Shown here: positions 1 to 64,000 of the stretch, one piece after another
Numbering within the stretch: the stretch's first letter is position 1
Layout of the letters: the number at the start of each line of letters is the position of its first letter
Assembly (NCBI RefSeq): GCF_002998435.1
Contig: NZ_CP027231.1
Span: 2,211,001 to 2,275,000, forward strand
DNA length: 64,000 bases
Reading direction: 5' to 3'
Origin: Bacteroides zoogleoformans
GTDB lineage: Bacteria; Bacteroidota; Bacteroidia; Bacteroidales; Bacteroidaceae
The notes under the pieces: generated by a model
Seen by the model: the letters and a program-made list of their open reading frames with translations, nothing else
Database searches by the model: none
What the model was told of the DNA's origin: nothing
Position numbers and translations under genes: made by a program

Positions 1-1025
1 TGCCCCCGCAATGCAAAGACGATGCCCGACAATACCACCGCCATATAGAGGATGAGATGAAATCCGGCATACGCCGCATGCCGCACGTTAGCCCCGTCGC
101 CTTGTCCCTTGAAGTTGCTGACGCGCACGGCCACGGCGGCGCCCATGCCGTAATACATCATAAAGGTGAACTGCGAAATGGTCAGCATAATCTGATGCGA
201 AGCCAGCGCATACGTGCCCAGCCACCCCACCATGACGGTGCTGAGGCTGAAAGAAGCCGTCTCCATGCCCATCTGCAACCCCACGGGCCATCCAAGTGCA
301 TTGAGCCGCCTGAACATGGGCACAGACCAGCCCAAACGCACAAGGCCCACTTTGTAGCGTATGAAGCGGCGGCCACGAAGTACAATCAGTGCAAAGACCG
401 CCGCCATCACGATGCGTGAGAACAGCGTGCTGATGCCCGCTCCCAACAACCCCATCTCGGCAAATCCCAGTTTCCCGTTGATGAGCACGTAGTTTCCGGC
501 GATGTTTAGCGCATTGCCTCCCAGCAACACCCACATGGCGGTCTTGGTGTCGGTGATGCCGTCGGTGAACTGCTTGAAGCCATTGAACAACATGACGAAG
601 AGCTGCGAGGCAAGCAGCGTCAGGTAGTAGGGTTTGATTAACGGCAGCAACTCGGCGGGTTGTCCCAGACGTTCTATATTGAAGTAAAGGATGGTCATGA
701 TGAAGGTCAGCAAGAGAGCCACCAGCGCATTTGCCGCAAGACTGCATCGCAAAGCCTGCCCGGCCTCGGCAAAGCGGCGATTGCCGTAATAGCCGCCTAC
801 CACCGGCGTGAGCCCATAGCTGAAACCGGTACTGAAAATGATGCAAAGCGTAAACAGGTTGTTCACAAAAGAGGCTGCGCCCAGTTCGGCCGTACTGTGG
901 TGTCCTATCATCAGCGTGTCGGCAAAGCCCAGAACAATGACGCCCAACTGGCCTATCATGATGGGCATGCCCAAAAAGACCAAAGCTTTGTAATGGCACT
1001 TATATGTATCGAAGAATCTTTTCAT
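1..1025 (-). CDS. MATE-family multidrug efflux transporter (3' end beyond window)
   Basis: Reads off the left edge with 341 codons and no stop, so the C-terminus is missing. The start is the ATG at 1025 (MKRFFDTYKCHYKALVFLGM). The protein is a run of hydrophobic helices; MPIMIGQLGVIVLGFADTLM near residues 20-40 is the typical MATE first helix, followed by family-like stretches such as TPVVGGYYGNRR. MATE proteins are inner-membrane exporters of cationic drugs or metabolites driven by Na+ or H+ gradients; the substrate here cannot be read. The next gene on this strand, upstream, is about 200 nt away across an 11-bp repeat array, so an independent transcript is likely. Family assignment is firm. 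Confidence 0.9.
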   Translation of the reverse strand, partial: MKRFFDTYKCHYKALVFLGMPIMIGQLGVIVLGFADTLMIGHHSTAELGAASFVNNLFTLCIIFSTGFSYGLTPVVGGYYGNRRFAEAGQALRCSLAANALVALLLTFIMTILYFNIERLGQPAELLPLIKPYYLTLLASQLFVMLFNGFKQFTDGITDTKTAMWVLLGGNALNIAGNYVLINGKLGFAEMGLLGAGISTLFSRIVMAAVFALIVLRGRRFIRYKVGLVRLGWSVPMFRRLNALGWPVGLQMGMETASFSLSTVMVGWLGTYALASHQIMLTISQFTFMMYYGMGAAVAVRVSNFKGQGDGANVRHAAYAGFHLILYMAVVLSGIVFALRG

Positions 1026-1090
1026 AATGTCAGTTTTTTTTGAGGTTCACTTTCTGTCCGGGCCGTGTCGGAGCCCTACCTTCTCCGTGT

Positions 1091-1203
1091 CATCTCCGCA
1101 TTTATAGGAGCAGACTTTATACGGAGGTTATACGGAGTTGATACGGAGTTGACACGGAGCTTATACGGAGCTTATACGGAGCGGATGCGGAGCTGATGCG
1201 AAG
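1091..1203. repeat. 11-bp tandem repeat array (ATACGGAGNNN)
   Basis: Eight head-to-tail units of exactly 11 bp run from 1119 (ATACGGAGGTT, ATACGGAGTTG twice, ACACGGAGCTT, ATACGGAGCTT, ATACGGAGCGG, ATGCGGAGCTG, ATGCGAAG). A shorter stretch in the opposite orientation (CTCCGTGTCATCTCCGC) lies just before it, so the array has a hairpin-like inversion point. The same unit forms a second array at about 47449-47536. Confidence 0.85.
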
Positions 1204-1228
1204 AATAAAAGAACTTTTCGTCAATTCG

Positions 1229-2488
1229 TCATCTCTTTGCCGGCAGGCAGGAGCCTGATGCTTTTTTATAGTACAATACGATGGTGTTGGAATTTCGGAA
1301 TGTACGCTGCGCTACGGCGTGGATTTGTTCCGCAGTGACAGAACGATAGCTGTCCACTTCACGGTCTATGTCTTCCGCCTGTCCGGTCAGTTCGAACCAG
1401 GTAAGGTTCGTGGCCACGTTCAGATAATTGATGTTCCCGAATATCTGGGTAGCTTCGAACTTGTTCTTCACTTTTTCCAGTTCCCGCTCGTCTACCGGTT
1501 GCCGTTTCAACTCTTCCAATTCGTGGCGGACAGCTTCTTCGGCCTGTTCCAATGAAACGCCGGCTGAAGGTTTGCCGCTGATGTGCAGCAGTCCCGCATC
1601 GCGCGAACCGGAGATGTATGCGTCGAGTGTGGAAAACAGCTTCCGCTCCTGCACCAGTCGGCGGTTCAGGCGACTGGAACGCCCGTTGCTTAGAATATCG
1701 GACAAGATGTCGAACGCATAATAATCGATTCCTTCGCGACCGCACATGGGATAAGCCATGAACAGTGCGTCGAGGGGGACATTGCGTTCCACCGTCTGTC
1801 GCCGCTCTTCCGTTTGCTGAGGTTCCTGCGGCAGTTGCCTTACAGTGACGTTCCTCCGCGGAATAGAGGCAAACCACTTCTCGGTCAGTCTGAGGGTTTC
1901 TTCCCAGGAAATATTCCCGGTGACGGCCAGCACGGCATTGTTAGGGGCATAGAAACGGTAGAAGAACGACTTCACTTCGTCCAGTGTGGCATTGGCAATG
2001 TGAGAAAGTTCCTTGCCGATGGTAGGCCAACGGTAGGGATGCACCCGATAGGCCAACGGGCGAAGCAGATGCCCCACGTCGCCATACGGCTGGTTCAGGC
2101 AACGCTGCTTGAACTCTTCCATCACCACTCCCCGCTGCACGTTGAGGCTTTGCTCGCTGAATGCCAACTCCAGCATGCGGTCGGACTCTAACCAGAAGGC
2201 CGTCTCCACGTTCTGTTTGGGGACGGTCAGGTAGTAGTTGGTGATGTCGTTGTTCGTCCATGCGTTGTTCTCGCCGCCCGCCAGTTGCAGCGGCGTGTCG
2301 TAGTCGGGGATGTGCACCGACCCTCCAAACATCAGATGCTCGAACAGATGGGCAAAGCCCGTGTGTTCGGGATGCTCGTCGCGGGCACCCACGTCGTAGA
2401 CTATGTTCAGCGCTACCATCTGCGTGCCGGCGTCTTCGTGGTGCACCAGCCGCAGTCCGTTGTCCAATGTCTTTTTATTAATCTTCAA
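1229..2488 (-). CDS. M16-family zinc metallopeptidase (insulinase-like)
   Basis: The 419-aa protein carries the inverted zinc motif HxxEH as HLFEH at residues 47-51, with the third ligand Glu expected in VVMEEF near residue 124. M16 peptidases clamp and degrade short unfolded peptides. Its length equals one M16 half (active plus inactive lobe), so it may act as a homodimer or with another M16 subunit. No signal peptide is evident, implying a cytoplasmic location, although periplasmic relatives exist. Its ATG overlaps the end of the upstream cyclophilin gene by 11 nt, so the two are probably translated from one mRNA as a proteostasis pair. Confidence 0.92.
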   Translation of the reverse strand: MKINKKTLDNGLRLVHHEDAGTQMVALNIVYDVGARDEHPEHTGFAHLFEHLMFGGSVHIPDYDTPLQLAGGENNAWTNNDITNYYLTVPKQNVETAFWLESDRMLELAFSEQSLNVQRGVVMEEFKQRCLNQPYGDVGHLLRPLAYRVHPYRWPTIGKELSHIANATLDEVKSFFYRFYAPNNAVLAVTGNISWEETLRLTEKWFASIPRRNVTVRQLPQEPQQTEERRQTVERNVPLDALFMAYPMCGREGIDYYAFDILSDILSNGRSSRLNRRLVQERKLFSTLDAYISGSRDAGLLHISGKPSAGVSLEQAEEAVRHELEELKRQPVDERELEKVKNKFEATQIFGNINYLNVATNLTWFELTGQAEDIDREVDSYRSVTAEQIHAVAQRTFRNSNTIVLYYKKASGSCLPAKR

Positions 2489-3320
2489 GGAGGGTCACTT
2501 TCTTAATCACGACATCCTCTTCGGGACGGTCGCTGCGGTCGGTCTTTACTTTCTGTATCTTGTCCACTACCTCCATGCCCTCCAGTACTTCGCCGAACAC
2601 GGTGTACTGACCGTCCAGATGAGGCGTTCCGCCCACTGTGGTATAAGCCTTTATCTGTTCGGGCGTGAACTTGAATTCCGGCTCTTTGGCCACCTGTGCT
2701 TCGGCCTGAGCAAACAGAGAGTCCTGCAAGTTCATCAAGCCATCTTGGTCATTCTCCCTGCGCATCTTATAGATTTCCTTCATGTGTTTTTGGGCTAAGG
2801 CATTGAAAGCGTTGTTCAGACGCATTTGGTTCATCTGCTGCTCCATGTTCAGCAGGGCGGAATCGCCATAAACCTTGCCGGTCACGATGTAGAACTGGCA
2901 ACCGGAAGACTCCTTCTTCGGGTTCACCTCATCGCCCTGACGCGCGGCGGACAAAGCCCCTTTCTTATGGAAGTAGCGGGGATAGACAAATTCGGCGGGA
3001 AGGGTATAGCCCACGTCTCCCGATCCCAGCATCTTGCCCTTGGGGGCTTTCTTCGACTCAGGGTCTCCGGCCTGTATCATAAAGTCTTTGATGACACGAT
3101 GAAACAGCGTCCCCTCGTAAGTACCCTCTTCTGCCAGCTTGATAAAATTGTCACGGTGTTTCGGCGTCTCGTTATAGAGTTTCACAACGATGTCGCCTGC
3201 ACTTGTCTCAATCTTCAACTTTGTTTCCTTTTCCATATTCAGGTTTTTCTTTTGTCCCGGTTTGCAGGCTGCCAGCCCGCCCACCAGTATGATTAGTAAT
3301 ACAATAACATTTCTTTTCAT
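2478..3320 (-). CDS. Cyclophilin-type peptidyl-prolyl isomerase lipoprotein
   Basis: The 280-aa protein starts with a lipoprotein signal (MKRNVIVLLIILVGGLAAC, Cys19), so it is envelope-anchored. The cyclophilin domain begins with LKIETSAGDIVVKLY, and the catalytic stretch FHRVIKDFMIQAGDP contains the conserved Arg. A Gln/Met/Lys-rich helical insertion (about residues 150-210) splits the domain before the final GQYTVFGEVLEGMEVVDKI; this insertion is usual in Bacteroides homologues. It catalyses cis-trans prolyl isomerization of exported proteins. A TATATTTG -7 box reading this way lies at 3346-3353. The M16 peptidase follows with an 11-nt overlap. Confidence 0.93.
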   Translation of the reverse strand: MKRNVIVLLIILVGGLAACKPGQKKNLNMEKETKLKIETSAGDIVVKLYNETPKHRDNFIKLAEEGTYEGTLFHRVIKDFMIQAGDPESKKAPKGKMLGSGDVGYTLPAEFVYPRYFHKKGALSAARQGDEVNPKKESSGCQFYIVTGKVYGDSALLNMEQQMNQMRLNNAFNALAQKHMKEIYKMRRENDQDGLMNLQDSLFAQAEAQVAKEPEFKFTPEQIKAYTTVGGTPHLDGQYTVFGEVLEGMEVVDKIQKVKTDRSDRPEEDVVIKKVTLLED

Positions 3321-3374
3321 TTGCTTCTCTTTTAATTAAAGTCCGCAAATATACGACTTTCACACAAAAGCGCT

Positions 3375-3596
3375 TACATTTGTGGTGCTAAAAGAAACAA
3401 AACACAGGGACTATGACATCCATAATCAATCGTAGAAGATGATGTAACTTGCAGCATGGGTGCAAGTGTCAACATGGGGTTAAGAGCCACACATTCAAGT
3501 CGGTGGCAAGTATGGGCATAGCCATAAATAGGTATCGTTCTCCTCGATTATCGGTGCAATCCCACCTCCTCCGGTCAAGAAATACCTATTTTTAGT
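3375..3596 (+). ncRNA. Candidate structured non-coding RNA (unassigned)
   Basis: The 335-nt gap between 3320 and 3656 has no convincing ORF but much structure. A -7 box TACATTTG sits at 3375-3382 in a context very like the promoter at 46405. Behind it come four inverted repeats: ACTTGCA/TGCAAGT (3447-3467), GCCAC/GTGGC (3486-3507), TATGG/CCATA (3511-3526) and AAATAGGTAT/ATACCTATTT (3526-3591), the last running into TTTTAG. The receptor gene has its own promoter downstream at 3599-3629, so this is not obviously its leader. I recognise no known riboswitch. It may be a small RNA or only a protein-binding region. Confidence 0.3.
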
Positions 3597-3598
3597 TA

Positions 3599-3629
3599 TT
3601 GCGTGTTTTTTGTCATCGCCGTACCTTTG
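3599..3629 (+). promoter_or_regulatory. Promoter of the TonB receptor cluster
   Basis: TTG at 3599-3601, 20 nt, then a perfect TACCTTTG at 3622-3629 match the Bacteroides -33/-7 consensus. Transcription would start near 3636, about 20 nt before the ATG at 3656, which supports that start over more upstream in-frame codons. Confidence 0.65.
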
Positions 3630-3655
3630 TAAGCTCTAATTTGTATAAGTGTATA

Positions 3656-6427
3656 ATGCCGAAAAAGTCGTTCCTCATAAGTCATTTACTATTCATCTGT
3701 ATCCTCTGCTCAGCACAATCATCCCATAGTTTCAGCGGTCGCGTCTTCGATGCTCAAAGCAAGGATGTATTGCCTTTCGCCACGATACGGCTGAAGTCCG
3801 ATGCGGGCAAGTTCTACGGAACCACCAGCGATGCGGACGGCAAGTTCGGCATTCGGGGGCTGGGGACGGGAAATTACCTGCTCATCGTCTCTTACATAGG
3901 ATATGAAACGCAGGAAAAAAACATTCGGATAGACGGAGACATCTATCGGGACTTCCGGCTGTTGCCTTCGTCCACCACGCTGAACGAGGTGGTAGTCACC
4001 GCCTCCGAATCGAAAGGCATCACCAGCGCTTCGAAGATAGACCGCACGGCCATGGAGCACCTGCAACCCTCCAGCTTCACCGACCTGCTGGCGTTGCTGC
4101 CGGGCGGAAGCACAAGCACGCCGAACATGAGCGGGGCCAACATCATCCACCTGCGCGAAGTGGGGACAGGCGATTCGGACTACAGCACCGGGTCTTTGGG
4201 CACACAATTCGTGATAGACGGCATACCCGTCAGCACCGCCTCCAACATGCAACGCGTCGCCTCGGACATCACGGCCTCTTTCGACGGATACAATGCCGTG
4301 AACGCCGGCGTGGATATGCGTAACATCCCCACCGACAACATCGAAAGCGTGGAAATCGTCCGGGGAATTCCCTCCGTGCAATACAACAACCTGACAAACG
4401 GAGTAGTCATCATCAAACGCAAGCTGAAAGCCACCCCGCTGGAAACGCGCTTCAAGGCCGACCAAAGCAGCAAGCTCTTTTCGGCCAACAAAGGCATGGA
4501 GTGGAAGAGTAGGGACATGGGGCTTTCGGTCGATATCGACTTTCTGAATGCGCAGAACGACCCGCGCGACCGTTACGACTTGTACAAGCGAATCACCACC
4601 TCCGCGCGTTTCCATAAGAAATGGACATTGCGCGACGGACATGCCTTGAAGTGGCAAACCGGCGTAAGCTATTCCGGAAACATAGACCACGTGAAGAACG
4701 ACCCCGATATAGAGAGGCTGACGGAAGAGAGCTACCGTTCCGGCTTCCACAGCGGAAAGTGGCACAGCCTGCTGGAATGGATGGCGCCCAGAGGGAAAGC
4801 CTTCCGGAAATTGGAGCTGGACCTCTCTGCCGGCATGTCGTGGGACGAGATAAAACGCGCACGGTTCATGCATCTGGACCGCGATTGGGCGGTGCCCACC
4901 CATACGAAGGCGGGTGAACACGACGCGGAGATACTGCCCTACAAATACACTGCCCATACCACGGTAGACGGCAAGCCGATGAACTTATACGCCAAGCTGG
5001 CCGCCGAGTTCGGGATGCAGACCGGTTTGGCGGGCCACAAGCTGCTGGTCGGAAGCACCTTCAGGTACGACAAGAACTTCGGAGGCGGACAGATCTACGA
5101 CCCCGCACGTCCGCTCGACCCCGGAAGCGCTTTCCTGCGCCCGCGCAAATACAGCGACATTCCTGCCTCCGAGCTGTGGCATGTGTATGTAGAAGACAAT
5201 GTCAACATCCCCATAGGAAGGCATTCCTTGGAAGTGCAAGCCGGGATAAACGGCAACATGATGCTGAACCTCGACAAGCGGTACGCCTTGAGCGGAAAGA
5301 TGTACCTCGACCCGCGCATCAACGTGCAGTGGAGATTTCCGGGCATCGGCTTCAGGGGAAAGACGTTGGTAATAAGACTGGGCGGAGGCATGGGCCGGCT
5401 GTTGTTGATGCCTACCCTTTCGCAACTCCATCCGAACAACATCTACATGGACTTCACGCAGCTGAACTATTGGCACGCCAATCCCGCATACAAGCGCATC
5501 AACTTGCGCACTTACATCGTGAACCCCACCAACTACGACCTGAGGCCTGCCCGTAACTTCAAGCAGGAAGTGCGTCTGAGTCTGGATTACGGCAGAAACA
5601 CGCTTTCCGTCACTTATTTCCACGAACGGATGAATTCCGGCTTCCGCCATATTCCGACCTATTCTCCGTACGAATACAAGGTGTACGACTCCAGCAAGAT
5701 AGACGGCTCCGCACTGACTGCCCCACCGGCTTTGGAAGACATGCCTTATGAGATGAGAACCATCTTGAGAGGCTACTCCTACACCGGAAACGGCAGCCGC
5801 ACACAGAAAGAGGGAGTGGAGTTCCAGTTATCTACCGAACGCTTCAAGGCACTCAATACCCGCTTCACCGTGAACGGGGCTTGGCTGTACACCATCTACG
5901 AGAACAGCCAGCCCATAGCCAAAAGCGTTTCCGCGGTAGTAAACGGCGTAGCTCTGAGCGACAAGTACGTGGGCATCTACGAAACGGACGACAGTTCTCA
6001 CTACGGGCAGTTCAACACCAACTTCACGGTAGATACCTATCTGAAGGAATTAGGCCTGACCCTTTCCGCCACTTCGGAGTGCATGTGGTTTCAAAGCAGG
6101 CAGAACCCCAGAGCAAGCGGCACTCCCATCGCCTACATGGATGCCGCCACAGGAAAGGTTTCGCCCTACACCGAGGAAGACAAAAAGGATACTTACAAGC
6201 AGCACTTGGTCATTGCTCGTTCCTCGGCCTTGGCAGAGAAGACAACCACACCTTTCTATATGTACGTCAACTTCAAAGCCACCAAAGAGTTCGGCAAGAA
6301 TATGTCCATCGCACTTTTCGCCAACCGTATTCTGGACTATGTGCCCGACTACACGCGAAACGGATACCTCATACGAAGAACAGCAGCCAGTCCTTATTTC
6401 GGGATGGAGCTGAAACTTAAACTATAA
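3656..6427 (+). CDS. TonB-dependent outer-membrane receptor
   Basis: About 923 aa from ATG 3656, which is followed directly by a signal peptide (MPKKSFLISHLLFICILCSA). Then comes a carboxypeptidase-regulatory-like domain (GRVFDAQ...TTSDADGKF, about residues 25-110), a plug domain (LNEVVVTASESKG to NGVVIIKRK) and a long beta-barrel ending in MELKLKL. It is shorter than SusC transporters and has no SusD partner, so it resembles receptors for metal chelates, cobalamin or peptides more than glycan importers. TonB receptors take up ligands across the outer membrane using proton-motive force. It opens a cluster of eight collinear genes; the DUF4876 lipoprotein follows after 31 nt. The ligand cannot be deduced from sequence. 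Confidence 0.93.
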   Translation: MPKKSFLISHLLFICILCSAQSSHSFSGRVFDAQSKDVLPFATIRLKSDAGKFYGTTSDADGKFGIRGLGTGNYLLIVSYIGYETQEKNIRIDGDIYRDFRLLPSSTTLNEVVVTASESKGITSASKIDRTAMEHLQPSSFTDLLALLPGGSTSTPNMSGANIIHLREVGTGDSDYSTGSLGTQFVIDGIPVSTASNMQRVASDITASFDGYNAVNAGVDMRNIPTDNIESVEIVRGIPSVQYNNLTNGVVIIKRKLKATPLETRFKADQSSKLFSANKGMEWKSRDMGLSVDIDFLNAQNDPRDRYDLYKRITTSARFHKKWTLRDGHALKWQTGVSYSGNIDHVKNDPDIERLTEESYRSGFHSGKWHSLLEWMAPRGKAFRKLELDLSAGMSWDEIKRARFMHLDRDWAVPTHTKAGEHDAEILPYKYTAHTTVDGKPMNLYAKLAAEFGMQTGLAGHKLLVGSTFRYDKNFGGGQIYDPARPLDPGSAFLRPRKYSDIPASELWHVYVEDNVNIPIGRHSLEVQAGINGNMMLNLDKRYALSGKMYLDPRINVQWRFPGIGFRGKTLVIRLGGGMGRLLLMPTLSQLHPNNIYMDFTQLNYWHANPAYKRINLRTYIVNPTNYDLRPARNFKQEVRLSLDYGRNTLSVTYFHERMNSGFRHIPTYSPYEYKVYDSSKIDGSALTAPPALEDMPYEMRTILRGYSYTGNGSRTQKEGVEFQLSTERFKALNTRFTVNGAWLYTIYENSQPIAKSVSAVVNGVALSDKYVGIYETDDSSHYGQFNTNFTVDTYLKELGLTLSATSECMWFQSRQNPRASGTPIAYMDAATGKVSPYTEEDKKDTYKQHLVIARSSALAEKTTTPFYMYVNFKATKEFGKNMSIALFANRILDYVPDYTRNGYLIRRTAASPYFGMELKLKL

Positions 6428-6458
6428 TAATCCTAATCAAACAGAAAATCAAAAGAAG

Positions 6459-7754
6459 ATGAAAATGAAAAGAGTATTTTATGCAATCTGCATGACAGTG
6501 ATTGCAGGTTTGGCGTTCACCGCTTGTAGCAGTGACGATGACAACAGTGTAAAGATGGCCAATGTGACCATGCAGTTCAATGCGCCTGCCGAGTTACGGA
6601 ATCAGAATCCCGTTATCGGCATTCAGGAACTGGTATTGAAGAACATCAATACGGGAGAGAAGACCACCGTCGTGAAACCCGCCACTCGTGCCAATGTTCT
6701 TTCTCCTTCTACCGTAAGCATCGCCGTGAGTGTGCCCGAAGGGCTTTACACCATCAGCATGGAAGGTTCTCTGACCTACCGCCTGAATGGAGAGACCATC
6801 CATTCCAAGATACGGGCCTATAAGGAATCGGTAACTCTGACCGAAACCTCCGCCTCCGCCCCGCTCAACCTTACGGGCTATCTGTATAACGACAGCAAAG
6901 AAAGCGGAAGCTTCGTCATTGCCGAAATCTTCTTCACCGGAACAGAAACCCCGGAGAATAAGCAGTACAACGGCGACAAATACATACGTATCTACAACAA
7001 CTCGGGCGATACGCTCTGCGCAGACGGACTCACCATCGCCGAGTCTGCATTCCTCACGGTAAGCAAGTACACCTATTCTCCGGACATTATGAACGAAGCC
7101 TTCACCACCGACGCCATCTACCGCGTCCCGCTGGGAGGTAAAATCATGGTTGCCCCTGGAAAGTCTCTGTTGCTGTGCGACATCGGCAAGAACCATACTA
7201 CCGTCAACTCCAATTCTTTTGACCTGACGAAAGCCGACTTCGAGTGGTATGACGAAAGTTCCAACCCGAAATTCACAGATACCGATACCCCCGTACCCAA
7301 CATGGAAAAGATTTATTGCTACACGCGCACCATCTGGGGCCCTCACAACCGCGGCTTCAAAGCCTTCGTGCTGGCACGTCTGGGCGACGACGAGAACAAC
7401 CAGCTCTCTGCCGAAAAGTATCTGAAAGACTATGTTTACGAATACAAGTACAACATGATTATCAACGGAAACGTGTACGAAATGGGTCCTAACAATGCCT
7501 ATAAGATTCCGAACAAATGGGTGCTTGACGCCGTCAACCTCTGTGTGGAAAGCGAATACGAATGGAACGTGACATCGCCTGCCTTGGACAGAGGCTGGAC
7601 GTACTGCGGAAAAGTTAACAGCGACAAGACCCGCTACGGCAAGAGCGTGCGTCGCAAGGTGCTTTCAGGCATCACCCTGCAGGACACCAACGACTCGTCT
7701 GCGGACTTCCTGCCCGAGCAGAAAGCCGATCCTTACTTCAAGTTCCACGAATAA
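6459..7754 (+). CDS. DUF4876 domain lipoprotein
   Basis: The 431-aa protein has a lipoprotein signal (VIAGLAFTACSSDDDN, Cys near residue 23) followed by an acidic linker, typical of surface-exposed Bacteroides lipoproteins. The N-terminal half (MANVTMQF to NLTGYLYN) looks like a beta-sandwich. The middle (KYIRIYNNSGDTLCADGL ... GKSLLLCDIG) resembles a lamin-tail-like fold. The position directly behind a TonB receptor, 31 nt away, suggests a surface partner that binds ligand or caps the receptor, in the way SusD serves SusC. The biochemical function is unknown. It is followed by the DUF6850 gene after 19 nt. Confidence 0.8.
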   Translation: MKMKRVFYAICMTVIAGLAFTACSSDDDNSVKMANVTMQFNAPAELRNQNPVIGIQELVLKNINTGEKTTVVKPATRANVLSPSTVSIAVSVPEGLYTISMEGSLTYRLNGETIHSKIRAYKESVTLTETSASAPLNLTGYLYNDSKESGSFVIAEIFFTGTETPENKQYNGDKYIRIYNNSGDTLCADGLTIAESAFLTVSKYTYSPDIMNEAFTTDAIYRVPLGGKIMVAPGKSLLLCDIGKNHTTVNSNSFDLTKADFEWYDESSNPKFTDTDTPVPNMEKIYCYTRTIWGPHNRGFKAFVLARLGDDENNQLSAEKYLKDYVYEYKYNMIINGNVYEMGPNNAYKIPNKWVLDAVNLCVESEYEWNVTSPALDRGWTYCGKVNSDKTRYGKSVRRKVLSGITLQDTNDSSADFLPEQKADPYFKFHE

Positions 7755-7773
7755 ACCATCCTCCGAAAGCAAA

Positions 7774-9306
7774 ATGAAGAAAGGGCTCATCTCTTCACTT
7801 CTATTCCTGTCGGTAGCCGTATCCTCCTCTTGGGCTCAAGGGGAGGACACGGTTTTCATACTGAAAAGGGCATTTATGCACTCCGCCGCCAAGCGGGAGT
7901 TCCTCACACGCCCCTTCCTCAATCCTGCCTTGAACTATTATCGGCAATCTTATTCGCTCTCCACCCTCGGGGCCGGGGGCCGGTGGGACGGACAAAGCCG
8001 GGCGATCGTGGCAGAACTGGGAGACGGATGGAAAGGATTCCTTGTGGCGGGCGACTCGTACGTATGCACATCCGAGAAATCGCGTATATGGGGAGATGCC
8101 TACTACCGGAACGGTACGCGCCGGAATGTGCAGTGGAACGAAAGTTCGGACTATGAACTGCTCTACCCGTACGTTGCCGCCGACACCATAGGCGGAGATA
8201 TGAAGTCGGAAACCTACTTCTTCAGAGGCGGATATGCCGCTGCAACCGGACGGTGGACGTTCGGAGGGGAATTCTCGTACCGGGCGGTGCAAGAGTTTCG
8301 CGACATAGACCCTCGCCCCAACAATAAGGCGGCCGACCTGCAGGCCAAAGTCGGCGCCGCTTACGGCATCCGGGCCCCGTATGCGGTGGCTCTGTCCGCC
8401 GAAGCGCGCAAATACAAGCAAAACGGCTCTCTGGCCTACTACAACGAACTGGGGGTATCGAAGACGTTCCACCTTACGGGATTGGGGAACAGCTACACCC
8501 GCTTCGACGGTACCCGCACGACCGTTCGCTATCAGGGACACAGCTACGGAGCCGGAGTAGATTTGCTGCCCGTACAGGCCGGCGGCAGATGGAGCGGGAG
8601 CTTCCATTATCGTTATTCTTTCTACGAGAAGATGCTGCCCGAGTCCAACGACCTCACACTGAACGAGCTGAAAGAAAACAACCTGCAAGGCGAGGTGACC
8701 CGGACTTTCTTACGGCATGCCCGCCGGTTCTTCGGCCTTAAGGCATCGGTAGCCTACAACGAGCGGAAAGGGACGGAAAACCTCTACGGCGACGCAGTGA
8801 ACCACATCTATCCGCATATCTCCGCCGTAGAGCAGTTCGGCAGCAAGGCGCTGCACGCAACGGCAAGCGGCAGTTATGAGCAGGAACAGACGGAGAAGTG
8901 GCGATGGAGCCTGCAGCCTGCCATCGGGTATCTGCAACGGGAAGACACCTACCACACGCCTGCCAAGAGCATGAAGTACAGTCTGTGGAGCGCTTCGCTG
9001 CACTTTGCTTCGACCCATAAATGGAGCAAAAGCCTGCTGTACGCGCGTGTTTACGGCATTTACCAAGGAAAGATAGACGCCTCGCTGAACATCGCCGGGC
9101 AAACGGCGCACCCGTATGCCCTGACCGTCTTGCAACAGAACCTCGAGATGCTGAGCGGCAGCCGTACGACATACGGCCTCTCTCTGCGATGGTCTCGATA
9201 CATCGGAAAGAATCTGGGCTACGCGGAAGTCGGGTGGCAACATACGCTATACGCCGACCGCGAGAAGAACCGTTCATTCCAAGCAGGCATCGGAGTGTAT
9301 CTGTAG
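7774..9306 (+). CDS. DUF6850-type outer-membrane beta-barrel protein
   Basis: 510 aa with a signal peptide (MKKGLISSLLFLSVAVSSSWAQ). The rest alternates aromatic and polar residues in beta-strand patterns (FSYRAVQEF, GSFHYRYSFYEKM, YGLSLRWSRYIG) and ends in GIGVYL, as expected for an outer-membrane barrel. There is no plug domain, so it is not itself TonB-dependent. It lies 19 nt after the DUF4876 gene in the same cluster, suggesting an accessory porin or barrel. The DUF6850 assignment is by resemblance and context; the activity is unknown. Confidence 0.7.
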   Translation: MKKGLISSLLFLSVAVSSSWAQGEDTVFILKRAFMHSAAKREFLTRPFLNPALNYYRQSYSLSTLGAGGRWDGQSRAIVAELGDGWKGFLVAGDSYVCTSEKSRIWGDAYYRNGTRRNVQWNESSDYELLYPYVAADTIGGDMKSETYFFRGGYAAATGRWTFGGEFSYRAVQEFRDIDPRPNNKAADLQAKVGAAYGIRAPYAVALSAEARKYKQNGSLAYYNELGVSKTFHLTGLGNSYTRFDGTRTTVRYQGHSYGAGVDLLPVQAGGRWSGSFHYRYSFYEKMLPESNDLTLNELKENNLQGEVTRTFLRHARRFFGLKASVAYNERKGTENLYGDAVNHIYPHISAVEQFGSKALHATASGSYEQEQTEKWRWSLQPAIGYLQREDTYHTPAKSMKYSLWSASLHFASTHKWSKSLLYARVYGIYQGKIDASLNIAGQTAHPYALTVLQQNLEMLSGSRTTYGLSLRWSRYIGKNLGYAEVGWQHTLYADREKNRSFQAGIGVYL

Positions 9307-9361
9307 GCCTGTCCAATCATTAGCAAACAACATTTTTATACTAACTAATAACAAGAGAACA

Positions 9362-9949
9362 ATGAAAACCAAGAACATTCTCATCGCAGCCATTGCTGCA
9401 ACAGCACTCACATTCACCGCATGCGGCAACAAGCAAGCCAAGAACGCGGACAGTTCTACAACCGCCGAACAGACTTCAGGCGTACTCGGAATAGACAGCC
9501 TGCTGGCCGATGCCGAAGCATTGGCCAATCAGGAAGTGACCGTCGAAGGCGTATGCACGCATGCCTGCAAGCACGGTGCCACCAAGATTTTCCTGATGGG
9601 CAGCGACGACACGCAGACCATTCGTGTGGAAGCAGGCGAACTGGGTTCGTTCGACACGAAATGCGTCAACAGCATCGTGCGTGTGAAAGGTACGCTCATG
9701 GAACAGCGTGTGGACGAAGCCTACCTGCAAAAATGGGAATCTCAACTGAAAGAAGCTTCTGCCCAAAAGCACGGCGAAGAGGGTGAAGGCGGATGCAGCA
9801 CCGAGAAGAAAGCACGCAACGAAACGGCCAACACGCCCGAAGCACGCATCGCCGACTTCCGTGCCAAGATAGCCGACCGTCAGGCAAAAGAGGGGAAAGC
9901 CTATCTGTCTTTCTACTACATACAGGCCACCGGCTATGAGATTCAGTAA
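9362..9949 (+). CDS. Small Cys-bearing lipoprotein (OB-fold-like)
   Basis: 195 aa with a lipoprotein signal (AATALTFTACGNKQ). The core (EVTVEGVCTHACKHGATKIF ... LGSFDTKCVNSIVRVKGT) has the strand pattern of a small OB fold. It carries a conspicuous CTHACKH motif (CxxxCxH) and further Cys residues near FDTKC and GGCST, which could bind a metal or haem or form a disulfide. The C-terminal third is charged and helical. Its stop overlaps the PepSY-type gene by 14 nt, so the two are translationally coupled, suggesting a periplasmic handover to an inner-membrane protein. The ligand is unproven. Confidence 0.7.
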   Translation: MKTKNILIAAIAATALTFTACGNKQAKNADSSTTAEQTSGVLGIDSLLADAEALANQEVTVEGVCTHACKHGATKIFLMGSDDTQTIRVEAGELGSFDTKCVNSIVRVKGTLMEQRVDEAYLQKWESQLKEASAQKHGEEGEGGCSTEKKARNETANTPEARIADFRAKIADRQAKEGKAYLSFYYIQATGYEIQ

Positions 9950-10571
9950 GTCGCCGACGGAAGAAGGCATACCGAACGTCAAGAACGAGCGGCAACGCAA
10001 CACTCAAGGCAAGGCCGGCACGCTTCTGCGCAAGTGGTGCCGCCTTGTGCACCGCGACGTGTCGTTCTTCTTCTCGGGGATGGTGCTGATATACGCCATT
10101 TCGGGCATTGCGATGAACCACCGCAGCAGCTTCAATCCTCACTACTCGATAGAACGACAGGAGTACAAGCTGACCGAGGCGCTTCTCCCGCAAGCGGATA
10201 TCCGCAAGGAGGATGTGCTGAAGTTGCTGGAACCCATCGACGAAGCAGGCAACTACACCAAGCATTACTTCCCCAAAGAGGGCGAGATGAAGGTGTTTCT
10301 GAAAGGAGGTTCCAACGTGATGATAGACCTTGCCGACCGCCACGTGGTGTATGAGAAACTGACACGCCGTCCGTTGCTGAGCGCCCTGACCAAGCTGCAC
10401 TACAACCCCGGAAGCTGGTGGACACACTTCTCCGACTTGTTTGCGGGAGGACTTATCCTCATCACGCTGACAGGCCTCATCATGCTGAAAGGCCCGAAAG
10501 GATTGTGGGGACGCGGAGGAATAGAGTTGGCGGCGGGGATATTGATACCGCTGCTGTTTCTCTTTCTCTAA
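9936..10571 (+). CDS. PepSY-associated TM helix protein
   Basis: 211 aa. It has an N-terminal membrane helix (HRDVSFFFSGMVLIYAISGI), a periplasmic PepSY-like stretch (about residues 70-150), and a second membrane region (GGLILITLTGLIMLKG) followed by a very hydrophobic tail. Such proteins are found beside siderophore and haem receptors in Gram-negative bacteria, and some have ferric-reductase-like roles. The HRD and LHYNPGSWWTHFSD segments supply His residues at the membrane faces, as in that family. It overlaps the preceding lipoprotein gene by 14 nt. A role in reducing or releasing an imported metal complex is an inference from family and position. Confidence 0.78.
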   Translation: MRFSKSPTEEGIPNVKNERQRNTQGKAGTLLRKWCRLVHRDVSFFFSGMVLIYAISGIAMNHRSSFNPHYSIERQEYKLTEALLPQADIRKEDVLKLLEPIDEAGNYTKHYFPKEGEMKVFLKGGSNVMIDLADRHVVYEKLTRRPLLSALTKLHYNPGSWWTHFSDLFAGGLILITLTGLIMLKGPKGLWGRGGIELAAGILIPLLFLFL

Positions 10572-10764
10572 AGCCTCTCTCCCCGTCTCCTGTCCCATAG
10601 GGAGGGGGGAGGGGGTTCGGACTGTCTGATCCCTGCAAGGAGCATTTTATCCTTGCAAGGGCAATATGTATAATATGTAACATGAACTTTTTTATTTCAT
10701 CTCCTTTCCTACTCTTTTCCCTCTCCCCTCCCTATGGGGGAGAGGCCGGGGGAGAGGCCGGAGT
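10571..10764. repeat. GC-rich inverted repeat pair (MITE-like)
   Basis: Two copies of a C-then-G-rich palindromic repeat, AAGCCTCTCTCCCCG...CATAGGGAGGGGGGAG at 10571-10615 and its inverted counterpart at 10720-10764, bracket about 100 bp containing a smaller hairpin (CCTGCAAGGA/TCCTTGCAAGG). Related copies occur at 18829-18880 and inside the recombinase gene at 13994-14033. The element separates the PepSY gene from the ABC transporter genes and might be transcribed as a strong hairpin. Confidence 0.7.
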
Positions 10765-10775
10765 TTCTTTAATCA

Positions 10776-11663
10776 ATGGAAAATATCATTGAATGCAATA
10801 ACCTGACGCACTACTACGGCAAACGGTTGATATACGAGAACCTCAGCTTCAGTGTTCCGCAAGGGCGCATTCTGGGGCTGCTGGGGAAGAACGGAACGGG
10901 CAAGACCACCACCATCAACATCTTGAGCGGCTACCTGACGCCCCGTTCGGGACAATGTTTCATCTTCGGAGAGAACATACAGACCATGCCGCCGGCCTTG
11001 CGCCGAAACATCGGACTGCTCATCGAGGGACATGTGCAATACCAGTTCATGACCATCCGCGAGATTGAGCGGTTTTATGCCGCCTTCTATCCCGGACAGT
11101 GGCGGAAGGAGGCCTACTACGACCTGATGAACAAGCTGAAAGTGGCGCCCAAGCAGCGCATCTCGCGCATGTCGTGCGGACAGCGCTCGCAAGTGGCGCT
11201 GGGTCTGATTTTGGCACAGAATCCGGAGCTGCTGGTACTGGACGACTTCTCGCTGGGACTCGACCCCGGCTACCGCCGCCTCTTCGTAGATTACCTGCGC
11301 GACTATGCCCGCTCGGAGAACAAAACCGTCTTCCTGACCTCGCACATCATTCAAGACATGGAACGCCTGATAGACGACTGCATCATCATGGACTACGGCA
11401 GCATCCTGATTCAACAACCCGTCAGGGAACTGCTCGACACGATACGCCGCTACACCTGCACCGTGCCCGAAGGCTATACCTTGCCGGAGGATGCGGACTT
11501 CCATCATCCCGCCGTGATACGCAACACGCTGGAGACATTCTCCTTCCTCACTCGGCAAGAAGTGGAAGCCCGGTTCGCCGCCCTGCAAGTGCCCTACAGT
11601 CAACTGAAATGTGAAACCGTCAATCTGGAAGACGCCTTCATCGGCCTCACCGGGAAATATTAA
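10776..11663 (+). CDS. ABC transporter ATP-binding protein
   Basis: 295 aa with Walker A GKNGTGKTT (about residue 36), an ABC signature in degenerate form (MSCGQRSQVALG rather than LSGGQ), Walker B LLVLDDFSLGLD and the H-loop TSHII. It is the nucleotide-binding subunit of an ABC-2-type transporter, energizing the permease encoded 7 nt downstream. The LSGGQ loop altered to MSCGQ is worth noting; a Cys in this loop is tolerated in some exporters. The C-terminal extension after the H-loop is typical of the CcmA/NatA-like group. Whether it belongs to the same transcript as the upstream genes is uncertain because of the 204-nt repeat-filled gap. Confidence 0.93.
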   Translation: MENIIECNNLTHYYGKRLIYENLSFSVPQGRILGLLGKNGTGKTTTINILSGYLTPRSGQCFIFGENIQTMPPALRRNIGLLIEGHVQYQFMTIREIERFYAAFYPGQWRKEAYYDLMNKLKVAPKQRISRMSCGQRSQVALGLILAQNPELLVLDDFSLGLDPGYRRLFVDYLRDYARSENKTVFLTSHIIQDMERLIDDCIIMDYGSILIQQPVRELLDTIRRYTCTVPEGYTLPEDADFHHPAVIRNTLETFSFLTRQEVEARFAALQVPYSQLKCETVNLEDAFIGLTGKY

Positions 11664-11670
11664 GAAAGAA

Positions 11671-12339
11671 ATGAACGCTATATTTTATAAAGAATGGATT
11701 AAGACGCGCTGGTACCTGCTGCTCGCCTTCTTCGTCACCACGGGCTTTGCCGGATACTGCATGCTGCGCGTCAATCGCGTGGTCGAACTGAAAGGCGCCG
11801 CCCACGTCTGGGAGGTGATGCTGATGCGCGACGTCATCTTCGTGGACTTGCTGCAATACATCCCCCTGCTGGCGGGCATCTTGCTGGCGTTGGTGCAGTT
11901 CATCCCCGAGATGTATCACAAATGCCTGAAGCTGACGTTGCACCTGCCCTATCCGCAACTGCGGATGATAAACCTCATGCTGCTCTACGGCCTGCTGGCA
12001 CTGACCGTCTGCTTTGCCGCGAACTTCCTGCTGATGTTCGTCTATCTGCAGGGCGTGCTTGCCTCCGAGCTCTACACGCGCATCCTGCTGACGGCCGCCA
12101 CTTGGTACGTGGCCGGCCTCTGCGCCTATTCGCTCACGGCATGGGTGTGCCTGGAGCCTACCTGGAAACGGCGGGTGTTCAATCTGGCGGTGACGCTGTT
12201 GCTGCTGCGCATCTTCTTCCTCTCCTCCGAGCCCGAGGCATACAACGGTTTTCTGCCGTGGCTTGTCGTCTACAGCCTGCTGTGCGTCAGCCTCTCGTGG
12301 ATTTCCGTCCTGCGCTTCAAGGCGGGCAGGCAAGACTGA
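11671..12339 (+). CDS. ABC transporter permease (ABC-2-like)
   Basis: 222 aa from ATG 11671 (MNAIFYKEWIKTRWYLLLAF), 7 nt after the ATPase stop; a more upstream in-frame start would lie inside the ATPase gene. The N-terminal FYKEWIKTRW stretch, a cytosolic amphipathic segment before the first helix, is typical of ABC-2 permeases. About six membrane helices follow. It would form the membrane channel with the preceding ATPase. The substrate and direction of transport are unknown. Confidence 0.85.
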   Translation: MNAIFYKEWIKTRWYLLLAFFVTTGFAGYCMLRVNRVVELKGAAHVWEVMLMRDVIFVDLLQYIPLLAGILLALVQFIPEMYHKCLKLTLHLPYPQLRMINLMLLYGLLALTVCFAANFLLMFVYLQGVLASELYTRILLTAATWYVAGLCAYSLTAWVCLEPTWKRRVFNLAVTLLLLRIFFLSSEPEAYNGFLPWLVVYSLLCVSLSWISVLRFKAGRQD

Positions 12340-12375
12340 CCTCACCCCATTCAATCATTAAAGCATAACAAAGAG

Positions 12376-13410
12376 ATGAAACGTTTTAGTCAACTATTCC
12401 TATACCTCACGGTGGCGTTGTTGCTCCTCTGGCAACTGCCGTGGTGCTACGCATTCTTCGCCTCCAAGCCTTCGCGCACGCCTTTCGCCCTATACAGTTG
12501 CGTGATTGGCGACTTCCTCTCCATCGGTTACGACGAGGCCACCGGCATGATACGGCGCGATCGCTCGGGCAACAATTATACGCAGGAACAGACAGACAGC
12601 ATCCTGCCCCTGTTCTACGTCCGGCAACTGATGGCCGACGAGCGCTTCCCCGACACTCTGAAGGGGGTGCCCGTCACACCGCGCGAGGTGCAGCGCACCA
12701 ACTTCAACTTCCGTGTATCGGCGTCGGAAGTCAATACCGCCGTCGTCCCCTTGTATCCGTTGTTGGAGAGCATGTCGAAGCGGGTGGACCTGGCCATGCC
12801 GGATGATGTATTCCGCATCACCCCGAGAGGCATTGAGTTCGTTGTGATGGACAGTAACAGCGTGGACAAGGCGAAGAGCGCGAAGTTTACGGAGGCGCTC
12901 GTGAAGAAAGGCTTCCGCTTTCCCGCCTCTCGTATAGCCGGCAACCCAAACCCTCGGAAAGAATACGATGAAGGATACCTCATTCTGGACGATGAGGGCA
13001 AGCTGTTCCACCTGAAGCAGGTTCGGGGCCGTCCCTACGTGCGCGCCATCCCCCTGCCCGAAGGACTGCACGCCAAATACCTTTTCATCACGGAGTTCTC
13101 CGACCGCAAGACACTGGGATACCTCACCGATGCCGACCATTCCTTCTACGTATTGATGAACAAGACCTACGAAGTGATAAAGACCGGACTGCCCTCCTAC
13201 AATCCGGAGACGGACAAGCTCACCATCTTCGGCAATATGTTCGACTGGACGGTTTGCGTTGTGACGCCCGAGGCGGAAGAATACTATGCGCTGTCTGCCG
13301 ACGACTTCTCGCTCATCGACTCGATGCGCATCCCGATCTCCGACGGCCCGATGCCCGGACTGCACTTCACCTCGTACACGGATAAGTACGTCAAGCCGCA
13401 CTTCTTCTGA
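12376..13410 (+). CDS. DUF4857 domain protein
   Basis: 344 aa with a single N-terminal membrane helix (LYLTVALLLLWQLPWCYAFF), then a large presumably periplasmic domain made of repeated strand-turn motifs (EGYLILDDEGKLFHLKQ, TDADHSFYVLMNKTYEVIKT, EEYYALSADDFSL) that look like a beta-propeller-type repeat. It lies 36 nt after the ABC permease and is the last gene of the cluster. DUF4857 proteins are Bacteroidota-specific and of unknown function; the link with ABC-2 transporters suggests an extracytoplasmic partner of the transporter. It is followed by a long hairpin at 13443. Confidence 0.8.
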   Translation: MKRFSQLFLYLTVALLLLWQLPWCYAFFASKPSRTPFALYSCVIGDFLSIGYDEATGMIRRDRSGNNYTQEQTDSILPLFYVRQLMADERFPDTLKGVPVTPREVQRTNFNFRVSASEVNTAVVPLYPLLESMSKRVDLAMPDDVFRITPRGIEFVVMDSNSVDKAKSAKFTEALVKKGFRFPASRIAGNPNPRKEYDEGYLILDDEGKLFHLKQVRGRPYVRAIPLPEGLHAKYLFITEFSDRKTLGYLTDADHSFYVLMNKTYEVIKTGLPSYNPETDKLTIFGNMFDWTVCVVTPEAEEYYALSADDFSLIDSMRIPISDGPMPGLHFTSYTDKYVKPHFF

Positions 13411-13442
13411 CAAGCACTGCTTGCTTGTTCTCCATAAGATAC

Positions 13443-13530
13443 AACGTTTCCCTGAAAGGGCGATGGATGCCGAAAGCTCACACTCACTTTCGCTGTTGCA
13501 TATCGCCCGTGTAAGGGAAACGTTTATTTT
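13443..13530 (+). terminator. Long compound hairpin ending the cluster
   Basis: Nested stems AACGTTTCCCT/AGGGAAACGTT (13443-13453 with 13514-13524) and GGGCGAT/ATCGCCC (13458-13464 with 13502-13508) enclose a smaller GAAAG/CTTTC stem, and the outer stem is followed by TATTTTTG. It lies 32 nt after the DUF4857 stop and fits a terminator. It is far larger than most, so a structured RNA or a protein-binding site is also possible. Confidence 0.6.
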
Positions 13531-13561
13531 TGTCTGCATAATCACTTAAACCAATCGAGAG

Positions 13562-14647
13562 ATGATCTATTTTTTACCAAGTTTTAGGCAGGCGGGCCAT
13601 ACAATTGAGCCCGGCATAGAGCAACCTGCCGGGAAAAAACGGAAGCCGGTTCCGATGCTTTCCGTTTGTGCCGAGCAGGCACCCCGTGGCGTAAGTCGTT
13701 CCACGGCGGAAAATTACCGTACGGCAGTGCGCTCCTTCATCCGCTTCTGCGGCAACACAGATGTCCCCGTATCGGCGCTCAACGCCGACAATGTGCGCCG
13801 CTACGAGCGTTGGCTGCAAGACCGTGGCGTATGCCCCAACACCTCCTCGTGCTACATGCGCTCCTTGCGCGCCATCCACAACAAAGCGGCCTCGAAGCGG
13901 CTCGTGAAGGACAGGAAGCCCTTCAAGGGCGTGTTCACGGGCAACTCTCCCACGGTGAAGCGCGGCATCACCACAGGGGAGTTGCGCAGGCTCAAAAGCC
14001 TCTCCCCCGCAGGAGGCGGGGCAGAGGCCGGGGAAGCCGGGAGGAAGCGGACAGCCGTGGAGGCTGCGGCCCTGGACTTCTTCCTCTTCTCGTTCTACGC
14101 CATGGGCATGCCCTTCGCGGACCTGGCCGGCCTCCGGCGCCCGCAGGTCAGGGACGGGGTGCTTACCTACCGGCGGCGCAAGACCGGCCGGCAGGTCAGG
14201 GTGACGCTGGAACCCTGCATGCTCGACATACTGGACAAGTATGCGACGCGGGAGTCGGACTACCTCTTTCCCATATTATATAAGATGAAAGGCGGTGAGA
14301 AAGACCGGACGAAAGGCGGTGATACGGACAAGGGGAAAGACGGCGGTAAGGGCAGGACGAAACGTGGAAATCCTGTGGAAGTCTCCTACTCCTCGGCGCT
14401 GAACCGCTACAACCGCGCGCTCAAGACCCTTGCCCGTGAGGCGGGAATAGCGGTGAACCTGACCTCCTACGTCGCCCGCCACTCCTGGGCGAGCATCGCC
14501 TACGAGGGGAACGTCGACCTGCCCGTCATCTCCAAGGCATTGGGGCATACCGACACCAAGACGACACTCATATACATCGGGGAGATAAACGACACGCGGC
14601 CGGCATCGGCCAACCGCAAACTGCTGGAAGAGGTTTTCCCGTCCTGA
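13562..14647 (+). CDS. Tyrosine site-specific recombinase (probable fimbrial-switch invertase)
   Basis: 361 aa with a SAM-like core-binding N-terminus (RSTAENYRTAVRSFIRFCGN) and a C-terminal catalytic domain with ARHSWAS (box II), LGHTDTKTTLIY (box II His and nucleophile Tyr) and a conventional tail. Where many relatives carry the first catalytic Arg (FYTRGMSF) this protein reads FYAMGMPF, so that Arg seems displaced or absent. Two low-complexity insertions are present: KSLSPAGGGAEAGEAG, encoded by a copy of the dispersed GC-rich repeat, and a Lys/Gly/Asp-rich stretch at 14277-14375. The gene sits 50 nt before a 23-bp inverted-repeat-bounded segment in front of a fimbrial operon, so its likely job is to invert that segment. 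It could instead be an integrase of a decayed element. Confidence 0.85.
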   Translation: MIYFLPSFRQAGHTIEPGIEQPAGKKRKPVPMLSVCAEQAPRGVSRSTAENYRTAVRSFIRFCGNTDVPVSALNADNVRRYERWLQDRGVCPNTSSCYMRSLRAIHNKAASKRLVKDRKPFKGVFTGNSPTVKRGITTGELRRLKSLSPAGGGAEAGEAGRKRTAVEAAALDFFLFSFYAMGMPFADLAGLRRPQVRDGVLTYRRRKTGRQVRVTLEPCMLDILDKYATRESDYLFPILYKMKGGEKDRTKGGDTDKGKDGGKGRTKRGNPVEVSYSSALNRYNRALKTLAREAGIAVNLTSYVARHSWASIAYEGNVDLPVISKALGHTDTKTTLIYIGEINDTRPASANRKLLEEVFPS

Positions 14648-14697
14648 AAGGAATTGCCATATCCCGGGGGATCCGCCATGAAAGAGAACCCCCTTTC

Positions 14698-14961
14698 CAC
14701 ACCTCTTGGCAAGAGGTGTGACCCCTCCCGTAACTGCCTGCAAATAAAAGGCTTTTATTTAATATATACAAATATTTGTGAGAAAAAATGCATCCCCGCC
14801 CCGTGCAAACGACTGCACCGTGATGTTTACAACCCCAGGTCCGGCCCTCCTGCCGCAAGAGGCCGGAACCTGCCGGCCGTCCCGCCTTTCCTTCCCTTTC
14901 CCCCGAGTGGAAATTTCCTTATGCCTTTTCCCGTCCCCCACACCTCTTGCCAAGAGGTGTG
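14698..14961. repeat. Invertible segment bounded by 23-bp inverted repeats
   Basis: The sites at 14698-14720 and 14939-14961 each consist of 11-bp arms CACACCTCTTG and CAAGAGGTGTG around one central base, G in the left site and C in the right, making the two sites exact inverted copies. They enclose 218 bp of non-coding DNA carrying one good promoter. The 420-nt gap between 14647 and 15068 otherwise holds no gene. The position between a tyrosine recombinase and a fimbrillin operon matches known Bacteroides DNA-inversion switches. Confidence 0.82.
14741..14772 (-). promoter_or_regulatory. Promoter inside the invertible segment, facing away from the fimbrial genes
   Basis: On the minus strand, TTTG (14769-14772) is followed after 20 nt by TTTATTTG (14741-14748), a 7-of-8 fit to the -7 consensus as positioned by the TTTG. 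No comparable pair reads rightward. The present orientation therefore looks OFF for the downstream DUF3575/DUF5119/fimbrillin genes; inversion would point it at the gene at 15068. Confidence 0.6.
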
Positions 14962-15067
14962 ACTCCCGGAACACCTGCCCGAAGCCGCCCCGACAAGGAC
15001 ATGACAGGTCCCCGGACAAGCGGACGGGCGGGCGGACGGACAGCCGGTACGGTTACCCGTCCGAGAG

Positions 15068-16342
15068 ATGAAAAAGATGTATAACCCTTATTCACAGGCA
15101 ATGAAAAGACCCTTCCTCCTCCTGCTTTTCCTGCTTTCCCTGGGGCATTCCCGGGGACAGGAATCCGACTTCCGCCGCGGCACGGATTCCGTGCGCGTCT
15201 ATTTCCGTCAGGGCGAATCGCGCCTCGACCCCTATTTCCGTGAGAACGGCGCGCGCGTTCGCGCCTTCACCGAACGTTTCAGTGCCCTGCTCCGGGACCC
15301 CTCGCGGCGCATACGGGGCCTGCGGGTCACCGCAGGCGCCTCCCCCGAGGGAAGCACGGCATTGAACCAGCGTCTCTCCGAGCGGAGGGCCGAGGCCATC
15401 CGGCAGCTGGTCTCCGGCTACTTCCCCCATGAGTTCGGGTGGCTCTCCACCGTGCCCAAGGGCGTGGACTGGCAGGGACTGGAAAAGCTCGTGCTGGCGG
15501 ACGAATACATGCCTTACCGCCACGAAGTGCTCGACATCCTCCGTTACACCCCCGAGTGGGTCACCGCCGGCGGCAAGGTGGCCGACGGCCGCAAGCGCCG
15601 TCTGGCCATGGCGGGCGGGGGCTACGCCTGGCGCTACATGGAGAGCCGCTTCTTCCCCGAGCTGCGCGCCTCCACCCTGCACGTGTGGTACGAGACAGAG
15701 GAGGCGCAACAGGCCGTGAAGGACACCGTCTACATCCTCCCGCCCGAACAGGCTGAGGCCGTACCAGCGCCGCAGGATCGCAGACCTTTCTACATGGCGC
15801 TGAAGACCAACCTGCTCTATGACGCCCTCGCCGTTCCCAACATCGGGCTGGAGTTCTACTTGGGCCGCGGCTGGTCGGTAGCCGGCAACTGGATGTACAC
15901 CTGGCTCAAGAGCGACAGCCGCCACCGTTACCACCGCATCTATGGCGGCGACCTCGAGCTCCGCCGCTGGCTGAGCTACGGCAAGAAGCCGCTGACCGGG
16001 CACCACATAGGGCTTTACGGCCAGCTGCTGACCTACGACTTAGAGTGGGGCGGCAAGGGCTATCTGGGCGACCGCTGGAGCTACGGGGGCGGCATCGCCT
16101 ACGGCTACTCCGCCCCCATCGGACGCAGGCTGAACCTCGACTTCAGCATCGGCATCGGCTACTTGGGCGGCGAATACTTCGAGTACATCCCCAAGGGATG
16201 GTGCGAGACCCACCGGAAAGAGTGCTACCTGTGGCAGGCCACCCGGCAGCGCCGCTGGTTCGGCCCCACCAAGGCCGAGGTGTCGCTGGTATGGCTGCTG
16301 GGACATGATAACGTAAACACGAAGAAAGGAGGCAAACGATGA
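15068..16342 (+). CDS. DUF3575 domain protein with OmpA-like N-terminal domain
   Basis: 424 aa from ATG 15068; an in-frame ATG at 15101 (MKRPFLLLLFLLSLGHSRGQ) gives a cleaner signal peptide and may be the true start. Residues about 30-150 resemble an OmpA-type domain (VYFRQGESRLDPYF and GASPEGSTALNQRLSERRAE). The C-terminal DUF3575 region (ALKTNLLYDALAVPNIGLEF to SLVWLLGHDN) looks like an outer-membrane barrel. In Bacteroidales fimbrial loci this family accompanies fimbrillins and probably helps anchor or assemble them. It overlaps the DUF5119 gene by 4 nt (ATGA), so it is the first gene of an operon controlled by the invertible segment. Confidence 0.85.
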   Translation: MKKMYNPYSQAMKRPFLLLLFLLSLGHSRGQESDFRRGTDSVRVYFRQGESRLDPYFRENGARVRAFTERFSALLRDPSRRIRGLRVTAGASPEGSTALNQRLSERRAEAIRQLVSGYFPHEFGWLSTVPKGVDWQGLEKLVLADEYMPYRHEVLDILRYTPEWVTAGGKVADGRKRRLAMAGGGYAWRYMESRFFPELRASTLHVWYETEEAQQAVKDTVYILPPEQAEAVPAPQDRRPFYMALKTNLLYDALAVPNIGLEFYLGRGWSVAGNWMYTWLKSDSRHRYHRIYGGDLELRRWLSYGKKPLTGHHIGLYGQLLTYDLEWGGKGYLGDRWSYGGGIAYGYSAPIGRRLNLDFSIGIGYLGGEYFEYIPKGWCETHRKECYLWQATRQRRWFGPTKAEVSLVWLLGHDNVNTKKGGKR

Positions 16343-17388
16343 AAACCGAGAATATGATGAAAACCGGAAGACACCCGCTCACGTCCCGCCCGCTGCGGGC
16401 CCTCGGCACCGCGGGCGCCGCCGTAGCGCTGACACTCTGCGCGGCCCTGATTGCCGCGCTCATCACCGGCACACTCTCATCCTGCGACCACAAGACTTTC
16501 TGCGACCCCGAGCCGGCCGTGTCGAAGGTGCATGTCGTCTTCGACTGGCGCAAGGCTCCCGGAGCGGCCGTCACCGGCATGAGCCTCTATCTCTATCCCA
16601 CGGCCGGCGGTGAGATGCTGCGCTACGACTTCGACAACGCCCTTGGCGGCGTGGTGGAGATCCCTCCCGGCAACTACCGGGCCCTGTTCCTGAACAACGA
16701 CACGGAGACCACGCTGCTGCGCGGCACCGACGCCTACGGAACCTTCGAGGCCTACACCCGTCCCTCCTACCTGCTCGAGCCGCTTGGCATACAGAGCAGC
16801 CCGTCGGAGGCCAACCCCACGGGCGAGGAGGTGGCACTGCCCACAGACCCCGTATGGGGCGGCCGGGACGGGGCTGTGGAGGTGCCCGCGGCAAAGGCCG
16901 TCGGCGAGGGGGCATACGACCATCAGCTGACGTTCTATCCCGAGCGGGAGACCTCGCGCTACACGGTGGAGGTGCGTAACGCCGAGAACCTGCGCTACGT
17001 GTCGGCCCTGAGCTTCTCCCTGTCGGGGCTGTCGGGCAGCATGGCCCTGGCTTCCGACGCCCGCTCGCCGCTACGCACCACCATCCCGTTCGAGGGGCGC
17101 ACCAACGCCGACGCCGGCACCGCCACGGGCCATTTCCACGCCTTCGGCCTCCCGTCCTCGGGCAACAAGCTGCGCACGCTGGTGATATACGTCATCCTCA
17201 CGGACGGGAGCAAGCAGTTCTACTCGTTCGACGTGAGCGGCCAGGTGAACGACGCCCCCGACCCCCTGAACGTGCGCATAGTGATAGACGGGCTGAAGCT
17301 GCCACACCCCATAGTGGAGCCGGGAGGGGGAGGTTTCCAACCCTCTGTGGACGACTGGGTGGGCGAGACGATAGAGATGGAGATGTAG
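16339..17388 (+). CDS. DUF5119 lipoprotein, fimbrial-locus component
   Basis: 349 aa with an unusually long signal: a charged stretch of about 15 residues, then AVALTLCAALIAALITGTLS and the lipobox Cys (SSCDHK). The mature protein has strands typical of fimbrillin-related sandwiches (VHVVFDWRKAPGAAVTGMSL, VEIPPGNYRALFLNND). DUF5119 proteins are Mfa2/FimB-like partners of fimbrillins in Bacteroides and are thought to act as anchors or minor subunits. The start overlaps the preceding stop (ATGA). High GC and strong codon bias match the flanking fimbrial genes. Its role is inferred from locus structure. Confidence 0.82.
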   Translation: MKTENMMKTGRHPLTSRPLRALGTAGAAVALTLCAALIAALITGTLSSCDHKTFCDPEPAVSKVHVVFDWRKAPGAAVTGMSLYLYPTAGGEMLRYDFDNALGGVVEIPPGNYRALFLNNDTETTLLRGTDAYGTFEAYTRPSYLLEPLGIQSSPSEANPTGEEVALPTDPVWGGRDGAVEVPAAKAVGEGAYDHQLTFYPERETSRYTVEVRNAENLRYVSALSFSLSGLSGSMALASDARSPLRTTIPFEGRTNADAGTATGHFHAFGLPSSGNKLRTLVIYVILTDGSKQFYSFDVSGQVNDAPDPLNVRIVIDGLKLPHPIVEPGGGGFQPSVDDWVGETIEMEM

Positions 17389-17413
17389 CCGCCGTCCGGC
17401 CCTCGGCCGGAGG

Positions 17414-17494
17414 TCAGGTGTCAGGTATCAGGTGTCAGGTATCAGGTGTCAGGTATCAGACGTAAAACCTAAAAGACCTAAAAGACATAAAAGA
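17414..17494. repeat. Short tandem repeats upstream of the main fimbrillin gene
   Basis: Six 7-bp units alternate TCAGGTG and TCAGGTA (17414-17455, period 14). A few bases later come three 9-bp units CCTAAAAGA, CCTAAAAGA, CATAAAAGA (17468-17494). They lie 107 nt or more before the fimbrillin start in an intergenic gap of 213 nt. Confidence 0.85.
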
Positions 17495-17601
17495 CATGTA
17501 TGTGATGTGGTTCTCTATTATATGAATTAAGACCATCGGTCATTGATTGTTTTATCTTTATTAATTAACCCTTTTATTAATCATTTAAAATTAACAAGAA
17601 C

Positions 17602-18705
17602 ATGAAAAAGAATGTATTGTTTTTAGCTGCGGGCCTGCTGGCGTTCGCCTCCTGCTCGCAGGACGAGACCACGGGTCTGGACAAGGGCGGCGCCATCAAG
17701 TTCCGCCCCAACGTGGGCAACGTGACGCGCGGCCCCATCATCACCACGAGCAACATCGCGGCCTTCAAGGTGAGCGCGTCCATCGCGGCCGCCCCCGCCA
17801 ACTTCTTCACCGACCTGCAGGTGAACAAGGCCGGTACCGTGTGGAACACCGCTCAGACCTATTACTGGCCCGGCACGGGCACACTGCGCTTCTTCGCCTA
17901 TGCTCCGGTGGACGTGACCACCGTGGCCATAACCCCCGGGGCGCAGACCATCAACAACTTCTCGCCGACGGCCGCCGTAGCCTCCCAGAAAGACGTGGTA
18001 GTGGCCTACAATACCGGCACGAAGGCCGCCAACGAGGCGAGCGGCGTGGCGCTGACCTTCAAGCACATCCTCTCGCAGATCGAGGTGAAGGCCGAGATGG
18101 ACGCCGCCGCCGTTGGAAGCTATGAAATTAAGGTATTGGGCACGAAACTGGGACGCATCCCATCCACGGCGAACTTCACCTTCCCCGCCTCGGTGGTAAC
18201 GGGTACGCTGCCGCAAAGCCAGTGGTCCGCCGCCGCCACTCCGGCGGACTACGGCACGATGCTGGACGCCGCCGCCACACTGACGGCCGCCGCTCAGAAA
18301 GTCACCAAGGACAACTTCCTGATGATTCCGCAGCAGCTGACCAAGTGGACGGGAGGAAACACGGCCGACGGCGCCTACATCGCCGTGCTTTGCCAGATCT
18401 CGAGCAAGAACGGGGGAAACACCACGCAGATCTTCCCCAAGGTGTCGGGCAAGTACGCCTACGCCGCCGTGCCGGTGAACACCAACTGGCTGCCGGGCAA
18501 GAAGTACACCTACAAGCTGAAGTTCTTGGGCAGCGGCGGCGCCGGACACGTAGATCCGAACCAGACCAACCCGGACGATCCGAGCGACCCGAACGTGGAC
18601 ACCACGCAGAACAACGGCGGTGACCCCGTATTGGGCGGTGCCATCAAGTTCACCGTGACGGTTGAGGACTGGGACGAGCTGGCCGAGGAGGAAATAAGCC
18701 TGTAA
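17602..18705 (+). CDS. Fimbrillin family protein (probable major or stalk subunit)
   Basis: 367 aa with a lipoprotein signal (LLAFASCSQDE). An early NVTRG sequence (about residue 36) fits the Arg-specific processing site of FimA/Mfa-type pilins, where cleavage frees a strand-exchange groove. Typical fimbrillin blocks follow (YYWPGTGTLRFFAYAP; FKHILSQIEVKAE; GKYAYAAVPVNTNWLPGKKY), and the C-terminus AIKFTVTVEDWDE is the usual end of Bacteroidales fimbrillins. It would be exported as a lipoprotein, cleaved at the surface and polymerized. It follows the DUF5119 gene by 213 nt containing short tandem repeats and an AT-rich leader, so it may have its own promoter as well. Confidence 0.88.
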   Translation: MKKNVLFLAAGLLAFASCSQDETTGLDKGGAIKFRPNVGNVTRGPIITTSNIAAFKVSASIAAAPANFFTDLQVNKAGTVWNTAQTYYWPGTGTLRFFAYAPVDVTTVAITPGAQTINNFSPTAAVASQKDVVVAYNTGTKAANEASGVALTFKHILSQIEVKAEMDAAAVGSYEIKVLGTKLGRIPSTANFTFPASVVTGTLPQSQWSAAATPADYGTMLDAAATLTAAAQKVTKDNFLMIPQQLTKWTGGNTADGAYIAVLCQISSKNGGNTTQIFPKVSGKYAYAAVPVNTNWLPGKKYTYKLKFLGSGGAGHVDPNQTNPDDPSDPNVDTTQNNGGDPVLGGAIKFTVTVEDWDELAEEEISL

Positions 18706-18828
18706 GAGCCTGTAAGAGGATGCCCGCCACGGGCACATGACCCACATCGACAGGACGGCGGGGGTTGGACCGGCCCGGGACAAGCGGCCGGGGAGGGCGC
18801 AGGCCCTCCGTCCCCCGGCGTCCACAAA

Positions 18829-18880
18829 GCCTGAAGCCTCTCCCCCGTCCCCTCCCACATAGGGAGGGGGGGAGAGAATC
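18829..18880. repeat. GC-rich palindromic repeat copy
   Basis: GCCTGAAGCCTCTCCCCC followed by CTCCCACATAGGGAGGGGG is the same element as at 10571 and 10720. It lies between the two fimbrillin genes and can form a stable hairpin in RNA, which might attenuate transcription of the tip gene relative to the major subunit. Confidence 0.7.
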
Positions 18881-18912
18881 ACTTTCAACTAATCACCAAT
18901 CGTTAAATAATT

Positions 18913-21696
18913 ATGAGAACTATGAGATTTATTCGCCCGGTCACGACCTCCCGGCTGCTGTCGGGCGTTGTGCTTGCGCTTCTGTCCGCGCTGCTGTTTG
19001 CGGCCTGCTCGGACGAGGAAGACGGCGGAGGCCTGCGGGGCAGGACCATCGGGTTTGAAATGACCGCACCGCAAGGGGCGGAGGAGACCGGTACGAAAGG
19101 AGCCGCCACCCGGGCGGCGGCCGACACCCTGCCACGGGTGGAGATAACCGCCATTGAGGGAACCACCGACGAAGAGGGAAGACAGCTGTACCTGCACACG
19201 CTCACGGAAGAGGACATGGCGGCAGATGACGCAAGGGAGGCCGATGCCGGCGTTGCCGGGGAAAGCGGCGGCGCAACCACCAAGGCGGCACCGGTGACTA
19301 CCGCCACCATGCACGCCGACGCCACGGTGTTCGCCGCCGTGTACCCGTCCGCCGACACGTGGAACAACACCGTTGCCCCTAACTACTTCTTCGACACGCA
19401 GGTGAAGAAGTCGGAAAGCTGGGCGACGACCTACTACTGGCCGGGCACGAACAAGCGGGTGGCGTTTTTCGCCTACGCCCCTCACCACTGCGCGGGCGTT
19501 ACCCTGACCACGGGCATCGCCACGCCCGGAGCACCGGCATTCAGCTACACCGTTCCGGCGGCCGTGGCCGCCCAGACCGACCTGCTGACGGCCTCGTCGG
19601 TGGACGTGGCGGGCGTGCTGCATGCGCCGGCGCCGCTGACATTCAGGCACGCGCTGACGGCCGTGCGCTTCGAGACGGGCAACCCGCTCCTGCCGGGGAC
19701 GGTGACCAAGATAACCCTCAAGGGGGTGTACGGTACGGCGACGCACCGCATAGGGGAAAGCACATGGAGCGGGTACTCGGGCACAAAGGATTTCGCGCAG
19801 ACGCTTGCCGTGGTGACGCCCGACCCTAATGTGGCGGGAACGGAGATTACACAGCCGTCGGCCACGTTCATGATGCTGCCGCAGACGCTGCCCGCGAATG
19901 CGAAGATAGAGGTGGTCTACACCGACAAGCTGACGAACATGCAGCGCACGCTCACGGCAAGCATAGCCGGTAAGGTGTGGGGCATGGGCAAGACTGTGAC
20001 ATACCGCATCAGCACAAACAGCATCGTGGTGACGCCTATACTGACGGTGACGCCCCCGGCGGACTTTGAGTACACGGGCGGCATGAAAGGCTACACGGTG
20101 ACAAGCTACCTGGAGGTGACACGCCCGGGAGACCCGACAAAGACCGTACCTGCCCCGTGGACGGTGGAGTACTCCACGGACAACGGGCTGAACTGGAGCA
20201 ATACTAGACCGGCGTGGCTCATGTCCTTCACCGAAAGCGGCGCGGGCGGAACCTCGCCCTCTACATACACCGCCACCGTGGCGGCACAGGTGAACAGCGC
20301 CTCGGCCAACCCGCACACCGAAGCACTGAAGAATGCCTCACCGGTGAACGACGGGACAAACACCAACATATACGACCTCTCCACCCACGACGGGCAAGGA
20401 AACATCGCCCCCATGCGTACGGCCAACTGCTACATAGTGAACGCCGCCGGGAGGTATAAATTGCCGCTGGTGTACGGAAATGCCGTGGATTACGTCAAGG
20501 TGCCCGGCACGGGCAACAACACTTCCGCTTACACATCTACGGCAAGCGGAGGCAATGTGCTGAAGCCGTTTATCAACCACCGAGGAGCAGGTATTACCTC
20601 CCCGTATATTTACAACAATGCAAACTGCACTCCCGATAACTGCACGCTCATCTGGCAGGACGAGCCGAACCTTGTTACGAACGTGGCCCTCTCTTCCGAC
20701 GGGCACTACCTCGAGTTTACTGTGGGGCAGGCCACCATTCACCAAGGCAACGCCGTGGTGGCGGTGCGCAACGCATCGAACACCGTGCTGTGGAGCTGGC
20801 ACATCTGGGTGACGGACTACAAGCCCGGAACAACGGGAACAGCCACACCCGACAAGGAAATAACCAACCACCAGGGTAAACATTATAAGATTATGACCGT
20901 CAACCTCGGTTGGTGCGACGGAAAGGAGGAGACCTACGCCGAACGCACCGTACAAGTACGCTTCAAGCAGAAGCCTACGGCAGGATACACGCCGGCGGCG
21001 ACACAAACCATCACAGTGAAACAGAAAGCGCATACCATTGCGGAACTTGGGAACAATACCTACTTCCAGTGGGGACGCAAAGACCCGTTCGTGGGGGGTA
21101 TACTCGACGGCTCCACAATGAAGAATAAGACATGGTATGATGCATTGGGGACATCCCACACCGACGAGCTTCCTCCGACAAGCAACTTCTCATACAATAA
21201 TGCCTGCATCACCTCAGGCATCACCCGGCCTAACACGTACTGTACGAATTATTACATGGATTATAAATACGCCAACCTCTGGAGTGCAAACAACACCATT
21301 TATACAAATAACGACAACCCTGTTGTAAAGACCATCTACGACCCTTGCCCCGCAGGCTACAAAATGCCTCCGGGCAATGTTTACACCGGTTTTACTACAA
21401 CGGGACAATACGCGGGCTACTCGTCACAATTCAATGTGCAAGGACCTTGGGACAACGGTTGGAACTTCTATTGCGACCCAAGTAAGACCCAAACCGTCTT
21501 TTTCCCTGCGTCGGGCTATCGGGCCAGCAATTCCGCAGTGCCCATCTTCGTGGGGAGCTACGGCTACTGTTGGTCGGCGGGGCCGAGCAACACGTACTAC
21601 GGGAGGTACCTGCACTTCTGCCTGGGCTACGTGCACCCGCTGAGCAGCAACGTATTTCGGAGCAACGGCTACGGGGTGAGGGCGGCCCAAGAATAA
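18913..21696 (+). CDS. Fimbrillin family protein with FISUMP-like C-terminal domain (probable tip adhesin)
   Basis: 927 aa with a lipoprotein signal (LSALLFAACSDEED). The N-terminal half is fimbrillin-like (ATTYYWPGTNKRVAFFAYAP; FRHALTAVRFETGN; VWGMGKTVTYRI). The middle is a set of beta-sandwich segments (residues about 375-640). The C-terminal third has the features of a Fib_succ_major/FISUMP module: NNTYFQWGRKDPF, a DPCPAGYKMPPG block, FFPASGYRA and the closing GYGVRAAQE. Such long multi-domain fimbrillins cap the pilus and bind host or microbial ligands. It lies 207 nt after the shorter fimbrillin gene. Codon use turns less GC-rich in the last 700 nt, suggesting the C-terminal domain was acquired by exchange. 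Confidence 0.85.
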   Translation: MRTMRFIRPVTTSRLLSGVVLALLSALLFAACSDEEDGGGLRGRTIGFEMTAPQGAEETGTKGAATRAAADTLPRVEITAIEGTTDEEGRQLYLHTLTEEDMAADDAREADAGVAGESGGATTKAAPVTTATMHADATVFAAVYPSADTWNNTVAPNYFFDTQVKKSESWATTYYWPGTNKRVAFFAYAPHHCAGVTLTTGIATPGAPAFSYTVPAAVAAQTDLLTASSVDVAGVLHAPAPLTFRHALTAVRFETGNPLLPGTVTKITLKGVYGTATHRIGESTWSGYSGTKDFAQTLAVVTPDPNVAGTEITQPSATFMMLPQTLPANAKIEVVYTDKLTNMQRTLTASIAGKVWGMGKTVTYRISTNSIVVTPILTVTPPADFEYTGGMKGYTVTSYLEVTRPGDPTKTVPAPWTVEYSTDNGLNWSNTRPAWLMSFTESGAGGTSPSTYTATVAAQVNSASANPHTEALKNASPVNDGTNTNIYDLSTHDGQGNIAPMRTANCYIVNAAGRYKLPLVYGNAVDYVKVPGTGNNTSAYTSTASGGNVLKPFINHRGAGITSPYIYNNANCTPDNCTLIWQDEPNLVTNVALSSDGHYLEFTVGQATIHQGNAVVAVRNASNTVLWSWHIWVTDYKPGTTGTATPDKEITNHQGKHYKIMTVNLGWCDGKEETYAERTVQVRFKQKPTAGYTPAATQTITVKQKAHTIAELGNNTYFQWGRKDPFVGGILDGSTMKNKTWYDALGTSHTDELPPTSNFSYNNACITSGITRPNTYCTNYYMDYKYANLWSANNTIYTNNDNPVVKTIYDPCPAGYKMPPGNVYTGFTTTGQYAGYSSQFNVQGPWDNGWNFYCDPSKTQTVFFPASGYRASNSAVPIFVGSYGYCWSAGPSNTYYGRYLHFCLGYVHPLSSNVFRSNGYGVRAAQE

Positions 21697-21919
21697 AGGG
21701 AGCGAAGCGACCGCGTCAATTATTATTTGTAAGGATTATTCTGCTATCGTGCAATCTGAGGTAACAAGCAAATTTATCGGTGTATGCCGTCTGAAGAAGA
21801 GAGTTATCTCATAAACAGGATGCTCCGATGATACGGAAATAACAACTTTATATGTGCGTATTATGCTGACAATGAAACATATACAAACCCGGTTGCGGTA
21901 TGCGTATCTACCTGCCCGT

Positions 21920-22034
21920 GACATACGTATCTCAATGGTCACGACATACGTATCTCATGAGGCACGACATACGTGTCTCGTCATGCACGACATACGTATG
22001 TCACCGCCAACGACATACGTATGTCATCGCGGGG
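21920..22034. repeat. Five 23-bp iterons with palindromic cores
   Basis: GACATACGTATCTC or the perfect palindrome GACATACGTATGTC recurs at 21920, 21943, 21966, 21989 and 22012, a strict 23-bp period. A degraded sixth unit lies at 21897. The spacers differ in sequence while the 14-bp cores are kept. The array ends about 80 bp before the HU-like gene. The rest of the 416-nt gap (21697-22112) shows no gene. Confidence 0.9.
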
Positions 22035-22112
22035 TATGAACCGAAGAAAGAGAGTCATCCGAAAGGATGTAGTATATTTTTATTAACCATTTAACAAATA
22101 GGAGATCAAACT

Positions 22113-22652
22113 ATGAGTGTAAATTACAAATTAGTGCGGAAGAAAAATCCGCAAAAGAAAAGCGAACCTGCCAAATGGTATGCCACGCCCAACAGCGCAA
22201 AACCGTTGGCGCAGAAAGCCATGACCCGTGCCGCCACGGAGAACACCACCACGGCGCCCATCGAGATGGAGGCCGCCATGGAGCTGCTGGCAGCATTCAT
22301 CCCGCAACAGCTTCAGCAGGGTCACACGGTGAACGTGCCCGGAATGGGTACATTCCGCCTCACCTTCAAGAGTGAGGGCGTGGAAGACATCGACAAGTTC
22401 AATGCCGGGCAGATGATAAAATCGCCCCGCATCGTCTTCACCCCCGCCAAAGAACTGCGTGAGAGAACTCTGCAAGGCATCAGCTACGAGAACGGCGGCG
22501 TACTGGAAAACAAAATCAACTACGCCTCGCTGGCGGACTACCGCAAAGCGAAAGGGATTCCCGAACCTACGCCCGGCGGCACAGGCGGTAGCGGCACGGG
22601 CGGCGGTACTCCCGGCGGCTCGGGCGGCCAAGGAGAGAATCCGCTTGGTTAG
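22113..22652 (+). CDS. HU-family DNA-binding protein with Gly-rich tail
   Basis: 179 aa. Residues about 5-125 match the long HU-HIG type of Bacteroidales histone-like proteins (MSVNYKLVRKKNPQKKSEP; VNVPGMGTFRLTFKSEGVED; IKSPRIVFTPAKELRERT). A Gly/Thr/Ser-rich unstructured tail (PGGTGGSGTGGG) follows. These proteins bend DNA and occur in many copies in Bacteroides, often next to mobile or surface loci. The gene is preceded by an AT-rich leader with AGGAGA before the ATG and, farther up, five palindromic iterons that it or a regulator could bind. Family assignment is strong; its target is unknown. Confidence 0.88.
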   Translation: MSVNYKLVRKKNPQKKSEPAKWYATPNSAKPLAQKAMTRAATENTTTAPIEMEAAMELLAAFIPQQLQQGHTVNVPGMGTFRLTFKSEGVEDIDKFNAGQMIKSPRIVFTPAKELRERTLQGISYENGGVLENKINYASLADYRKAKGIPEPTPGGTGGSGTGGGTPGGSGGQGENPLG

Positions 22653-22654
22653 CG

Positions 22655-22843
22655 GTTGTTAGCGGTTAGTGGTTAGTTGTCAGTGGTGAGCGATTAGTGA
22701 GTGGTGAGTGAAAAACAGAAAGCTTCAAAGCCACACGAACAGCGCTCACCACTTATCACTCACCGCTCACCGTTCACCACTCATCGTTAACCGTTCATCA
22801 CCCATCGTTAACCGCTCATCGACTAACCGTTAAACACTACTAC
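22655..22843. repeat. Degenerate low-complexity inverted repeat
   Basis: A run of GGTTAGTGG/GGTGAGTG-like words on the left (about 22655-22710) is mirrored by CACCACTCATC/CTCACCGC-like words on the right (about 22743-22835), so the RNA could fold into one long imperfect hairpin between the HU-like gene and the next small gene. It may separate their expression. Confidence 0.6.
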
Positions 22844-22844
22844 C

Positions 22845-23120
22845 ATGGCCCCCTATCGAACTATCAAAAGAATACGTGCGGCGAAATTCCGCAAGAGTTG
22901 CCTGATAAACATCGACATGACGGGCGAGGCATTCACGGCCTATGACCGCTCGGCCTTGATATTGCACGCCATATATCCGCAACTGCCCCTCCGACATGTG
23001 GTTTGCGGAGATGGACAGAAGCATCCGATGGTGACGGACATCCCACAGAAAATCATCCTCGAGGTGTGCCGCAGATACCGGTTAGTGGATGCGACGGCGA
23101 GGCTGATAAATGGGGGTTAG
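22845..23120 (+). CDS. Small protein of unknown function
   Basis: 91 aa, basic at the N-terminus (MAPYRTIKRIRAAKFRKSC) and with no signal peptide. I recognise no family. It begins right after the repeat that follows the HU-like gene and stops 12 nt before the converging S9 peptidase gene ends. Predicted helices around EAFTAYDRSALILHAIYPQL and QKIILEVCRRYRLVDATARL would allow a small globular, possibly DNA-associated, protein. It could be a chance reading frame, but the ATG directly after the repeat and the lack of overlap support a gene. Confidence 0.5.
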   Translation: MAPYRTIKRIRAAKFRKSCLINIDMTGEAFTAYDRSALILHAIYPQLPLRHVVCGDGQKHPMVTDIPQKIILEVCRRYRLVDATARLINGG

Positions 23121-23131
23121 GAATCACTAAC

Positions 23132-25669
23132 TCACCAATGCCTTTCGGGATACAGGTCGTTCCACCACGCCGGGCTGTTCTGCAGCCAGCGGGCAAACCA
23201 TGCCATGATGGAGTTGTGCCACAACACGCGCTTGTCGTAGTCGAGGATGAAGTGGTTTTCGCCTTCGACGGTGATGAGCTCTACCGGTTTGCCCAGAATC
23301 TTCAGGGCGTTGTACATCTGGATGCTCTCGCCGATGGGCACATTGGTGTCCGCCGTGCCGTGCAACAGCAAGAGCGGAGTCTTGATTTTGTCGGCATTGA
23401 ACAAGGCGCCGTGCTTGGTGAAGAGGTCGGGGTTGTTCCACGGATAACTCTCGGCGGCGGCCACGGAGTTGTACGAATATCCCCAATAGCCTTCGCCCCA
23501 ATAGCTGGCCACGTTGCTGATGCCGGCATGCGAGGCGGCGGCGGCAAAGAGGTCGGTCTTGGTCTGCAGATACATCGTCATGAATCCGCCGTAGGAAGCT
23601 CCCAGACAGCCGATGCGCTTGGCGTCGACAAAGGGGTGGGCGGCGCAGAACTTCTTGGTACCCTCGATAATCTCGTCGGCCGTGCGGTCGCCCCAAGCGT
23701 TGACGTGGCGGGCCGAGAATTCCTGCCCGTAGCCGATGGTGCCGCTGGGCTGGAGGACGTAGACCACATAGTTGCGCGAGGCAAAGAGTTGGGGGGAGTA
23801 GGGCGAGGTGATGCCGCGCGTGGAGGGCAGCGTTCCGCCGTAATAGTAAACGATAAGCGGGTATTTCTTTGCCGGGTCGAAAGAAGGAGGCAGGCACATC
23901 ATGCCCCTGATTGTCGTGCCGTCTGCCGCCGTAAAGTCCCACTCTTCCATCTTGCCCAATTCTATCTTCTCCAAGATGAGGCTCATGGGATTGGCAAGCA
24001 AAGCGGAGGTCTGCTTTTTGGCATCATACATGTAAGCCGCTCCCGTGCCGGTGTTTCCTCCTCCCACATAGGCGGCAACCGAAGGATTGTCTTCGGCCAG
24101 TGAGAAATTGTAAATCACATCTTCCTCAAGTGGCAGTTTTTCGAACCGGCGGGTCTTCAAAGAATAGCGATAGATGTTCCGGCAGTCTCCGTCGGTGGTA
24201 TTGAAATAAATGCAACCGTCCACACGGTTCCACTGCAAGGGAGTTACTGTCGGGTTGAAGTCTCGTGTGATAGGGTCTAACTTCTGCGTTGTCAAGTCCA
24301 AGATGAATGCTTGTGTGTCGAAGCTGTTGGCAATGGGATGAGGGTCACAATTGCGTCCGATGCCTCCGAGGGCATCCGGCCCGCCGGTCAGCAGCAGCTT
24401 CTTGCCGTCGGGAGAATAAGAAGCCCCCCCTATATAAGCGTCCCAGCCCACCAAAGTATCGGTCTTCAAAGTGGACAATTCTATCTCGAACAAAGAAGAA
24501 AGCGAGAACGGACACTCGGTGATGTTCGATTTGGATGTACTGCACAGCAGCTTCTTCCCGTCAGGAGAAATATCGTTCAGATAGACGCTGTGGCTGCCAT
24601 AAGTGAGGCGTTCGGAAAGTCCCGTCGACAAATCGTACTTCATGAGATAATAGCGGTTGCGCGAATCGGGTATGCGGTCGTCCGGATGCAACAGTCGCTT
24701 CAACGGCCCGGCGACCTTTTCGCCTTCATCCGTCAGCGTATAAATGAGGCAGTCTTCCGTAGGCGACCAAGTGAAGTGCTCTTCGGGAACGTTCTTCAAC
24801 AAGACTTCCTCGCGCATGGTGGCGGGGTCGAACACCACCAAGTCATTCTGCTCTTTACCCACAACCGTATAATAAAGCTTATTGCTTCGTGGCATCCAAC
24901 GCATACGCTCGTTGGCGCTGGGCAATATCACCCGCCCGGTCTTCACCTCGGTCAGCTCGCAACGGGTTTTGGAACGCTTCACGCCATAGTTGTCGGAGTA
25001 GCAGGTCAGCAGGTATTTGCCGTTGGGCGAAAGGGAGACCCACCTCACCCGCGAGCCGAAGTTGGTCTCGAACAAAGAGAGGCGCCGCTGCAAGTCGGGC
25101 GCCATCCGGCAAACGACCTCGGCAAAGTCTTTCTCTTTCTCGAACTCGCACTTCAGCATCGGCTGCATCTTATCGTCGGCCGAAGAGAGCAGCTTGATGA
25201 CCACCACGCAGTCTGCTTCCGGCTCCATGCGCAGGCTCACTACGGAGGGGCGCACCTGCGACAGGCTGTCTTCCGCCGTGTCTTTGGACTGCCGCGATTC
25301 ACCGTTGACGAACACCTCGAAGCGGACGGGCGAATAGACGTTCAGCTTGCCTTTCAGGAAACGTTCCGCCCGCAGATGGGTGGAAAACAGGTAGACCAGA
25401 TGGTCTTTATCCGCCTTCGCCACGGTGACGTAGCCTGCGGTGTCGGCAGAGACGCGCTCGGAGGGATGTGCGTCGAAATCGAGACTGATTTTCGTCTTCA
25501 GCAGGTCGGCAGGCGTAAACCTTTCTCCCTTGAAGTTGATGCTGTCTCCCTGTAGGGGAGTTCGTACTGCAACGGCAGGACGTACTTTGTATTCGGCAAC
25601 TCTTTCTTGTGCCCGGACTGCCAATCCCGCCATCAGGAGCAGCCCCGATAAAATCATAAGTCTTTTCAT
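23132..25669 (-). CDS. S9-family serine peptidase (prolyl oligopeptidase-like)
   Basis: 845 aa with a signal peptide (MKRLMILSGLLLMAGLAVRA), so periplasmic or outer-membrane facing. The central part holds WD/propeller-like repeats (SPNGKYLLTCYSD, ISPDGKKLLCSTSKSN, YSPDGKKLLLTGG). The C-terminal alpha/beta-hydrolase carries GASYGGFM (nucleophile Ser), HGTADTNVP (Asp) and GENHFIL (His). S9 enzymes cut dipeptides or short peptides after particular residues, commonly Pro. It is the last gene of a collinear group with rluA-type, fabG and tetR genes, starting 2 nt after the pseudouridine synthase stop. Confidence 0.92.
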   Translation of the reverse strand: MKRLMILSGLLLMAGLAVRAQERVAEYKVRPAVAVRTPLQGDSINFKGERFTPADLLKTKISLDFDAHPSERVSADTAGYVTVAKADKDHLVYLFSTHLRAERFLKGKLNVYSPVRFEVFVNGESRQSKDTAEDSLSQVRPSVVSLRMEPEADCVVVIKLLSSADDKMQPMLKCEFEKEKDFAEVVCRMAPDLQRRLSLFETNFGSRVRWVSLSPNGKYLLTCYSDNYGVKRSKTRCELTEVKTGRVILPSANERMRWMPRSNKLYYTVVGKEQNDLVVFDPATMREEVLLKNVPEEHFTWSPTEDCLIYTLTDEGEKVAGPLKRLLHPDDRIPDSRNRYYLMKYDLSTGLSERLTYGSHSVYLNDISPDGKKLLCSTSKSNITECPFSLSSLFEIELSTLKTDTLVGWDAYIGGASYSPDGKKLLLTGGPDALGGIGRNCDPHPIANSFDTQAFILDLTTQKLDPITRDFNPTVTPLQWNRVDGCIYFNTTDGDCRNIYRYSLKTRRFEKLPLEEDVIYNFSLAEDNPSVAAYVGGGNTGTGAAYMYDAKKQTSALLANPMSLILEKIELGKMEEWDFTAADGTTIRGMMCLPPSFDPAKKYPLIVYYYGGTLPSTRGITSPYSPQLFASRNYVVYVLQPSGTIGYGQEFSARHVNAWGDRTADEIIEGTKKFCAAHPFVDAKRIGCLGASYGGFMTMYLQTKTDLFAAAASHAGISNVASYWGEGYWGYSYNSVAAAESYPWNNPDLFTKHGALFNADKIKTPLLLLHGTADTNVPIGESIQMYNALKILGKPVELITVEGENHFILDYDKRVLWHNSIMAWFARWLQNSPAWWNDLYPERHW

Positions 25670-25671
25670 CG

Positions 25672-26358
25672 CTATTCAGTTATAAGATTCGTTTCAAAAC
25701 TCTGCCACAAGCCGTCGGAGGCGGGGGTGGGCGCTTCTATCTCTATCCGTTCCTTGGACACCGGATGCACGAAACGGATGCGCCGCGCGTGCAGGCTGAT
25801 GCCGCCGTCGGGGTTGGAACGCGGAAAGCCGTATTTCAAATCGCCCTTGATGGGGCATCCCATCTTTGCCAGCTGGCAGCGTATCTGATGATGGCGCCCG
25901 GTCTTCAGGTCTACCTCCAGCAGGCAGTAGCTCTGCGAATGCCCGATGAGCCGGTAGTGCAGAACGGCTTTCTTGCCGCCCGGCTTCTCGCGGTCGTAGG
26001 CATAGCTCTTGTTCTGCTTCTCGTTGCGCACCATGTAGTGCACCAGCTCCCCCTCGTCTTGGGGAGGCGGGTTCTTCACCACCGCCCAATAGGTCTTCTT
26101 CACCTCGCCGTTCTTGAACATCTCGTTCAGCCGCGAAAGCGCCTTGCCGGTCTTGGCAAAAACGACAAGACCGCTCACGGGGCGGTCCAGCCGGTGGGTG
26201 ACACCGATAAAGACATTGCCGGGTTTCTGATACTTCTCTTTCAGATACCGTTTCACGGTCTCCGAAAGCGGCGTATCGCCCGTCTTGTCTCCCTGAACTA
26301 TCTCGGAAGCGGTCTTGTTGACTATAATGATATGATTGTCCTCGTATACGACAGTCAT
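25672..26358 (-). CDS. RluA-family pseudouridine synthase
   Basis: 228 aa with the family's catalytic signature HRLDRPVSGLVVFAKT (Asp nucleophile) and the RluA-type TGRHHQIRCQLAKMGCPI block. It isomerizes uridine to pseudouridine in rRNA or tRNA in the cytoplasm. The short length and lack of an S4 domain fit the compact Bacteroides members whose target base is not assigned. It lies 12 nt after fabG and 2 nt before the S9 peptidase gene, so it is in the middle of an operon. Confidence 0.93.
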   Translation of the reverse strand: MTVVYEDNHIIIVNKTASEIVQGDKTGDTPLSETVKRYLKEKYQKPGNVFIGVTHRLDRPVSGLVVFAKTGKALSRLNEMFKNGEVKKTYWAVVKNPPPQDEGELVHYMVRNEKQNKSYAYDREKPGGKKAVLHYRLIGHSQSYCLLEVDLKTGRHHQIRCQLAKMGCPIKGDLKYGFPRSNPDGGISLHARRIRFVHPVSKERIEIEAPTPASDGLWQSFETNLITE

Positions 26359-26370
26359 ACGGCAGCTTGT

Positions 26371-27117
26371 TTACATGTTCATACCCCCATCTATCTGGAT
26401 GACTTGCCCCGACACGTAGGATGACATATCGGAAGCCAGGAAAGTGGCTACGTCGGCCACGTCTTCGGGCGTACCGCCCCGACGCAAAGGAATCTTCTTG
26501 GCCCATTCGGCCTTTACCTCATCGGACAAGGCATCGGTCATGGCCGTCATGATGAACCCCGGCGCAATGGCGTTGGCACGGATGCCGCGCGAGCCCAGCT
26601 CTTGTGCGATGGACTTGGCCAAAGCAATCATACCGGCCTTGGAAGCGGCGTAGTTGGCTTGCCCCGCATTGCCGTGGACACCCACCACCGACGCCATGTT
26701 GATGATGCTGCCGGCTTTCTGACGCATCATAATGGGCGTGCAGGCGTGAATGAAGTTGAATGCCGACTTGAGGTTTACGTTGATGACCATGTCCCATTGT
26801 TGTTCGCTCATGCGCATCATCAGTCCGTCGCGCGTGATGCCGGCATTGTTCACCAGAACATCGATGCGTCCGAAGTCTTTCTGAATGGTTGCCACCACAT
26901 TGGCTGTGTCTTCAAAATTGGCGGCGTTCGACGCGTAGGCCTTGGCTTTTACGCCCAATGCCTCCAACTCTTTCACCGTGGCCTCGGCATTCTCGTCAAT
27001 CACCAAGTCAGTGAACGCAACATCAGCTCCTTCTTGAGCAAACTTCAACGCGATGGCTTTGCCAATGCCGCGAGCGGCACCGGTGACAATGGCTGTCTTT
27101 CCTGTTAATAATCCCAT
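26371..27117 (-). CDS. fabG: 3-oxoacyl-[acyl-carrier-protein] reductase
   Basis: 248 aa from ATG 27117 (MGLLTGKTAIVTG); an upstream TTG at 27126 would add three residues but is less likely. It is a classical short-chain dehydrogenase: TGAARGIG nucleotide-binding loop, NNAG, catalytic Ser in INMASVVG and YAASK (YxxxK), and the C-terminal SYVSGQVIQIDGGMNM typical of FabG. It reduces beta-ketoacyl-ACP with NADPH in fatty acid synthesis. The adjacent TetR-type regulator 24 nt upstream suggests local control of lipid synthesis. Confidence 0.95.
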   Translation of the reverse strand: MGLLTGKTAIVTGAARGIGKAIALKFAQEGADVAFTDLVIDENAEATVKELEALGVKAKAYASNAANFEDTANVVATIQKDFGRIDVLVNNAGITRDGLMMRMSEQQWDMVINVNLKSAFNFIHACTPIMMRQKAGSIINMASVVGVHGNAGQANYAASKAGMIALAKSIAQELGSRGIRANAIAPGFIMTAMTDALSDEVKAEWAKKIPLRRGGTPEDVADVATFLASDMSSYVSGQVIQIDGGMNM

Positions 27118-27141
27118 ATTCTTCAATTATTTATGATTTGT

Positions 27142-27732
27142 TTATAAGTTTTTCTTCCCCAATGCACTGAGCACCATGCGGCTCACATAGTCTCCGCGGA
27201 CCTCGTCGTCCAAATCGGCGCCTATCCAGCCGCGAATGTAGGGCACTTCTATCCCTTTCACGCTATAATGCACGATGGCGGCGGTCATATCGATGTCATC
27301 AATCTGAAACACCCCCTTTTCCACGCCTTCGCTGAGCACGTCTTTGAAGAGCTGTATCTCTTTCGCGTCAAAACGCTTGCGCACTTTCTCCACTCTCCAT
27401 ATATCCCTGAAGAAGTTGGCCCGCAGCGTCCCGTTGCGAAACACCACCTCTTTCACCGCATCCAGACGGGTGTATATCATTTCCATCATTTTCTCATCCG
27501 GCGAGATGTCTTTCTCCGCCACACGCTTCATCATATCCGAAAGGATGTCCAGTTCCGACTCCACAACAGCCATGTAAATATCTTCCTTGCTCTTGAAATA
27601 GGTATAGAGCGTTCTTCTGCCTTTCTTGGAAGCGAGGGCGATATCGTTCATCGTGGTATTCTCGACGCCCATCTTTGCAAACAGCTGGCGGGCGACATCC
27701 ACTAATTTAGCTTTTGTCTTCGATACGGTCAT
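27142..27732 (-). CDS. TetR/AcrR-family transcriptional regulator
   Basis: 196 aa from ATG 27732 (MTVSKTKAKLVDVARQLFAK); ATG 27747 would add five residues. The helix-turn-helix is clear (TTMNDIALASKKGRRTLYTYFKSKEDIY), and a variable ligand-binding helical domain follows (EKMMEMIYTRLDAVKEVV ... FRDIWRVEKVRKRF). It is divergent from the initiator tRNA gene and collinear with fabG 24 nt downstream. In Bacteroides this regulator commonly precedes fabG, and a lipid-related ligand is plausible but not shown. Confidence 0.9.
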   Translation of the reverse strand: MTVSKTKAKLVDVARQLFAKMGVENTTMNDIALASKKGRRTLYTYFKSKEDIYMAVVESELDILSDMMKRVAEKDISPDEKMMEMIYTRLDAVKEVVFRNGTLRANFFRDIWRVEKVRKRFDAKEIQLFKDVLSEGVEKGVFQIDDIDMTAAIVHYSVKGIEVPYIRGWIGADLDDEVRGDYVSRMVLSALGKKNL

Positions 27733-27821
27733 AGTTTGATTGCACATAGCTTGATTATTTGAGCAAAAGTAAGACATTTCTACATATCTCACAAGGAACA
27801 GGAAAAATAATATGCGTTTTA

Positions 27822-27852
27822 TTTGCAGATTAGAAATAAAGCCGTACCTTTG
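27822..27852 (+). promoter_or_regulatory. Promoter of the initiator tRNA gene
   Basis: TTTG (27822-27825), 19 nt, then TACCTTTG (27845-27852) is a full match to the Bacteroides consensus, placing the transcription start about 15 nt before the tRNA. Confidence 0.8.
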
Positions 27853-27872
27853 CGACCACAAAACAACAACAT

Positions 27873-27944
<72 letters not shown>

Positions 27945-27952
27945 CTAAAGTG

Positions 27953-27990
27953 AGGATAAACCTTTTCGTTTCAAGGGTTTATCCTTTTCT
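27953..27990 (+). terminator. Intrinsic terminator of tRNA-fMet
   Basis: AGGATAAACC (27953-27962) pairs with GGTTTATCCT (27976-27985) and is followed by TTTCT. Confidence 0.8.
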
Positions 27991-28126
27991 GCTTTTAAAA
28001 GGTCGGACAAAAGTCGGACAAGAAAGAGGCAGCCCGTGCAACCGGGTTTTCGTGCGGCTTTCCTATTTTTGTGCAGTCTTCCTATTTTCGTGCTGCTTCC
28101 CCCCCCATATTTCGCCTTTCGGTAGG

Positions 28127-28255
28127 TTATTGCTAAGCATATATAGGTATTGCTAAGCATATGAAAATAAGCAAGTCTTGGAAGCTGCGTGTCGTATTTG
28201 AACGGATAGGCGGCAAAGGTATTGCTAAGCATATAAAATAAGCAAGTCTTGGAAG
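28127..28255. repeat. Direct repeats next to the tRNA-Gln terminator
   Basis: TATTGCTAAGCATAT occurs three times (from about 28128, 28148 and 28220). The last two copies extend to a 39/38-nt direct repeat (28146-28184 and 28218-28255) that includes one arm of the tRNA-Gln terminator. The 341-nt gap between the two tRNA genes holds no protein gene that I can support. Confidence 0.75.
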
Positions 28256-28279
28256 AGTTGCCTCTTTCAAGACTTGCTT
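28240..28279 (-). terminator. Intrinsic terminator of tRNA-Gln
   Basis: An 18-bp stem with 4-nt loop (AAGCAAGTCTTGGAAGAG with CTCTTTCAAGACTTGCTT, one wobble), read leftward from the tRNA, is followed by ATTTTAT. The stem is unusually long. Confidence 0.75.
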
Positions 28280-28285
28280 TCGGCG

Positions 28286-28356
28286 TTGGACTACCAGGAT
28301 TCGAACCTGGACAAACAGAACCAAAACCTGTTGTGCTACCATTACACCATAGTCCA
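28286..28356 (-). tRNA. tRNA-Gln (TTG)
   Basis: 71 nt on the minus strand. The acceptor stem TGGACTA/TAGTCCA, anticodon arm ACAGG-TTTTGGT-TCTGT with anticodon TTG, and T arm CCAGG-TTCGAAT-CCTGG are all intact. CCA is not encoded. Confidence 0.97.
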
Positions 28357-28447
28357 AACTTCTGTGCTTTCTGTTAAAAAGCGGTGCAAAGATAGAAGTC
28401 TGTCCCGAAATATCCAAATATTCCAGGACTATTTTTCTATAGCTTCC

Positions 28448-29740
28448 TTATTTGGCGAAGATTAAGTAGTAATTTTTCTTTCCGCGTTGCACCAATAGAT
28501 ACTTATTGTTCAGCAAATCGGCTGTTGTAAGCATATGGTCGAAAGTGGTCAGCTTCTCTTTGTTCAGCGAAACACCGCCGCCTTGCACCAGCTTGCGCAT
28601 TTCGCCCTTGGAAGTGAATACGGGGGCGTTGTCCACAAGGAAGTCTACTGCCTTTACGCCGGCAGACAACACGTCGCGCGACACCTCAAACCGGGGGACA
28701 CCCTCGAACACGGCCAGCAGCGTATCTTCGTCCAACTTTTTCAGGGCTTCGGAAGTGGCGTTGCCGAAGAGTATGTTAGAGGCCTCTACTGCTGCATTAT
28801 AATCTTCTTCGGAGTGAACCATGATGGTTACCTCCTTGGCCAGACGCTTTTGGAGCACGCGCAAGTGAGGAGCTCCGGCATGCTCTGCCGTTAAGGTTTC
28901 TATCTCTTCTTTCGGCAATGAAGTGAAGATTTTGATATAGCGTGCCGCATCTTCATCGCTCACGTTGAGCCAGAACTGATAGAATTTATAAGGAGAGGTG
29001 TAGCGAGGGTCGAGCCATACGTTTCCCGATTCTGTTTTTCCGAACTTGCCGCCATCGGCTTTCGTAATCAACGGACAGACCAATGCGAACACTTCACCGC
29101 CATTGGTGCGGCGAATCAGTTCGGCACCGGTCGTGATGTTCCCCCACTGGTCGGAACCGCCCATCTGAAGCTTGCAGCCTTTGGTCTCATATAAATGCAG
29201 AAAGTCGTAGCCCTGCAACAATTGATAAGTGAACTCCGTGAACGAAAGACCGTCGCGGGCTTCACCGTTCAGGCGTTTCTGTACCGATTCTTTCGCCATC
29301 ATGTAGTTCACGGTGATATGCTTGCCTACTTCGCGGGCAAAGTCAAGGAAGGTGAACTCCTTCATCCAGTCGTAGTTGTTCACTAATTCCGCCTTGTTGG
29401 GTGCGTCGCTCTCAAAGTCAAGAAATTTGGCCAACTGTTTCTTGATGCATTCCTGATTGTGGCGGAGGGTTTCTTCGTCCAGCAGGTTGCGCTCCGCCGA
29501 CTTGCCCGACGGGTCGCCTATCATGCCTGTTGCCCCTCCCACAAGTGCCAAAGGCTTGTGGCCGCAACGCTGTAAATGGCGCAACATCATTACGCCGCAC
29601 AAATGGCCGATGTGTAAAGAATCGGCTGTAGGGTCAATACCTACGTATGCCGTAACTTGCTCTTTAGCCAATAGTTCTTCGGTGCCCGGCATCATCGTGT
29701 GCACCATTCCACGCCATTTTAGTTCTTCTACAAAATTCAT
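28448..29740 (-). CDS. tyrS: Tyrosine--tRNA ligase
   Basis: 430 aa class I synthetase with [11 protein letters not shown] (HIGH signature), the [24 protein letters not shown] active-site block split here across a helix, and KFGKTESG as the KMSKS-equivalent loop. The C-terminal S4-like RNA-binding domain ([19 protein letters not shown]) is present. It charges tRNA-Tyr in the cytoplasm. It follows tatD by 64 nt at the end of the rnpA-yidD-tatD run. Confidence 0.97.
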
Positions 29741-29804
29741 CGAATGATTATCTTATTAAATTGTTTTCGCAAAAATACGACACTTTCTTTGAAGATACAA
29801 ACTC

Positions 29805-30467
29805 TTATTGTTTAAAAAAGAGTTTGCTGACATTTCTTTCTACGGTCTTTTTCAGCTCGCAGGAGCTGACGCCTCGCAACGCGGCGGCTCGTGCGTAGAG
29901 TTTGTCAAGGAGAACTGTGCTTTCGTCCGTTTCGATGAGCAGACGGTCGGCAGGCATCAGTCGAAGAGCCTCTTCCTGATATTTTTCTCCGAAGGAAAGA
30001 TAAAAGCCATGCCGCAGAAAATCCGCTGCCAATGCCGCTTTCCCGCGGAATCCGTGTATTATCCACGGATTGGCGGGAAGTAGCGTACGCTTCAAAGCCG
30101 ATACTTCGGCAACAGCCTTCACTAAGTGAATCACCAAAGGTTTGTGGACTTTCATGGCCAAGCGTGCCTGAAGCTCGAAGACTTCCATCTGCAGAAACAG
30201 GGGAGCCGCCGTCAGTTTGTCTAATCCTGCTTCGCCCACTGCCAACACTTGGGGATGTCGCACCACGGCTTCAAGGCATTCCATGCGTTGGCTCAGGGTG
30301 GGGTGGGAGGAGGATGCTTCGGGGTCAATATGAAGAGACCAAGGATGTATTCCCACCGAATACCATCCCCCTTCTTGCGGAAGAAACGTTTCGGGGCTGC
30401 AGTTTACAATTGCCTCTCCGGGTGTTTGCGGCAGTCGGTGCGTATGTATGTCGAGGGGTATATTCAT
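29805..30467 (-). CDS. TatD-family metal-dependent hydrolase
   Basis: 220 aa with the metal-binding HTH motif near the N-terminus ([10 protein letters not shown]), VGEAGLDK, the His-containing VIHLVKA and IIHGFRGK blocks, and LLIETDES for the final Asp. It is shorter than typical TatD (about 260 aa), as are many Bacteroides members. TatD enzymes are 3'-5' exonucleases/DNases or related amidohydrolases acting in the cytoplasm. Its ATG overlaps the yidD stop by 4 nt. Confidence 0.9.
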
Positions 30468-30685
30468 GGCACGGGGTCATAACCGGAGCCTCCCCAAGGG
30501 TGACAGCGCAGAATGCGCCTCACGGCGAGATACAGCCCTTTGAAAGGTCCATGCTTTTTGATGGCTTCTATGGCATATTGAGAGCAGGTGGGAGTAAAAC
30601 GGCACGATGGAGAGGTCATGGGTGAAATGAACTTCCGGTAAAAATAAATGGGAAGCAGCAACAGATATGAAAGTAGGCTTCTCAT
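30464..30685 (-). CDS. yidD: Membrane protein insertion efficiency factor YidD
   Basis: 73 aa with the full family pattern: an amphipathic N-terminus ([10 protein letters not shown]), the Cys-containing [16 protein letters not shown] block and [13 protein letters not shown]. YidD lies at the inner face of the membrane and assists YidC. It overlaps rnpA (ATGA) and tatD by 4 nt each, the usual rnpA-yidD pairing. Confidence 0.96.
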
Positions 30686-31092
30686 GGCTCCGATGACGTT
30701 ACTTTTTCGGCGATGTGAGCCAAAGCTGTTTTGAGGCGGGTTTCAATGAGGGAAGAATCTTCAAGGCGGTCGGAAAGGTAGATGAAAGCGATGGCCAGAC
30801 GGCATTGTCTCTCGGCCAGAACGCTCAGCAGCTCATGTTTATTGGCGCGATAGGCCTCGCGTATCTGACGTTTCACCCGGTTGCGTTTCACCGCATGCTT
30901 GAAACGGCGTTTGGAAACACTCACCAAGATGGAAGCCGTCGCTTCCAATTCTTCTACCGGCAGATATACCACGCGCAAGGGGAAGATTGAAAACGAATGC
31001 GAGCCTCCCGCAAACATCTTCTCTATCACTTTCTTCTTGTCCAACCTTTCGGATTTGTGCAGAGTATTTGCCACTTTATTATAGAATTTCAT
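30682..31092 (-). CDS. rnpA: Ribonuclease P protein component
   Basis: 136 aa. The conserved RNR motif region [13 protein letters not shown] and the preceding [11 protein letters not shown] are diagnostic. It binds the RNase P RNA to mature tRNA 5' ends. It heads the rnpA-yidD-tatD-tyrS run. Confidence 0.96.
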
Positions 31093-31203
31093 AGGTTATA
31101 AAATCAAATTACGAACCATGAATTACGTATGCACCATTGTCTTCACACACTATGCTTCCGTAATCTGTGGTTCGTAATTTGCTGTCTCTTACCAATAAGG
31201 GGA

Positions 31204-31956
31204 TTATTTCCCTTTATTGTTCTCTTTGATAAACATATCAAGGGCTGCCGTCATCGAAGGTGCTTGTATGCTGGGCGCTTCCAAGTCCAAACGAAGTCCG
31301 GCGTCGCGGACAGCCTGAGCGGTGGTGGAACCAAACGTGCCAATCTTGATTTCTTTTTGGTCAAAATCAGGGAAATTCTTCTTCAAGGAGGTGACGCCCG
31401 CCGGACTGAAGAATACCAGCATGTCATAGTCGAACGTCTCGTCTGAACCGAAATCATTGCTGACAGTGCGATACATCACCGCTTCGCTGTGTTGCAGTTT
31501 GTGCTTGTCCAGCATATTCTTTATATCGTCATTATGTACATCCGACATCGGTATCAAGTACTTTTCAGCTTTATGCTTTATCATGGAAGGTATCAAGTCG
31601 TCTATTTTCCCTGTATTGCCAAAGAAGATTTTACGTTTGCGATATTGTACATACTTCTGTATATACAAAGCAACGGCCTCCGTCACACAGAAATACTTCA
31701 TGGTTTCAGGGACTGTCACGCGTAAATCGCTGCAAAGGTGAAAGAAGTGATCGATGGCATGGCGCGAAGTGAAAATAACGGCAGTATGATCAAGAATAGA
31801 AACTTTCTGCTGTCTGAACTCTTTCGCTGAAAGGCTTTCCACTTTGATAAACGGGCGAAAATCTATTTTCACACCATACTTTTCGGCGATGTCGTAGTAA
31901 GGAGATTTCTCCGATGCCGGTTTAGGCTGCGACACAAGTACTTTCTTAATTTTCAA
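31204..31956 (-). CDS. hemD: Uroporphyrinogen-III synthase family protein
   Basis: 250 aa of alternating alpha/beta type with HemD-like blocks (VLVSQPKPASEKSPYYDIAE; AVIFTSRHAIDHFFHL; YDMLVFFSPAGVTSLKKNFP; KIGTFGSTTAQAVRDAGLRL). HemD closes hydroxymethylbilane to uroporphyrinogen III for haem, sirohaem or cobalamin synthesis. Many Bacteroides are haem auxotrophs yet keep this gene, always beside DUF4271 as here, so its exact use is uncertain. It begins 4 nt after DUF4271. Confidence 0.9.
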   Translation of the reverse strand: MKIKKVLVSQPKPASEKSPYYDIAEKYGVKIDFRPFIKVESLSAKEFRQQKVSILDHTAVIFTSRHAIDHFFHLCSDLRVTVPETMKYFCVTEAVALYIQKYVQYRKRKIFFGNTGKIDDLIPSMIKHKAEKYLIPMSDVHNDDIKNMLDKHKLQHSEAVMYRTVSNDFGSDETFDYDMLVFFSPAGVTSLKKNFPDFDQKEIKIGTFGSTTAQAVRDAGLRLDLEAPSIQAPSMTAALDMFIKENNKGK

Positions 31957-31960
31957 CGTC

Positions 31961-32692
31961 CTAAAATTTTATTATCAAATAATCATTTAATAACACCATG
32001 CCTTGATATAGAACGAAACAAGGTGTAATTTCAAGGGCACAAAAGTACAAAATTAAAGGTAAACAGCCATGTAAATCTTGATAAAAAAGTTTTATCCATT
32101 TGTAAAACATCAATATTTTAGCAAAAAAGGCCAAAATAAGCCCGATTATTATTGCGGAATATAGGCTTAAGTCGAAATAAACAATGAAAAGAGTAAAGGG
32201 AAAAAGGATAAAACCGATGTAATAAAGTAGTGTGGAGTAGGATTCCAACCAAAGCGATGTGGTATTTCCGTCAAAAAAAATCCAACCCAATAAGGAGTAA
32301 AGCAGCCATTTCATTACTATGTAAAAAATACATATTCCGATATATACGGCAAGTAAGATTCCGGGATAAATATGATGTACAAGTTCCGGCCGCATATCAT
32401 TGAAATAATTAAAAATGCATACACCGGCCAGCACACAAGTCTGCAATATGAGCAACAGCATATAGCGCATGTCGGCTGCGGTAGAGGTGGCAAAGATGCT
32501 GGTACGCTCGCGGTGGAACAGGAAATCTTTCACCAGCTGGGCCAGAAACTTACGGCTACGCGACAAGACGTAGGCCGACAGAAAGAAGCAGCACAGCAGA
32601 GTAATGGTGATGCTGTTGTCCATCTGCGGAGAGTATGGAAGGGGAATTCCTTCCGTTGCCGTTACTGCCCAAATCATCAATATCTTTGTCAT
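31961..32692 (-). CDS. DUF4271 integral membrane protein
   Basis: 243 aa with a short N-terminal extension (GIPLPYSPQ), a conserved cytosolic loop (LSRSRKFLAQLVKDFLFHRERTS), and about seven membrane helices. DUF4271 is Bacteroidota-specific with no known activity, and the invariable neighbour hemD (4 nt away) hints at a link to tetrapyrrole metabolism. The start at 32692 gives the family-like N-terminus. Confidence 0.9.
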   Translation of the reverse strand: MTKILMIWAVTATEGIPLPYSPQMDNSITITLLCCFFLSAYVLSRSRKFLAQLVKDFLFHRERTSIFATSTAADMRYMLLLILQTCVLAGVCIFNYFNDMRPELVHHIYPGILLAVYIGICIFYIVMKWLLYSLLGWIFFDGNTTSLWLESYSTLLYYIGFILFPFTLFIVYFDLSLYSAIIIGLILAFFAKILMFYKWIKLFYQDLHGCLPLILYFCALEITPCFVLYQGMVLLNDYLIIKF

Positions 32693-32778
32693 ATGGCCTC
32701 GGATTTACGAATGGAAATATTCCATAGGAGGAATGTGTATATCAGGCGCAGGCGTTTCCGCCCCGACAAAGTGTCTGT

Positions 32779-32859
32779 CTTGCGGGCTGCGTTGAAATAA
32801 GCAGGGTTTGTTTTTGTGCCCGATGCACAATATACGCATACGGAATCTATCTTCTTCAT
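32779..32859 (-). pseudogene. LOG/TIGR00730 Rossmann-fold gene fragment
   Basis: The 27 codons from ATG 32859 (MKKIDSVCVYCASGTKTNPA ...) are the N-terminus of a LOG-type cytokinin-activating/Rossmann protein, ending abruptly at NAARK where the family would continue for about 150 residues. The sequence after it is unrelated. It is a remnant at the boundary of the accessory island. Confidence 0.65.
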
Positions 32860-33080
32860 CGTTTTGTTCCAACCTTTTGGGCAGATGCTGCAAAGGTACA
32901 TGATTTCAAGGAAATCTGAAACGATTCGGAGTATCAATTCACAAAAGTGTGATAGTGTAATGATTATTTGTCATTTAGGAATTTTCCTCGACAAAGAAGT
33001 CGATAAATCGGGAACCCCCTGTCAGAACACATTCCGGAGGGGGTAGGAACAGTATACTACTGATGTACTTTCAGCATACG

Positions 33081-33119
33081 ACTGATCCTACATCAGTATA
33101 CGACTCATGTAGGATCAGT
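33081..33119. repeat. Perfect 13-bp inverted repeat
   Basis: ACTGATCCTACAT and ATGTAGGATCAGT are separated by 13 nt that repeat part of the arm (CAGTATACGACTC). Similar words (ACTACTGATGTA, CATACGACTGAT) precede it. The 484-nt stretch 32693-33176 otherwise holds only the LOG fragment and no intact gene. Confidence 0.75.
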
Positions 33120-33176
33120 ATAGTACTTATTCTTCCTTCTCTTTTTTGATAGGTTTCCGGAGCTCTTTTAAAAGGC

Positions 33177-33610
33177 TCATCCGACATTTCGAGTGATACG
33201 GCAGTCGTGTAGTGCATAAAGCCTAAGCTCAAAGTATCGTTCATCCCTGAATCCGTACGCATTCCTTTTCATTACTTTTATCTTATTGTTGATGCCCTCC
33301 ACTTTGCCGGTAGAGATATGGCAGTCGTACCATGCGAGTATTCCCGTTCGATGCGCCATAATGGTTGCAGCCATTTTCATCAGCTGTGGCACTTCGCTCT
33401 CTTTAGCCTGGTTTACCCAATCCAGCATTACTTTCTCCGCCTCTTCCTTGTTGATCTGTGTCCAAAATTCCCGGAGCTGCTCCTTGAGGTAATATGCCTG
33501 CGAGAGAGGCTTGTTCATGTCCAGAGCATTGTCAAGCCTCGTTTTATATTCCTTGTCAAAGATGTCCTCACCATTGCTTAACAGGAGGTATCTCGTGCCT
33601 TTCCTCTAAA
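33177..33610 (-). pseudogene. ISL3-family transposase, C-terminal fragment
   Basis: About 145 codons survive (RYLLLSNGEDIFDKEYKTRL ... LREFWTQINKEEAEKVMLDW ... WYDCHISTGKVEGINNKIKV ... RLYALHDCRITRNVG), the DDE-domain end of an ISL3 transposase, with the catalytic Glu in KVEGINNK. In the same frame a stop occurs just upstream near 33606, and no N-terminal two thirds exist. The stop codon lies inside the terminal repeat. The 33611-33873 stretch is non-coding and includes a small hairpin (AGACGACAA/TTGTCGTCT). Confidence 0.8.
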
Positions 33611-33873
33611 AAGAAAAATCTCCATCTATTATATATCCATATTTAACCGATTCGTATTCCTTTGGTTATATTATAGCTTGTAAACTTTTCCCATAAGTCT
33701 CTTTAGACGACAAGTATTTTGTCGTCTGTACTAATAAAGTTTTTTACTTTCCTCTTCAGCCTGGAAGGACTACGCCGGTGTCCAATCCCTCTATGGATGC
33801 AATAATTTTGTAAACGCGCTCATGTGGCGGCACAAAGGTAATTATGTTGTCTATAGAGGTCTATCGGAATGGT

Positions 33874-35076
33874 CTATCCGACCAATAACGATTCTAATTC
33901 CCGGATTTTATTTTGCCATTCCGCCTCCTTTTCAAGACGCTTGAGATAAACATCCATAAAATCCTCTTCTTTTGTCAGCATGTGCCATACCGCGACTAAT
34001 AACTTTCGGGCGATGGCTACTTGTATCTTCATCTTGTTCTTATGCCGTTGGGTGCATTGCACGCAGCTGAAGTTTGAGGAAAAGCAGTTTCGGGTTCTTG
34101 ATGCGACCCGGGATATTTCAACCAATATCTGACGCAGAAATCGGTTCCCATGCGTCGTCCTGTTACTCTTGACTTTATTGTTGCTTATATCATTGCGTGG
34201 TTTCAATCCACACCATCCAACAAGATTTGTTGCTTTTTCAAACGGTTTCATGTCAGCCCCGGTCTCCGCAATTATAGCTGAAGCTGTGCGTTCTTTAACA
34301 CCGGGGATGCTCTGTAGACGTTTGAATTGTTTCGGGCAATGCTCCTGACACATGGCAATGAGAGCATTCCTGCATTCTTCGATTTGTCGCCCGATTACGT
34401 CTATAAGCTCTGCGTATTGCTTTAATAAACAGATGTCTGCCTGGTGAAAGTCACCCGTTACGGCATCCTTTATGATGTTAAGTCCGTATTTACGTAGAGT
34501 TTTTCCATGAATGAGTTTCACCAACTCCTCAGGGGCTGTTATCCCGGTTATTATCGCACGGACGCACTTCTGATAACTTTTTCCATTGACGCGGGATACA
34601 TAGTTACTTAACCGGAAACCACATCGCTGTAAAGCAGCGTCCAATTTATTGGTGTTATACGTCAGGTCTTCATTCAGGTCGAAGATGCGACGGTTATACT
34701 TGCGCATATCCTGCACGGTCTTCTCCGGCACAAAACTTCCCCGAATCAGATGCTTCAACAGACACTCCGCTATCCATTGGGCATCTTTCACATCACTCTT
34801 GCGACCGGGAAGCTGCTTTATAAAATAAGGATTTACCAATTTGAGCGACATGCTATCGCACAAGGCATTCCACACCGGAACCCAATAGGTCGAAGTGCTT
34901 TCCATTGCCGCCTCTGTCACCCCATGAGGAACCATATCCGAACACATAAGTTGCAAATCCGGAGTTAATGTGCCATAAACATTTGCAAAAATAACGGTCT
35001 CTGCAGTGTCCAACACACAGAGATAAACTGTATCTTTGTGCACATCGAGGCCGGCCACGATTCTGTCTTTGTCCAT
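33874..35076 (-). CDS. IS110-family transposase (DEDD)
   Basis: 400 aa, intact. The N-terminal RuvC-like domain carries Asp11 (GLDVHKD), Glu59 (AAMESTSTYW) and Asp95/Asp98 (KSDVKDAQW), the DEDD set. The C-terminal Transposase_20 domain (RLQSIPGVKERTASAIIAE; NLVGWCGLKPRNDIS; THGNRFLRQILVEIS) holds the serine region. IS110 enzymes recombine without terminal inverted repeats, guided by a bridge RNA from the element's non-coding end. Here the 5' flank (35077-35280) is the candidate for that RNA. Inserted within the ISL3 remnant. Confidence 0.95.
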   Translation of the reverse strand: MDKDRIVAGLDVHKDTVYLCVLDTAETVIFANVYGTLTPDLQLMCSDMVPHGVTEAAMESTSTYWVPVWNALCDSMSLKLVNPYFIKQLPGRKSDVKDAQWIAECLLKHLIRGSFVPEKTVQDMRKYNRRIFDLNEDLTYNTNKLDAALQRCGFRLSNYVSRVNGKSYQKCVRAIITGITAPEELVKLIHGKTLRKYGLNIIKDAVTGDFHQADICLLKQYAELIDVIGRQIEECRNALIAMCQEHCPKQFKRLQSIPGVKERTASAIIAETGADMKPFEKATNLVGWCGLKPRNDISNNKVKSNRTTHGNRFLRQILVEISRVASRTRNCFSSNFSCVQCTQRHKNKMKIQVAIARKLLVAVWHMLTKEEDFMDVYLKRLEKEAEWQNKIRELESLLVG

Positions 35077-35280
35077 ATTTGAGATTTTTTAGTTACACTC
35101 TTTAAATATAGGACATTCGTAACAATTAAACGAAGCATGAAGCTGAGTTTGTGGGCCGGCCTCGGTTTTTATTACGCCGGTATAGAAAAACTCGATTTTT
35201 CTATATAATTTTGTATTCCTCACGGGTGCATTTGTGATTGTATAGCCCCCACGCATGATATAGAAAACTGCTGTTCATAA
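35077..35280 (-). ncRNA. Candidate IS110 bridge-RNA region
   Basis: About 200 nt of non-coding DNA lie directly upstream of the IS110 transposase start, where IS110-group elements encode their bridge RNA. A strong hairpin is visible (TATAGAAAAA/TTTTTCTATA at 35181-35205), flanked by GC-rich segments that could form the two guide loops. The exact ends of the element could not be placed. Position and length support the call, not a covariance match. Confidence 0.4.
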
Positions 35281-35405
35281 ATGTACATTTGTTTGTGGTT
35301 ATTCAAATATACAATTTGTTCAGCGGTTTTCTTCTTTAACATACCATCACTCGAAATGTCGGAAGAGCCGAATATGCTGTCAAGGATGCCCATTGTCGTT
35401 TATAG

Positions 35406-36026
35406 TTATGGCAATACCACCCCTAAGGCATTCTCCAATGGTGCAAGTGCTTCCTTACGCTTTTCTCGGATAGCTCTCATATTGAGAGAACTGATAAGTT
35501 CCTTCGTCTCGTAGCCCTTCTTGTAGGTTCTTCGTGCCTTGCTGTACAAGTCCAGCATCTTCTGGTAACCATTCGCACCCTTCAATCCTGATGGAACTTG
35601 TTTCAGATGAAGGTATTGACAGATGCCTGAAACATCATCGAGAATCCAGTCCTCGATGGAACTCTTCACGCCCACACGGATAAACTCTTCAATACCCATG
35701 CGCTTGATACTCTTGCCAATCGCATCCCATTTTACAATCTGAGGCTGCTTGACTTCAAAGACATCTGTATCATATGAGCAGCAGACCGTCTTAATCGCAT
35801 AGCCGTTATTACGAGCCATAGGCAGATATTCATTCTTCAACTTCGCCAACAACTTGCTGGAGTATCGGGTAACGCCTTTCAGGTTGCAGACATCATGTTG
35901 CAACAGCGGTTGAGTACTCACTGATGCGTAATAGTCTATAAGTGCTTTGAAGAACACTTCATCCGTATCTCCCTCAACAAATAGCAGCACATGTGGCGGC
36001 AGCTTCGTCTGTTTCTTCTTTACCAT
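35406..36026 (-). CDS. TOPRIM-like protein, partner of an AAA ATPase (candidate defence effector)
   Basis: 206 aa. The start of the core, HVLLFVEGDTDEVFFKALID (about residues 12-31), is a TOPRIM-type first strand with acidic Glu, and CCSYDTDVFE supplies the DxD-like second motif. This matches the RloB/OLD-companion type of nucleases or nuclease-like effectors. The remainder is helical and Lys/Arg-rich (LIRRTYKKGY-type). It lies 6 nt after the ATPase gene in one operon. Such ATPase-TOPRIM pairs are found in abortive-infection systems (AbiL, PARIS, OLD/Gabija groups), but this pair does not clearly fall in any one from sequence alone. Confidence 0.72.
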   Translation of the reverse strand: MVKKKQTKLPPHVLLFVEGDTDEVFFKALIDYYASVSTQPLLQHDVCNLKGVTRYSSKLLAKLKNEYLPMARNNGYAIKTVCCSYDTDVFEVKQPQIVKWDAIGKSIKRMGIEEFIRVGVKSSIEDWILDDVSGICQYLHLKQVPSGLKGANGYQKMLDLYSKARRTYKKGYETKELISSLNMRAIREKRKEALAPLENALGVVLP

Positions 36027-36032
36027 AGTCGC

Positions 36033-37259
36033 TTACTGTTTGAAGAAGGTTGCCAGTTTCTCATCATCCGCTTCCATGTCGAGCATGAAGTCAAACATAA
36101 ACTCACCGAAAGTCAGTTCCATGTCACCTGCATACTTATATAGATATTTCAGCTTTGACGGATTGACCTTTGCAAAGTGTGCAAGTCCATCATGCTTGGG
36201 CAAGCCGAAATACATTTGGTCGGGCTGCATATAGCGCATGAGATAAGGCGAGTGGCTTGTCATCAGAATCTTGGTGTTCGAGGCATATGTTTGAAGTGTC
36301 AACAGCAGGTTCTCCATCAATCGTGGATGGACGGAGTTTTCGGGTTCTTCCACCATAATCATCGGTATGTTCTGCTTCTGCGCTGCCATACACAGCGTGA
36401 AAAGGAATATCATGCGCTTGCTGCCGCTTGACAACAGGCGAATGCTGGTAGGCTGCGAGTTGAACTCTTCCTGCACACGTATATCATAGACTTTGCTCCT
36501 TCCGTCGCTCAGCGTAATCTCGTCAGGTTCGAATGATACCACACCTGGGATAAGTTGTCTGATGCCGTCGGACAGTATGCTGAAGTTGTCAGCATCCGTC
36601 TCTTTCAGTCGATAGATGTATTCGCTCAATGTCATCCCTCCTAACAGCGAGATACCCTTTCCACCATCAACAGAGAAGTAGGATTCGGGATTGTCCAATG
36701 TCTCCAGATTTGGAATCTTGATGTCGCAAATCTGCTTGGCTAAGTCTGACAGATATAAGCTGCCACCTGCAATCAATGGAAGTGCAAGCTGTTGGGGTGT
36801 TGTTGGATATGGTTTGTTGCACCGGCCTGTAGCCGATGGTACTATCAAAGCGTAGTAACCATTCTTGCGATTAATGAGCTGTCGGAAACGCTGTTCGTCC
36901 TCGGCTTTTATCCTTAGCCATTCTGAAAGGGAATAACCGGGAACTATACCCTCTGCCCACTGGCATTCATAGCCATACTGAACTATATTAGTTCGACCAT
37001 CACGTTCTATGCGACCGTGAATCTCAAAGTGGAACTTGCAGCCCTGCATGGCAATGTTGATGGGAAGATAGCGGCTTGATAGCATCTGCCGTTTTGTTTC
37101 CTCATTGGCATTCAGGAAATACAATCCGAAACTGATGGCACGGAGCACGTTGCTCTTGCCATATCCGTTAGGGGCGATGAGTGCATTCATCTCCCCAACA
37201 TCCAACCGCACATGCCCGATGTTGGAGATACCCTCGATGATAAAACTGTCAATAATCAT
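36033..37259 (-). CDS. AAA-family ATPase (OLD/AbiL/PARIS-like), candidate defence sensor
   Basis: 408 aa from ATG 37259 (MIIDSFIIEGISNIGHVRLD); an in-frame upstream extension would run through the promoter and palindromes, so it is rejected. Walker A is APNGYGKSN (about residue 30), the signature-like RLLSSGSKRMIFLF precedes Walker B MIMVEEPENSVHP, and the H-switch is MTSHSPYL: the layout of SMC/OLD-type AAA_21 ATPases. Downstream by 6 nt is the TOPRIM partner. Known pairs sense phage proteins or DNA and unleash the TOPRIM effector. The neighbours are insertion sequences and gene fragments, as usual for defence islands. Function is inferred from architecture. Confidence 0.82.
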   Translation of the reverse strand: MIIDSFIIEGISNIGHVRLDVGEMNALIAPNGYGKSNVLRAISFGLYFLNANEETKRQMLSSRYLPINIAMQGCKFHFEIHGRIERDGRTNIVQYGYECQWAEGIVPGYSLSEWLRIKAEDEQRFRQLINRKNGYYALIVPSATGRCNKPYPTTPQQLALPLIAGGSLYLSDLAKQICDIKIPNLETLDNPESYFSVDGGKGISLLGGMTLSEYIYRLKETDADNFSILSDGIRQLIPGVVSFEPDEITLSDGRSKVYDIRVQEEFNSQPTSIRLLSSGSKRMIFLFTLCMAAQKQNIPMIMVEEPENSVHPRLMENLLLTLQTYASNTKILMTSHSPYLMRYMQPDQMYFGLPKHDGLAHFAKVNPSKLKYLYKYAGDMELTFGEFMFDFMLDMEADDEKLATFFKQ

Positions 37260-37261
37260 AA

Positions 37262-37352
37262 CTCGCGAAAATATTTTTGCGTCAGTGACGCTTAAAACCG
37301 CCATAAAGATACAAAAATAAAACAACTCACGCAAATATTTTTGCGCGAGTTG
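37262..37352 (-). promoter_or_regulatory. Defence-operon promoter embedded in two palindromic operator-like sites
   Basis: TTTG (37332-37335) and TATCTTTA (37304-37311), 20 nt apart, give a good promoter reading toward the ATPase. The 30-bp near-perfect palindrome at 37323-37352 (arms CAACTC-CGCAA and TTGCG-GAGTTG) covers the -33 box. A second related site (ACTCGCGAAAATATTTTTGC, 37261-37280) ends at the ATPase start codon. This arrangement suits repression, possibly by a regulator encoded elsewhere. Confidence 0.65.
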
Positions 37353-37460
37353 CATCTTAATTAATCATTTTTAGTGCTTGAACGTAATTACATCAAAGAC
37401 AAACTGATGTTTATAATGAGTATTACAGGTCTGTAGTATTCACTTTCCTTGTCTATAACC

Positions 37461-37926
37461 TTATATATTTCTTGCAGCCTCATTCTTCTTGCGTTCTTTA
37501 ATTTCGTCCATATATCCAGCAGTAATAATTCCAGAAGGTAAAGCTATAATAGCTATGCCAACCATTGAAGATATAATACTAATGACTCGTCCTACATCAG
37601 AAATAGGATATAAATCGCCATAACCGACAGTCGTCAAAGTACATGCCGCCCAGTAGAAAGCATCAAAAAAATTGTCAAATAAATACCGTCCTGTTTCTGG
37701 ATTTATTTCCTCCTCAGCATTAAACATAATCATCGCCGTAACAAATATGTAGAAAACAGCCAATGATAGAACTGTACAGAGGATTGTCTTTTGTCTCTTA
37801 ATAACTGACAGAATGACTTCCAAAGGTTCGAAGTATCTAATAACCTTTATCACTCTCAACAATCGAAGCAATCGCGACAAACGTGCCAGTTTGAATGTTG
37901 GAGCTATCAGGTTGATTGTAGGAAGG
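37461..37926 (-). pseudogene. Ion channel (voltage-gated K+ type), N-terminus lost at an IS21 end
   Basis: About 155 codons remain: an S4-like basic helix (FKLARLSRLLRLLRVIKVIRYF), S5, the pore with selectivity filter TLTTVGYGDLYP, and S6 (VISIISSMVGIAIIALPSGIITAGYM). The S1-S3 part expected before it is missing because the IS21 terminal repeat begins at 37927. The open frame runs into the repeat (KRVKVEWLFH), so a truncated product from a TTG codon is conceivable but the channel is almost certainly inactive as a voltage sensor. Its transcript would lie upstream of the defence operon. Confidence 0.8.
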
Positions 37927-38102
37927 TGGAAAAGCCACTCTACTTTGACCCTTTTGGCCAAACAGGATTGCCCACCTTGGCCATAATATGATTGCCCCTT
38001 TTGGCCAAAATAACATTAACCACTTAGTACAAGTGTCGTTAGAGTTTTTTTTGTGTAGATTTGAGAACCCGAGTCCTGGTGTAAGGGGTAATAATAAAAT
38101 CT

Positions 38103-39680
38103 ATGCAAATGAATAAAAGAATCAAGAACATTTTAAGATGTTATGCGGCAGGGATGGGTATCAAGGAAACGGCATCCACGTTCCATACTTCCCGTAACAC
38201 TGTCCGCAAGTATGTCCGTCTGTTCCTTTCAAGTGGGAAAAGCATCGATCATCTTCTCTCCCTTTCCGAGGAGCAGTTGCATGAGATGTTTGGCGGTACG
38301 GAATCCCGACGTCGGGAGCCTTCTTCCAAAAGGATTGAATTAGAGGCTTTGCTTCCCGGATATGTATCCCGCCTGACACGCAAAGGGATGAGTGTCAGAA
38401 AACTGTTTAAGGAGTATCATGCTGAATATCCTGACGGTCTTCAGCTGTCTTCCTTCAAGCGGGCAGTCCGCCAGTACAAGTTCCACATCAAGGTCGTCGG
38501 CCATGTCGAGCACTATGCCGCCGACCAGATGTATGTTGATTTTGCCGGTGACAGGCTTGAAGTTGTCGATGAGATGACAGGCGAGACGAAGAAGGCCGAG
38601 GTCTTTGTCGCTGTCCTGCCGTTCAGTCATTATACCTACTGTGAGGCCGTATGGTCACAACGCAAGGAAGACCTGATAAGGGGATGTGAGAACGCCATGC
38701 AATATTTTGAGGGTGTCCCGGCGGCCATCGTTCCCGACAATCTGAAAGCAGCTGTCACACGGAGCGACCGTAACGAGCCGGTCATCAATGATGATTTCGC
38801 CGCCTTTGCCGAGCATTACGGTTGTGCAGTCTATCCTGCCCGTGTACGCCACCCCAAGGACAAGGCCCTGGTTGAGAATACCGTGAAACTTCTCTACCGT
38901 TCCGTTTACCTTGACATAGAGGGGATGACATTCTCCAGCCTGGACGGTCTCAATACCGCCATCCGTATTTCCCTGCTTGATTTCAACGAAAAGGTGATGG
39001 CCGGTCGGGAGGCGTCACGTAAGGAGATGTTCCTGCGTGGAGAGAAAGACTATCTCCGTCCGCTTCCTAAGAAACGCTACGTGATGAAAGAGAGAAAACT
39101 CATGACCGTGGGCAAGAACTCCTACGTCTCGTTGTTCAGGCACCATTACAGTGTCCCGAAGGAATATGCAGGAAGGCGTGTGACGATTCTCTATGATGCC
39201 GATACGGTGGAAATATACTGTAGCATGAACCTTGTCGCCATCCACGACCGCTGTGACATACCCTACACCTATTCATGGAAAAAGGAGCACAACCTGCCGG
39301 GGCACTATGGTCCTTATGACAAGGATCTTGAGGAACTCTTCCGACGTGCCTCGGAAATAGACAATATCGTATTGAATTATCTCCGGGAAGTGGAGCGTGT
39401 CATGCAATATCCTCCAAAAGCGTTCAGATCCTGTCGGGGCATACTGACGCTGGAGAAAAAATACGGCCGTGACCGTTTGGTCGCTGCCTGCGCCTGCGCA
39501 GAACAGAAGCTACAATACGGGTATCAGGCCTTACGCGAGGTGCTTGAACTGGGAGAAGACGCGGATTTCCTTCCTGATGAGGACGGGAGGATACAGCCTG
39601 ACATGACATCCCCGACACCACTGACCCACAAGAATATACGTGGACGTGACTATTACAGAAAAGACAAACAGGAACAATAA
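38103..39680 (+). CDS. istA: IS21 transposase IstA
   Basis: 525 aa with an N-terminal helix-turn-helix (AAGMGIKETASTFHTSRNTV), an rve-type DDE domain (Asp in YVDFAGDRLEV, Asp in AIVPDNLKA, Glu in DKALVENTVKLLY) and the C-terminal beta-barrel domain typical of IS21. It cuts and joins the element ends together with IstB. The gene is intact and stops 10 nt before istB. Confidence 0.96.
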   Translation: MQMNKRIKNILRCYAAGMGIKETASTFHTSRNTVRKYVRLFLSSGKSIDHLLSLSEEQLHEMFGGTESRRREPSSKRIELEALLPGYVSRLTRKGMSVRKLFKEYHAEYPDGLQLSSFKRAVRQYKFHIKVVGHVEHYAADQMYVDFAGDRLEVVDEMTGETKKAEVFVAVLPFSHYTYCEAVWSQRKEDLIRGCENAMQYFEGVPAAIVPDNLKAAVTRSDRNEPVINDDFAAFAEHYGCAVYPARVRHPKDKALVENTVKLLYRSVYLDIEGMTFSSLDGLNTAIRISLLDFNEKVMAGREASRKEMFLRGEKDYLRPLPKKRYVMKERKLMTVGKNSYVSLFRHHYSVPKEYAGRRVTILYDADTVEIYCSMNLVAIHDRCDIPYTYSWKKEHNLPGHYGPYDKDLEELFRRASEIDNIVLNYLREVERVMQYPPKAFRSCRGILTLEKKYGRDRLVAACACAEQKLQYGYQALREVLELGEDADFLPDEDGRIQPDMTSPTPLTHKNIRGRDYYRKDKQEQ

Positions 39681-39690
39681 AGCTAAAATT

Positions 39691-40470
39691 ATGGAAATAA
39701 ATAATAAGACAGCTCCCGTAACGGGACAACAAGACCAGAACACCATATCACTGGATTTGATGAGCCGCATGAAATTACACGGTATGGCGGAGGCTTTCAG
39801 GGAAAGCCTTGCCGGCACCACTCCACAGTCCATGACCGCGGACACCTTCCTTTCCATGCTCCTTGCACGCGAATGGGATTACCGTGCCCAGGCTGCCATA
39901 GTGCGGCTTACTAAGAATGCGGCGTTCCGATACAAGGCTTATCTCGAACAGATTGACTATGCCACAAACCGGGGCCTTGAGCGCAATCAGATGGAACGCC
40001 TCGCCACCCTTGACTTTGTACATAAGGGGCAGAACCTCTTCATTACCGGCTCTTCAGGTACAGGGAAAAGCTATCTGGCATGTGCCCTTGGCCACGAGGC
40101 ATGCAAAAGGGGATTCCGTACTTTCTATGCCAATGCACCCAAACTGCTTGGTGCACTGAAGGTTGCCAAAGTCAAAGGTACACTTGAAACTGAGCTCAAG
40201 AAGATTGAGCGTTGCCAGTTACTCATCCTTGACGACCTGTTTCTTGTACCTCTTGATGCCAAGGAACGTCCCATCCTGCTCGAAATTATTGAGGACAGGC
40301 ATGAAAGGAAATCCACTATCATAACCTCGCAGTACCCATCGTCCAACTGGTATGACATGGTTGGTGATCCGACAATAGCCGACGCCATCCTTGACCGAAT
40401 CATTCATACGGCCCATACCATTGAGTTGTACGGTGAAAGTATGCGCAAGTTAAGGTCTAAGAAAAACTAG
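39691..40470 (+). CDS. istB: IS21 ATP-binding protein IstB
   Basis: 259 aa from ATG 39691, 10 nt after istA; a more upstream in-frame start would overlap istA. Walker A is GSSGTGKSYL, and Walker B LLILDDLFLVPLD with the sensor region IIEDRHERKSTIITSQYP follows, as in the DnaC/IstB group. It assembles on target DNA and stimulates IstA. Intact. Confidence 0.96.
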   Translation: MEINNKTAPVTGQQDQNTISLDLMSRMKLHGMAEAFRESLAGTTPQSMTADTFLSMLLAREWDYRAQAAIVRLTKNAAFRYKAYLEQIDYATNRGLERNQMERLATLDFVHKGQNLFITGSSGTGKSYLACALGHEACKRGFRTFYANAPKLLGALKVAKVKGTLETELKKIERCQLLILDDLFLVPLDAKERPILLEIIEDRHERKSTIITSQYPSSNWYDMVGDPTIADAILDRIIHTAHTIELYGESMRKLRSKKN

Positions 40471-40591
40471 AGAATCAAAAGGATAAAATAAAATTGACCC
40501 CTATCACCAGGACTTTAAAGGGGCAATCATATTATGGCCAAGATGGGCAATCCTGTTTGGCCAAAAGGGTCAAAGTAGAGTGGCTTTTCCA

Positions 40592-40797
40592 TCAAGCAAG
40601 TGAGTGGGCGCACCGCCATGGAGTGGATTAACGAATACGCCATCGAGCAGATAAAACAAGAGTTGAAGCATTCGGACAAGTCAATCAAAGAGATTGCCGA
40701 CGAGTTTAATTTCTCCAATCAGTCCTTCTTCGGAAAATATGTGAAAGCGCATCTGGGCATGTCGCCCGCGCAATACAGGAGAGAACCGGAGAAATAA
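40592..40797 (+). pseudogene. AraC-family regulator, C-terminal fragment
   Basis: About 68 codons (IKQVSGRTAMEWINEYAIEQ ... SIKEIADEFNFSNQSFFGKY ... GMSPAQYRREPEK) form the second half of an AraC DNA-binding domain, with the final helix-turn-helix complete. The first helix-turn-helix and the ligand domain are missing, cut off at the IS21 right end. A GTG at 40600 could start a short product, but it would lack half the DNA-binding domain. Confidence 0.85.
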
Positions 40798-40846
40798 GAT
40801 GCGGGCCGGCGGAAAGAACGGTACGGACGAGGATGACGATACCGGT

Positions 40847-41290
40847 TTATTTCAACTTCAGCCACTCCCTAATGCATCGTTTCCCGAATGTATCTCCGAA
40901 GACTAAAACAGGCGGTGTCAATATCAGGCATGCTCCTATGAAATAAACCACGGCCAATCCATGTAGTAGCAAATAGCCGAACATAAACACGCTGACCGCC
41001 AACGCTTGTTTGTTTAGCAGCGAACGTTTCGACCTGTATATGAGCAACAACCATCCCAGGCAGTAGAATGCGACGGCCAACTCGTCTCCCTGGTTATTGG
41101 GGATGAAGACAAACATTTTCGTTTCGATGTAGCAAGAACAGAACGTAAATACGCTCCATTGCAACCAAGCCGGCTTTATACCTTGCATCACAAAGAAATA
41201 TACTCCCGACAGTCCCAATAGGATAAAAATAATTCCACCGGCCGTCAGGAGTATATTGCTGTTTCTTACAGTTTCATTATCTTTTCTCAT
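40847..41290 (-). CDS. Integral membrane protein of unknown function
   Basis: 147 aa with four predicted membrane helices (ILLTAGGIIFILLGLSGVYF; LQWSVFTFCSCYIE; LAVAFYCLGWLLLIY; ALAVSVFMFGYLLLHGLAVV and a hydrophobic end). I recognise no family. It lies between the AraC fragment and a lipoprotein gene on the same strand, 55 nt from the latter, so the two may be co-transcribed. Confidence 0.65.
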   Translation of the reverse strand: MRKDNETVRNSNILLTAGGIIFILLGLSGVYFFVMQGIKPAWLQWSVFTFCSCYIETKMFVFIPNNQGDELAVAFYCLGWLLLIYRSKRSLLNKQALAVSVFMFGYLLLHGLAVVYFIGACLILTPPVLVFGDTFGKRCIREWLKLK

Positions 41291-41345
41291 CTTTCAAACA
41301 GGTATCGTCAAAGGGGCGACAAGAAAGAAATGGATAGGTTCTCCG

Positions 41346-42029
41346 TTATTTATAAAGTTTTATGGTAGAACCGTCTTCAAGATGAACGGCTATTTCTACC
41401 AATCCGAATTTATGGTTTCCGGTGTAAACTATTTTCGTTATTCCCGGTTCGGTAGGAATTTGTTCCACTTGTACAACCTTGATCTTCATGTACCCCATGC
41501 TGTAATCATTCTCTGTCGATTTCTTTGTGACTTTGAGAGTTTCCACCGTTCCCTTTTGAGACTTATACGACCACGTATCTCCTACATTGACATCGTATTT
41601 CATGATCACTCCCTGCCTGCCGGTTGCATTGACGATTGCCACTCCTTCAGAAGAATTAAACAATCTGCCTTTTGCTATAACTTTCCCACCGGAAGAGGTG
41701 AAAGAATCGCCTATGTTGAACTCTTTTGCATAATTGGCAATATGGTTCAGCGCATTGCTCAAAGACTCGGATTTCGTTTCCATTGAGAGCTCTACTTCGA
41801 TAACGCCATTATCATTGGCAATGACTTTCGACTTGCCGAACTCGGTCTTGAAATTATTACCTGAATACAGTCTGACCATGCTATTCAGCACAGTGCCTAC
41901 CTTGTTCTCTTCAAGGTCTGTATTACCTTTTAAGGTAATATCTCCGTTTTCTTCTTTTTCGCAAGCGGTTATCATCGTCATGCCGCATAACAGAAGAAAC
42001 AAACATTTGATTTTGAATTCTCTTTTCAT
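41346..42029 (-). CDS. Lipoprotein of unknown function
   Basis: 227 aa with a lipoprotein signal (FLLLCGMTMITACEKEEN, Cys about residue 23). The mature part is mostly beta-strand (VIEVELSMETKSESLSNALN; GKVIAKGRLFNSSEGVAIVN; VGDTWSYKSQKGTVETLKV). I recognise no family. Upstream at 42120-42165 the word ACTAACAAATCATACAAA is directly repeated, possibly a regulator site. Confidence 0.7.
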   Translation of the reverse strand: MKREFKIKCLFLLLCGMTMITACEKEENGDITLKGNTDLEENKVGTVLNSMVRLYSGNNFKTEFGKSKVIANDNGVIEVELSMETKSESLSNALNHIANYAKEFNIGDSFTSSGGKVIAKGRLFNSSEGVAIVNATGRQGVIMKYDVNVGDTWSYKSQKGTVETLKVTKKSTENDYSMGYMKIKVVQVEQIPTEPGITKIVYTGNHKFGLVEIAVHLEDGSTIKLYK

Positions 42030-42183
42030 AATTCTCTAATTTTATAAGAAGATATACTGCTTTTAAACGTTCTGCTGCCGGGACTGTTTTACTCTTGCAA
42101 ATTAACGGAATATAAGTGTTGGAAGTACTAACAAATCATACAAAAACACTAACAAATCATACAAATGTTCGGATTTGTCCGTA

Positions 42184-43671
42184 TCAGGACTTGTGTTTTG
42201 TTAAGGCTATGCTGGGAGTAGATAGAATGGTTCGCATCATCTCCTCGCACACCGCATCCTGAAACGCCCGTGCTTCTCTGCCCGAAAGCACATTCTGATT
42301 CATGATGGCGAAGGCTATCGCATGTCCGTTGGCTGCTTTTGCGTATCCGGCAAGGCAATTGATGGCTGTAAAAGAACCTGTCTTGGCATGGACGTTCTTG
42401 TAGGAAAGTGTGCCCTTCTTCATACGGTTTTTCAGTGTGCCGTCCACTCCGCCAATGGGCAATGCCTTATACAGTTTCCTGAAGATGTCGGTCTGCGAAT
42501 AGGCGTACTTCAAGAAACCTACCAGCAATGCCGGGGAGATGTAATTATAGCCGGACAGTCCGCAACCATCTGCCAGCTTATAACGCTCGGGGTCATAGCC
42601 CAACCGCTTTATCAGCAGGCGGATGGCGGAAAGTCCGTCTTCGGCCGAAACGTACTTCTTGCCGGATGCTTGCGCTCCCAAGCGGCACAGCAGGGCTTCG
42701 GCATTGAGGTTGTCGCTCTCTTTCATTATCTCTCTCACCACTGTTTCCACGGGTGTCTCGTAGGTAGTTACCGGCACGGAGAGGCTGTCCTTGACGAACT
42801 CACCGAAGGCATAACCGGGGGAGGAAGCGTCGTTTACAGCTTTAATACGCCGGATGCCCTGTGCTTGCAGGCGTTCCATGAAGGAGTGCATGAAGAAGTC
42901 TTGCGAAGAATAGATGTTGACCGTGCCTGTGCGGCGTCCGTCCACATTGCCGGTCACGATAATCCGGTTGCCATGCTCCAACCAGTTGCGCGACACGCGG
43001 AAGCGGCCGGCAGAAGGTGTTTGCGACTTCGTCAGATTGGCGATGGTGTAGTAAGAAGAGGCGGGGATGCACGATAGTCGTGCGGCCTCTCCCCGCTCGC
43101 CGGGTGTGGCGGCCACTGTGACCGTGCCTTTGTTCAGCATCAACGGCGAAAGGTAGGGCTGATAGGCTTCGGGGGTGTCGTCCCATGCCCATCCGCTTCC
43201 CCAATACAAGGAGTCTTTCATGGAAATATCGCCGTACACTCTTCCGTGAATCACGCTGAACGGCAACCGTGCCACGGCGTTTACCAATGAGTCCAATGCG
43301 GCTTCGTCAAACTCCGGGTCATATCCACCTATTATATAGAGGTCGCCTTGCAGGGTGTCGCGTGCAATCGTTCCCTTGTACCACACTTCCGTGCGGAACG
43401 GCTCGTCGGCTTCGGGTCGGGCAAGGGCGGTGATGGCGGTAAGCAGCTTCATGGTAGAGGCGGGACGGGAAAGCATCTCGGCCTGATACTCGTACAACGG
43501 CTTGTCGTCCGTCAGGTCATATACCGAGATGCCTACATTGGAGCCGGCAGGAAGCATCTGTTTGATGAGCGTGTCGAGGCGGGAAGAGTGGCTGCTACTT
43601 CTGCCCTTTTGAGCAAAAAGCGGTAGCGAGTAAACGCACAGCAGCAATATTAGGTAATAGACTTTAGACAT
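42184..43671 (-). CDS. dacB: D-alanyl-D-alanine carboxypeptidase/endopeptidase (PBP4 type)
   Basis: About 495 aa from ATG 43671, which follows the Fic stop by 5 nt; a TTG three codons upstream is less likely. It has a signal peptide (YYLILLLCVYSLPLFA) and the penicillin-binding-protein motifs in order: SxxK as STMK (PASTMKLLTAI), SxN as SDNLNAEALL and KTG as HAKTGSFTAINCLAG. The long insertion between the first two motifs identifies class C PBP4. It trims the stem-peptide terminal D-Ala and cleaves cross-links in the periplasm. Coupling to a Fic gene is notable. Confidence 0.94.
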   Translation of the reverse strand: MSKVYYLILLLCVYSLPLFAQKGRSSSHSSRLDTLIKQMLPAGSNVGISVYDLTDDKPLYEYQAEMLSRPASTMKLLTAITALARPEADEPFRTEVWYKGTIARDTLQGDLYIIGGYDPEFDEAALDSLVNAVARLPFSVIHGRVYGDISMKDSLYWGSGWAWDDTPEAYQPYLSPLMLNKGTVTVAATPGERGEAARLSCIPASSYYTIANLTKSQTPSAGRFRVSRNWLEHGNRIIVTGNVDGRRTGTVNIYSSQDFFMHSFMERLQAQGIRRIKAVNDASSPGYAFGEFVKDSLSVPVTTYETPVETVVREIMKESDNLNAEALLCRLGAQASGKKYVSAEDGLSAIRLLIKRLGYDPERYKLADGCGLSGYNYISPALLVGFLKYAYSQTDIFRKLYKALPIGGVDGTLKNRMKKGTLSYKNVHAKTGSFTAINCLAGYAKAANGHAIAFAIMNQNVLSGREARAFQDAVCEEMMRTILSTPSIALTKHKS

Positions 43672-43676
43672 TAGAA

Positions 43677-44735
43677 TCAACCCTTTCGTCTGACGGATTT
43701 ACTGTATGTACGGTTCTTGTTCCCACCATGTGCTTCCAAATAGCCGAACTCCGTGAGTTGGCGTAAATAGCGCTTTGCTGTAGTAGTGGTAAAGCCCAAA
43801 TGGGTCACGATGGTTTCGGTCGTGATGTCTATCCGGTCATCCATAAAATCCAAAATATCGACCAACTTCTCTGCCAAAGATGGCTTTATCGACCAGTTAT
43901 CGACCATTTCGTATTTCAAAGTCTCTTTATCGACCACTTCTATTGTCGCACTTTTGACGTATTGGTCAATATCGGCCTTTAGGTGCTGGCAGTGGTGGCG
44001 CGCCATGAAGTCGAGGAAGATGTTAATATCCTCCTGTTCCCTTGTGTCAATCAAGGCTTGTATATATTCGGCTTTGTCCTCCTTCAATACCTTGGTCGGT
44101 AGCACACCGAACTCCCATTGCAACAAGTTCATCAGCAGCCGGGATGTCCGTCCGTTGCCGTCTGCCCAAGGATGTATGCTGACCAACTCTAAATGCGCCC
44201 AAAAGCTAAGGTCATAGACGGCAGCAATATCAGAAGCATCTATTCTTTTGCGACGATCATTCAGCTCTTCACAGAATGCGGCCAACTTTGTAGGCACTTT
44301 CAGATACGATATATATGACTTGTCGCCGATGCCGGCCGTTACATTCAACTTGCGCAGCTCGCCTTTGGCGGCAGAGAATTCGCCATCGATGGAATGATAT
44401 TCGCTGCCTGTCCGGGCCATCACCTTTGAAGAAAGCCTGATGAGCCATTCCACGGTGATAGGTTCATGGCGTACAATCCACTCCCTACCGTAATCGTAAG
44501 CCACTTTCAGATCGAGGTTCATCATCTGTTCCATCATTGTGCGCTTGCTGCTGGTAATACCTTCATCGAACAGCAGCTGTGCTTCCACTTCTGTCACCGT
44601 CGAGCCTTCGATGGCTGTGGAGTGCGTGATGATGGAGTAGAGATAGAACTTGTCGAAGTCTATCTGCTCCGCAATGCCCAGTTCCTTGTATCTTTGGAGC
44701 AGTCTCAGCAGTTGGTCTTTATTTTCTTGTGTCAT
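43677..44735 (-). CDS. Fic-family protein (adenylyltransferase type)
   Basis: 352 aa. The Fic motif is HPWADGNGRTSRLL (about residue 200), with catalytic His, the Asp for metal and the GNGR loop. The N-terminal inhibitory helix motif STAIEGSTVTEVE matches the S/TxxxEG autoinhibition of class II Fic proteins. A C-terminal winged helix (IDITTETIVTHLGFTTTTAK) fits Fic/DOC-type regulators that also bind DNA. Fic enzymes AMPylate target proteins. Five nt downstream is dacB, so the two are in one operon; a functional link is untested. Confidence 0.93.
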   Translation of the reverse strand: MTQENKDQLLRLLQRYKELGIAEQIDFDKFYLYSIITHSTAIEGSTVTEVEAQLLFDEGITSSKRTMMEQMMNLDLKVAYDYGREWIVRHEPITVEWLIRLSSKVMARTGSEYHSIDGEFSAAKGELRKLNVTAGIGDKSYISYLKVPTKLAAFCEELNDRRKRIDASDIAAVYDLSFWAHLELVSIHPWADGNGRTSRLLMNLLQWEFGVLPTKVLKEDKAEYIQALIDTREQEDINIFLDFMARHHCQHLKADIDQYVKSATIEVVDKETLKYEMVDNWSIKPSLAEKLVDILDFMDDRIDITTETIVTHLGFTTTTAKRYLRQLTEFGYLEAHGGNKNRTYSKSVRRKG

Positions 44736-44789
44736 ATATAATTACGAAATAATAAATTCAAAACTGTTTCTTAGCTGTTTTTTTATTAG

Positions 44790-44936
44790 TTAATATAGCA
44801 GGACGGTTACGACAATCGTTGAACCGAAAGCATATAACGCTTTAGAAACAAAACTCTTTCCACCTATATCAAAAAAATATGCTGATGAGGAAAAAGCAAT
44901 TAGGGCAATGATGAAAGTTATTATTTTGTTTCTCAT
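44790..44936 (-). CDS. Small membrane protein
   Basis: 48 aa from ATG 44936 (MRNKIITFIIALIAFSSSAY ... STIVVTVLLY), two hydrophobic helices with a basic start. It lies 17 nt downstream of the lpd stop and could be co-transcribed. I recognise no family; its size and position make it plausible but unproven. Confidence 0.45.
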   Translation of the reverse strand: MRNKIITFIIALIAFSSSAYFFDIGGKSFVSKALYAFGSTIVVTVLLY

Positions 44937-44953
44937 TTTATTTATCTCACCTC

Positions 44954-46312
44954 TTACATCATCTCCCTGAATATCTCCCCCACCGTGGGATGCGGGAAAA
45001 CAATCTTCTTCCATTGGCCGATGGTGAGTCTTAGTTCGATGGCCATGCCTGCCAGCGTGATGATTTCGGAGGCGGGGTTGCCCAGTACGTGTGCTCCCAG
45101 CACGGTGTCGTCGTCGGCAAGCAGTAGCTTGCATACGCCGTTCACTCCCTCGTTTTCGGCTACGAAGCGGCCGCTATAAGCCATCGGGAGTTTGAGGGCA
45201 CGATAGGCGATGCCTTTCTTTTGCAGGGACTCTTCGGTTTCTCCCACACCGGCTATTTCGGGGTTGGTATATACCACGCCGGGGATGGCCCGATAGCTCA
45301 TGACGTCTTCCTTACCTATGATATGATGTACGGCTACTTCGGCTTCGCGCACGGCGGTGTGTGCCAGCAGCGAGAAACCGGTGAGGTCGCCGCAGACGTA
45401 GACGCCGGGGAGGGAGGTCTGCATGTGCCCGTCCACGCGGATGCTGCCGCGCTCGGTCTTTTCAAGATTCAGGTTCTCCAGTCCGAAGCCTTTCGTCACG
45501 GGCCGGCGGCCTACGCTCATCAGCAGCTTGTGGGCCACCACGGAACCTGCACCTTGGGCGTCCTCATAGCCCACCTGCACTTGCGGGATGCTTTCTGCCG
45601 ATGAGGCTTCGGACAGGGCGGTCACTTTCGTGCCCGTCATGAAGCGGATGCCCCGCTTGGCATATTCCGCGCGGAGCAGGGCGGAGAGCTCCTTGTCCAT
45701 GCCGCCGAGAATTTCGTCGAGCATCTCGATGACCGTGACCTGCACACCCAAGCTGTTGAAGAAAGAGGCGAACTCCATGCCGATGACGCCTCCGCCGATG
45801 ACGACGAGCGAGGCGGGGAGGTCTTTGTTGTCTAATGCGTCGCGGTGCGTCCAGTAAGGCACTCGGTCCACGCCGGGAATGGGGGGGATGAATGTCTCCG
45901 AACCGGTGCACAGCAGCAGGTTGTCGCACTCATAGGTCTCTTCGCCGCACTGCACGTGGCGGCTGTCCACAATCACGGCCTCGCCGCTTACGATGTTCAC
46001 CCCGTGGGCGGTGAGCTTGCCTTTTACGCCCAACACCAGTTTGCGCACCACCTTCTGTTTGCGGGCTATTATCTTGGGCAGGTCGAACGACGCTTCGGGC
46101 ACGTTGACCGCATATTTGGAGGCATGGCGCGCCCCGTCGTAGGTCTTTGCCGAGTAGAGCAGGGTTTTGGTGGGGATGCAGCCCTCGTTCAGGCATACTC
46201 CGCCAAGGTTTTGTTTCTCGAACAGGACTACACTCAGGCCGGCTTTTCCGGCAGCTTCGGCGGCCGTATATCCCGCAGGGCCTCCGCCGATAATGGCAAG
46301 TTGATATTTCAT
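44954..46312 (-). CDS. lpdA: Dihydrolipoyl dehydrogenase
   Basis: 452 aa flavoprotein with the FAD loop GGGPAGYTAAEAAGKAG, the redox-active pair GGVCLNEGCIPTK, the NAD domain VIGGGVIGMEFASFFNSLG, the central YVCGDLTGFSLLAHTA and the C-terminal interface LGNPASEIITLAGMAIE with HPTVGEIF. It reoxidizes dihydrolipoamide of 2-oxoacid dehydrogenase or glycine-cleavage complexes. It is divergent from the lipoprotein gene at 46465. Confidence 0.96.
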   Translation of the reverse strand: MKYQLAIIGGGPAGYTAAEAAGKAGLSVVLFEKQNLGGVCLNEGCIPTKTLLYSAKTYDGARHASKYAVNVPEASFDLPKIIARKQKVVRKLVLGVKGKLTAHGVNIVSGEAVIVDSRHVQCGEETYECDNLLLCTGSETFIPPIPGVDRVPYWTHRDALDNKDLPASLVVIGGGVIGMEFASFFNSLGVQVTVIEMLDEILGGMDKELSALLRAEYAKRGIRFMTGTKVTALSEASSAESIPQVQVGYEDAQGAGSVVAHKLLMSVGRRPVTKGFGLENLNLEKTERGSIRVDGHMQTSLPGVYVCGDLTGFSLLAHTAVREAEVAVHHIIGKEDVMSYRAIPGVVYTNPEIAGVGETEESLQKKGIAYRALKLPMAYSGRFVAENEGVNGVCKLLLADDDTVLGAHVLGNPASEIITLAGMAIELRLTIGQWKKIVFPHPTVGEIFREMM

Positions 46313-46404
46313 GGTTTTCCGTATTATAGATTTCTGCCTGCAAGATACGACATCTATTTCAGAAAAACTCGCTCTGCGGCACTCTTTTTTTCACAGAAAA
46401 CGCT

Positions 46405-46412
46405 TACCTTTG
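46405..46412 (+). promoter_or_regulatory. Promoter -7 element for the downstream lipoprotein gene
   Basis: TACCTTTG in the context TTTCACAGAAAACGCTTACC; the spacer sequence resembles that at 3355-3382. The -33 box is only a T-tract. Confidence 0.5.
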
Positions 46413-46464
46413 CCGATACATTCATTGATTTGCCCCGTTCGTCCCGGCGAAGCTAAAACTGAAG

Positions 46465-47424
46465 ATGCAGATGAAAACAACCTTCTTATTCCGTTCTCTT
46501 GCTTTGTGGCCCGTCTTTCTCGTCTGCCTGTTGGCAGCTTGCAGCAAAGATGAGGAGACCGGTCTGGCTCCCTTTAGGAAAATCACTATGGAGGGCGAAG
46601 CCTGTACGCTGCAAATGGATATGGCACGCGGCGGGTGGCGCATCGCCTCCGTCATCACCCCGTGGGGAGAGACCATGAAGGATAAGTATGGCAAACCCCT
46701 GCAATTGGAAGGCACGGGAAGCTTGCACTATCGTTGGTGGGACTTGGAGCGAAGCGCTGACACTCACCTCACTCTGCACTTGAAAGACAATTTCGACTTG
46801 GGAGAACGCCGTTTCCTCGTCCTCAACCTGGAGATGAAAGAGGGCTTTTATAAGGAACAAGTGGTCATCACCCAAAACGCCTGCCATAATTTCTACGAGA
46901 TAGAATCCTTGACGTACAGTCTGGAAGAGGGTGACGGGGTGTCGGAAGCCGAGACCGGCCGCTATGGCCTGAAGTATCGGGAAGAAAGGGGGAGCGACGA
47001 GTCCGATACATTTACTGTCCATCCTTTTATCAACGAATGGACTACCTACCAATTCAGTTTTGATGACCGGGTCGAGAATTATTTTTCTTGGGTAAACCCG
47101 CAAAAACGCTTCGTGAATCTGCCCGATCGCATCGAAGCCGGGAAAATCGTTGTGAACGAAGCCCCTCTTCCGTTCAAGGAAGAAAGCACATACTTCAAGG
47201 ACGAGGAGTTGAGAAAGAAAGGCTTTGAGGTGCAGATGATACCCTCTAAGTGGAATATATATGCTGCCGACATCTACTACAAGCGTTTGAAGTTGACTTT
47301 TTGCCTGACCCTTGCCCGCCCCGGCAGCGACACGAAGCAAGTTCTCAAAGGAAAACTGACGCAGAAGTATCCTTACGACTGCTCGCCGGTGAGGTACACA
47401 ACTGAGGATTATCAAGGGGAATAA
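46465..47424 (+). CDS. Lipoprotein of unknown function
   Basis: 319 aa (or 317 from ATG 46471) with a lipoprotein signal (PVFLVCLLAACSKDEE). The mature part is rich in beta-strand with aromatic residues (LHYRWWDLERSADTHLTLHL; KEQVVITQNACHNFYEIESL) resembling BACON-like sandwich domains, but I cannot assign the family. It stands alone, with its own promoter, and is followed by an 11-bp repeat array. Confidence 0.75.
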   Translation: MQMKTTFLFRSLALWPVFLVCLLAACSKDEETGLAPFRKITMEGEACTLQMDMARGGWRIASVITPWGETMKDKYGKPLQLEGTGSLHYRWWDLERSADTHLTLHLKDNFDLGERRFLVLNLEMKEGFYKEQVVITQNACHNFYEIESLTYSLEEGDGVSEAETGRYGLKYREERGSDESDTFTVHPFINEWTTYQFSFDDRVENYFSWVNPQKRFVNLPDRIEAGKIVVNEAPLPFKEESTYFKDEELRKKGFEVQMIPSKWNIYAADIYYKRLKLTFCLTLARPGSDTKQVLKGKLTQKYPYDCSPVRYTTEDYQGE

Positions 47425-47448
47425 AACCTCTCTCCGGGCCGACATCCC

Positions 47449-47536
47449 CTCCGTATCATCTCCGTATCCCCTCCGTATCATCTCCGTATCATCTCCGTAT
47501 CATCTCCGTATCACCTCCGTTCCTATAGATACGGAG
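47449..47536. repeat. Second array of the 11-bp ATACGGAG repeat (inverted)
   Basis: Seven CTCCGTATCAT-type units of exactly 11 bp run from 47449. The pattern then flips into ATACGGAGG and AAATACGG in opposite orientation near 47529. This is the same unit and the same orientation switch as at 1091-1203. The 431-nt gap (47425-47855) holds this array, the sialidase promoter and no gene. Confidence 0.85.
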
Positions 47537-47733
47537 GAAATACGGTTTTGATACAGCGTTGATACGGTTTGGGTATGGTTCTGATGGCAGGGATGCATTC
47601 GTTTGCGGCATATTCGTCAAGATAAGTAATCATATATGTGCTTGCATAGAAGAATATTCCATTAAATCTTAAACAAAAGATTAGTTGAATTTCAGATAAA
47701 AAAAGATGCGACAGTTTTTTTCTTTATATTTGC

Positions 47734-47764
47734 TTTGGTATTTGTTTTATTTGATTTATCTTTG
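47734..47764 (+). promoter_or_regulatory. Promoter of the sialidase gene
   Basis: TTTG (47734-47737), 19 nt, TATCTTTG (47757-47764): a perfect Bacteroides promoter 92 nt before the sialidase ATG. Confidence 0.75.
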
Positions 47765-47855
47765 CCGAGAAATTAAAATATTGAATTAAATACCTGCATA
47801 ATCATTTGGTTTTATTATTAATTTAACCGCTATATCCAACTTAAACGAGAAAACT

Positions 47856-49562
47856 ATGAAGAGACTAACAAGGTTTCTGCGCATAATGCTGCTTGTTTCA
47901 ATAGCATTGTCGGGGATGTCCCATGTAGCATTGGGAAATGGGAGCGTCTGTACGGCGGCAAACCGTGAGGTGTCGGACACTGTCTTTGTGCACGAAACCC
48001 AAATCCCTATTTTAATAGAACGCCAAGATAATGTGCTCTTCCGCATGCGTCTTGAAGCCACTTCGGGAAAGAAATTGAACGAGGTGGACTTGTGTTTCGG
48101 CAAAGAGGTGAATCTTTCGGACATTGAAGCGGTGAAACTCTATTACGGCGGAACCGAGGCTCTTCAAGAGTATGCTCGTAAGCCGTTTGCTCCGGTAGAT
48201 TATGTTTCTGCTTTTGCTGTGGGAAAAACATTGGCGGCCAATTCCTCTTACTCTGTGCTGAAGTCTCAGGCGGAAATTCGTGGAAGCAATGTGAAGCTGA
48301 AAGCCGACCAGAATCTTTTTCCGGGTATCAACTATTTCTGGGTCAGCCTTCAGATGAAACCGCAGGCTACTTTATTTAATAAGGTGACGGCAACCATCGT
48401 TTCGGTCAAAGTCGATGGGAAAAAGGCTCCGCTTCAGACGGTCACGCCCGAAGGAATCGTACATCGCATGGGAGTGGGAGTACGCCATGCGGGCGACGAT
48501 GGATCGGCAGCTTTCCGTATCCCCGGCTTGGTGACTACCAACCGAGGAACATTGCTCGGTGTATATGACGTGCGTTACAACAGCAGTGTCGACCTTCAAG
48601 AGCATGTCGACGTCGGTTTGAGCCGCAGTACGGATGGCGGGCGTACGTGGGAAAGGATGCGTCTGCCATTGTCGTTCGGCGAAACCGGCGGGCTTCCTTC
48701 AGCCCAGAACGGAGTGGGCGACCCCTCTATTTTGGTGGATACGCAGACAAACACCGTGTGGATAGTGGCTGCATGGACCCATGGCATGGGCAACCAACGT
48801 GCATGGTGGAGCTCGCATCCAGGCATGGATAAACGCACTACAGCGCAGCTTGTGATGACTAAAAGTACGGACGACGGAAAGAGCTGGTCTGCGCCCATAA
48901 ACATCACCGGGCAGGTGAAAGACCCTTCGTGGTACTTCTTGTTGCAAGGCCCGGGGCGAGGCATCACCATGCAAGACGGTACGCTGGTGTTCCCCATTCA
49001 GTATATCGACTCCACTCGCGTGCCCAATGCCGGCATCATGTACAGCAAAGACCGGGGCGAGACGTGGGCCATACACAATCATGCCCGTACCAACACCACT
49101 GAAGCACAGGTGGCGGAAGTGGCTCCGGGCGTACTGATGCTGAACATGCGTGATAACCGCGGCGGAAGTCGGGCCGTTTCGGTGACCGAAGACCTGGGAC
49201 GCACATGGACGGAGCATCCCTCTTCACGGAAAGCATTGGATGAGCCGGTATGTATGGCCAGTCTCATTTCCGTGAAAGCCGAAGACAATGTGTTGGGCAA
49301 AGATCTGCTGTTGTTCTCCAATCCGGCCACAACCAAGAGACGGAACCATATAACTATTAAAGCCAGTTTTGATGGTGGTCACACGTGGCTTCCGGCCAAC
49401 CAGCTGCTGCTTGACGAGGCTGACGGATGGGGATACTCCTGCCTGACGATGATAGACAAAGAGACAGTAGGCATCTTGTATGAGAGCAGTGTGGCGCACA
49501 TGGCTTTTCAGGCGGTAAAGCTGAAGGATATCTGCAAAGGTGTCGTGAACGTGGATAACTGA
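47856..49562 (+). CDS. nanH: GH33 exo-alpha-sialidase
   Basis: 568 aa with a signal peptide (LVSIALSGMSHVALG) and an N-terminal sialidase-associated domain (residues about 30-190). The catalytic propeller follows: AFRIPGLVTTNRGTLL contains the FRIP motif (Arg-triad member), and Asp boxes are seen as STDGGRTW, STDDGKSW, SKDRGETW and SFDGGHTW. It releases terminal sialic acid from host mucin or glycoprotein glycans, outside or at the outer membrane. It is followed after 81 nt by a SusC/SusD pair and then a sialate esterase/mutarotase fusion, forming a sialoglycan utilization locus. Confidence 0.96.
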   Translation: MKRLTRFLRIMLLVSIALSGMSHVALGNGSVCTAANREVSDTVFVHETQIPILIERQDNVLFRMRLEATSGKKLNEVDLCFGKEVNLSDIEAVKLYYGGTEALQEYARKPFAPVDYVSAFAVGKTLAANSSYSVLKSQAEIRGSNVKLKADQNLFPGINYFWVSLQMKPQATLFNKVTATIVSVKVDGKKAPLQTVTPEGIVHRMGVGVRHAGDDGSAAFRIPGLVTTNRGTLLGVYDVRYNSSVDLQEHVDVGLSRSTDGGRTWERMRLPLSFGETGGLPSAQNGVGDPSILVDTQTNTVWIVAAWTHGMGNQRAWWSSHPGMDKRTTAQLVMTKSTDDGKSWSAPINITGQVKDPSWYFLLQGPGRGITMQDGTLVFPIQYIDSTRVPNAGIMYSKDRGETWAIHNHARTNTTEAQVAEVAPGVLMLNMRDNRGGSRAVSVTEDLGRTWTEHPSSRKALDEPVCMASLISVKAEDNVLGKDLLLFSNPATTKRRNHITIKASFDGGHTWLPANQLLLDEADGWGYSCLTMIDKETVGILYESSVAHMAFQAVKLKDICKGVVNVDN

Positions 49563-49643
49563 TTTTATGATAAGCGAAATATGCCGTGCGTGGTGTATTT
49601 CTCTTTCTTACTTATATATTTCTGTTACTTTAATTTTATTATT

Positions 49644-52600
49644 ATGTACAAACTATTTAAAAAAGTAGTGGGGATGGCAGCATTTCTTTGCGCGGCTTGC
49701 ATAAGTAGCGCTTACGCCGGCCCCACAAATGAAACTTCGAAGGTGGAGGTTGTTCAACAGGACAACGCTTGCACCGGTGTTGTGAAAGACGCGTCGGGAG
49801 AAACAATCATCGGCGCTTCGGTCGTGGTGAAAGGGACCACAAACGGAACGATTACGGATATAGACGGGAAGTTTTCGTTAAGCAATGTTAAACCGGGGGG
49901 GGTGATTTTGGTCTCCTTCATCGGTTATAAAAGTGTAGAGATAGTATGGAACGGGCGTCCGCTCAATATTGTTCTGCGCGAGAATACGGAAATGCTGGAA
50001 GAAGTGGTGGTGACGGGCTACGGAGGCAGACAGCTCCGTACGAAAGTGACCAGCTCCATCTCGAAAGTAAACGAGGAAGCCTTGTCGGTGGGTGTTCACT
50101 CCAATCCCGCACAAGCTTTGTCCGGTGCTGTGGCCGGATTGCGGGTTATTCAGAGTTCCGGTAATCCAGGAAGTGTGCCGAGCATCGTGCTTCGCGGCGG
50201 AACGAATCTGGATGGAACGGGTGCTCCGCTGGTGATGGTGGACGGTCAGTTGCGTGGCAGCTTGAGCGACATCAACCCGGAAGATATTGAATCCATCGAC
50301 GTGTTGAAAGATGCGGGTGCTACTGCTCTCTACGGTGCACGTGCCAGTAACGGCGTAATATTGGTGACAACCAAAAGCGGAAAAACGGGACGCGCCGAGG
50401 TTAATTTGAAAGCTCGTTTGGGCTTTAACTATGCCAATGTCCCGCACGAGTTTTTAGGGGCGAAAGATTATCTGTATTGGATGCGCACAGCCTACAATAT
50501 AACTCCGTGGGCACCCAAAGGTAACCTGAAAGGGGCTCAACCCATGGGAACGGGCAACCCTTATGACGCCACCATGAAATGGAACGTCATGGCCTATTCG
50601 TCCGAATACGACCATCTGTTGCAGAAGGGTTGGGAAAAGATGGAAGACCCTATCAATCCCGGTTCATACCTTATATATAAAAATACCAACCCTGCGGATT
50701 ATAACTTCAACTCTCCGGCCATGACACAGGATTACAATGTTAACTTTTCCGGTGGAAACGACAAAGGCTCTTACTATGCCGGGCTTGGATATAATAAGTC
50801 GGAGGGACTTCCCATTACTTCATTCTACGAACGCTACAGCTTCGTCTTCAACGGATCATATCAGTTGACCAAATGGCTGAAGAGTACTTCTTCGTTCAAC
50901 TACAACAGAGCCAATTGGGATTCCATGCCGGGTTCGCAAACCAGTGAAGCCAACTACTTCGGCCGTATTTTGTCAGTTCCTATGACTGTACGTTATGAAG
51001 ACGAAGAGGGCAATCCGCTGTTAGGACCGAGCGTGGGTGATGGTAACCAGAACTTTCAACCGGAGAAATGGACGAAAGACTACCAAACAGACAAATTCAC
51101 AATGATTCAAACCTTAGAGGCGAAACTCTTGAAAAATCTTCTACTGAAAGGAACAGCCAACTGGTATTATTCGGAAGGTGTATACGAATGGTTCACCAAA
51201 GATTATCAAACAAATACACAAGGAACAAGTTGGAGCCGCACGCGTAACACAGGTGCAAAGTTCGAACGGACGTTTTCACAGACCTACAACTTGTTGCTGA
51301 ACTACAACACCGTGATAGCTCGCGAACATAACGTTGATGTGATGCTCGGTACGGAATTCTATGACAGCAAAGCCAAGGGATTTTCGGCTTCCGGTTCGGG
51401 TGCGCCCACCGACGATTTCGCCGATTTGGGTCTGACGCTTACCGAGGAGGGGAAACGCTCCATCGATTCTGAGCATTCACAAATCCGTATCCTGTCTTAC
51501 TTCGGTCGCTTGAACTACGATTTCCGCGACAAATATCTTTTCTCTCTTGTGTTCAGAAAAGACGGCTATTCATCCTTGCTGGACAACAGATGGGGCTTCT
51601 TCCCGGGACTTTCGGCCGGATGGATTTTCGGAAAGGAGAAGAAGGTGCAGGAACTTGTACCCGTGCTTTCGTTCGGAAAGTTGCGCGTCAGCTACGGTGT
51701 GAACGGAAACGCCTCGGGCATCGGTGCATACACGTTGCAAGGCAATTACTCGTCGGCCAAGTATAACGGCAATGTGGGCTATCTGATAGGTGCGTTGCCC
51801 AACCCCACGTTGAGATGGGAGAAAACCACCACCTTCGAGTTTGGTTTGGACCTCAGTTTCTGGCACAACCGCCTGAACGCTAACCTGACCTACTATAACC
51901 GACTGACTGCCGACAAGTATGCGGCTTTCAGTCTGCCCAGCACCACCGGTTTCTCGTCTATTACCAACAATAACGGCGAGTTCCGCAATCGGGGGTTGGA
52001 GATAGAGCTCTCGGGTAGGATTCTTCAGACCAAGGATTTCTCATGGAGTATGAAGGCTAACATTGCCTACAACAAAAACAAAGTAATGAAACTGCCCAAC
52101 AACGGTCTCGACAGAAACCGGCAAGGTGGACAACAGATATACTCGGGGCGCAAGGTGAAAGACAAAGACGGAAATCTGAAAGATGAGCTCATCTGGGTAG
52201 GAGGTTATCAAGAAGGGTACGAGCCGGGTGTGCTGGTGGGTTACGTGGCGCAAGGAATCTTCCAAAGCGATGAAGAAATCAACGCAGCCTACTCTCAAGG
52301 CATAGTGACATCGGGCAATGTGCAAGGCAAGACGCAATACACGCCGGCCAAGTGGGCCACGCTGACCGATGCGCAAAGAGCAAACGGCATTCTGATTACT
52401 CCGGGAGATATCCGCTGGAAAGACATCAATGGCGACGGAAAGATAGACAGCTTCGACCAAGAAAAGTTGGGCAACACCTCTCCGCACTGGACGGGCGGTT
52501 TCACCAGCACTTTCGAGTGGAAAGGATTTAAATTGTACGGTGCTTTCGACTTCGCCCTTGGATTCCGTAATTACGACACCACCACTCCATGGTTCTTGGG

Positions 52601-52979
52601 TGCCATGCAGGGCACTTACAACACCACTACCGATGTGTTCAATACGTGGACGGAGAAGAATACGGGTGCCAAATATCCCAAGTATGTGTATGCCGACCAG
52701 CTGGGTGTGGCCAATTTCTACCGTTCATCTACGCTCTTCTCTTACAAGGGAGACTACTTGGCCATTCGCGAGTTGTCCTTATCTTACTTGTTGCCCAAGG
52801 AGTTGACACGTAAGTTCTATTGCCAAAAACTGGAAGTGTCTGTCACAGGACAGAACTTGGGTTATCTGACGGCTGCGCCGGTGGCTGCACCCGAGGTGTC
52901 GAGAGGCGGTGGCATTGCCTCCGGAACCGGCTATCCGTTGCCCAGGACTCTGCTATTCGGCGTCAATGTAACATTCTAA
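49644..52979 (+). CDS. SusC/RagA-family TonB-linked transporter
   Basis: 1111 aa from ATG 49644 (MYKLFKKVVGMAAFLCAACI); a more upstream in-frame ATG lacks a sensible signal. The carboxypeptidase-like domain (GVVKDASGETIIGASVVVKG), the plug (MLEEVVVTGYG and VLKDAGATALYGARASNGVI, the SusC hallmark) and a barrel ending GVNVTF follow. It imports oligosaccharides with the SusD encoded 14 nt downstream. Substrate is inferred to be sialoglycan from the adjoining sialidase. Confidence 0.96.
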   Translation: MYKLFKKVVGMAAFLCAACISSAYAGPTNETSKVEVVQQDNACTGVVKDASGETIIGASVVVKGTTNGTITDIDGKFSLSNVKPGGVILVSFIGYKSVEIVWNGRPLNIVLRENTEMLEEVVVTGYGGRQLRTKVTSSISKVNEEALSVGVHSNPAQALSGAVAGLRVIQSSGNPGSVPSIVLRGGTNLDGTGAPLVMVDGQLRGSLSDINPEDIESIDVLKDAGATALYGARASNGVILVTTKSGKTGRAEVNLKARLGFNYANVPHEFLGAKDYLYWMRTAYNITPWAPKGNLKGAQPMGTGNPYDATMKWNVMAYSSEYDHLLQKGWEKMEDPINPGSYLIYKNTNPADYNFNSPAMTQDYNVNFSGGNDKGSYYAGLGYNKSEGLPITSFYERYSFVFNGSYQLTKWLKSTSSFNYNRANWDSMPGSQTSEANYFGRILSVPMTVRYEDEEGNPLLGPSVGDGNQNFQPEKWTKDYQTDKFTMIQTLEAKLLKNLLLKGTANWYYSEGVYEWFTKDYQTNTQGTSWSRTRNTGAKFERTFSQTYNLLLNYNTVIAREHNVDVMLGTEFYDSKAKGFSASGSGAPTDDFADLGLTLTEEGKRSIDSEHSQIRILSYFGRLNYDFRDKYLFSLVFRKDGYSSLLDNRWGFFPGLSAGWIFGKEKKVQELVPVLSFGKLRVSYGVNGNASGIGAYTLQGNYSSAKYNGNVGYLIGALPNPTLRWEKTTTFEFGLDLSFWHNRLNANLTYYNRLTADKYAAFSLPSTTGFSSITNNNGEFRNRGLEIELSGRILQTKDFSWSMKANIAYNKNKVMKLPNNGLDRNRQGGQQIYSGRKVKDKDGNLKDELIWVGGYQEGYEPGVLVGYVAQGIFQSDEEINAAYSQGIVTSGNVQGKTQYTPAKWATLTDAQRANGILITPGDIRWKDINGDGKIDSFDQEKLGNTSPHWTGGFTSTFEWKGFKLYGAFDFALGFRNYDTTTPWFLGAMQGTYNTTTDVFNTWTEKNTGAKYPKYVYADQLGVANFYRSSTLFSYKGDYLAIRELSLSYLLPKELTRKFYCQKLEVSVTGQNLGYLTAAPVAAPEVSRGGGIASGTGYPLPRTLLFGVNVTF

Positions 52980-52993
52980 AAAGGAAAAAAGAC

Positions 52994-54601
52994 ATGAAAA
53001 CAATAAAATCAATCATAGTATCGGGTGCCGCTCTGATTGCAGCGAGCACATTGCTTACGTCGTGCGGCGACCTGCTCGACTTGACCCCCATCGATTATTA
53101 CGGAAGCTCTTCTTACTGGAAAAGCGAGGCGCACGTTGCCGGCTATACGGACGGACTGCACAAGCATTTGCGGGACGTGGCCTGGCAACACACCATCATT
53201 TTCGGTGAACTGAGAGGCGGACAGTATGTGGACGGAACCAGTTGCGACGGCATGACCACCTCATACGGCGACATACGCCTGCAGAACTTCGACGCCGACC
53301 ATACCGGAGTGAGCAAATTCGGTGACCTCTATGGGCGCATCACCAACTGTAACCTCCTGATATCCCGTGTTTCGCAGGCCAATTTCCTGTCGGAAGAGAA
53401 GAAGAACTACTATCTGGGCATTGCTTACGGCTTGCGCGCATTCTACTATTTCGACCTCTACCGAGTGTATGGAGGAGTACCTCTGCGTTTAGGCGTGGAA
53501 GTCATCGATGGTGAACTGGACCCCGTGAAGCTCTTCCTGCCCCGCTCTAAACCGAGCGAAGTGATGGCACAAATCAAGAGCGACGTGGAGAAGTCTATTT
53601 CCTGCTTTGGCAATCAGACAGGGTTCAATCCATACGGACATGGCTCAAAATGTTATTGGAACAAAGCTGCGAGCGAATGTCTGGCCGGTGAGATTTATCT
53701 TTGGAACGCCAAAGTGAGCACAGGCGACCAAGCCGCCGATGAGAAAGACTTGGCTGCGGCCAAGCGTTACCTCGAGAATGTGGTAAACAACTATAACTTG
53801 TCTATGCTGAAAAACTTTGCCGATGTGTTCGATGCCAAGAACAAGGCGAATGCGGAGGTGATATTCGCCGTGCGTTATTTAGAGGGAGAGGAGACCAATG
53901 GCAACGGGTATTATACCTACCACTTGTCCCTTGGCTCCACCGAGGCGCAGAGTTACAGGAAAGACGGAAGCCGGTGGAACGACCCTCTGGGGTTGAAGAC
54001 GGGATATACCATGTCCATGGAGTATAAGAAAGGCATGTTTACACAGTTCGATGAGGAAGACACTCGTCTCGATGCCACTTTCATAGGCTCGTATCGCTAC
54101 AATGCCGAAAATCAACTCTATCTCAACGGGGTTCACACGGTGAAGAACATTGGCTACATCAATTCGAGCGGAAACCGCATCATGTGTGGTGACTACATCT
54201 TCTACCGCTTGCCGTGGGTGTATCTGTCTCTGGCGGAGATTGCCAACATGGAGGGCGACAACACCGGCGTGGAGAACTACATAAACAAGGTACGCGAACG
54301 TGCCTATGGCAACAAATGGAACGCGGACGTTTACGGGTACAAAGCGGGTGACTTCACCGCCAACGAGCTGGCCATTTTCAACGAGAAGAACAAGGAATTC
54401 ATCCAAGAAGGGCAACGCTGGTGGGACTTACGCCGCATGACCTTGAACAAGGGTGGCAAGCATCTGGTGTTCTGCAAAGAAGGCTCTCTGGATAGCCAAG
54501 AAGCCATCCTCGACGAGAGTCAGGCACACAAAGTGCTGTGGCCGTTGGATAAAACCATCCTGGGCAATGACACCACATTGGTACAGACACCGGGGTATTG
54601 A
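52994..54601 (+). CDS. SusD/RagB-family glycan-binding lipoprotein
   Basis: 535 aa from ATG 52994, 14 nt after susC. It has a lipoprotein signal (ALIAASTLLTSCGDLLDL, Cys near 23), the TPR-like SusD_RagB fold (YLGIAYGLRAFYYFDLYRVY; KCYWNKAASECLAGEIYLWN) and a C-terminal conserved FIQEGQRWWDLRRMT. It caps the SusC barrel at the surface. The gene ends the sialidase-susC-susD run, before 284 nt and the fusion gene, which has its own -7 box (TACATTTG at 54791-54798). Confidence 0.95.
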   Translation: MKTIKSIIVSGAALIAASTLLTSCGDLLDLTPIDYYGSSSYWKSEAHVAGYTDGLHKHLRDVAWQHTIIFGELRGGQYVDGTSCDGMTTSYGDIRLQNFDADHTGVSKFGDLYGRITNCNLLISRVSQANFLSEEKKNYYLGIAYGLRAFYYFDLYRVYGGVPLRLGVEVIDGELDPVKLFLPRSKPSEVMAQIKSDVEKSISCFGNQTGFNPYGHGSKCYWNKAASECLAGEIYLWNAKVSTGDQAADEKDLAAAKRYLENVVNNYNLSMLKNFADVFDAKNKANAEVIFAVRYLEGEETNGNGYYTYHLSLGSTEAQSYRKDGSRWNDPLGLKTGYTMSMEYKKGMFTQFDEEDTRLDATFIGSYRYNAENQLYLNGVHTVKNIGYINSSGNRIMCGDYIFYRLPWVYLSLAEIANMEGDNTGVENYINKVRERAYGNKWNADVYGYKAGDFTANELAIFNEKNKEFIQEGQRWWDLRRMTLNKGGKHLVFCKEGSLDSQEAILDESQAHKVLWPLDKTILGNDTTLVQTPGY

Positions 54602-54885
54602 GCACCGGTATCGGGGAAGCGAAAGCTGATGACAGCTTCCTGACAGGGGAAGAAAGAGGGGATGCCGGATTAAAAAACGAGCGTCTCCTCTTCCTTTTTC
54701 AGGAGAAATGGTGACGGCAGAGGTTTCCGAAATGCCCGCAAGAACCCTAAAAAACAGCTTTGCCATTCACTTCCGAATGAATAAAGTTGTTACATTTGCT
54801 CGCTGTGTATCAACGCATCGCACTTTTCACCTCCCGCTTCGGTATTTTCTGAACGACATTGTGAAACCTTCATATAAAAAGAGAA

Positions 54886-57800
54886 ATGAAAAAAGAGAAC
54901 TTCTTGTTGGCTGCGCTGATGATATGGCTGTGGAGCACGGCGGCTGTGGCGCAACAACCGATCAAAGTGGCTTGTGTGGGAAACAGCATCACTTACGGGG
55001 CCGTATTGCCCGACAGAGCGACGCAAGCCTATCCCGTGCAGTTGCAAAAGATGCTGGGCGACGGATATCAGGTAGAAAACTTCGGAAAGTCCGGCGCAAC
55101 GTTGCTCTATAAGGGACACCGACCCTACGTCCGGCAGGAAGAGTTCCGCAAGGCCATGGACTTTGCCGCCGACGTCGTGGTGATACATCTCGGCATCAAC
55201 GACACCGACCCGCGCGACTGGCCGGAGCATCGCGATGAGTTTGTCAGAGACTACCTGAGCTTGATTGATTCGTTTCGCCTTGCCAAGCCGGAGGCACGCA
55301 TCCTGATTGCCCGCATGACGCCCATCGTCCACCGGCACGCCCGTTTCCTCTCCGGCACACGCGACTGGCATGCGGAGATACAGACAGCCATCGAGACGAC
55401 GGCACGTTGCGCCGGCGCGCAGCTCATCGACTTCCATGCGCCGCTCTACCCTTACCCCCAGCTGCTGCCGGATGCCGTTCATCCCAACCCCGAAGGCGCC
55501 CTGATCATGGCACGGACGGTCTATTCGGCCATTACGGGAGACTACGGAGGACTGCGGTTATCGCCCCTGTACACCGACAACATGGTGTTGCAGCGCAATG
55601 TTCCGCTGGATGTGTCCGGCACGGCCAATGCCGGCGAGCAAGTGACGGTGACCATCGGCGGACAGCGTTGCCGTGTGAAGACCGGCGCGGACGGCAAGTG
55701 GACGGTACGTCTGCTGCCCCTGAAAACCGGCGGACCCTATGAACTGACCGTATCCACCCTTCGCCGGACGTTGCGTTACCGCAATGTGCTGGCAGGCGAG
55801 GTATGGCTCTGTTCCGGACAGAGCAATATGGAGCTGATGCTGAAGCAGGCCGATACGGCCGCGCGGGACATCCCCGCAGCCCATGACAACCAACTTCGGT
55901 TCTACGACATGAAAGCCCGCTGGCGTACGAATGCCGTAGAGTGGGACGACACCGTACTGGATTCGTTGAACGCGTTGCAGTACTACGCGCAGACGGAGTG
56001 GGAACCCTGTACGCCCGGCACAGCAAGCGCTTTCTCTGCCGTGGCTTACTACTTCGGGCGCATGTTGCGCGACAGTCTGCAAGTGCCCGTGGGATTGATT
56101 TGCAATGCCGTGGGAGGTTCGCCCGCGGAGGCATGGATAGACCGGGAAACGTTGGAGCGTGAGTTCCCCGCCATTCTGAAAGACTGGAAACAGAACGACT
56201 TCATTCAAGACTGGGTGCGCGGGCGTGCGGCACTCAACATCAAGCGCTCTGCCGACCCCCATCAACGCCATCCGTACGAGCCGTGCTATCTGTTCGAGGC
56301 GGGCATCGCCCCCTTGCGAGGCTATCCGGTAAAGGGTGTCATCTGGTATCAGGGAGAATCGAACGCGCACCACAAAGACGCCCACGAACGCCTCTTCAAG
56401 CTGTTGGTGAGCAGTTGGCGCAAGACGTGGGAAAACGCCCGCATGCCTTTCTACTACGTACAGCTGTCCAGCCTGAACCGTCCGTCATGGCCGTGGTTCA
56501 GAGACAGCCAGCGCAGACTGCTACAGGACATGCCTTATCTGGGTATGGCGGTCAGCAGCGACGTGGGCGACTCGTTAGACGTGCACCCCGTGCGCAAGCA
56601 ACCCGTGGGAGAACGGCTGGCACGCTGGGCCTTGAGCGACACGTATCAGCGGCCTTCGACGCCTTCCGGTCCGTTGCTGAACAGAGCCGCCTTCCGTGAC
56701 GGAGTGGTTTACCTCACCTTCGATTACGACAACGGATTGCGAAGCGCCGACGGGCAGCCGTTGCGCACGTTCGAAGTGGCCGAGACGGACGGACTGTTCC
56801 ATCCGGCCCAAGCCGTCGTGGAGGATGGATACCTGAAGGTATGGTCTTCAGCCGTGAAGCGCCCGCACTACGTGCGTTACGGATGGCAACCCTTCACCCG
56901 CGCCAATTTGGTGAATGCCGCCGGACTGCCTGCCTCCACCTTCCGGGCGGAAGACCCGGACTGGACGGGCAAACCGTACGTAGACCCGTATGAAGAGGCT
57001 TTCAAACTCTTCTTGCGTACTTCCCGGGAGTTCTGTCAACCTGCTTTGCCGGTGGAAAAAAGGCTCAACCTGCGTCCGATGGAAGGCTTTCCGAAGGGCG
57101 AGAAAGGCTTCGAACTGGGCGTTTCCGCTTGTTTTGCCGGTACGCTGAACGGACAGTTGCTCATGGCAGGTGGTTGCAACTTCCCCGAAGTCCCCGTGGC
57201 GGACGGCGGACAGAAGCGTTATTACCGCGGCATCTACGCCGCCCCGTTGCCTGCGGACTCCGTCCTGCTCTGGCGCAAAGTGGGCGAGCTGCCCGTGCCG
57301 CTGGCCTACGGCGCCTCCGTGCCTACGGCCGACGGGCTGATCTGCATCGGCGGCATGAACGCGCAAGGCCCTGTGGCGAGCGTCTATCGCCTTGTCATCG
57401 GGAATAAAGATAAAAAGGTGCGGATAGAAACGCTGCCTTCCCTGCCCTATGCGCTGGACAACCTGACGGGCAGCCTGGTGGGAAACACCGTCTACGTGGC
57501 GGGAGGCAACCGCGAAGGAGTCCCCTCGAACTCGTTCCTCTGCCTGGATTTGGAGCGGCCGGACGAGGGCTGGACAGAGTTGGAATCCTTCCCCGGAGAC
57601 CCCCGCATACAGCCCGTCTCGGCGGCAGTATATATCGACGGATCCTATCGTTTCTACCTCTGGGGAGGTTTCGCGCCCGCCTCTCAGGGGCGCGAGGCCA
57701 CGCTTTCCGTAGATGGATATTATTACGCGTTCAACTTGAAGCGATGGGTACCGCTGCAAGCCCCCACGGCGTTCAACGGTGATCCGGTTTCGTTGGGCGG

Positions 57801-58110
57801 AGGCACAGCCATTGCCCTGAACGACGGCCGCATCCTTTGCATGGGAGGGGTAGACAAGGACATCTTCCTCTCCGCCTTGCACGGAACGGACGAGGAATAC
57901 CTGCGCCGCCAAGCCGAGTGGTACCGCTTCAACCGCCGTATCTTGATTTTCAATGCGCCCACCAGCAACTGGCAAGAAGTGACGCAGACACCCCATGCCG
58001 CCCGTGCAGGCGCGGCATTGGTGGGCGACAACGGTACGTACTTCTACATCAACGGCGAACTGAAGCCCGGCATCCGTACGCCGGAAATCCTGAAGCTGAC
58101 CGTGGAATAA
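54886..58110 (+). CDS. Three-domain fusion: SGNH esterase, sialate O-acetylesterase, NanM-like mutarotase
   Basis: 1074 aa with a signal peptide. Domain 1 (about residues 25-225) is a GDSL/SGNH hydrolase: GNSITYG (Ser34), HLGINDTD and LPDAVHPN give block I, III and the Asp/His. Domain 2 (about 230-690) is a sialate O-acetylesterase: CSGQSNMEL (Ser about 311), VIWYQGESNAH and a catalytic His in DVHPVRK. Domain 3 (about 730-1074) is a kelch propeller of the cyclically permuted mutarotase type (GFELGVSACFAGTLNGQLLM; GGNREGVPSN; GGVDKD). It would deacetylate sialic acids and interconvert the released anomers, tying sialidase release to uptake. The triple fusion is longer than usual NanS. Confidence 0.9.
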   Translation: MKKENFLLAALMIWLWSTAAVAQQPIKVACVGNSITYGAVLPDRATQAYPVQLQKMLGDGYQVENFGKSGATLLYKGHRPYVRQEEFRKAMDFAADVVVIHLGINDTDPRDWPEHRDEFVRDYLSLIDSFRLAKPEARILIARMTPIVHRHARFLSGTRDWHAEIQTAIETTARCAGAQLIDFHAPLYPYPQLLPDAVHPNPEGALIMARTVYSAITGDYGGLRLSPLYTDNMVLQRNVPLDVSGTANAGEQVTVTIGGQRCRVKTGADGKWTVRLLPLKTGGPYELTVSTLRRTLRYRNVLAGEVWLCSGQSNMELMLKQADTAARDIPAAHDNQLRFYDMKARWRTNAVEWDDTVLDSLNALQYYAQTEWEPCTPGTASAFSAVAYYFGRMLRDSLQVPVGLICNAVGGSPAEAWIDRETLEREFPAILKDWKQNDFIQDWVRGRAALNIKRSADPHQRHPYEPCYLFEAGIAPLRGYPVKGVIWYQGESNAHHKDAHERLFKLLVSSWRKTWENARMPFYYVQLSSLNRPSWPWFRDSQRRLLQDMPYLGMAVSSDVGDSLDVHPVRKQPVGERLARWALSDTYQRPSTPSGPLLNRAAFRDGVVYLTFDYDNGLRSADGQPLRTFEVAETDGLFHPAQAVVEDGYLKVWSSAVKRPHYVRYGWQPFTRANLVNAAGLPASTFRAEDPDWTGKPYVDPYEEAFKLFLRTSREFCQPALPVEKRLNLRPMEGFPKGEKGFELGVSACFAGTLNGQLLMAGGCNFPEVPVADGGQKRYYRGIYAAPLPADSVLLWRKVGELPVPLAYGASVPTADGLICIGGMNAQGPVASVYRLVIGNKDKKVRIETLPSLPYALDNLTGSLVGNTVYVAGGNREGVPSNSFLCLDLERPDEGWTELESFPGDPRIQPVSAAVYIDGSYRFYLWGGFAPASQGREATLSVDGYYYAFNLKRWVPLQAPTAFNGDPVSLGGGTAIALNDGRILCMGGVDKDIFLSALHGTDEEYLRRQAEWYRFNRRILIFNAPTSNWQEVTQTPHAARAGAALVGDNGTYFYINGELKPGIRTPEILKLTVE

Positions 58111-58281
58111 GAGAGGAATTTCTCCTGTTTGCAAGGGCTTATCGCAGCCCATGCGGAAGAACGGAAAAAATGAGGAAGCGGTTTCTTGGACGGAACCGCT
58201 TTTTTCTTGAAATTTCTTGTCTTCCTTTTTGTTTTTCTCGTTCTTTTTCTTTATTTTAGGCCCTTGTTAAAACCTTTTAAT

Positions 58282-60495
58282 ATGAGTCATACTATGGACC
58301 AATTACTTTTTTGGCTGGTTCCGGCCGCTTCTGTTCTGGCACTCTGCTTTGCCGGATATTTCCATCGCGAAATGATGAAAGAGAGTGAGGGTACTCCTCA
58401 AATGATTCGAATTGCCGCCGCCGTGCGTAAGGGGGCGATGTCTTACCTCAAACAGCAGTACAAGATTGTGGGGTGGGTGTTCTTCGGACTGGTGATTCTT
58501 TTCTCTATCATGGCGTATGGCTTCGGGGTGCAGAACCCATGGGTGCCGGTGGCTTTCCTTACCGGCGGCTTCTTCTCGGGGCTTTCGGGTTTTCTGGGCA
58601 TGAAGACGGCGACATACGCCTCGGCGCGTACGGCAAATGCCGCACGAACCTCGCTGAACGCAGGGTTGCGCGTCGCTTTCCGCAGCGGGGCGGTGATGGG
58701 ACTGGTAGTGGTAGGTCTCGGGCTGCTCGATATCTCCTTCTGGTATCTGTTGCTCAACGCCGTGATTCCGGAGGATGTGCTGACGCCCACCCATAAACTC
58801 TGCATCATCACCACCACCATGCTGACGTTCGGCATGGGAGCCTCCACGCAGGCCCTCTTCGCACGTGTGGGCGGCGGCATCTATACCAAGGCGGCCGATG
58901 TGGGAGCCGACCTGGTGGGCAAGGTGGAAGCCGGCATCCCCGAAGACGACCCGCGCAACCCCGCCACCATTGCCGACAACGTGGGCGACAACGTGGGCGA
59001 CGTGGCCGGCATGGGCGCCGACCTTTACGAGAGTTATTGCGGTTCCATCCTGGCCACGGCGGCTCTGGGCGCTGCCGCCTTCATCCATTCGGGCGACACG
59101 CTGATGCAGTTCAAGGCGGTGATTGCACCCATGCTGATTGCCGCGGTGGGGATACTGCTTTCCATCATCGGCATCTTCTCGGTGCGCACCAAGGAGAACG
59201 CGAAGATGAAGGACTTGCTGAACTCGCTGGCGCTGGGCACCAACCTCAGCTCCGTATTGATTGTGGTGGCCGCTTTCTTCATTCTTTGGCTGCTGAAGCT
59301 GGATAACTGGGCTTGGATTGCCTGCTCGGTGGTAGTGGGACTGGTAGTGGGCATTGTCATCGGCCGTTCCACGGAGTACTATACCTCCCAATCCTACCGT
59401 CCGACTCAGAAGCTGAGCGAGAGCGGGAAAACAGGCCCTGCCACCGTCATCATCTCGGGCATCGGGTTGGGCATGCTCTCTACCGCCATCCCGGTGGTTG
59501 CGGTAGTGGCGGGCATCATCGCCTCTTACCTCTTCGCCTCCGGCTTCGACTTCTCCAACGTCGGCCTGGGACTTTACGGCATCGGCATCGCCGCCGTGGG
59601 CATGCTATCCACGCTGGGCATCACCCTGGCTACGGATGCCTACGGCCCCATTGCCGACAATGCGGGCGGCAACGCCGAGATGTCCGGCTTGGGCGAGGCT
59701 GTGCGCAAGCGCACCGATGCGCTCGACTCTCTGGGAAATACCACCGCCGCCACGGGCAAAGGCTTTGCCATCGGCTCGGCGGCCCTTACGGGTTTGGCGC
59801 TGCTGGCCTCGTACATCGAGGAAATACGCATTGGCCTCACCCGCCTGGGCACCACCGAGATACATGCCGGCGGCCAAACCATACCCGTGCAAGACGCCAC
59901 GTTCTTCGACTTCATGCACCATTACGATGTGACGCTGATGAACCCGAAGGTGCTGTCGGGCATGTTCATCGGTTCCATGATGGCCTTTCTGTTCTGCGGA
60001 CTGACGATGAATGCCGTGGGCCGCGCCGCCTCTCACATGGTGGACGAAGTGCGCCGGCAGTTCCGCGAAATCAAAGGCATCCTTACCGGCGAGGCCGAAC
60101 CCGACTACGAGCGTTGCGTGGCCATCTCCACCAAAGGGGCGCAGCGCGAAATGGTGATTCCCTCGCTGATTGCCATTGTAGCTCCCATCCTTACGGGATT
60201 GGTCTTCGGCGTTCCCGGCGTGCTGGGCTTGCTGATTGGGGGATTGAGCAGCGGATTCGTACTCGCCATCTTCATGGCCAATGCGGGTGGCGCATGGGAC
60301 AATGCCAAGAAGTACGTAGAAGAAGGAAACTTCGGCGGCAAGGGCGGTGAGACGCACAAAGCCACCGTGGTGGGCGACACCGTGGGCGACCCGTTCAAGG
60401 ACACCTCGGGCCCCAGCCTGAATATCCTCATCAAACTGATGAGCATGGTAGCCATTGTGATGGCAGGGCTTACGGTGGCTTGGAGCTTGTTCTGA
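58282..60495 (+). CDS. hppA: Membrane-bound Na+ or H+-translocating pyrophosphatase
   Basis: 737 aa from ATG 58282 ([14 protein letters not shown]); an in-frame ATG at 58186 would add a run of residues before the first helix and is less likely. Diagnostic motifs are [20 protein letters not shown] and [20 protein letters not shown] for pyrophosphate and Mg binding, and [18 protein letters not shown] with Ala at the site that marks K+-dependent enzymes. It has about 16 membrane helices and pumps ions as PPi is hydrolysed. Bacteroidota members of this type are usually Na+ pumps. A hairpin terminator follows at 60569. Confidence 0.95.
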
Positions 60496-60528
60496 GGGAG
60501 CCCGTGATACTTGTGACTTAAGTTTGTT

Positions 60529-61983
60529 TTACTGGGCTCTCTTTGTTATCCTCTCTTTCTTTTTTCGGATACAGTCGGATAATTTTTGAATTATCCGACT
60601 GTATTTCTTTTGCCGGATTATGTTCTCATTCTCTTCCCGGTCGGAATGGTGGTCGAACAGCATCCGGCTTTGTCGTCCGTGTGTTTCGGGCCATTCGGCG
60701 TAATTATATCTTCGGTTTGCGGCATTGTCCCCTCCTTGCCACTGTATATAGACATGCTTTTTAGTCTGTGCCTTGAGGTTCCTCAGTATGGGGACGAAAC
60801 TCTTTCCGTCCAATTGTCCTTGAGGTGTGTCTATGCGACATAAGTCGCATAGCGTAGGATAGAGATCTACGAGTTCTACAAGCGATTCGGTTGTTCCTCG
60901 TTCCATACCTGGCACACGTACGATGAGTGGAACTTGGGTGGCTTTCTGCATTAGTGTATGTTTACCCCAGAAGTTATGTTCTCCCAATTGCCAGCCATGG
61001 TCACCGAAGAAGATAATCAGGGTGTTGTCGGCCAGTTCCAACTCTTCCAATGCCGTGAGGATGCGCCCTATTTGAGCGTCTATATAGCTGATGGCAGCAT
61101 AGTAGCCGTGTTTAGCTTCACGCTGGAAAGCTTCTTCTTCCATATTGACACGAGCGTACGAGCGAATCTCTTGCGAACCTTGTACCTCTTCTGGTAAGTT
61201 GTGCGGACGAAAACGGTTCGTTGCCAAGGGAATTTCTTCACGTTGATACATGTCCCAGTATTTTTTAGGAACATTGAAAGGTAGATGCGGGCGCCAGAAA
61301 CCGCAAGCAAGGAAGAAAGGTTTATGGAGTTCTTTCAGCCTTTTCAGATCCTCGATGGTGTGGGTGGCACCTTTGCCGTCGTCGTATGCATCATCTTCCA
61401 CGTCGGCTGACTCACAAAAGGGACCGCGCATGGTTCGGGGATTGATGTGGTTGCCTGATTCGGTATTCATCCACACCTCCCACTTGTTGTATTCCGCCCA
61501 GTCGTGTCCATATCCGTCGGGATGCACCCGCCAGGGATATTCGCTCCAGCTTTCGGCATGGTCGGCGATGTTGTGGAACACTTTGCCGTTGGAAACGGTA
61601 TGGTAGCCATGAGAAGTGAACCAGCCGGACAAAGGGATGGCGTCGGGAGCATCTATGCTGGCTGATGCTTCATAGTGGGTAAATCTTTGCGGATAACAAG
61701 GATACATACCCGTGAACAGACTGGCTCGCGAAGCACCGCTGACCGGAATATTGCAATAGGCATTCCGAAAGAGTATGCCCGTGGCAGCCAAACGGTCAAT
61801 GTTGGGAGTGTGTATCTCCTTGATTCCGTAGCATCCTAATTCCGGTCTCATGTCATCGGCAATCAGCATGAGAACGTTCATTCGTTCAGGTTGTGCTACC
61901 TCTTGCGCCGGAAGAAGCGACGGGAAGAGCGATAAGGAAGCTCCTCCCATTGCTAAGGTCTGTAAGCAATTCATGCGTATCAT
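60529..61983 (-). CDS. Sulfatase (iduronate-2-sulfatase-like, Ser type)
   Basis: 484 aa with a signal-like N-terminus. [18 protein letters not shown] supplies the metal Asp residues, and the formylglycine motif is [11 protein letters not shown] with Ser82 (serine type, matured by an anaerobic sulfatase-maturing enzyme). [20 protein letters not shown] carries the second metal-binding block. Iduronate-2-sulfatase-type members act on glycosaminoglycan or mucin sulfates in the periplasm or at the surface. Its ATG overlaps the SusD stop by 4 nt, so it belongs to the second PUL. The C-terminal tail (about 15 residues) is encoded by the pyrophosphatase terminator hairpin. Confidence 0.94.
60569..60610 (+). 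terminator. Intrinsic terminator of hppA, overlapping the sulfatase 3' end
   Basis: A perfect 15-bp stem ATACAGTCGGATAAT/ATTATCCGACTGTAT with a 6-nt loop is followed by TTCTTTT on the plus strand. It lies wholly inside the last codons of the converging sulfatase gene. Confidence 0.75.
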
Positions 61984-63914
61984 TTGTTGTATCCGGGATT
62001 CGGTTTCAGGTTAGGGTTCAAGGCCGATTCGCTCATTGGAATGGGATAGAGGTAATAGTGCGGTTGCCATCCTTTAAGCCCTTCCATGGTGAAGATATAC
62101 AGGTAGCCTTCTTTCAGTGTGCCGGAGGTGTCGATTGTTCCGTCTTCATTGTATCGTGCCACTTTCATGTTGCTTGGGTTTCCGTAGTCGGCTTTTACAA
62201 TGTAGGCTCCCATCGGCATTTTGGAAAGTTGGTTTTCGGCTTTTTTCCATCGTCTGATGTCGTTGAAAGCGAATCCTTCGCACGAGAGTTCCATGATTCT
62301 TTCGCGGCGAATTTCCCACAATACAGGATTTACGTCCGGTTCGCGATATTTGTCCCAATCTTCCGTAATGGCATTTACTTTCATTGGTGTCACTCCTCCG
62401 CGTGCGCGCAGTTTATTGATGGTAGCATCTGCTATGCTTTGAGTAAATTCGCCCAGCTCACAGGCAGCTTCGGCATAGTTCACCATCACTTCTCCCACTC
62501 TGAAGAGCGGTGCTGCCGAGTTGTTGGAAGAGTCGTTGCTGGGACATATCACCCACGTATTGTAGAATTTCCACGGAATATAACCCATATAGGCTTTCTG
62601 CCAGTTCCACACTCCGTTGGTCGACTGCCAGAGGTTGGGCATACGAGTCGTGTAGTAATTCTTGAAATTGGAAGCGGGTAATGTCTTATAGCCAGCCCAT
62701 CCCGAGCCGGAATTGGTATTGATGAGCTCGATATACTCATCGGCATAGGCTTTCGGATGTGTTGGTTCGTAACGTTTAAAGGCGGTGATGTTACCGGAGC
62801 GTGCATTGTCCGTCATATATGGAGGGATGATGGTCAAGTAGAGCCTACGGTCGCGGTTTCTGAAATTGGCATACTCTTTTCTGGAACCGTCTGTCTCTTT
62901 GTATCCTTCGTATACGGCACTGGTACTGATGGGTTTTCCATCGCTGCAAAGGAATCTGTCTACGAAGTCTTTGGTGGCTTCTGTCCGAGCCTCGCCGGTA
63001 CGCAGGCTTCTTACTCTGGAATGTCCTTCATTCTTTACGTTGCGATACTCTTTATAAAGGAGAATTTCCTTTATTTTGGTAATATTGCCGGTATTAGAGT
63101 TGAATAAAGCGTCATATTGCGGATATACATCAGGTATACTGGTCAACACTTTTCGGGACGCTTCGATCGATGCTTTCAGAAACTTCTCGCCGTCCGACAG
63201 ATGATGGTATTTTCTCCATGTGCCTTCAAAAAGACCGAAGCGTGAAATCAGGGCGTTTACCACATTTCTGTTGATCGTATTATTGCCGTCGCCTCCTTTA
63301 CGAATATGTCTCTCGGCATATTGAAGGTTTTCCAATATATGGTCGGCCACTTCTGTTCTCGGTGTTCGGGACATGGTTAGCTCCGAAGAGTTGGTATTTA
63401 ATACATGCTCAATCCAAGGTACGTCTCCATAGCGTGCAATCAATTCCATATATCGATATGCGCGGAAGAAGTAGCCTACTGACCGCCAATGTTCTTTATC
63501 GGCCTCATCCATTCGTGAAGACTCGATGTTGTCAAGCATAAGGTTTGCTTGACGGATAAATGTAAAGTCCCAATCATGGTGATAGATCACTCTGTCTTGA
63601 TTCTTTTTATCTTCATAGTTCTCTGGATTGGCCGGGACGGTTATATCTCCGGTAGCCCATTTAGAGAGGCTCCCGGCCGCAGAGTTGCTTTTCGTAATGA
63701 AATATCCTGCATTGATTTCATCGCTGAAATTTGTATCGGAGTATCCCTCGAATATTTCATATAAACTCCATGCATAGGTCTTGAAGCTGGCGCTTGTGGT
63801 AAATGCGGTGGCCTCGGTTTGTTGATCCTTGGGATATACTTCGAGAAAACTATCGTTACACCCGCAACACAAAGCTGTCATTGCTGTGGCTAATAGAATA
63901 TCTATTTTTTTCAT
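61980..63914 (-). CDS. SusD/RagB-family glycan-binding lipoprotein
   Basis: 644 aa with a lipoprotein signal (ATAMTALCCGCNDSFLEVYP) and SusD-type TPR helices (WRSVGYFFRAYRYMELIARY; RNVVNALISRFGLFEGTWRK) and C-terminus (VLWEIRRERIMELSCEGFAF). It is longer than the sialic-acid locus SusD. It is downstream of a SusC gene at the window edge and overlaps the sulfatase gene by 4 nt, indicating a PUL for a sulfated glycan. Confidence 0.95.
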   Translation of the reverse strand: MKKIDILLATAMTALCCGCNDSFLEVYPKDQQTEATAFTTSASFKTYAWSLYEIFEGYSDTNFSDEINAGYFITKSNSAAGSLSKWATGDITVPANPENYEDKKNQDRVIYHHDWDFTFIRQANLMLDNIESSRMDEADKEHWRSVGYFFRAYRYMELIARYGDVPWIEHVLNTNSSELTMSRTPRTEVADHILENLQYAERHIRKGGDGNNTINRNVVNALISRFGLFEGTWRKYHHLSDGEKFLKASIEASRKVLTSIPDVYPQYDALFNSNTGNITKIKEILLYKEYRNVKNEGHSRVRSLRTGEARTEATKDFVDRFLCSDGKPISTSAVYEGYKETDGSRKEYANFRNRDRRLYLTIIPPYMTDNARSGNITAFKRYEPTHPKAYADEYIELINTNSGSGWAGYKTLPASNFKNYYTTRMPNLWQSTNGVWNWQKAYMGYIPWKFYNTWVICPSNDSSNNSAAPLFRVGEVMVNYAEAACELGEFTQSIADATINKLRARGGVTPMKVNAITEDWDKYREPDVNPVLWEIRRERIMELSCEGFAFNDIRRWKKAENQLSKMPMGAYIVKADYGNPSNMKVARYNEDGTIDTSGTLKEGYLYIFTMEGLKGWQPHYYLYPIPMSESALNPNLKPNPGYNK

Positions 63915-63936
63915 GTCTGTTACTTTTATATGATTG

Positions 63937-64000
63937 TTAGAATGTCAGTTTTATTCCTGCTGAACATTTCCTTAAGTAAGGATAAGTCCATCCGCGGGCA
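63937..64000 (-). CDS. SusC/RagA-family transporter, C-terminal end only
   Basis: The last 20 codons (WTYPYLRKCSAGIKLTF and a stop at 63937) are the standard C-terminal strand of a SusC barrel; the rest lies beyond the right edge. It is 22 nt upstream of the SusD gene. Confidence 0.85.
   Translation of the reverse strand, partial: ARGWTYPYLRKCSAGIKLTF

Follow-up and report, generated by a model that had tools for sequence, protein, structure and literature searches.

In Bacteroides zoogleoformans, a tyrosine recombinase gene is followed by two short palindromic sites and then by a fimbrial operon, and the question raised by this locus is whether the DNA between the sites is a switch and, if so, in which state it stands in the assembly and what keeps it apart from its likes in the same genome. 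The stretch of DNA that was analysed, 64,000 nucleotides long, is referred to here as the window. Our reading, held with high confidence on the sequence evidence, is that the 264-bp element bounded by the two sites would act as an ON/OFF promoter switch for a type V fimbrial operon and be inverted by a recombinase. The features of the window that are relevant to this reading are as follows:

13562..14647, plus strand: tyrosine recombinase of 361 aa, probable invertase (Pfam PF13102, 3.7e-15; PF00589, 2.9e-12)
14698..14720, plus strand: recombinase-proximal site, arms CACACCTCTT/AAGAGGTGTG, core GGC at 14708-14710
14721..14938, no strand: promoter segment between the sites in apparent OFF orientation, its inversion suggested by sister loci
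14741..14772, minus strand: Bacteroides-type promoter TTTG-N20-TTTATTTG, predicted to fire toward the recombinase
14939..14961, minus strand: fimbriae-proximal site, inverted copy, core GCC on the plus strand (GGC on the minus strand) at 14949-14951
15068..16342, plus strand: operon gene 1, DUF3575, weakly OmpA-like (PF12099, 3.4e-39; PF00691 below its cut-off)
16339..17388, plus strand: DUF5119, weakly Mfa2-like, probable anchor or accessory pilin (PF17145, 1.3e-46; PF08842, 5.7e-4, below its cut-off)
17602..18705, plus strand: fimbrillin-like protein (PF13149, Mfa_like_1, 3.7e-22)
18913..21696, plus strand: 927-aa protein conserved in the operon, possible tip pilin or adhesin
22113..22652, plus strand: HU-HIG DNA-binding protein at the cassette end (PF18291, 4.1e-22)

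The bounding sites at 14698-14720 (CACACCTCTTGGCAAGAGGTGTG) and 14939-14961 (CACACCTCTTGCCAAGAGGTGTG) are inverted copies of each other at 23 of 23 positions, with 218 bp between them and 264 bp in total. This confirmed the coordinates given in the initial annotation, which had described two inverted 23-bp sites bounding a 264-bp segment with a recombinase gene 50 nt to the left. The first site is separated from the end of the recombinase ORF (14647) by 50 bp, and the second from the start of the type V fimbrial operon (15068) by 106 bp. Each 23-bp site is a palindrome except for its central base, and when the pair is read on one strand it differs only there. A search of the 3.36-Mb genome at up to 3 mismatches returned 9 sites, all of them within four loci that each contain a paralogous recombinase, and the reversed control pattern returned 0 sites at the same tolerance over the whole genome, so the site pair of the window is beyond chance. 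A fifth locus at 1813 kb, with a single site that has one mismatch and no pair, was treated as a chance match. The four loci of the genome (3,361,794 bases, one contig) are of like build, with recombinase, sites, and fimbrial operon, and are located at 94 kb (core GCG), at 1285 kb and 1684 kb (both with core GGT and three sites), and at 2225 kb, which is the locus in the window (core GGC, two sites). The switch predicted in the window is one of a family and does not stand alone.

The promoter between the sites lies on the minus strand, with a -33 TTTG at 14769-14772, a 20-bp spacer, and a -7 box TTTATTTG at 14741-14748. It had earlier been called a good promoter facing the recombinase; its position and direction hold, but it is not perfect, as the -7 box has 5 of the 6 fixed letters of TAnnTTTG and is one letter off the consensus. 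An exact TAnnTTTG is absent from both strands between 14648 and 15067, and no fimbriae-facing match was scored in the promoter scan of the window segment. Because the only scored promoter points at the recombinase and none points at the operon, the operon looks OFF in the assembly. The arrangement proposed in the initial annotation, an invertible promoter with a tyrosine recombinase and a fimbrial operon in an apparent OFF state, is supported by the sequence. In the mechanism that we propose, the adjacent recombinase would bind the conserved palindromic arms (CCTCTT/AAGAGG and outward), and strand exchange within the short core would invert the promoter segment; we infer both that the adjacent recombinase is the agent and that the segment in the window itself flips. 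In the present orientation the promoter would fire into the 3′ end of the recombinase gene, with the operon OFF. Inversion would place it ∼24 bp ahead of the right-hand 15-bp site, directed into the DUF3575-DUF5119-Mfa-927-aa operon. Transcripts made in this ON state would contain the site close to their 5′ end, as a 10-bp stem whose three-base loop is the core. As a conjecture from geometry alone, OFF-state antisense transcription over the recombinase gene might feed back on switching.

In the operon, a fimbrillin-like gene and an Mfa2/DUF5119-type gene are found together, which by sequence assigns it to type V (Mfa/Fim). The 927-aa protein, presumed to form the pilus tip, matched no family at standard thresholds and none convincingly at a loose one, and it has homologues in the three paralogous operons (57-72%). 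The HU-HIG gene closes the cassette in all four loci of the genome (window, L005, L006, and L007), and its product might help to bend the DNA of the switch, or might control the operon. A perfect 14-bp tandem repeat (3.3 copies of TCAGGTGTCAGGTA) is located at 17414-17459, between the DUF5119 and fimbrillin genes, where a second, slippage-type tuning is possible.

The recombinase in the window has an intact ORF with a SAM-like core-binding domain and a Phage_integrase catalytic domain, and three paralogues with 71-72% identity adjoin the other three site sets of the genome. Its Pfam search gave no match to an arm-binding family. The AlphaFold2 model (mean pLDDT 75) was compared with known folds, and IntI4, XerA, lambda integrase, Tn1549 Int, and Cre were found among the best 50 rows, with modest query TM-scores of 0.37-0.53. 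By domain content and residues it belongs to the simple type of tyrosine recombinases (Xer/Cre-like, with no arm-binding domain and a C-terminal Tyr). Tyr338, Arg306, His307, and His329 are invariant among 17 aligned sequences. At the position of the canonical first catalytic arginine there is a proline, so that GLR becomes GMP in the alignment to XerC-like 4a8e. Proline occupies the Arg I position in 17 of 17 aligned relatives, a set that was found in part with the motif FYAMGMP and is hence biased, and arginine was seen there in 0 of 91 readable proteins (121 including the query, 30 of which were unreadable). Relatives share the loss, and the idea of a recombinase disabled by it as a peculiarity of the window copy was rejected. 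Passages of PMC8138268 describe IntDOT-type enzymes in which another arginine does the work of the first, and the missing arginine is probably a known kind of variation, with a substitute arginine possible by analogy. Within the gene, a 24-bp repeat (3.2 copies, 71% matches) at 14287-14362 overlaps low-confidence model residues 243-267, and the paralogues differ in length there.

Relatives of the switch were sought in other genomes. The strict 17-bp site ACCTCTTNNNAAGAGGT is present in 10 of 399 family genomes; at least two such sites in close inverted sets were found in G000, G096, G315, and G492, and the other six genomes have a lone site. In a like draw of 399 genomes, recombinase relatives at E ≤ 1e-60 were found in the same four genomes and in no other, with up to five candidates scored per genome and the listing comprising the genomes with a match and the first without. 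The chance that three genomes would coincide, leaving out G000 as the source of the pattern, is about one in ten million by hand calculation. Sites and recombinase go together, as far as these sequences extend. In a scan of named genomes, 24 recombinase relatives were found, and a strict CCTCTT-NNN-AAGAGG pair lies just after the recombinase in 9 of them: five in Bacteroides heparinolyticus and one each in Phocaeicola abscessus, Prevotella illustrans, a Prevotellaceae bacterium, and Prevotella brunnea. The strict pair is absent from the other 15 loci (L068-L082). Among these, two similar loci of Xylanibacter caecicola (L069 and L070) have a degenerate pair and a recombinase-facing TACTTTTG, read by eye, and L078 has a different repeat in three copies; the repeated palindromes of L077 look like dispersed repeats and were discarded. 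Weaker recombinase relatives (E ≤ 1e-30) occur in 32 of 60 genus genomes, own genome included. Because a CCTCT-N5-AGAGG pair was found in only two (L031 and L047) of the 29 such loci that were examined (L030-L058), most of these recombinases, at 34-47% identity, appear to use other sites. The looser 15-mer CCTCTTNNNAAGAGG was matched in at least 61 of the 158 genus genomes, the matches listed being for the most part lone sites, and its reversed control is also common. Four lone ACA-core sites (L142-L145), for which the 10 kb examined contain no recombinase relative, were taken as chance.

Sixteen loci of the family were thus assembled: four from the own genome, nine from named genomes, and three more (in G315, in G492, and L128 of G096, which looks like the same B. 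heparinolyticus assembly as that of the named-genome loci, L128 being its extra locus). The initial annotation had counted absence of the sites from homologous fimbrial loci with the same recombinase as evidence against a switch; instead, site pairs accompany all four paralogous recombinases, and relatives add 12 loci. Twelve of the 16 lead into a DUF3575-type operon, and in L059 and L064 the contig end cuts the DUF3575 gene itself. The cargo is a 909-aa fimbrillin-like protein in L126, a 609-aa protein without a family in L066, and in L065 of Prevotella illustrans (1478-3556, core GGG) a BspA-type leucine-rich-repeat protein instead of fimbriae; L127, near a contig end, is the sixteenth locus and lies outside the cargo assignments. 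The promoter scan (TTG, an 18-22-bp spacer, and at least 5 of 6 fixed -7 letters) scored a promoter in 13 of the 16 loci, in each of which the spacer measures 20 bp and the distance to the 15-bp site 23-26 bp. Twelve face the recombinase and one (L061) faces the fimbriae, counts that refer to single assemblies of non-independent loci. An additional weaker match was present in L067, and nothing was scored in L126, L127, and L128, in which the recombinase-facing elements TAAATTTG, TAACTTTG, and a poorer TTAATTCG, respectively, were read by eye. In shuffled segments, a match anywhere on one strand arose in 9% of trials.

When the sites of the 16 loci are compared, the consensus is CCTCTT-NNN-AAGAGG, and it is the three-base core that distinguishes them. 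Since the arm pattern served to collect the loci, invariant inner arms are no result in themselves; core matching played no part in the choice. Six cores occur (GGC, GCG, GGT, GCT, ACG, and GGG), and the core is identical within the promoter-flanking pair in 16 of 16 loci. At 10 or more bases from the core, within-pair identity does not exceed 9 of 16 at any position. None of 200,000 reshuffles of the distal cores among the loci matched all 16 (the maximum was 14), a result that is no clean probability, as many loci are paralogues. Since near-identical recombinase genes adjoin different cores (L059 and L060, 95% nucleotide identity, GGC and GCT; L061 and L062, 93.5%, GCT and GCG), the recombinase does not set the core; the genes of L061 and L063 are 89.5% identical, with cores GCT and ACG. 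In tyrosine recombinases in general, partner sites must pair within the strand-exchange overlap, and the core here is probably this overlap, with the arms as the protein-bound part. Passages of PMC10850332 report that engineered loxPsym spacers show the same pairing requirement. The initial annotation had described each site as an 11-1-11 palindrome whose polarity depends on a single base. This is true of core GGC, found in 4 of 16 loci (window, L059, L066, and L067), but not as a design of the family, since the other five cores differ from their own reverse complement at all three positions. Read from the recombinase, the first core base is G in 15 of 16 loci and A in the other one, a regularity that breaks down in the distant loci L137, L140, and L141.

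Footprints of flipping are present at sister loci. The 1285-kb and 1684-kb loci (L006 and L007) are inverted duplicates, 94-97% identical over ∼9.6 kb and located ∼399 kb apart, and the two differ in the side of the promoter segment on which their mini-segment (sites 68 bp apart, start to start) is found. When the 1684-kb sequence is inverted between sites 1 and 3 and then between the new sites 1 and 2, the arrangement of the 1285-kb locus is obtained, with 776 of 800 positions identical and 0 gaps. Left as it is, the 1684-kb sequence gives 708 matches and 136 gap columns; with only the first inversion there are 664 matches and 78 gap columns, and with only an inversion between sites 2 and 3 there are 616 matches and 116 gap columns. 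The simplest account of these sequences is two site-specific inversions since the duplication. The GGT pair L006/L007 might also serve as the hinge on which a large part of the chromosome inverts. L061 of B. heparinolyticus (GCT, three sites) has a promoter segment that matches other loci in reverse at either end. Because these end-specific matches and the promoter scan agree on an inverted promoter, L061 would be a switch caught ON, with its promoter facing the fimbrial genes. Whole-region identity is 506/939 with an inversion between S1 and S3, 506/915 with one between S2 and S3, and 485/938 as is; the correspondence of mini-segments between L061 and the own loci was judged by eye. The initial annotation had proposed a search of related genomes for the opposite orientation, which is borne out by the inverted L061 and the rearranged 1285/1684-kb pair but not by the sister-species orthologue L059, in which a segment of 98% identity stands in the OFF orientation too.

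Extra sites are a feature of several loci. Six of the 16 have three or four strict sites, and the extra sites, where they could be read through, are 34-68 bp from their neighbour, start to start. L128 has four sites, and a short mini-segment (sites 45 bp apart) is present in inverted copies on both sides, as judged by eye. RNA folding of the mini-segments gave stems that derive from the sites and no clear terminator or riboswitch. A shufflon was considered and rejected: the extra sites lie between genes, and the locus in the window has two sites.

Two side observations concern the DNA before the recombinase gene. L059 has additional DNA that separates the DUF4857 region from the orthologous recombinase gene, and within it lies an Abi_2-family gene (4703-5608; Pfam PF07751, 1.6e-52) that is absent at that place in the window. 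In the window, an imperfect inverted repeat of 18 bp with 46 bp between its halves (13443-13524) lies just upstream of the recombinase gene, partly at the junction where L059 has the extra DNA, and its region folds strongly as RNA.

These results bear on three other explanations of the element. Recombination might delete or excise the segment instead of, or besides, inverting it, with the sites acting as direct repeats. They do align in this manner at 27 of 29 positions with flanks because each is near-palindromic, and symmetric Cre-loxPsym spacers are described in passages of PMC10850332 as giving stochastic deletion or inversion. However, none of the four GGC loci (window, L059, L066, and L067) has lost a site or the promoter, and where relatives are seen rearranged it is by inversion, which leaves excision improbable. 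We regard as quite improbable a degenerate, locked switch, with relic sites, an inactive recombinase, and an operon that is either silent for good or transcribed from elsewhere: the recombinase has an intact ORF, the loss of the arginine is subfamily-wide and hence not decay, inversion footprints lie beside paralogues with the same residue, and arm identity is kept at 23 of 23 positions, against which stand the OFF state common to the own genome and L059 and the proline at the Arg I position. It is highly improbable that the palindromes are operators or 5′ mRNA hairpins regulating the fimbrial operon and not recombination sites, as this would leave unexplained both the core differences between loci with a match within each pair and the site-exact rearrangement, even though each site folds as RNA to -13.5 kcal/mol (10-bp stem, core as a 3-nt loop), would come ∼24 bp after the -7 box once the segment is ON, and has a counterpart in B. 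fragilis, where, in passages of PMC4747536, the number of inverted repeats from promoter to gene is reported to be inversely related to expression. A hairpin or operator role may exist in addition to recombination.

A wider circle of loci enlarges the family and adds caution, and it changes none of the above odds. Four further inverted pairs lie beside recombinases that are only 32-40% identical: L137 and L139 (both G018), L140 (G173), and L141 (G032). They were drawn from the list of looser 15-mers and from a CCTCT-N5-AGAGG scan of recombinase loci, with a core match as a condition of finding, and so are no test of the core rule. The core of L139 spans five bases (GTACA), which suggests an overlap wider than three bases; this locus leads to NusG-like and UDP-sugar dehydrogenase genes, a polysaccharide-type locus. 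In L137 (4640-5814) and L140 (4491-5548), a segment of 1.0-1.2 kb between matched inverted sites contains an AraC-type regulator gene, with a recombinase adjoining and DUF3575 genes downstream, and these would be invertible regulators instead of bare promoters. An exact TAnnTTTG is found in L140 at 23 bp from a site, facing the recombinase, and in L141 at 17 bp from the other site, facing away from the recombinase as in an ON state; none is present inside the L137 and L139 segments. The L141 pair has one mismatch, and the next listed downstream gene is of malic-enzyme type. In G023, the locus L138 (4126-5876) has three close 15-mer palindromes, CCCCCTCTT-NNN-AAGAGGGGG, with matched cores, located between unrelated genes and surrounding a formyltransferase and a DUF559 gene. 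It has no recombinase relative in the 6.1 kb examined and was rejected as a switch, being likely a set of dispersed palindromic repeats. Because L138 has matched cores without a recombinase relative, matched cores alone are no proof of a switch.

With the recombinase-inverted promoter as the preferred reading, the matched cores lend themselves to a tentative proposal, to which we give somewhat less than even weight. The core might be a natural address code: the paralogous switches of one cell, for fimbriae and other surface molecules, have their arms in common, so that any recombinase copy could act on each of them, with matched cores confining recombination to the single switch. Loci with the same core would then be coupled: they could exchange promoters or operons, and the GGT pair could invert the intervening 0.4 Mb; outer extra sites would add graded ON states; and the module would be portable to other cargo, as with the BspA-type leucine-rich-repeat protein in Prevotella illustrans. 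Such a code would not be fully private, because some loci in one genome have equal cores (GGT twice in the own genome; GCT twice and GCG twice in B. heparinolyticus). Strand exchange and repair could also produce matched cores as a side effect. With natural switches that differ mainly in a short core, how a cell keeps similar sites apart would become directly testable, and the set would offer paired natural sites and one small recombinase for work in Bacteroides.

The element can be placed among known switches. In E. coli fimS, a short intergenic invertible fimbrial promoter is served by two recombinases, FimB and FimE. The element in the window is similarly short and intergenic with an adjoining tyrosine recombinase, whereas the fimbriae and promoter class differ, fimS has two recombinases, and OFF-state antisense control is a conjecture here. 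Another is a phase-variable outer surface protein locus of B. fragilis with local tyrosine recombinases and an invertible promoter, reportedly described by Weinacht et al. in 2004, which has in common with ours a local tyrosine recombinase and an invertible promoter before type V pilin-like genes. For the Tsr19/BF2766 system of B. fragilis (IVp-I and IVp-II), passages of PMC4747536 describe a tyrosine recombinase gene beside an invertible TAnnTTTG promoter, an IVp-I that is OFF-biased in culture and has extra inverted repeats between promoter and operon, and a single recombinase, Tsr19, that inverts two promoters of polysaccharide and outer-membrane genes, one of them local and the other distant. 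The adjoining recombinase, the invertible promoter, and, at multi-site loci of the family, the extra inverted repeats are alike, whereas each fimbrial locus here has its own recombinase copy, with common arms and mainly the core triplet varying. If the multi-site loci behave like IVp-I, site number would be linked to expression level. Orthogonal loxPsym sites engineered for Cre, in which, according to passages of PMC10850332, constant arms are combined with a variable spacer that decides partners and symmetry loosens polarity, resemble the present sites in arms and core; in contrast, the set here is natural, its core has three bases (five in one distant locus), and there is a recombinase copy per locus. 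Gut inverton groups, described in part of PMC11892184, include promoter invertons that regulate fimbrillin genes in Bacteroidota; they too lie next to fimbrillin genes, but are grouped by inverted-repeat homology in gut strains. No published description of the CCTCTT-NNN-AAGAGG site family was found in the open-licence literature. Passages of PMC12632263, PMC5903667, and PMC11892184 describe phase-variable fimbriae in Bacteroides together with invertible promoters and tyrosine recombinases. In summary, invertible fimbrial promoters in Bacteroides are already known, and the newer part would be the set of switches with shared arms and matched cores.
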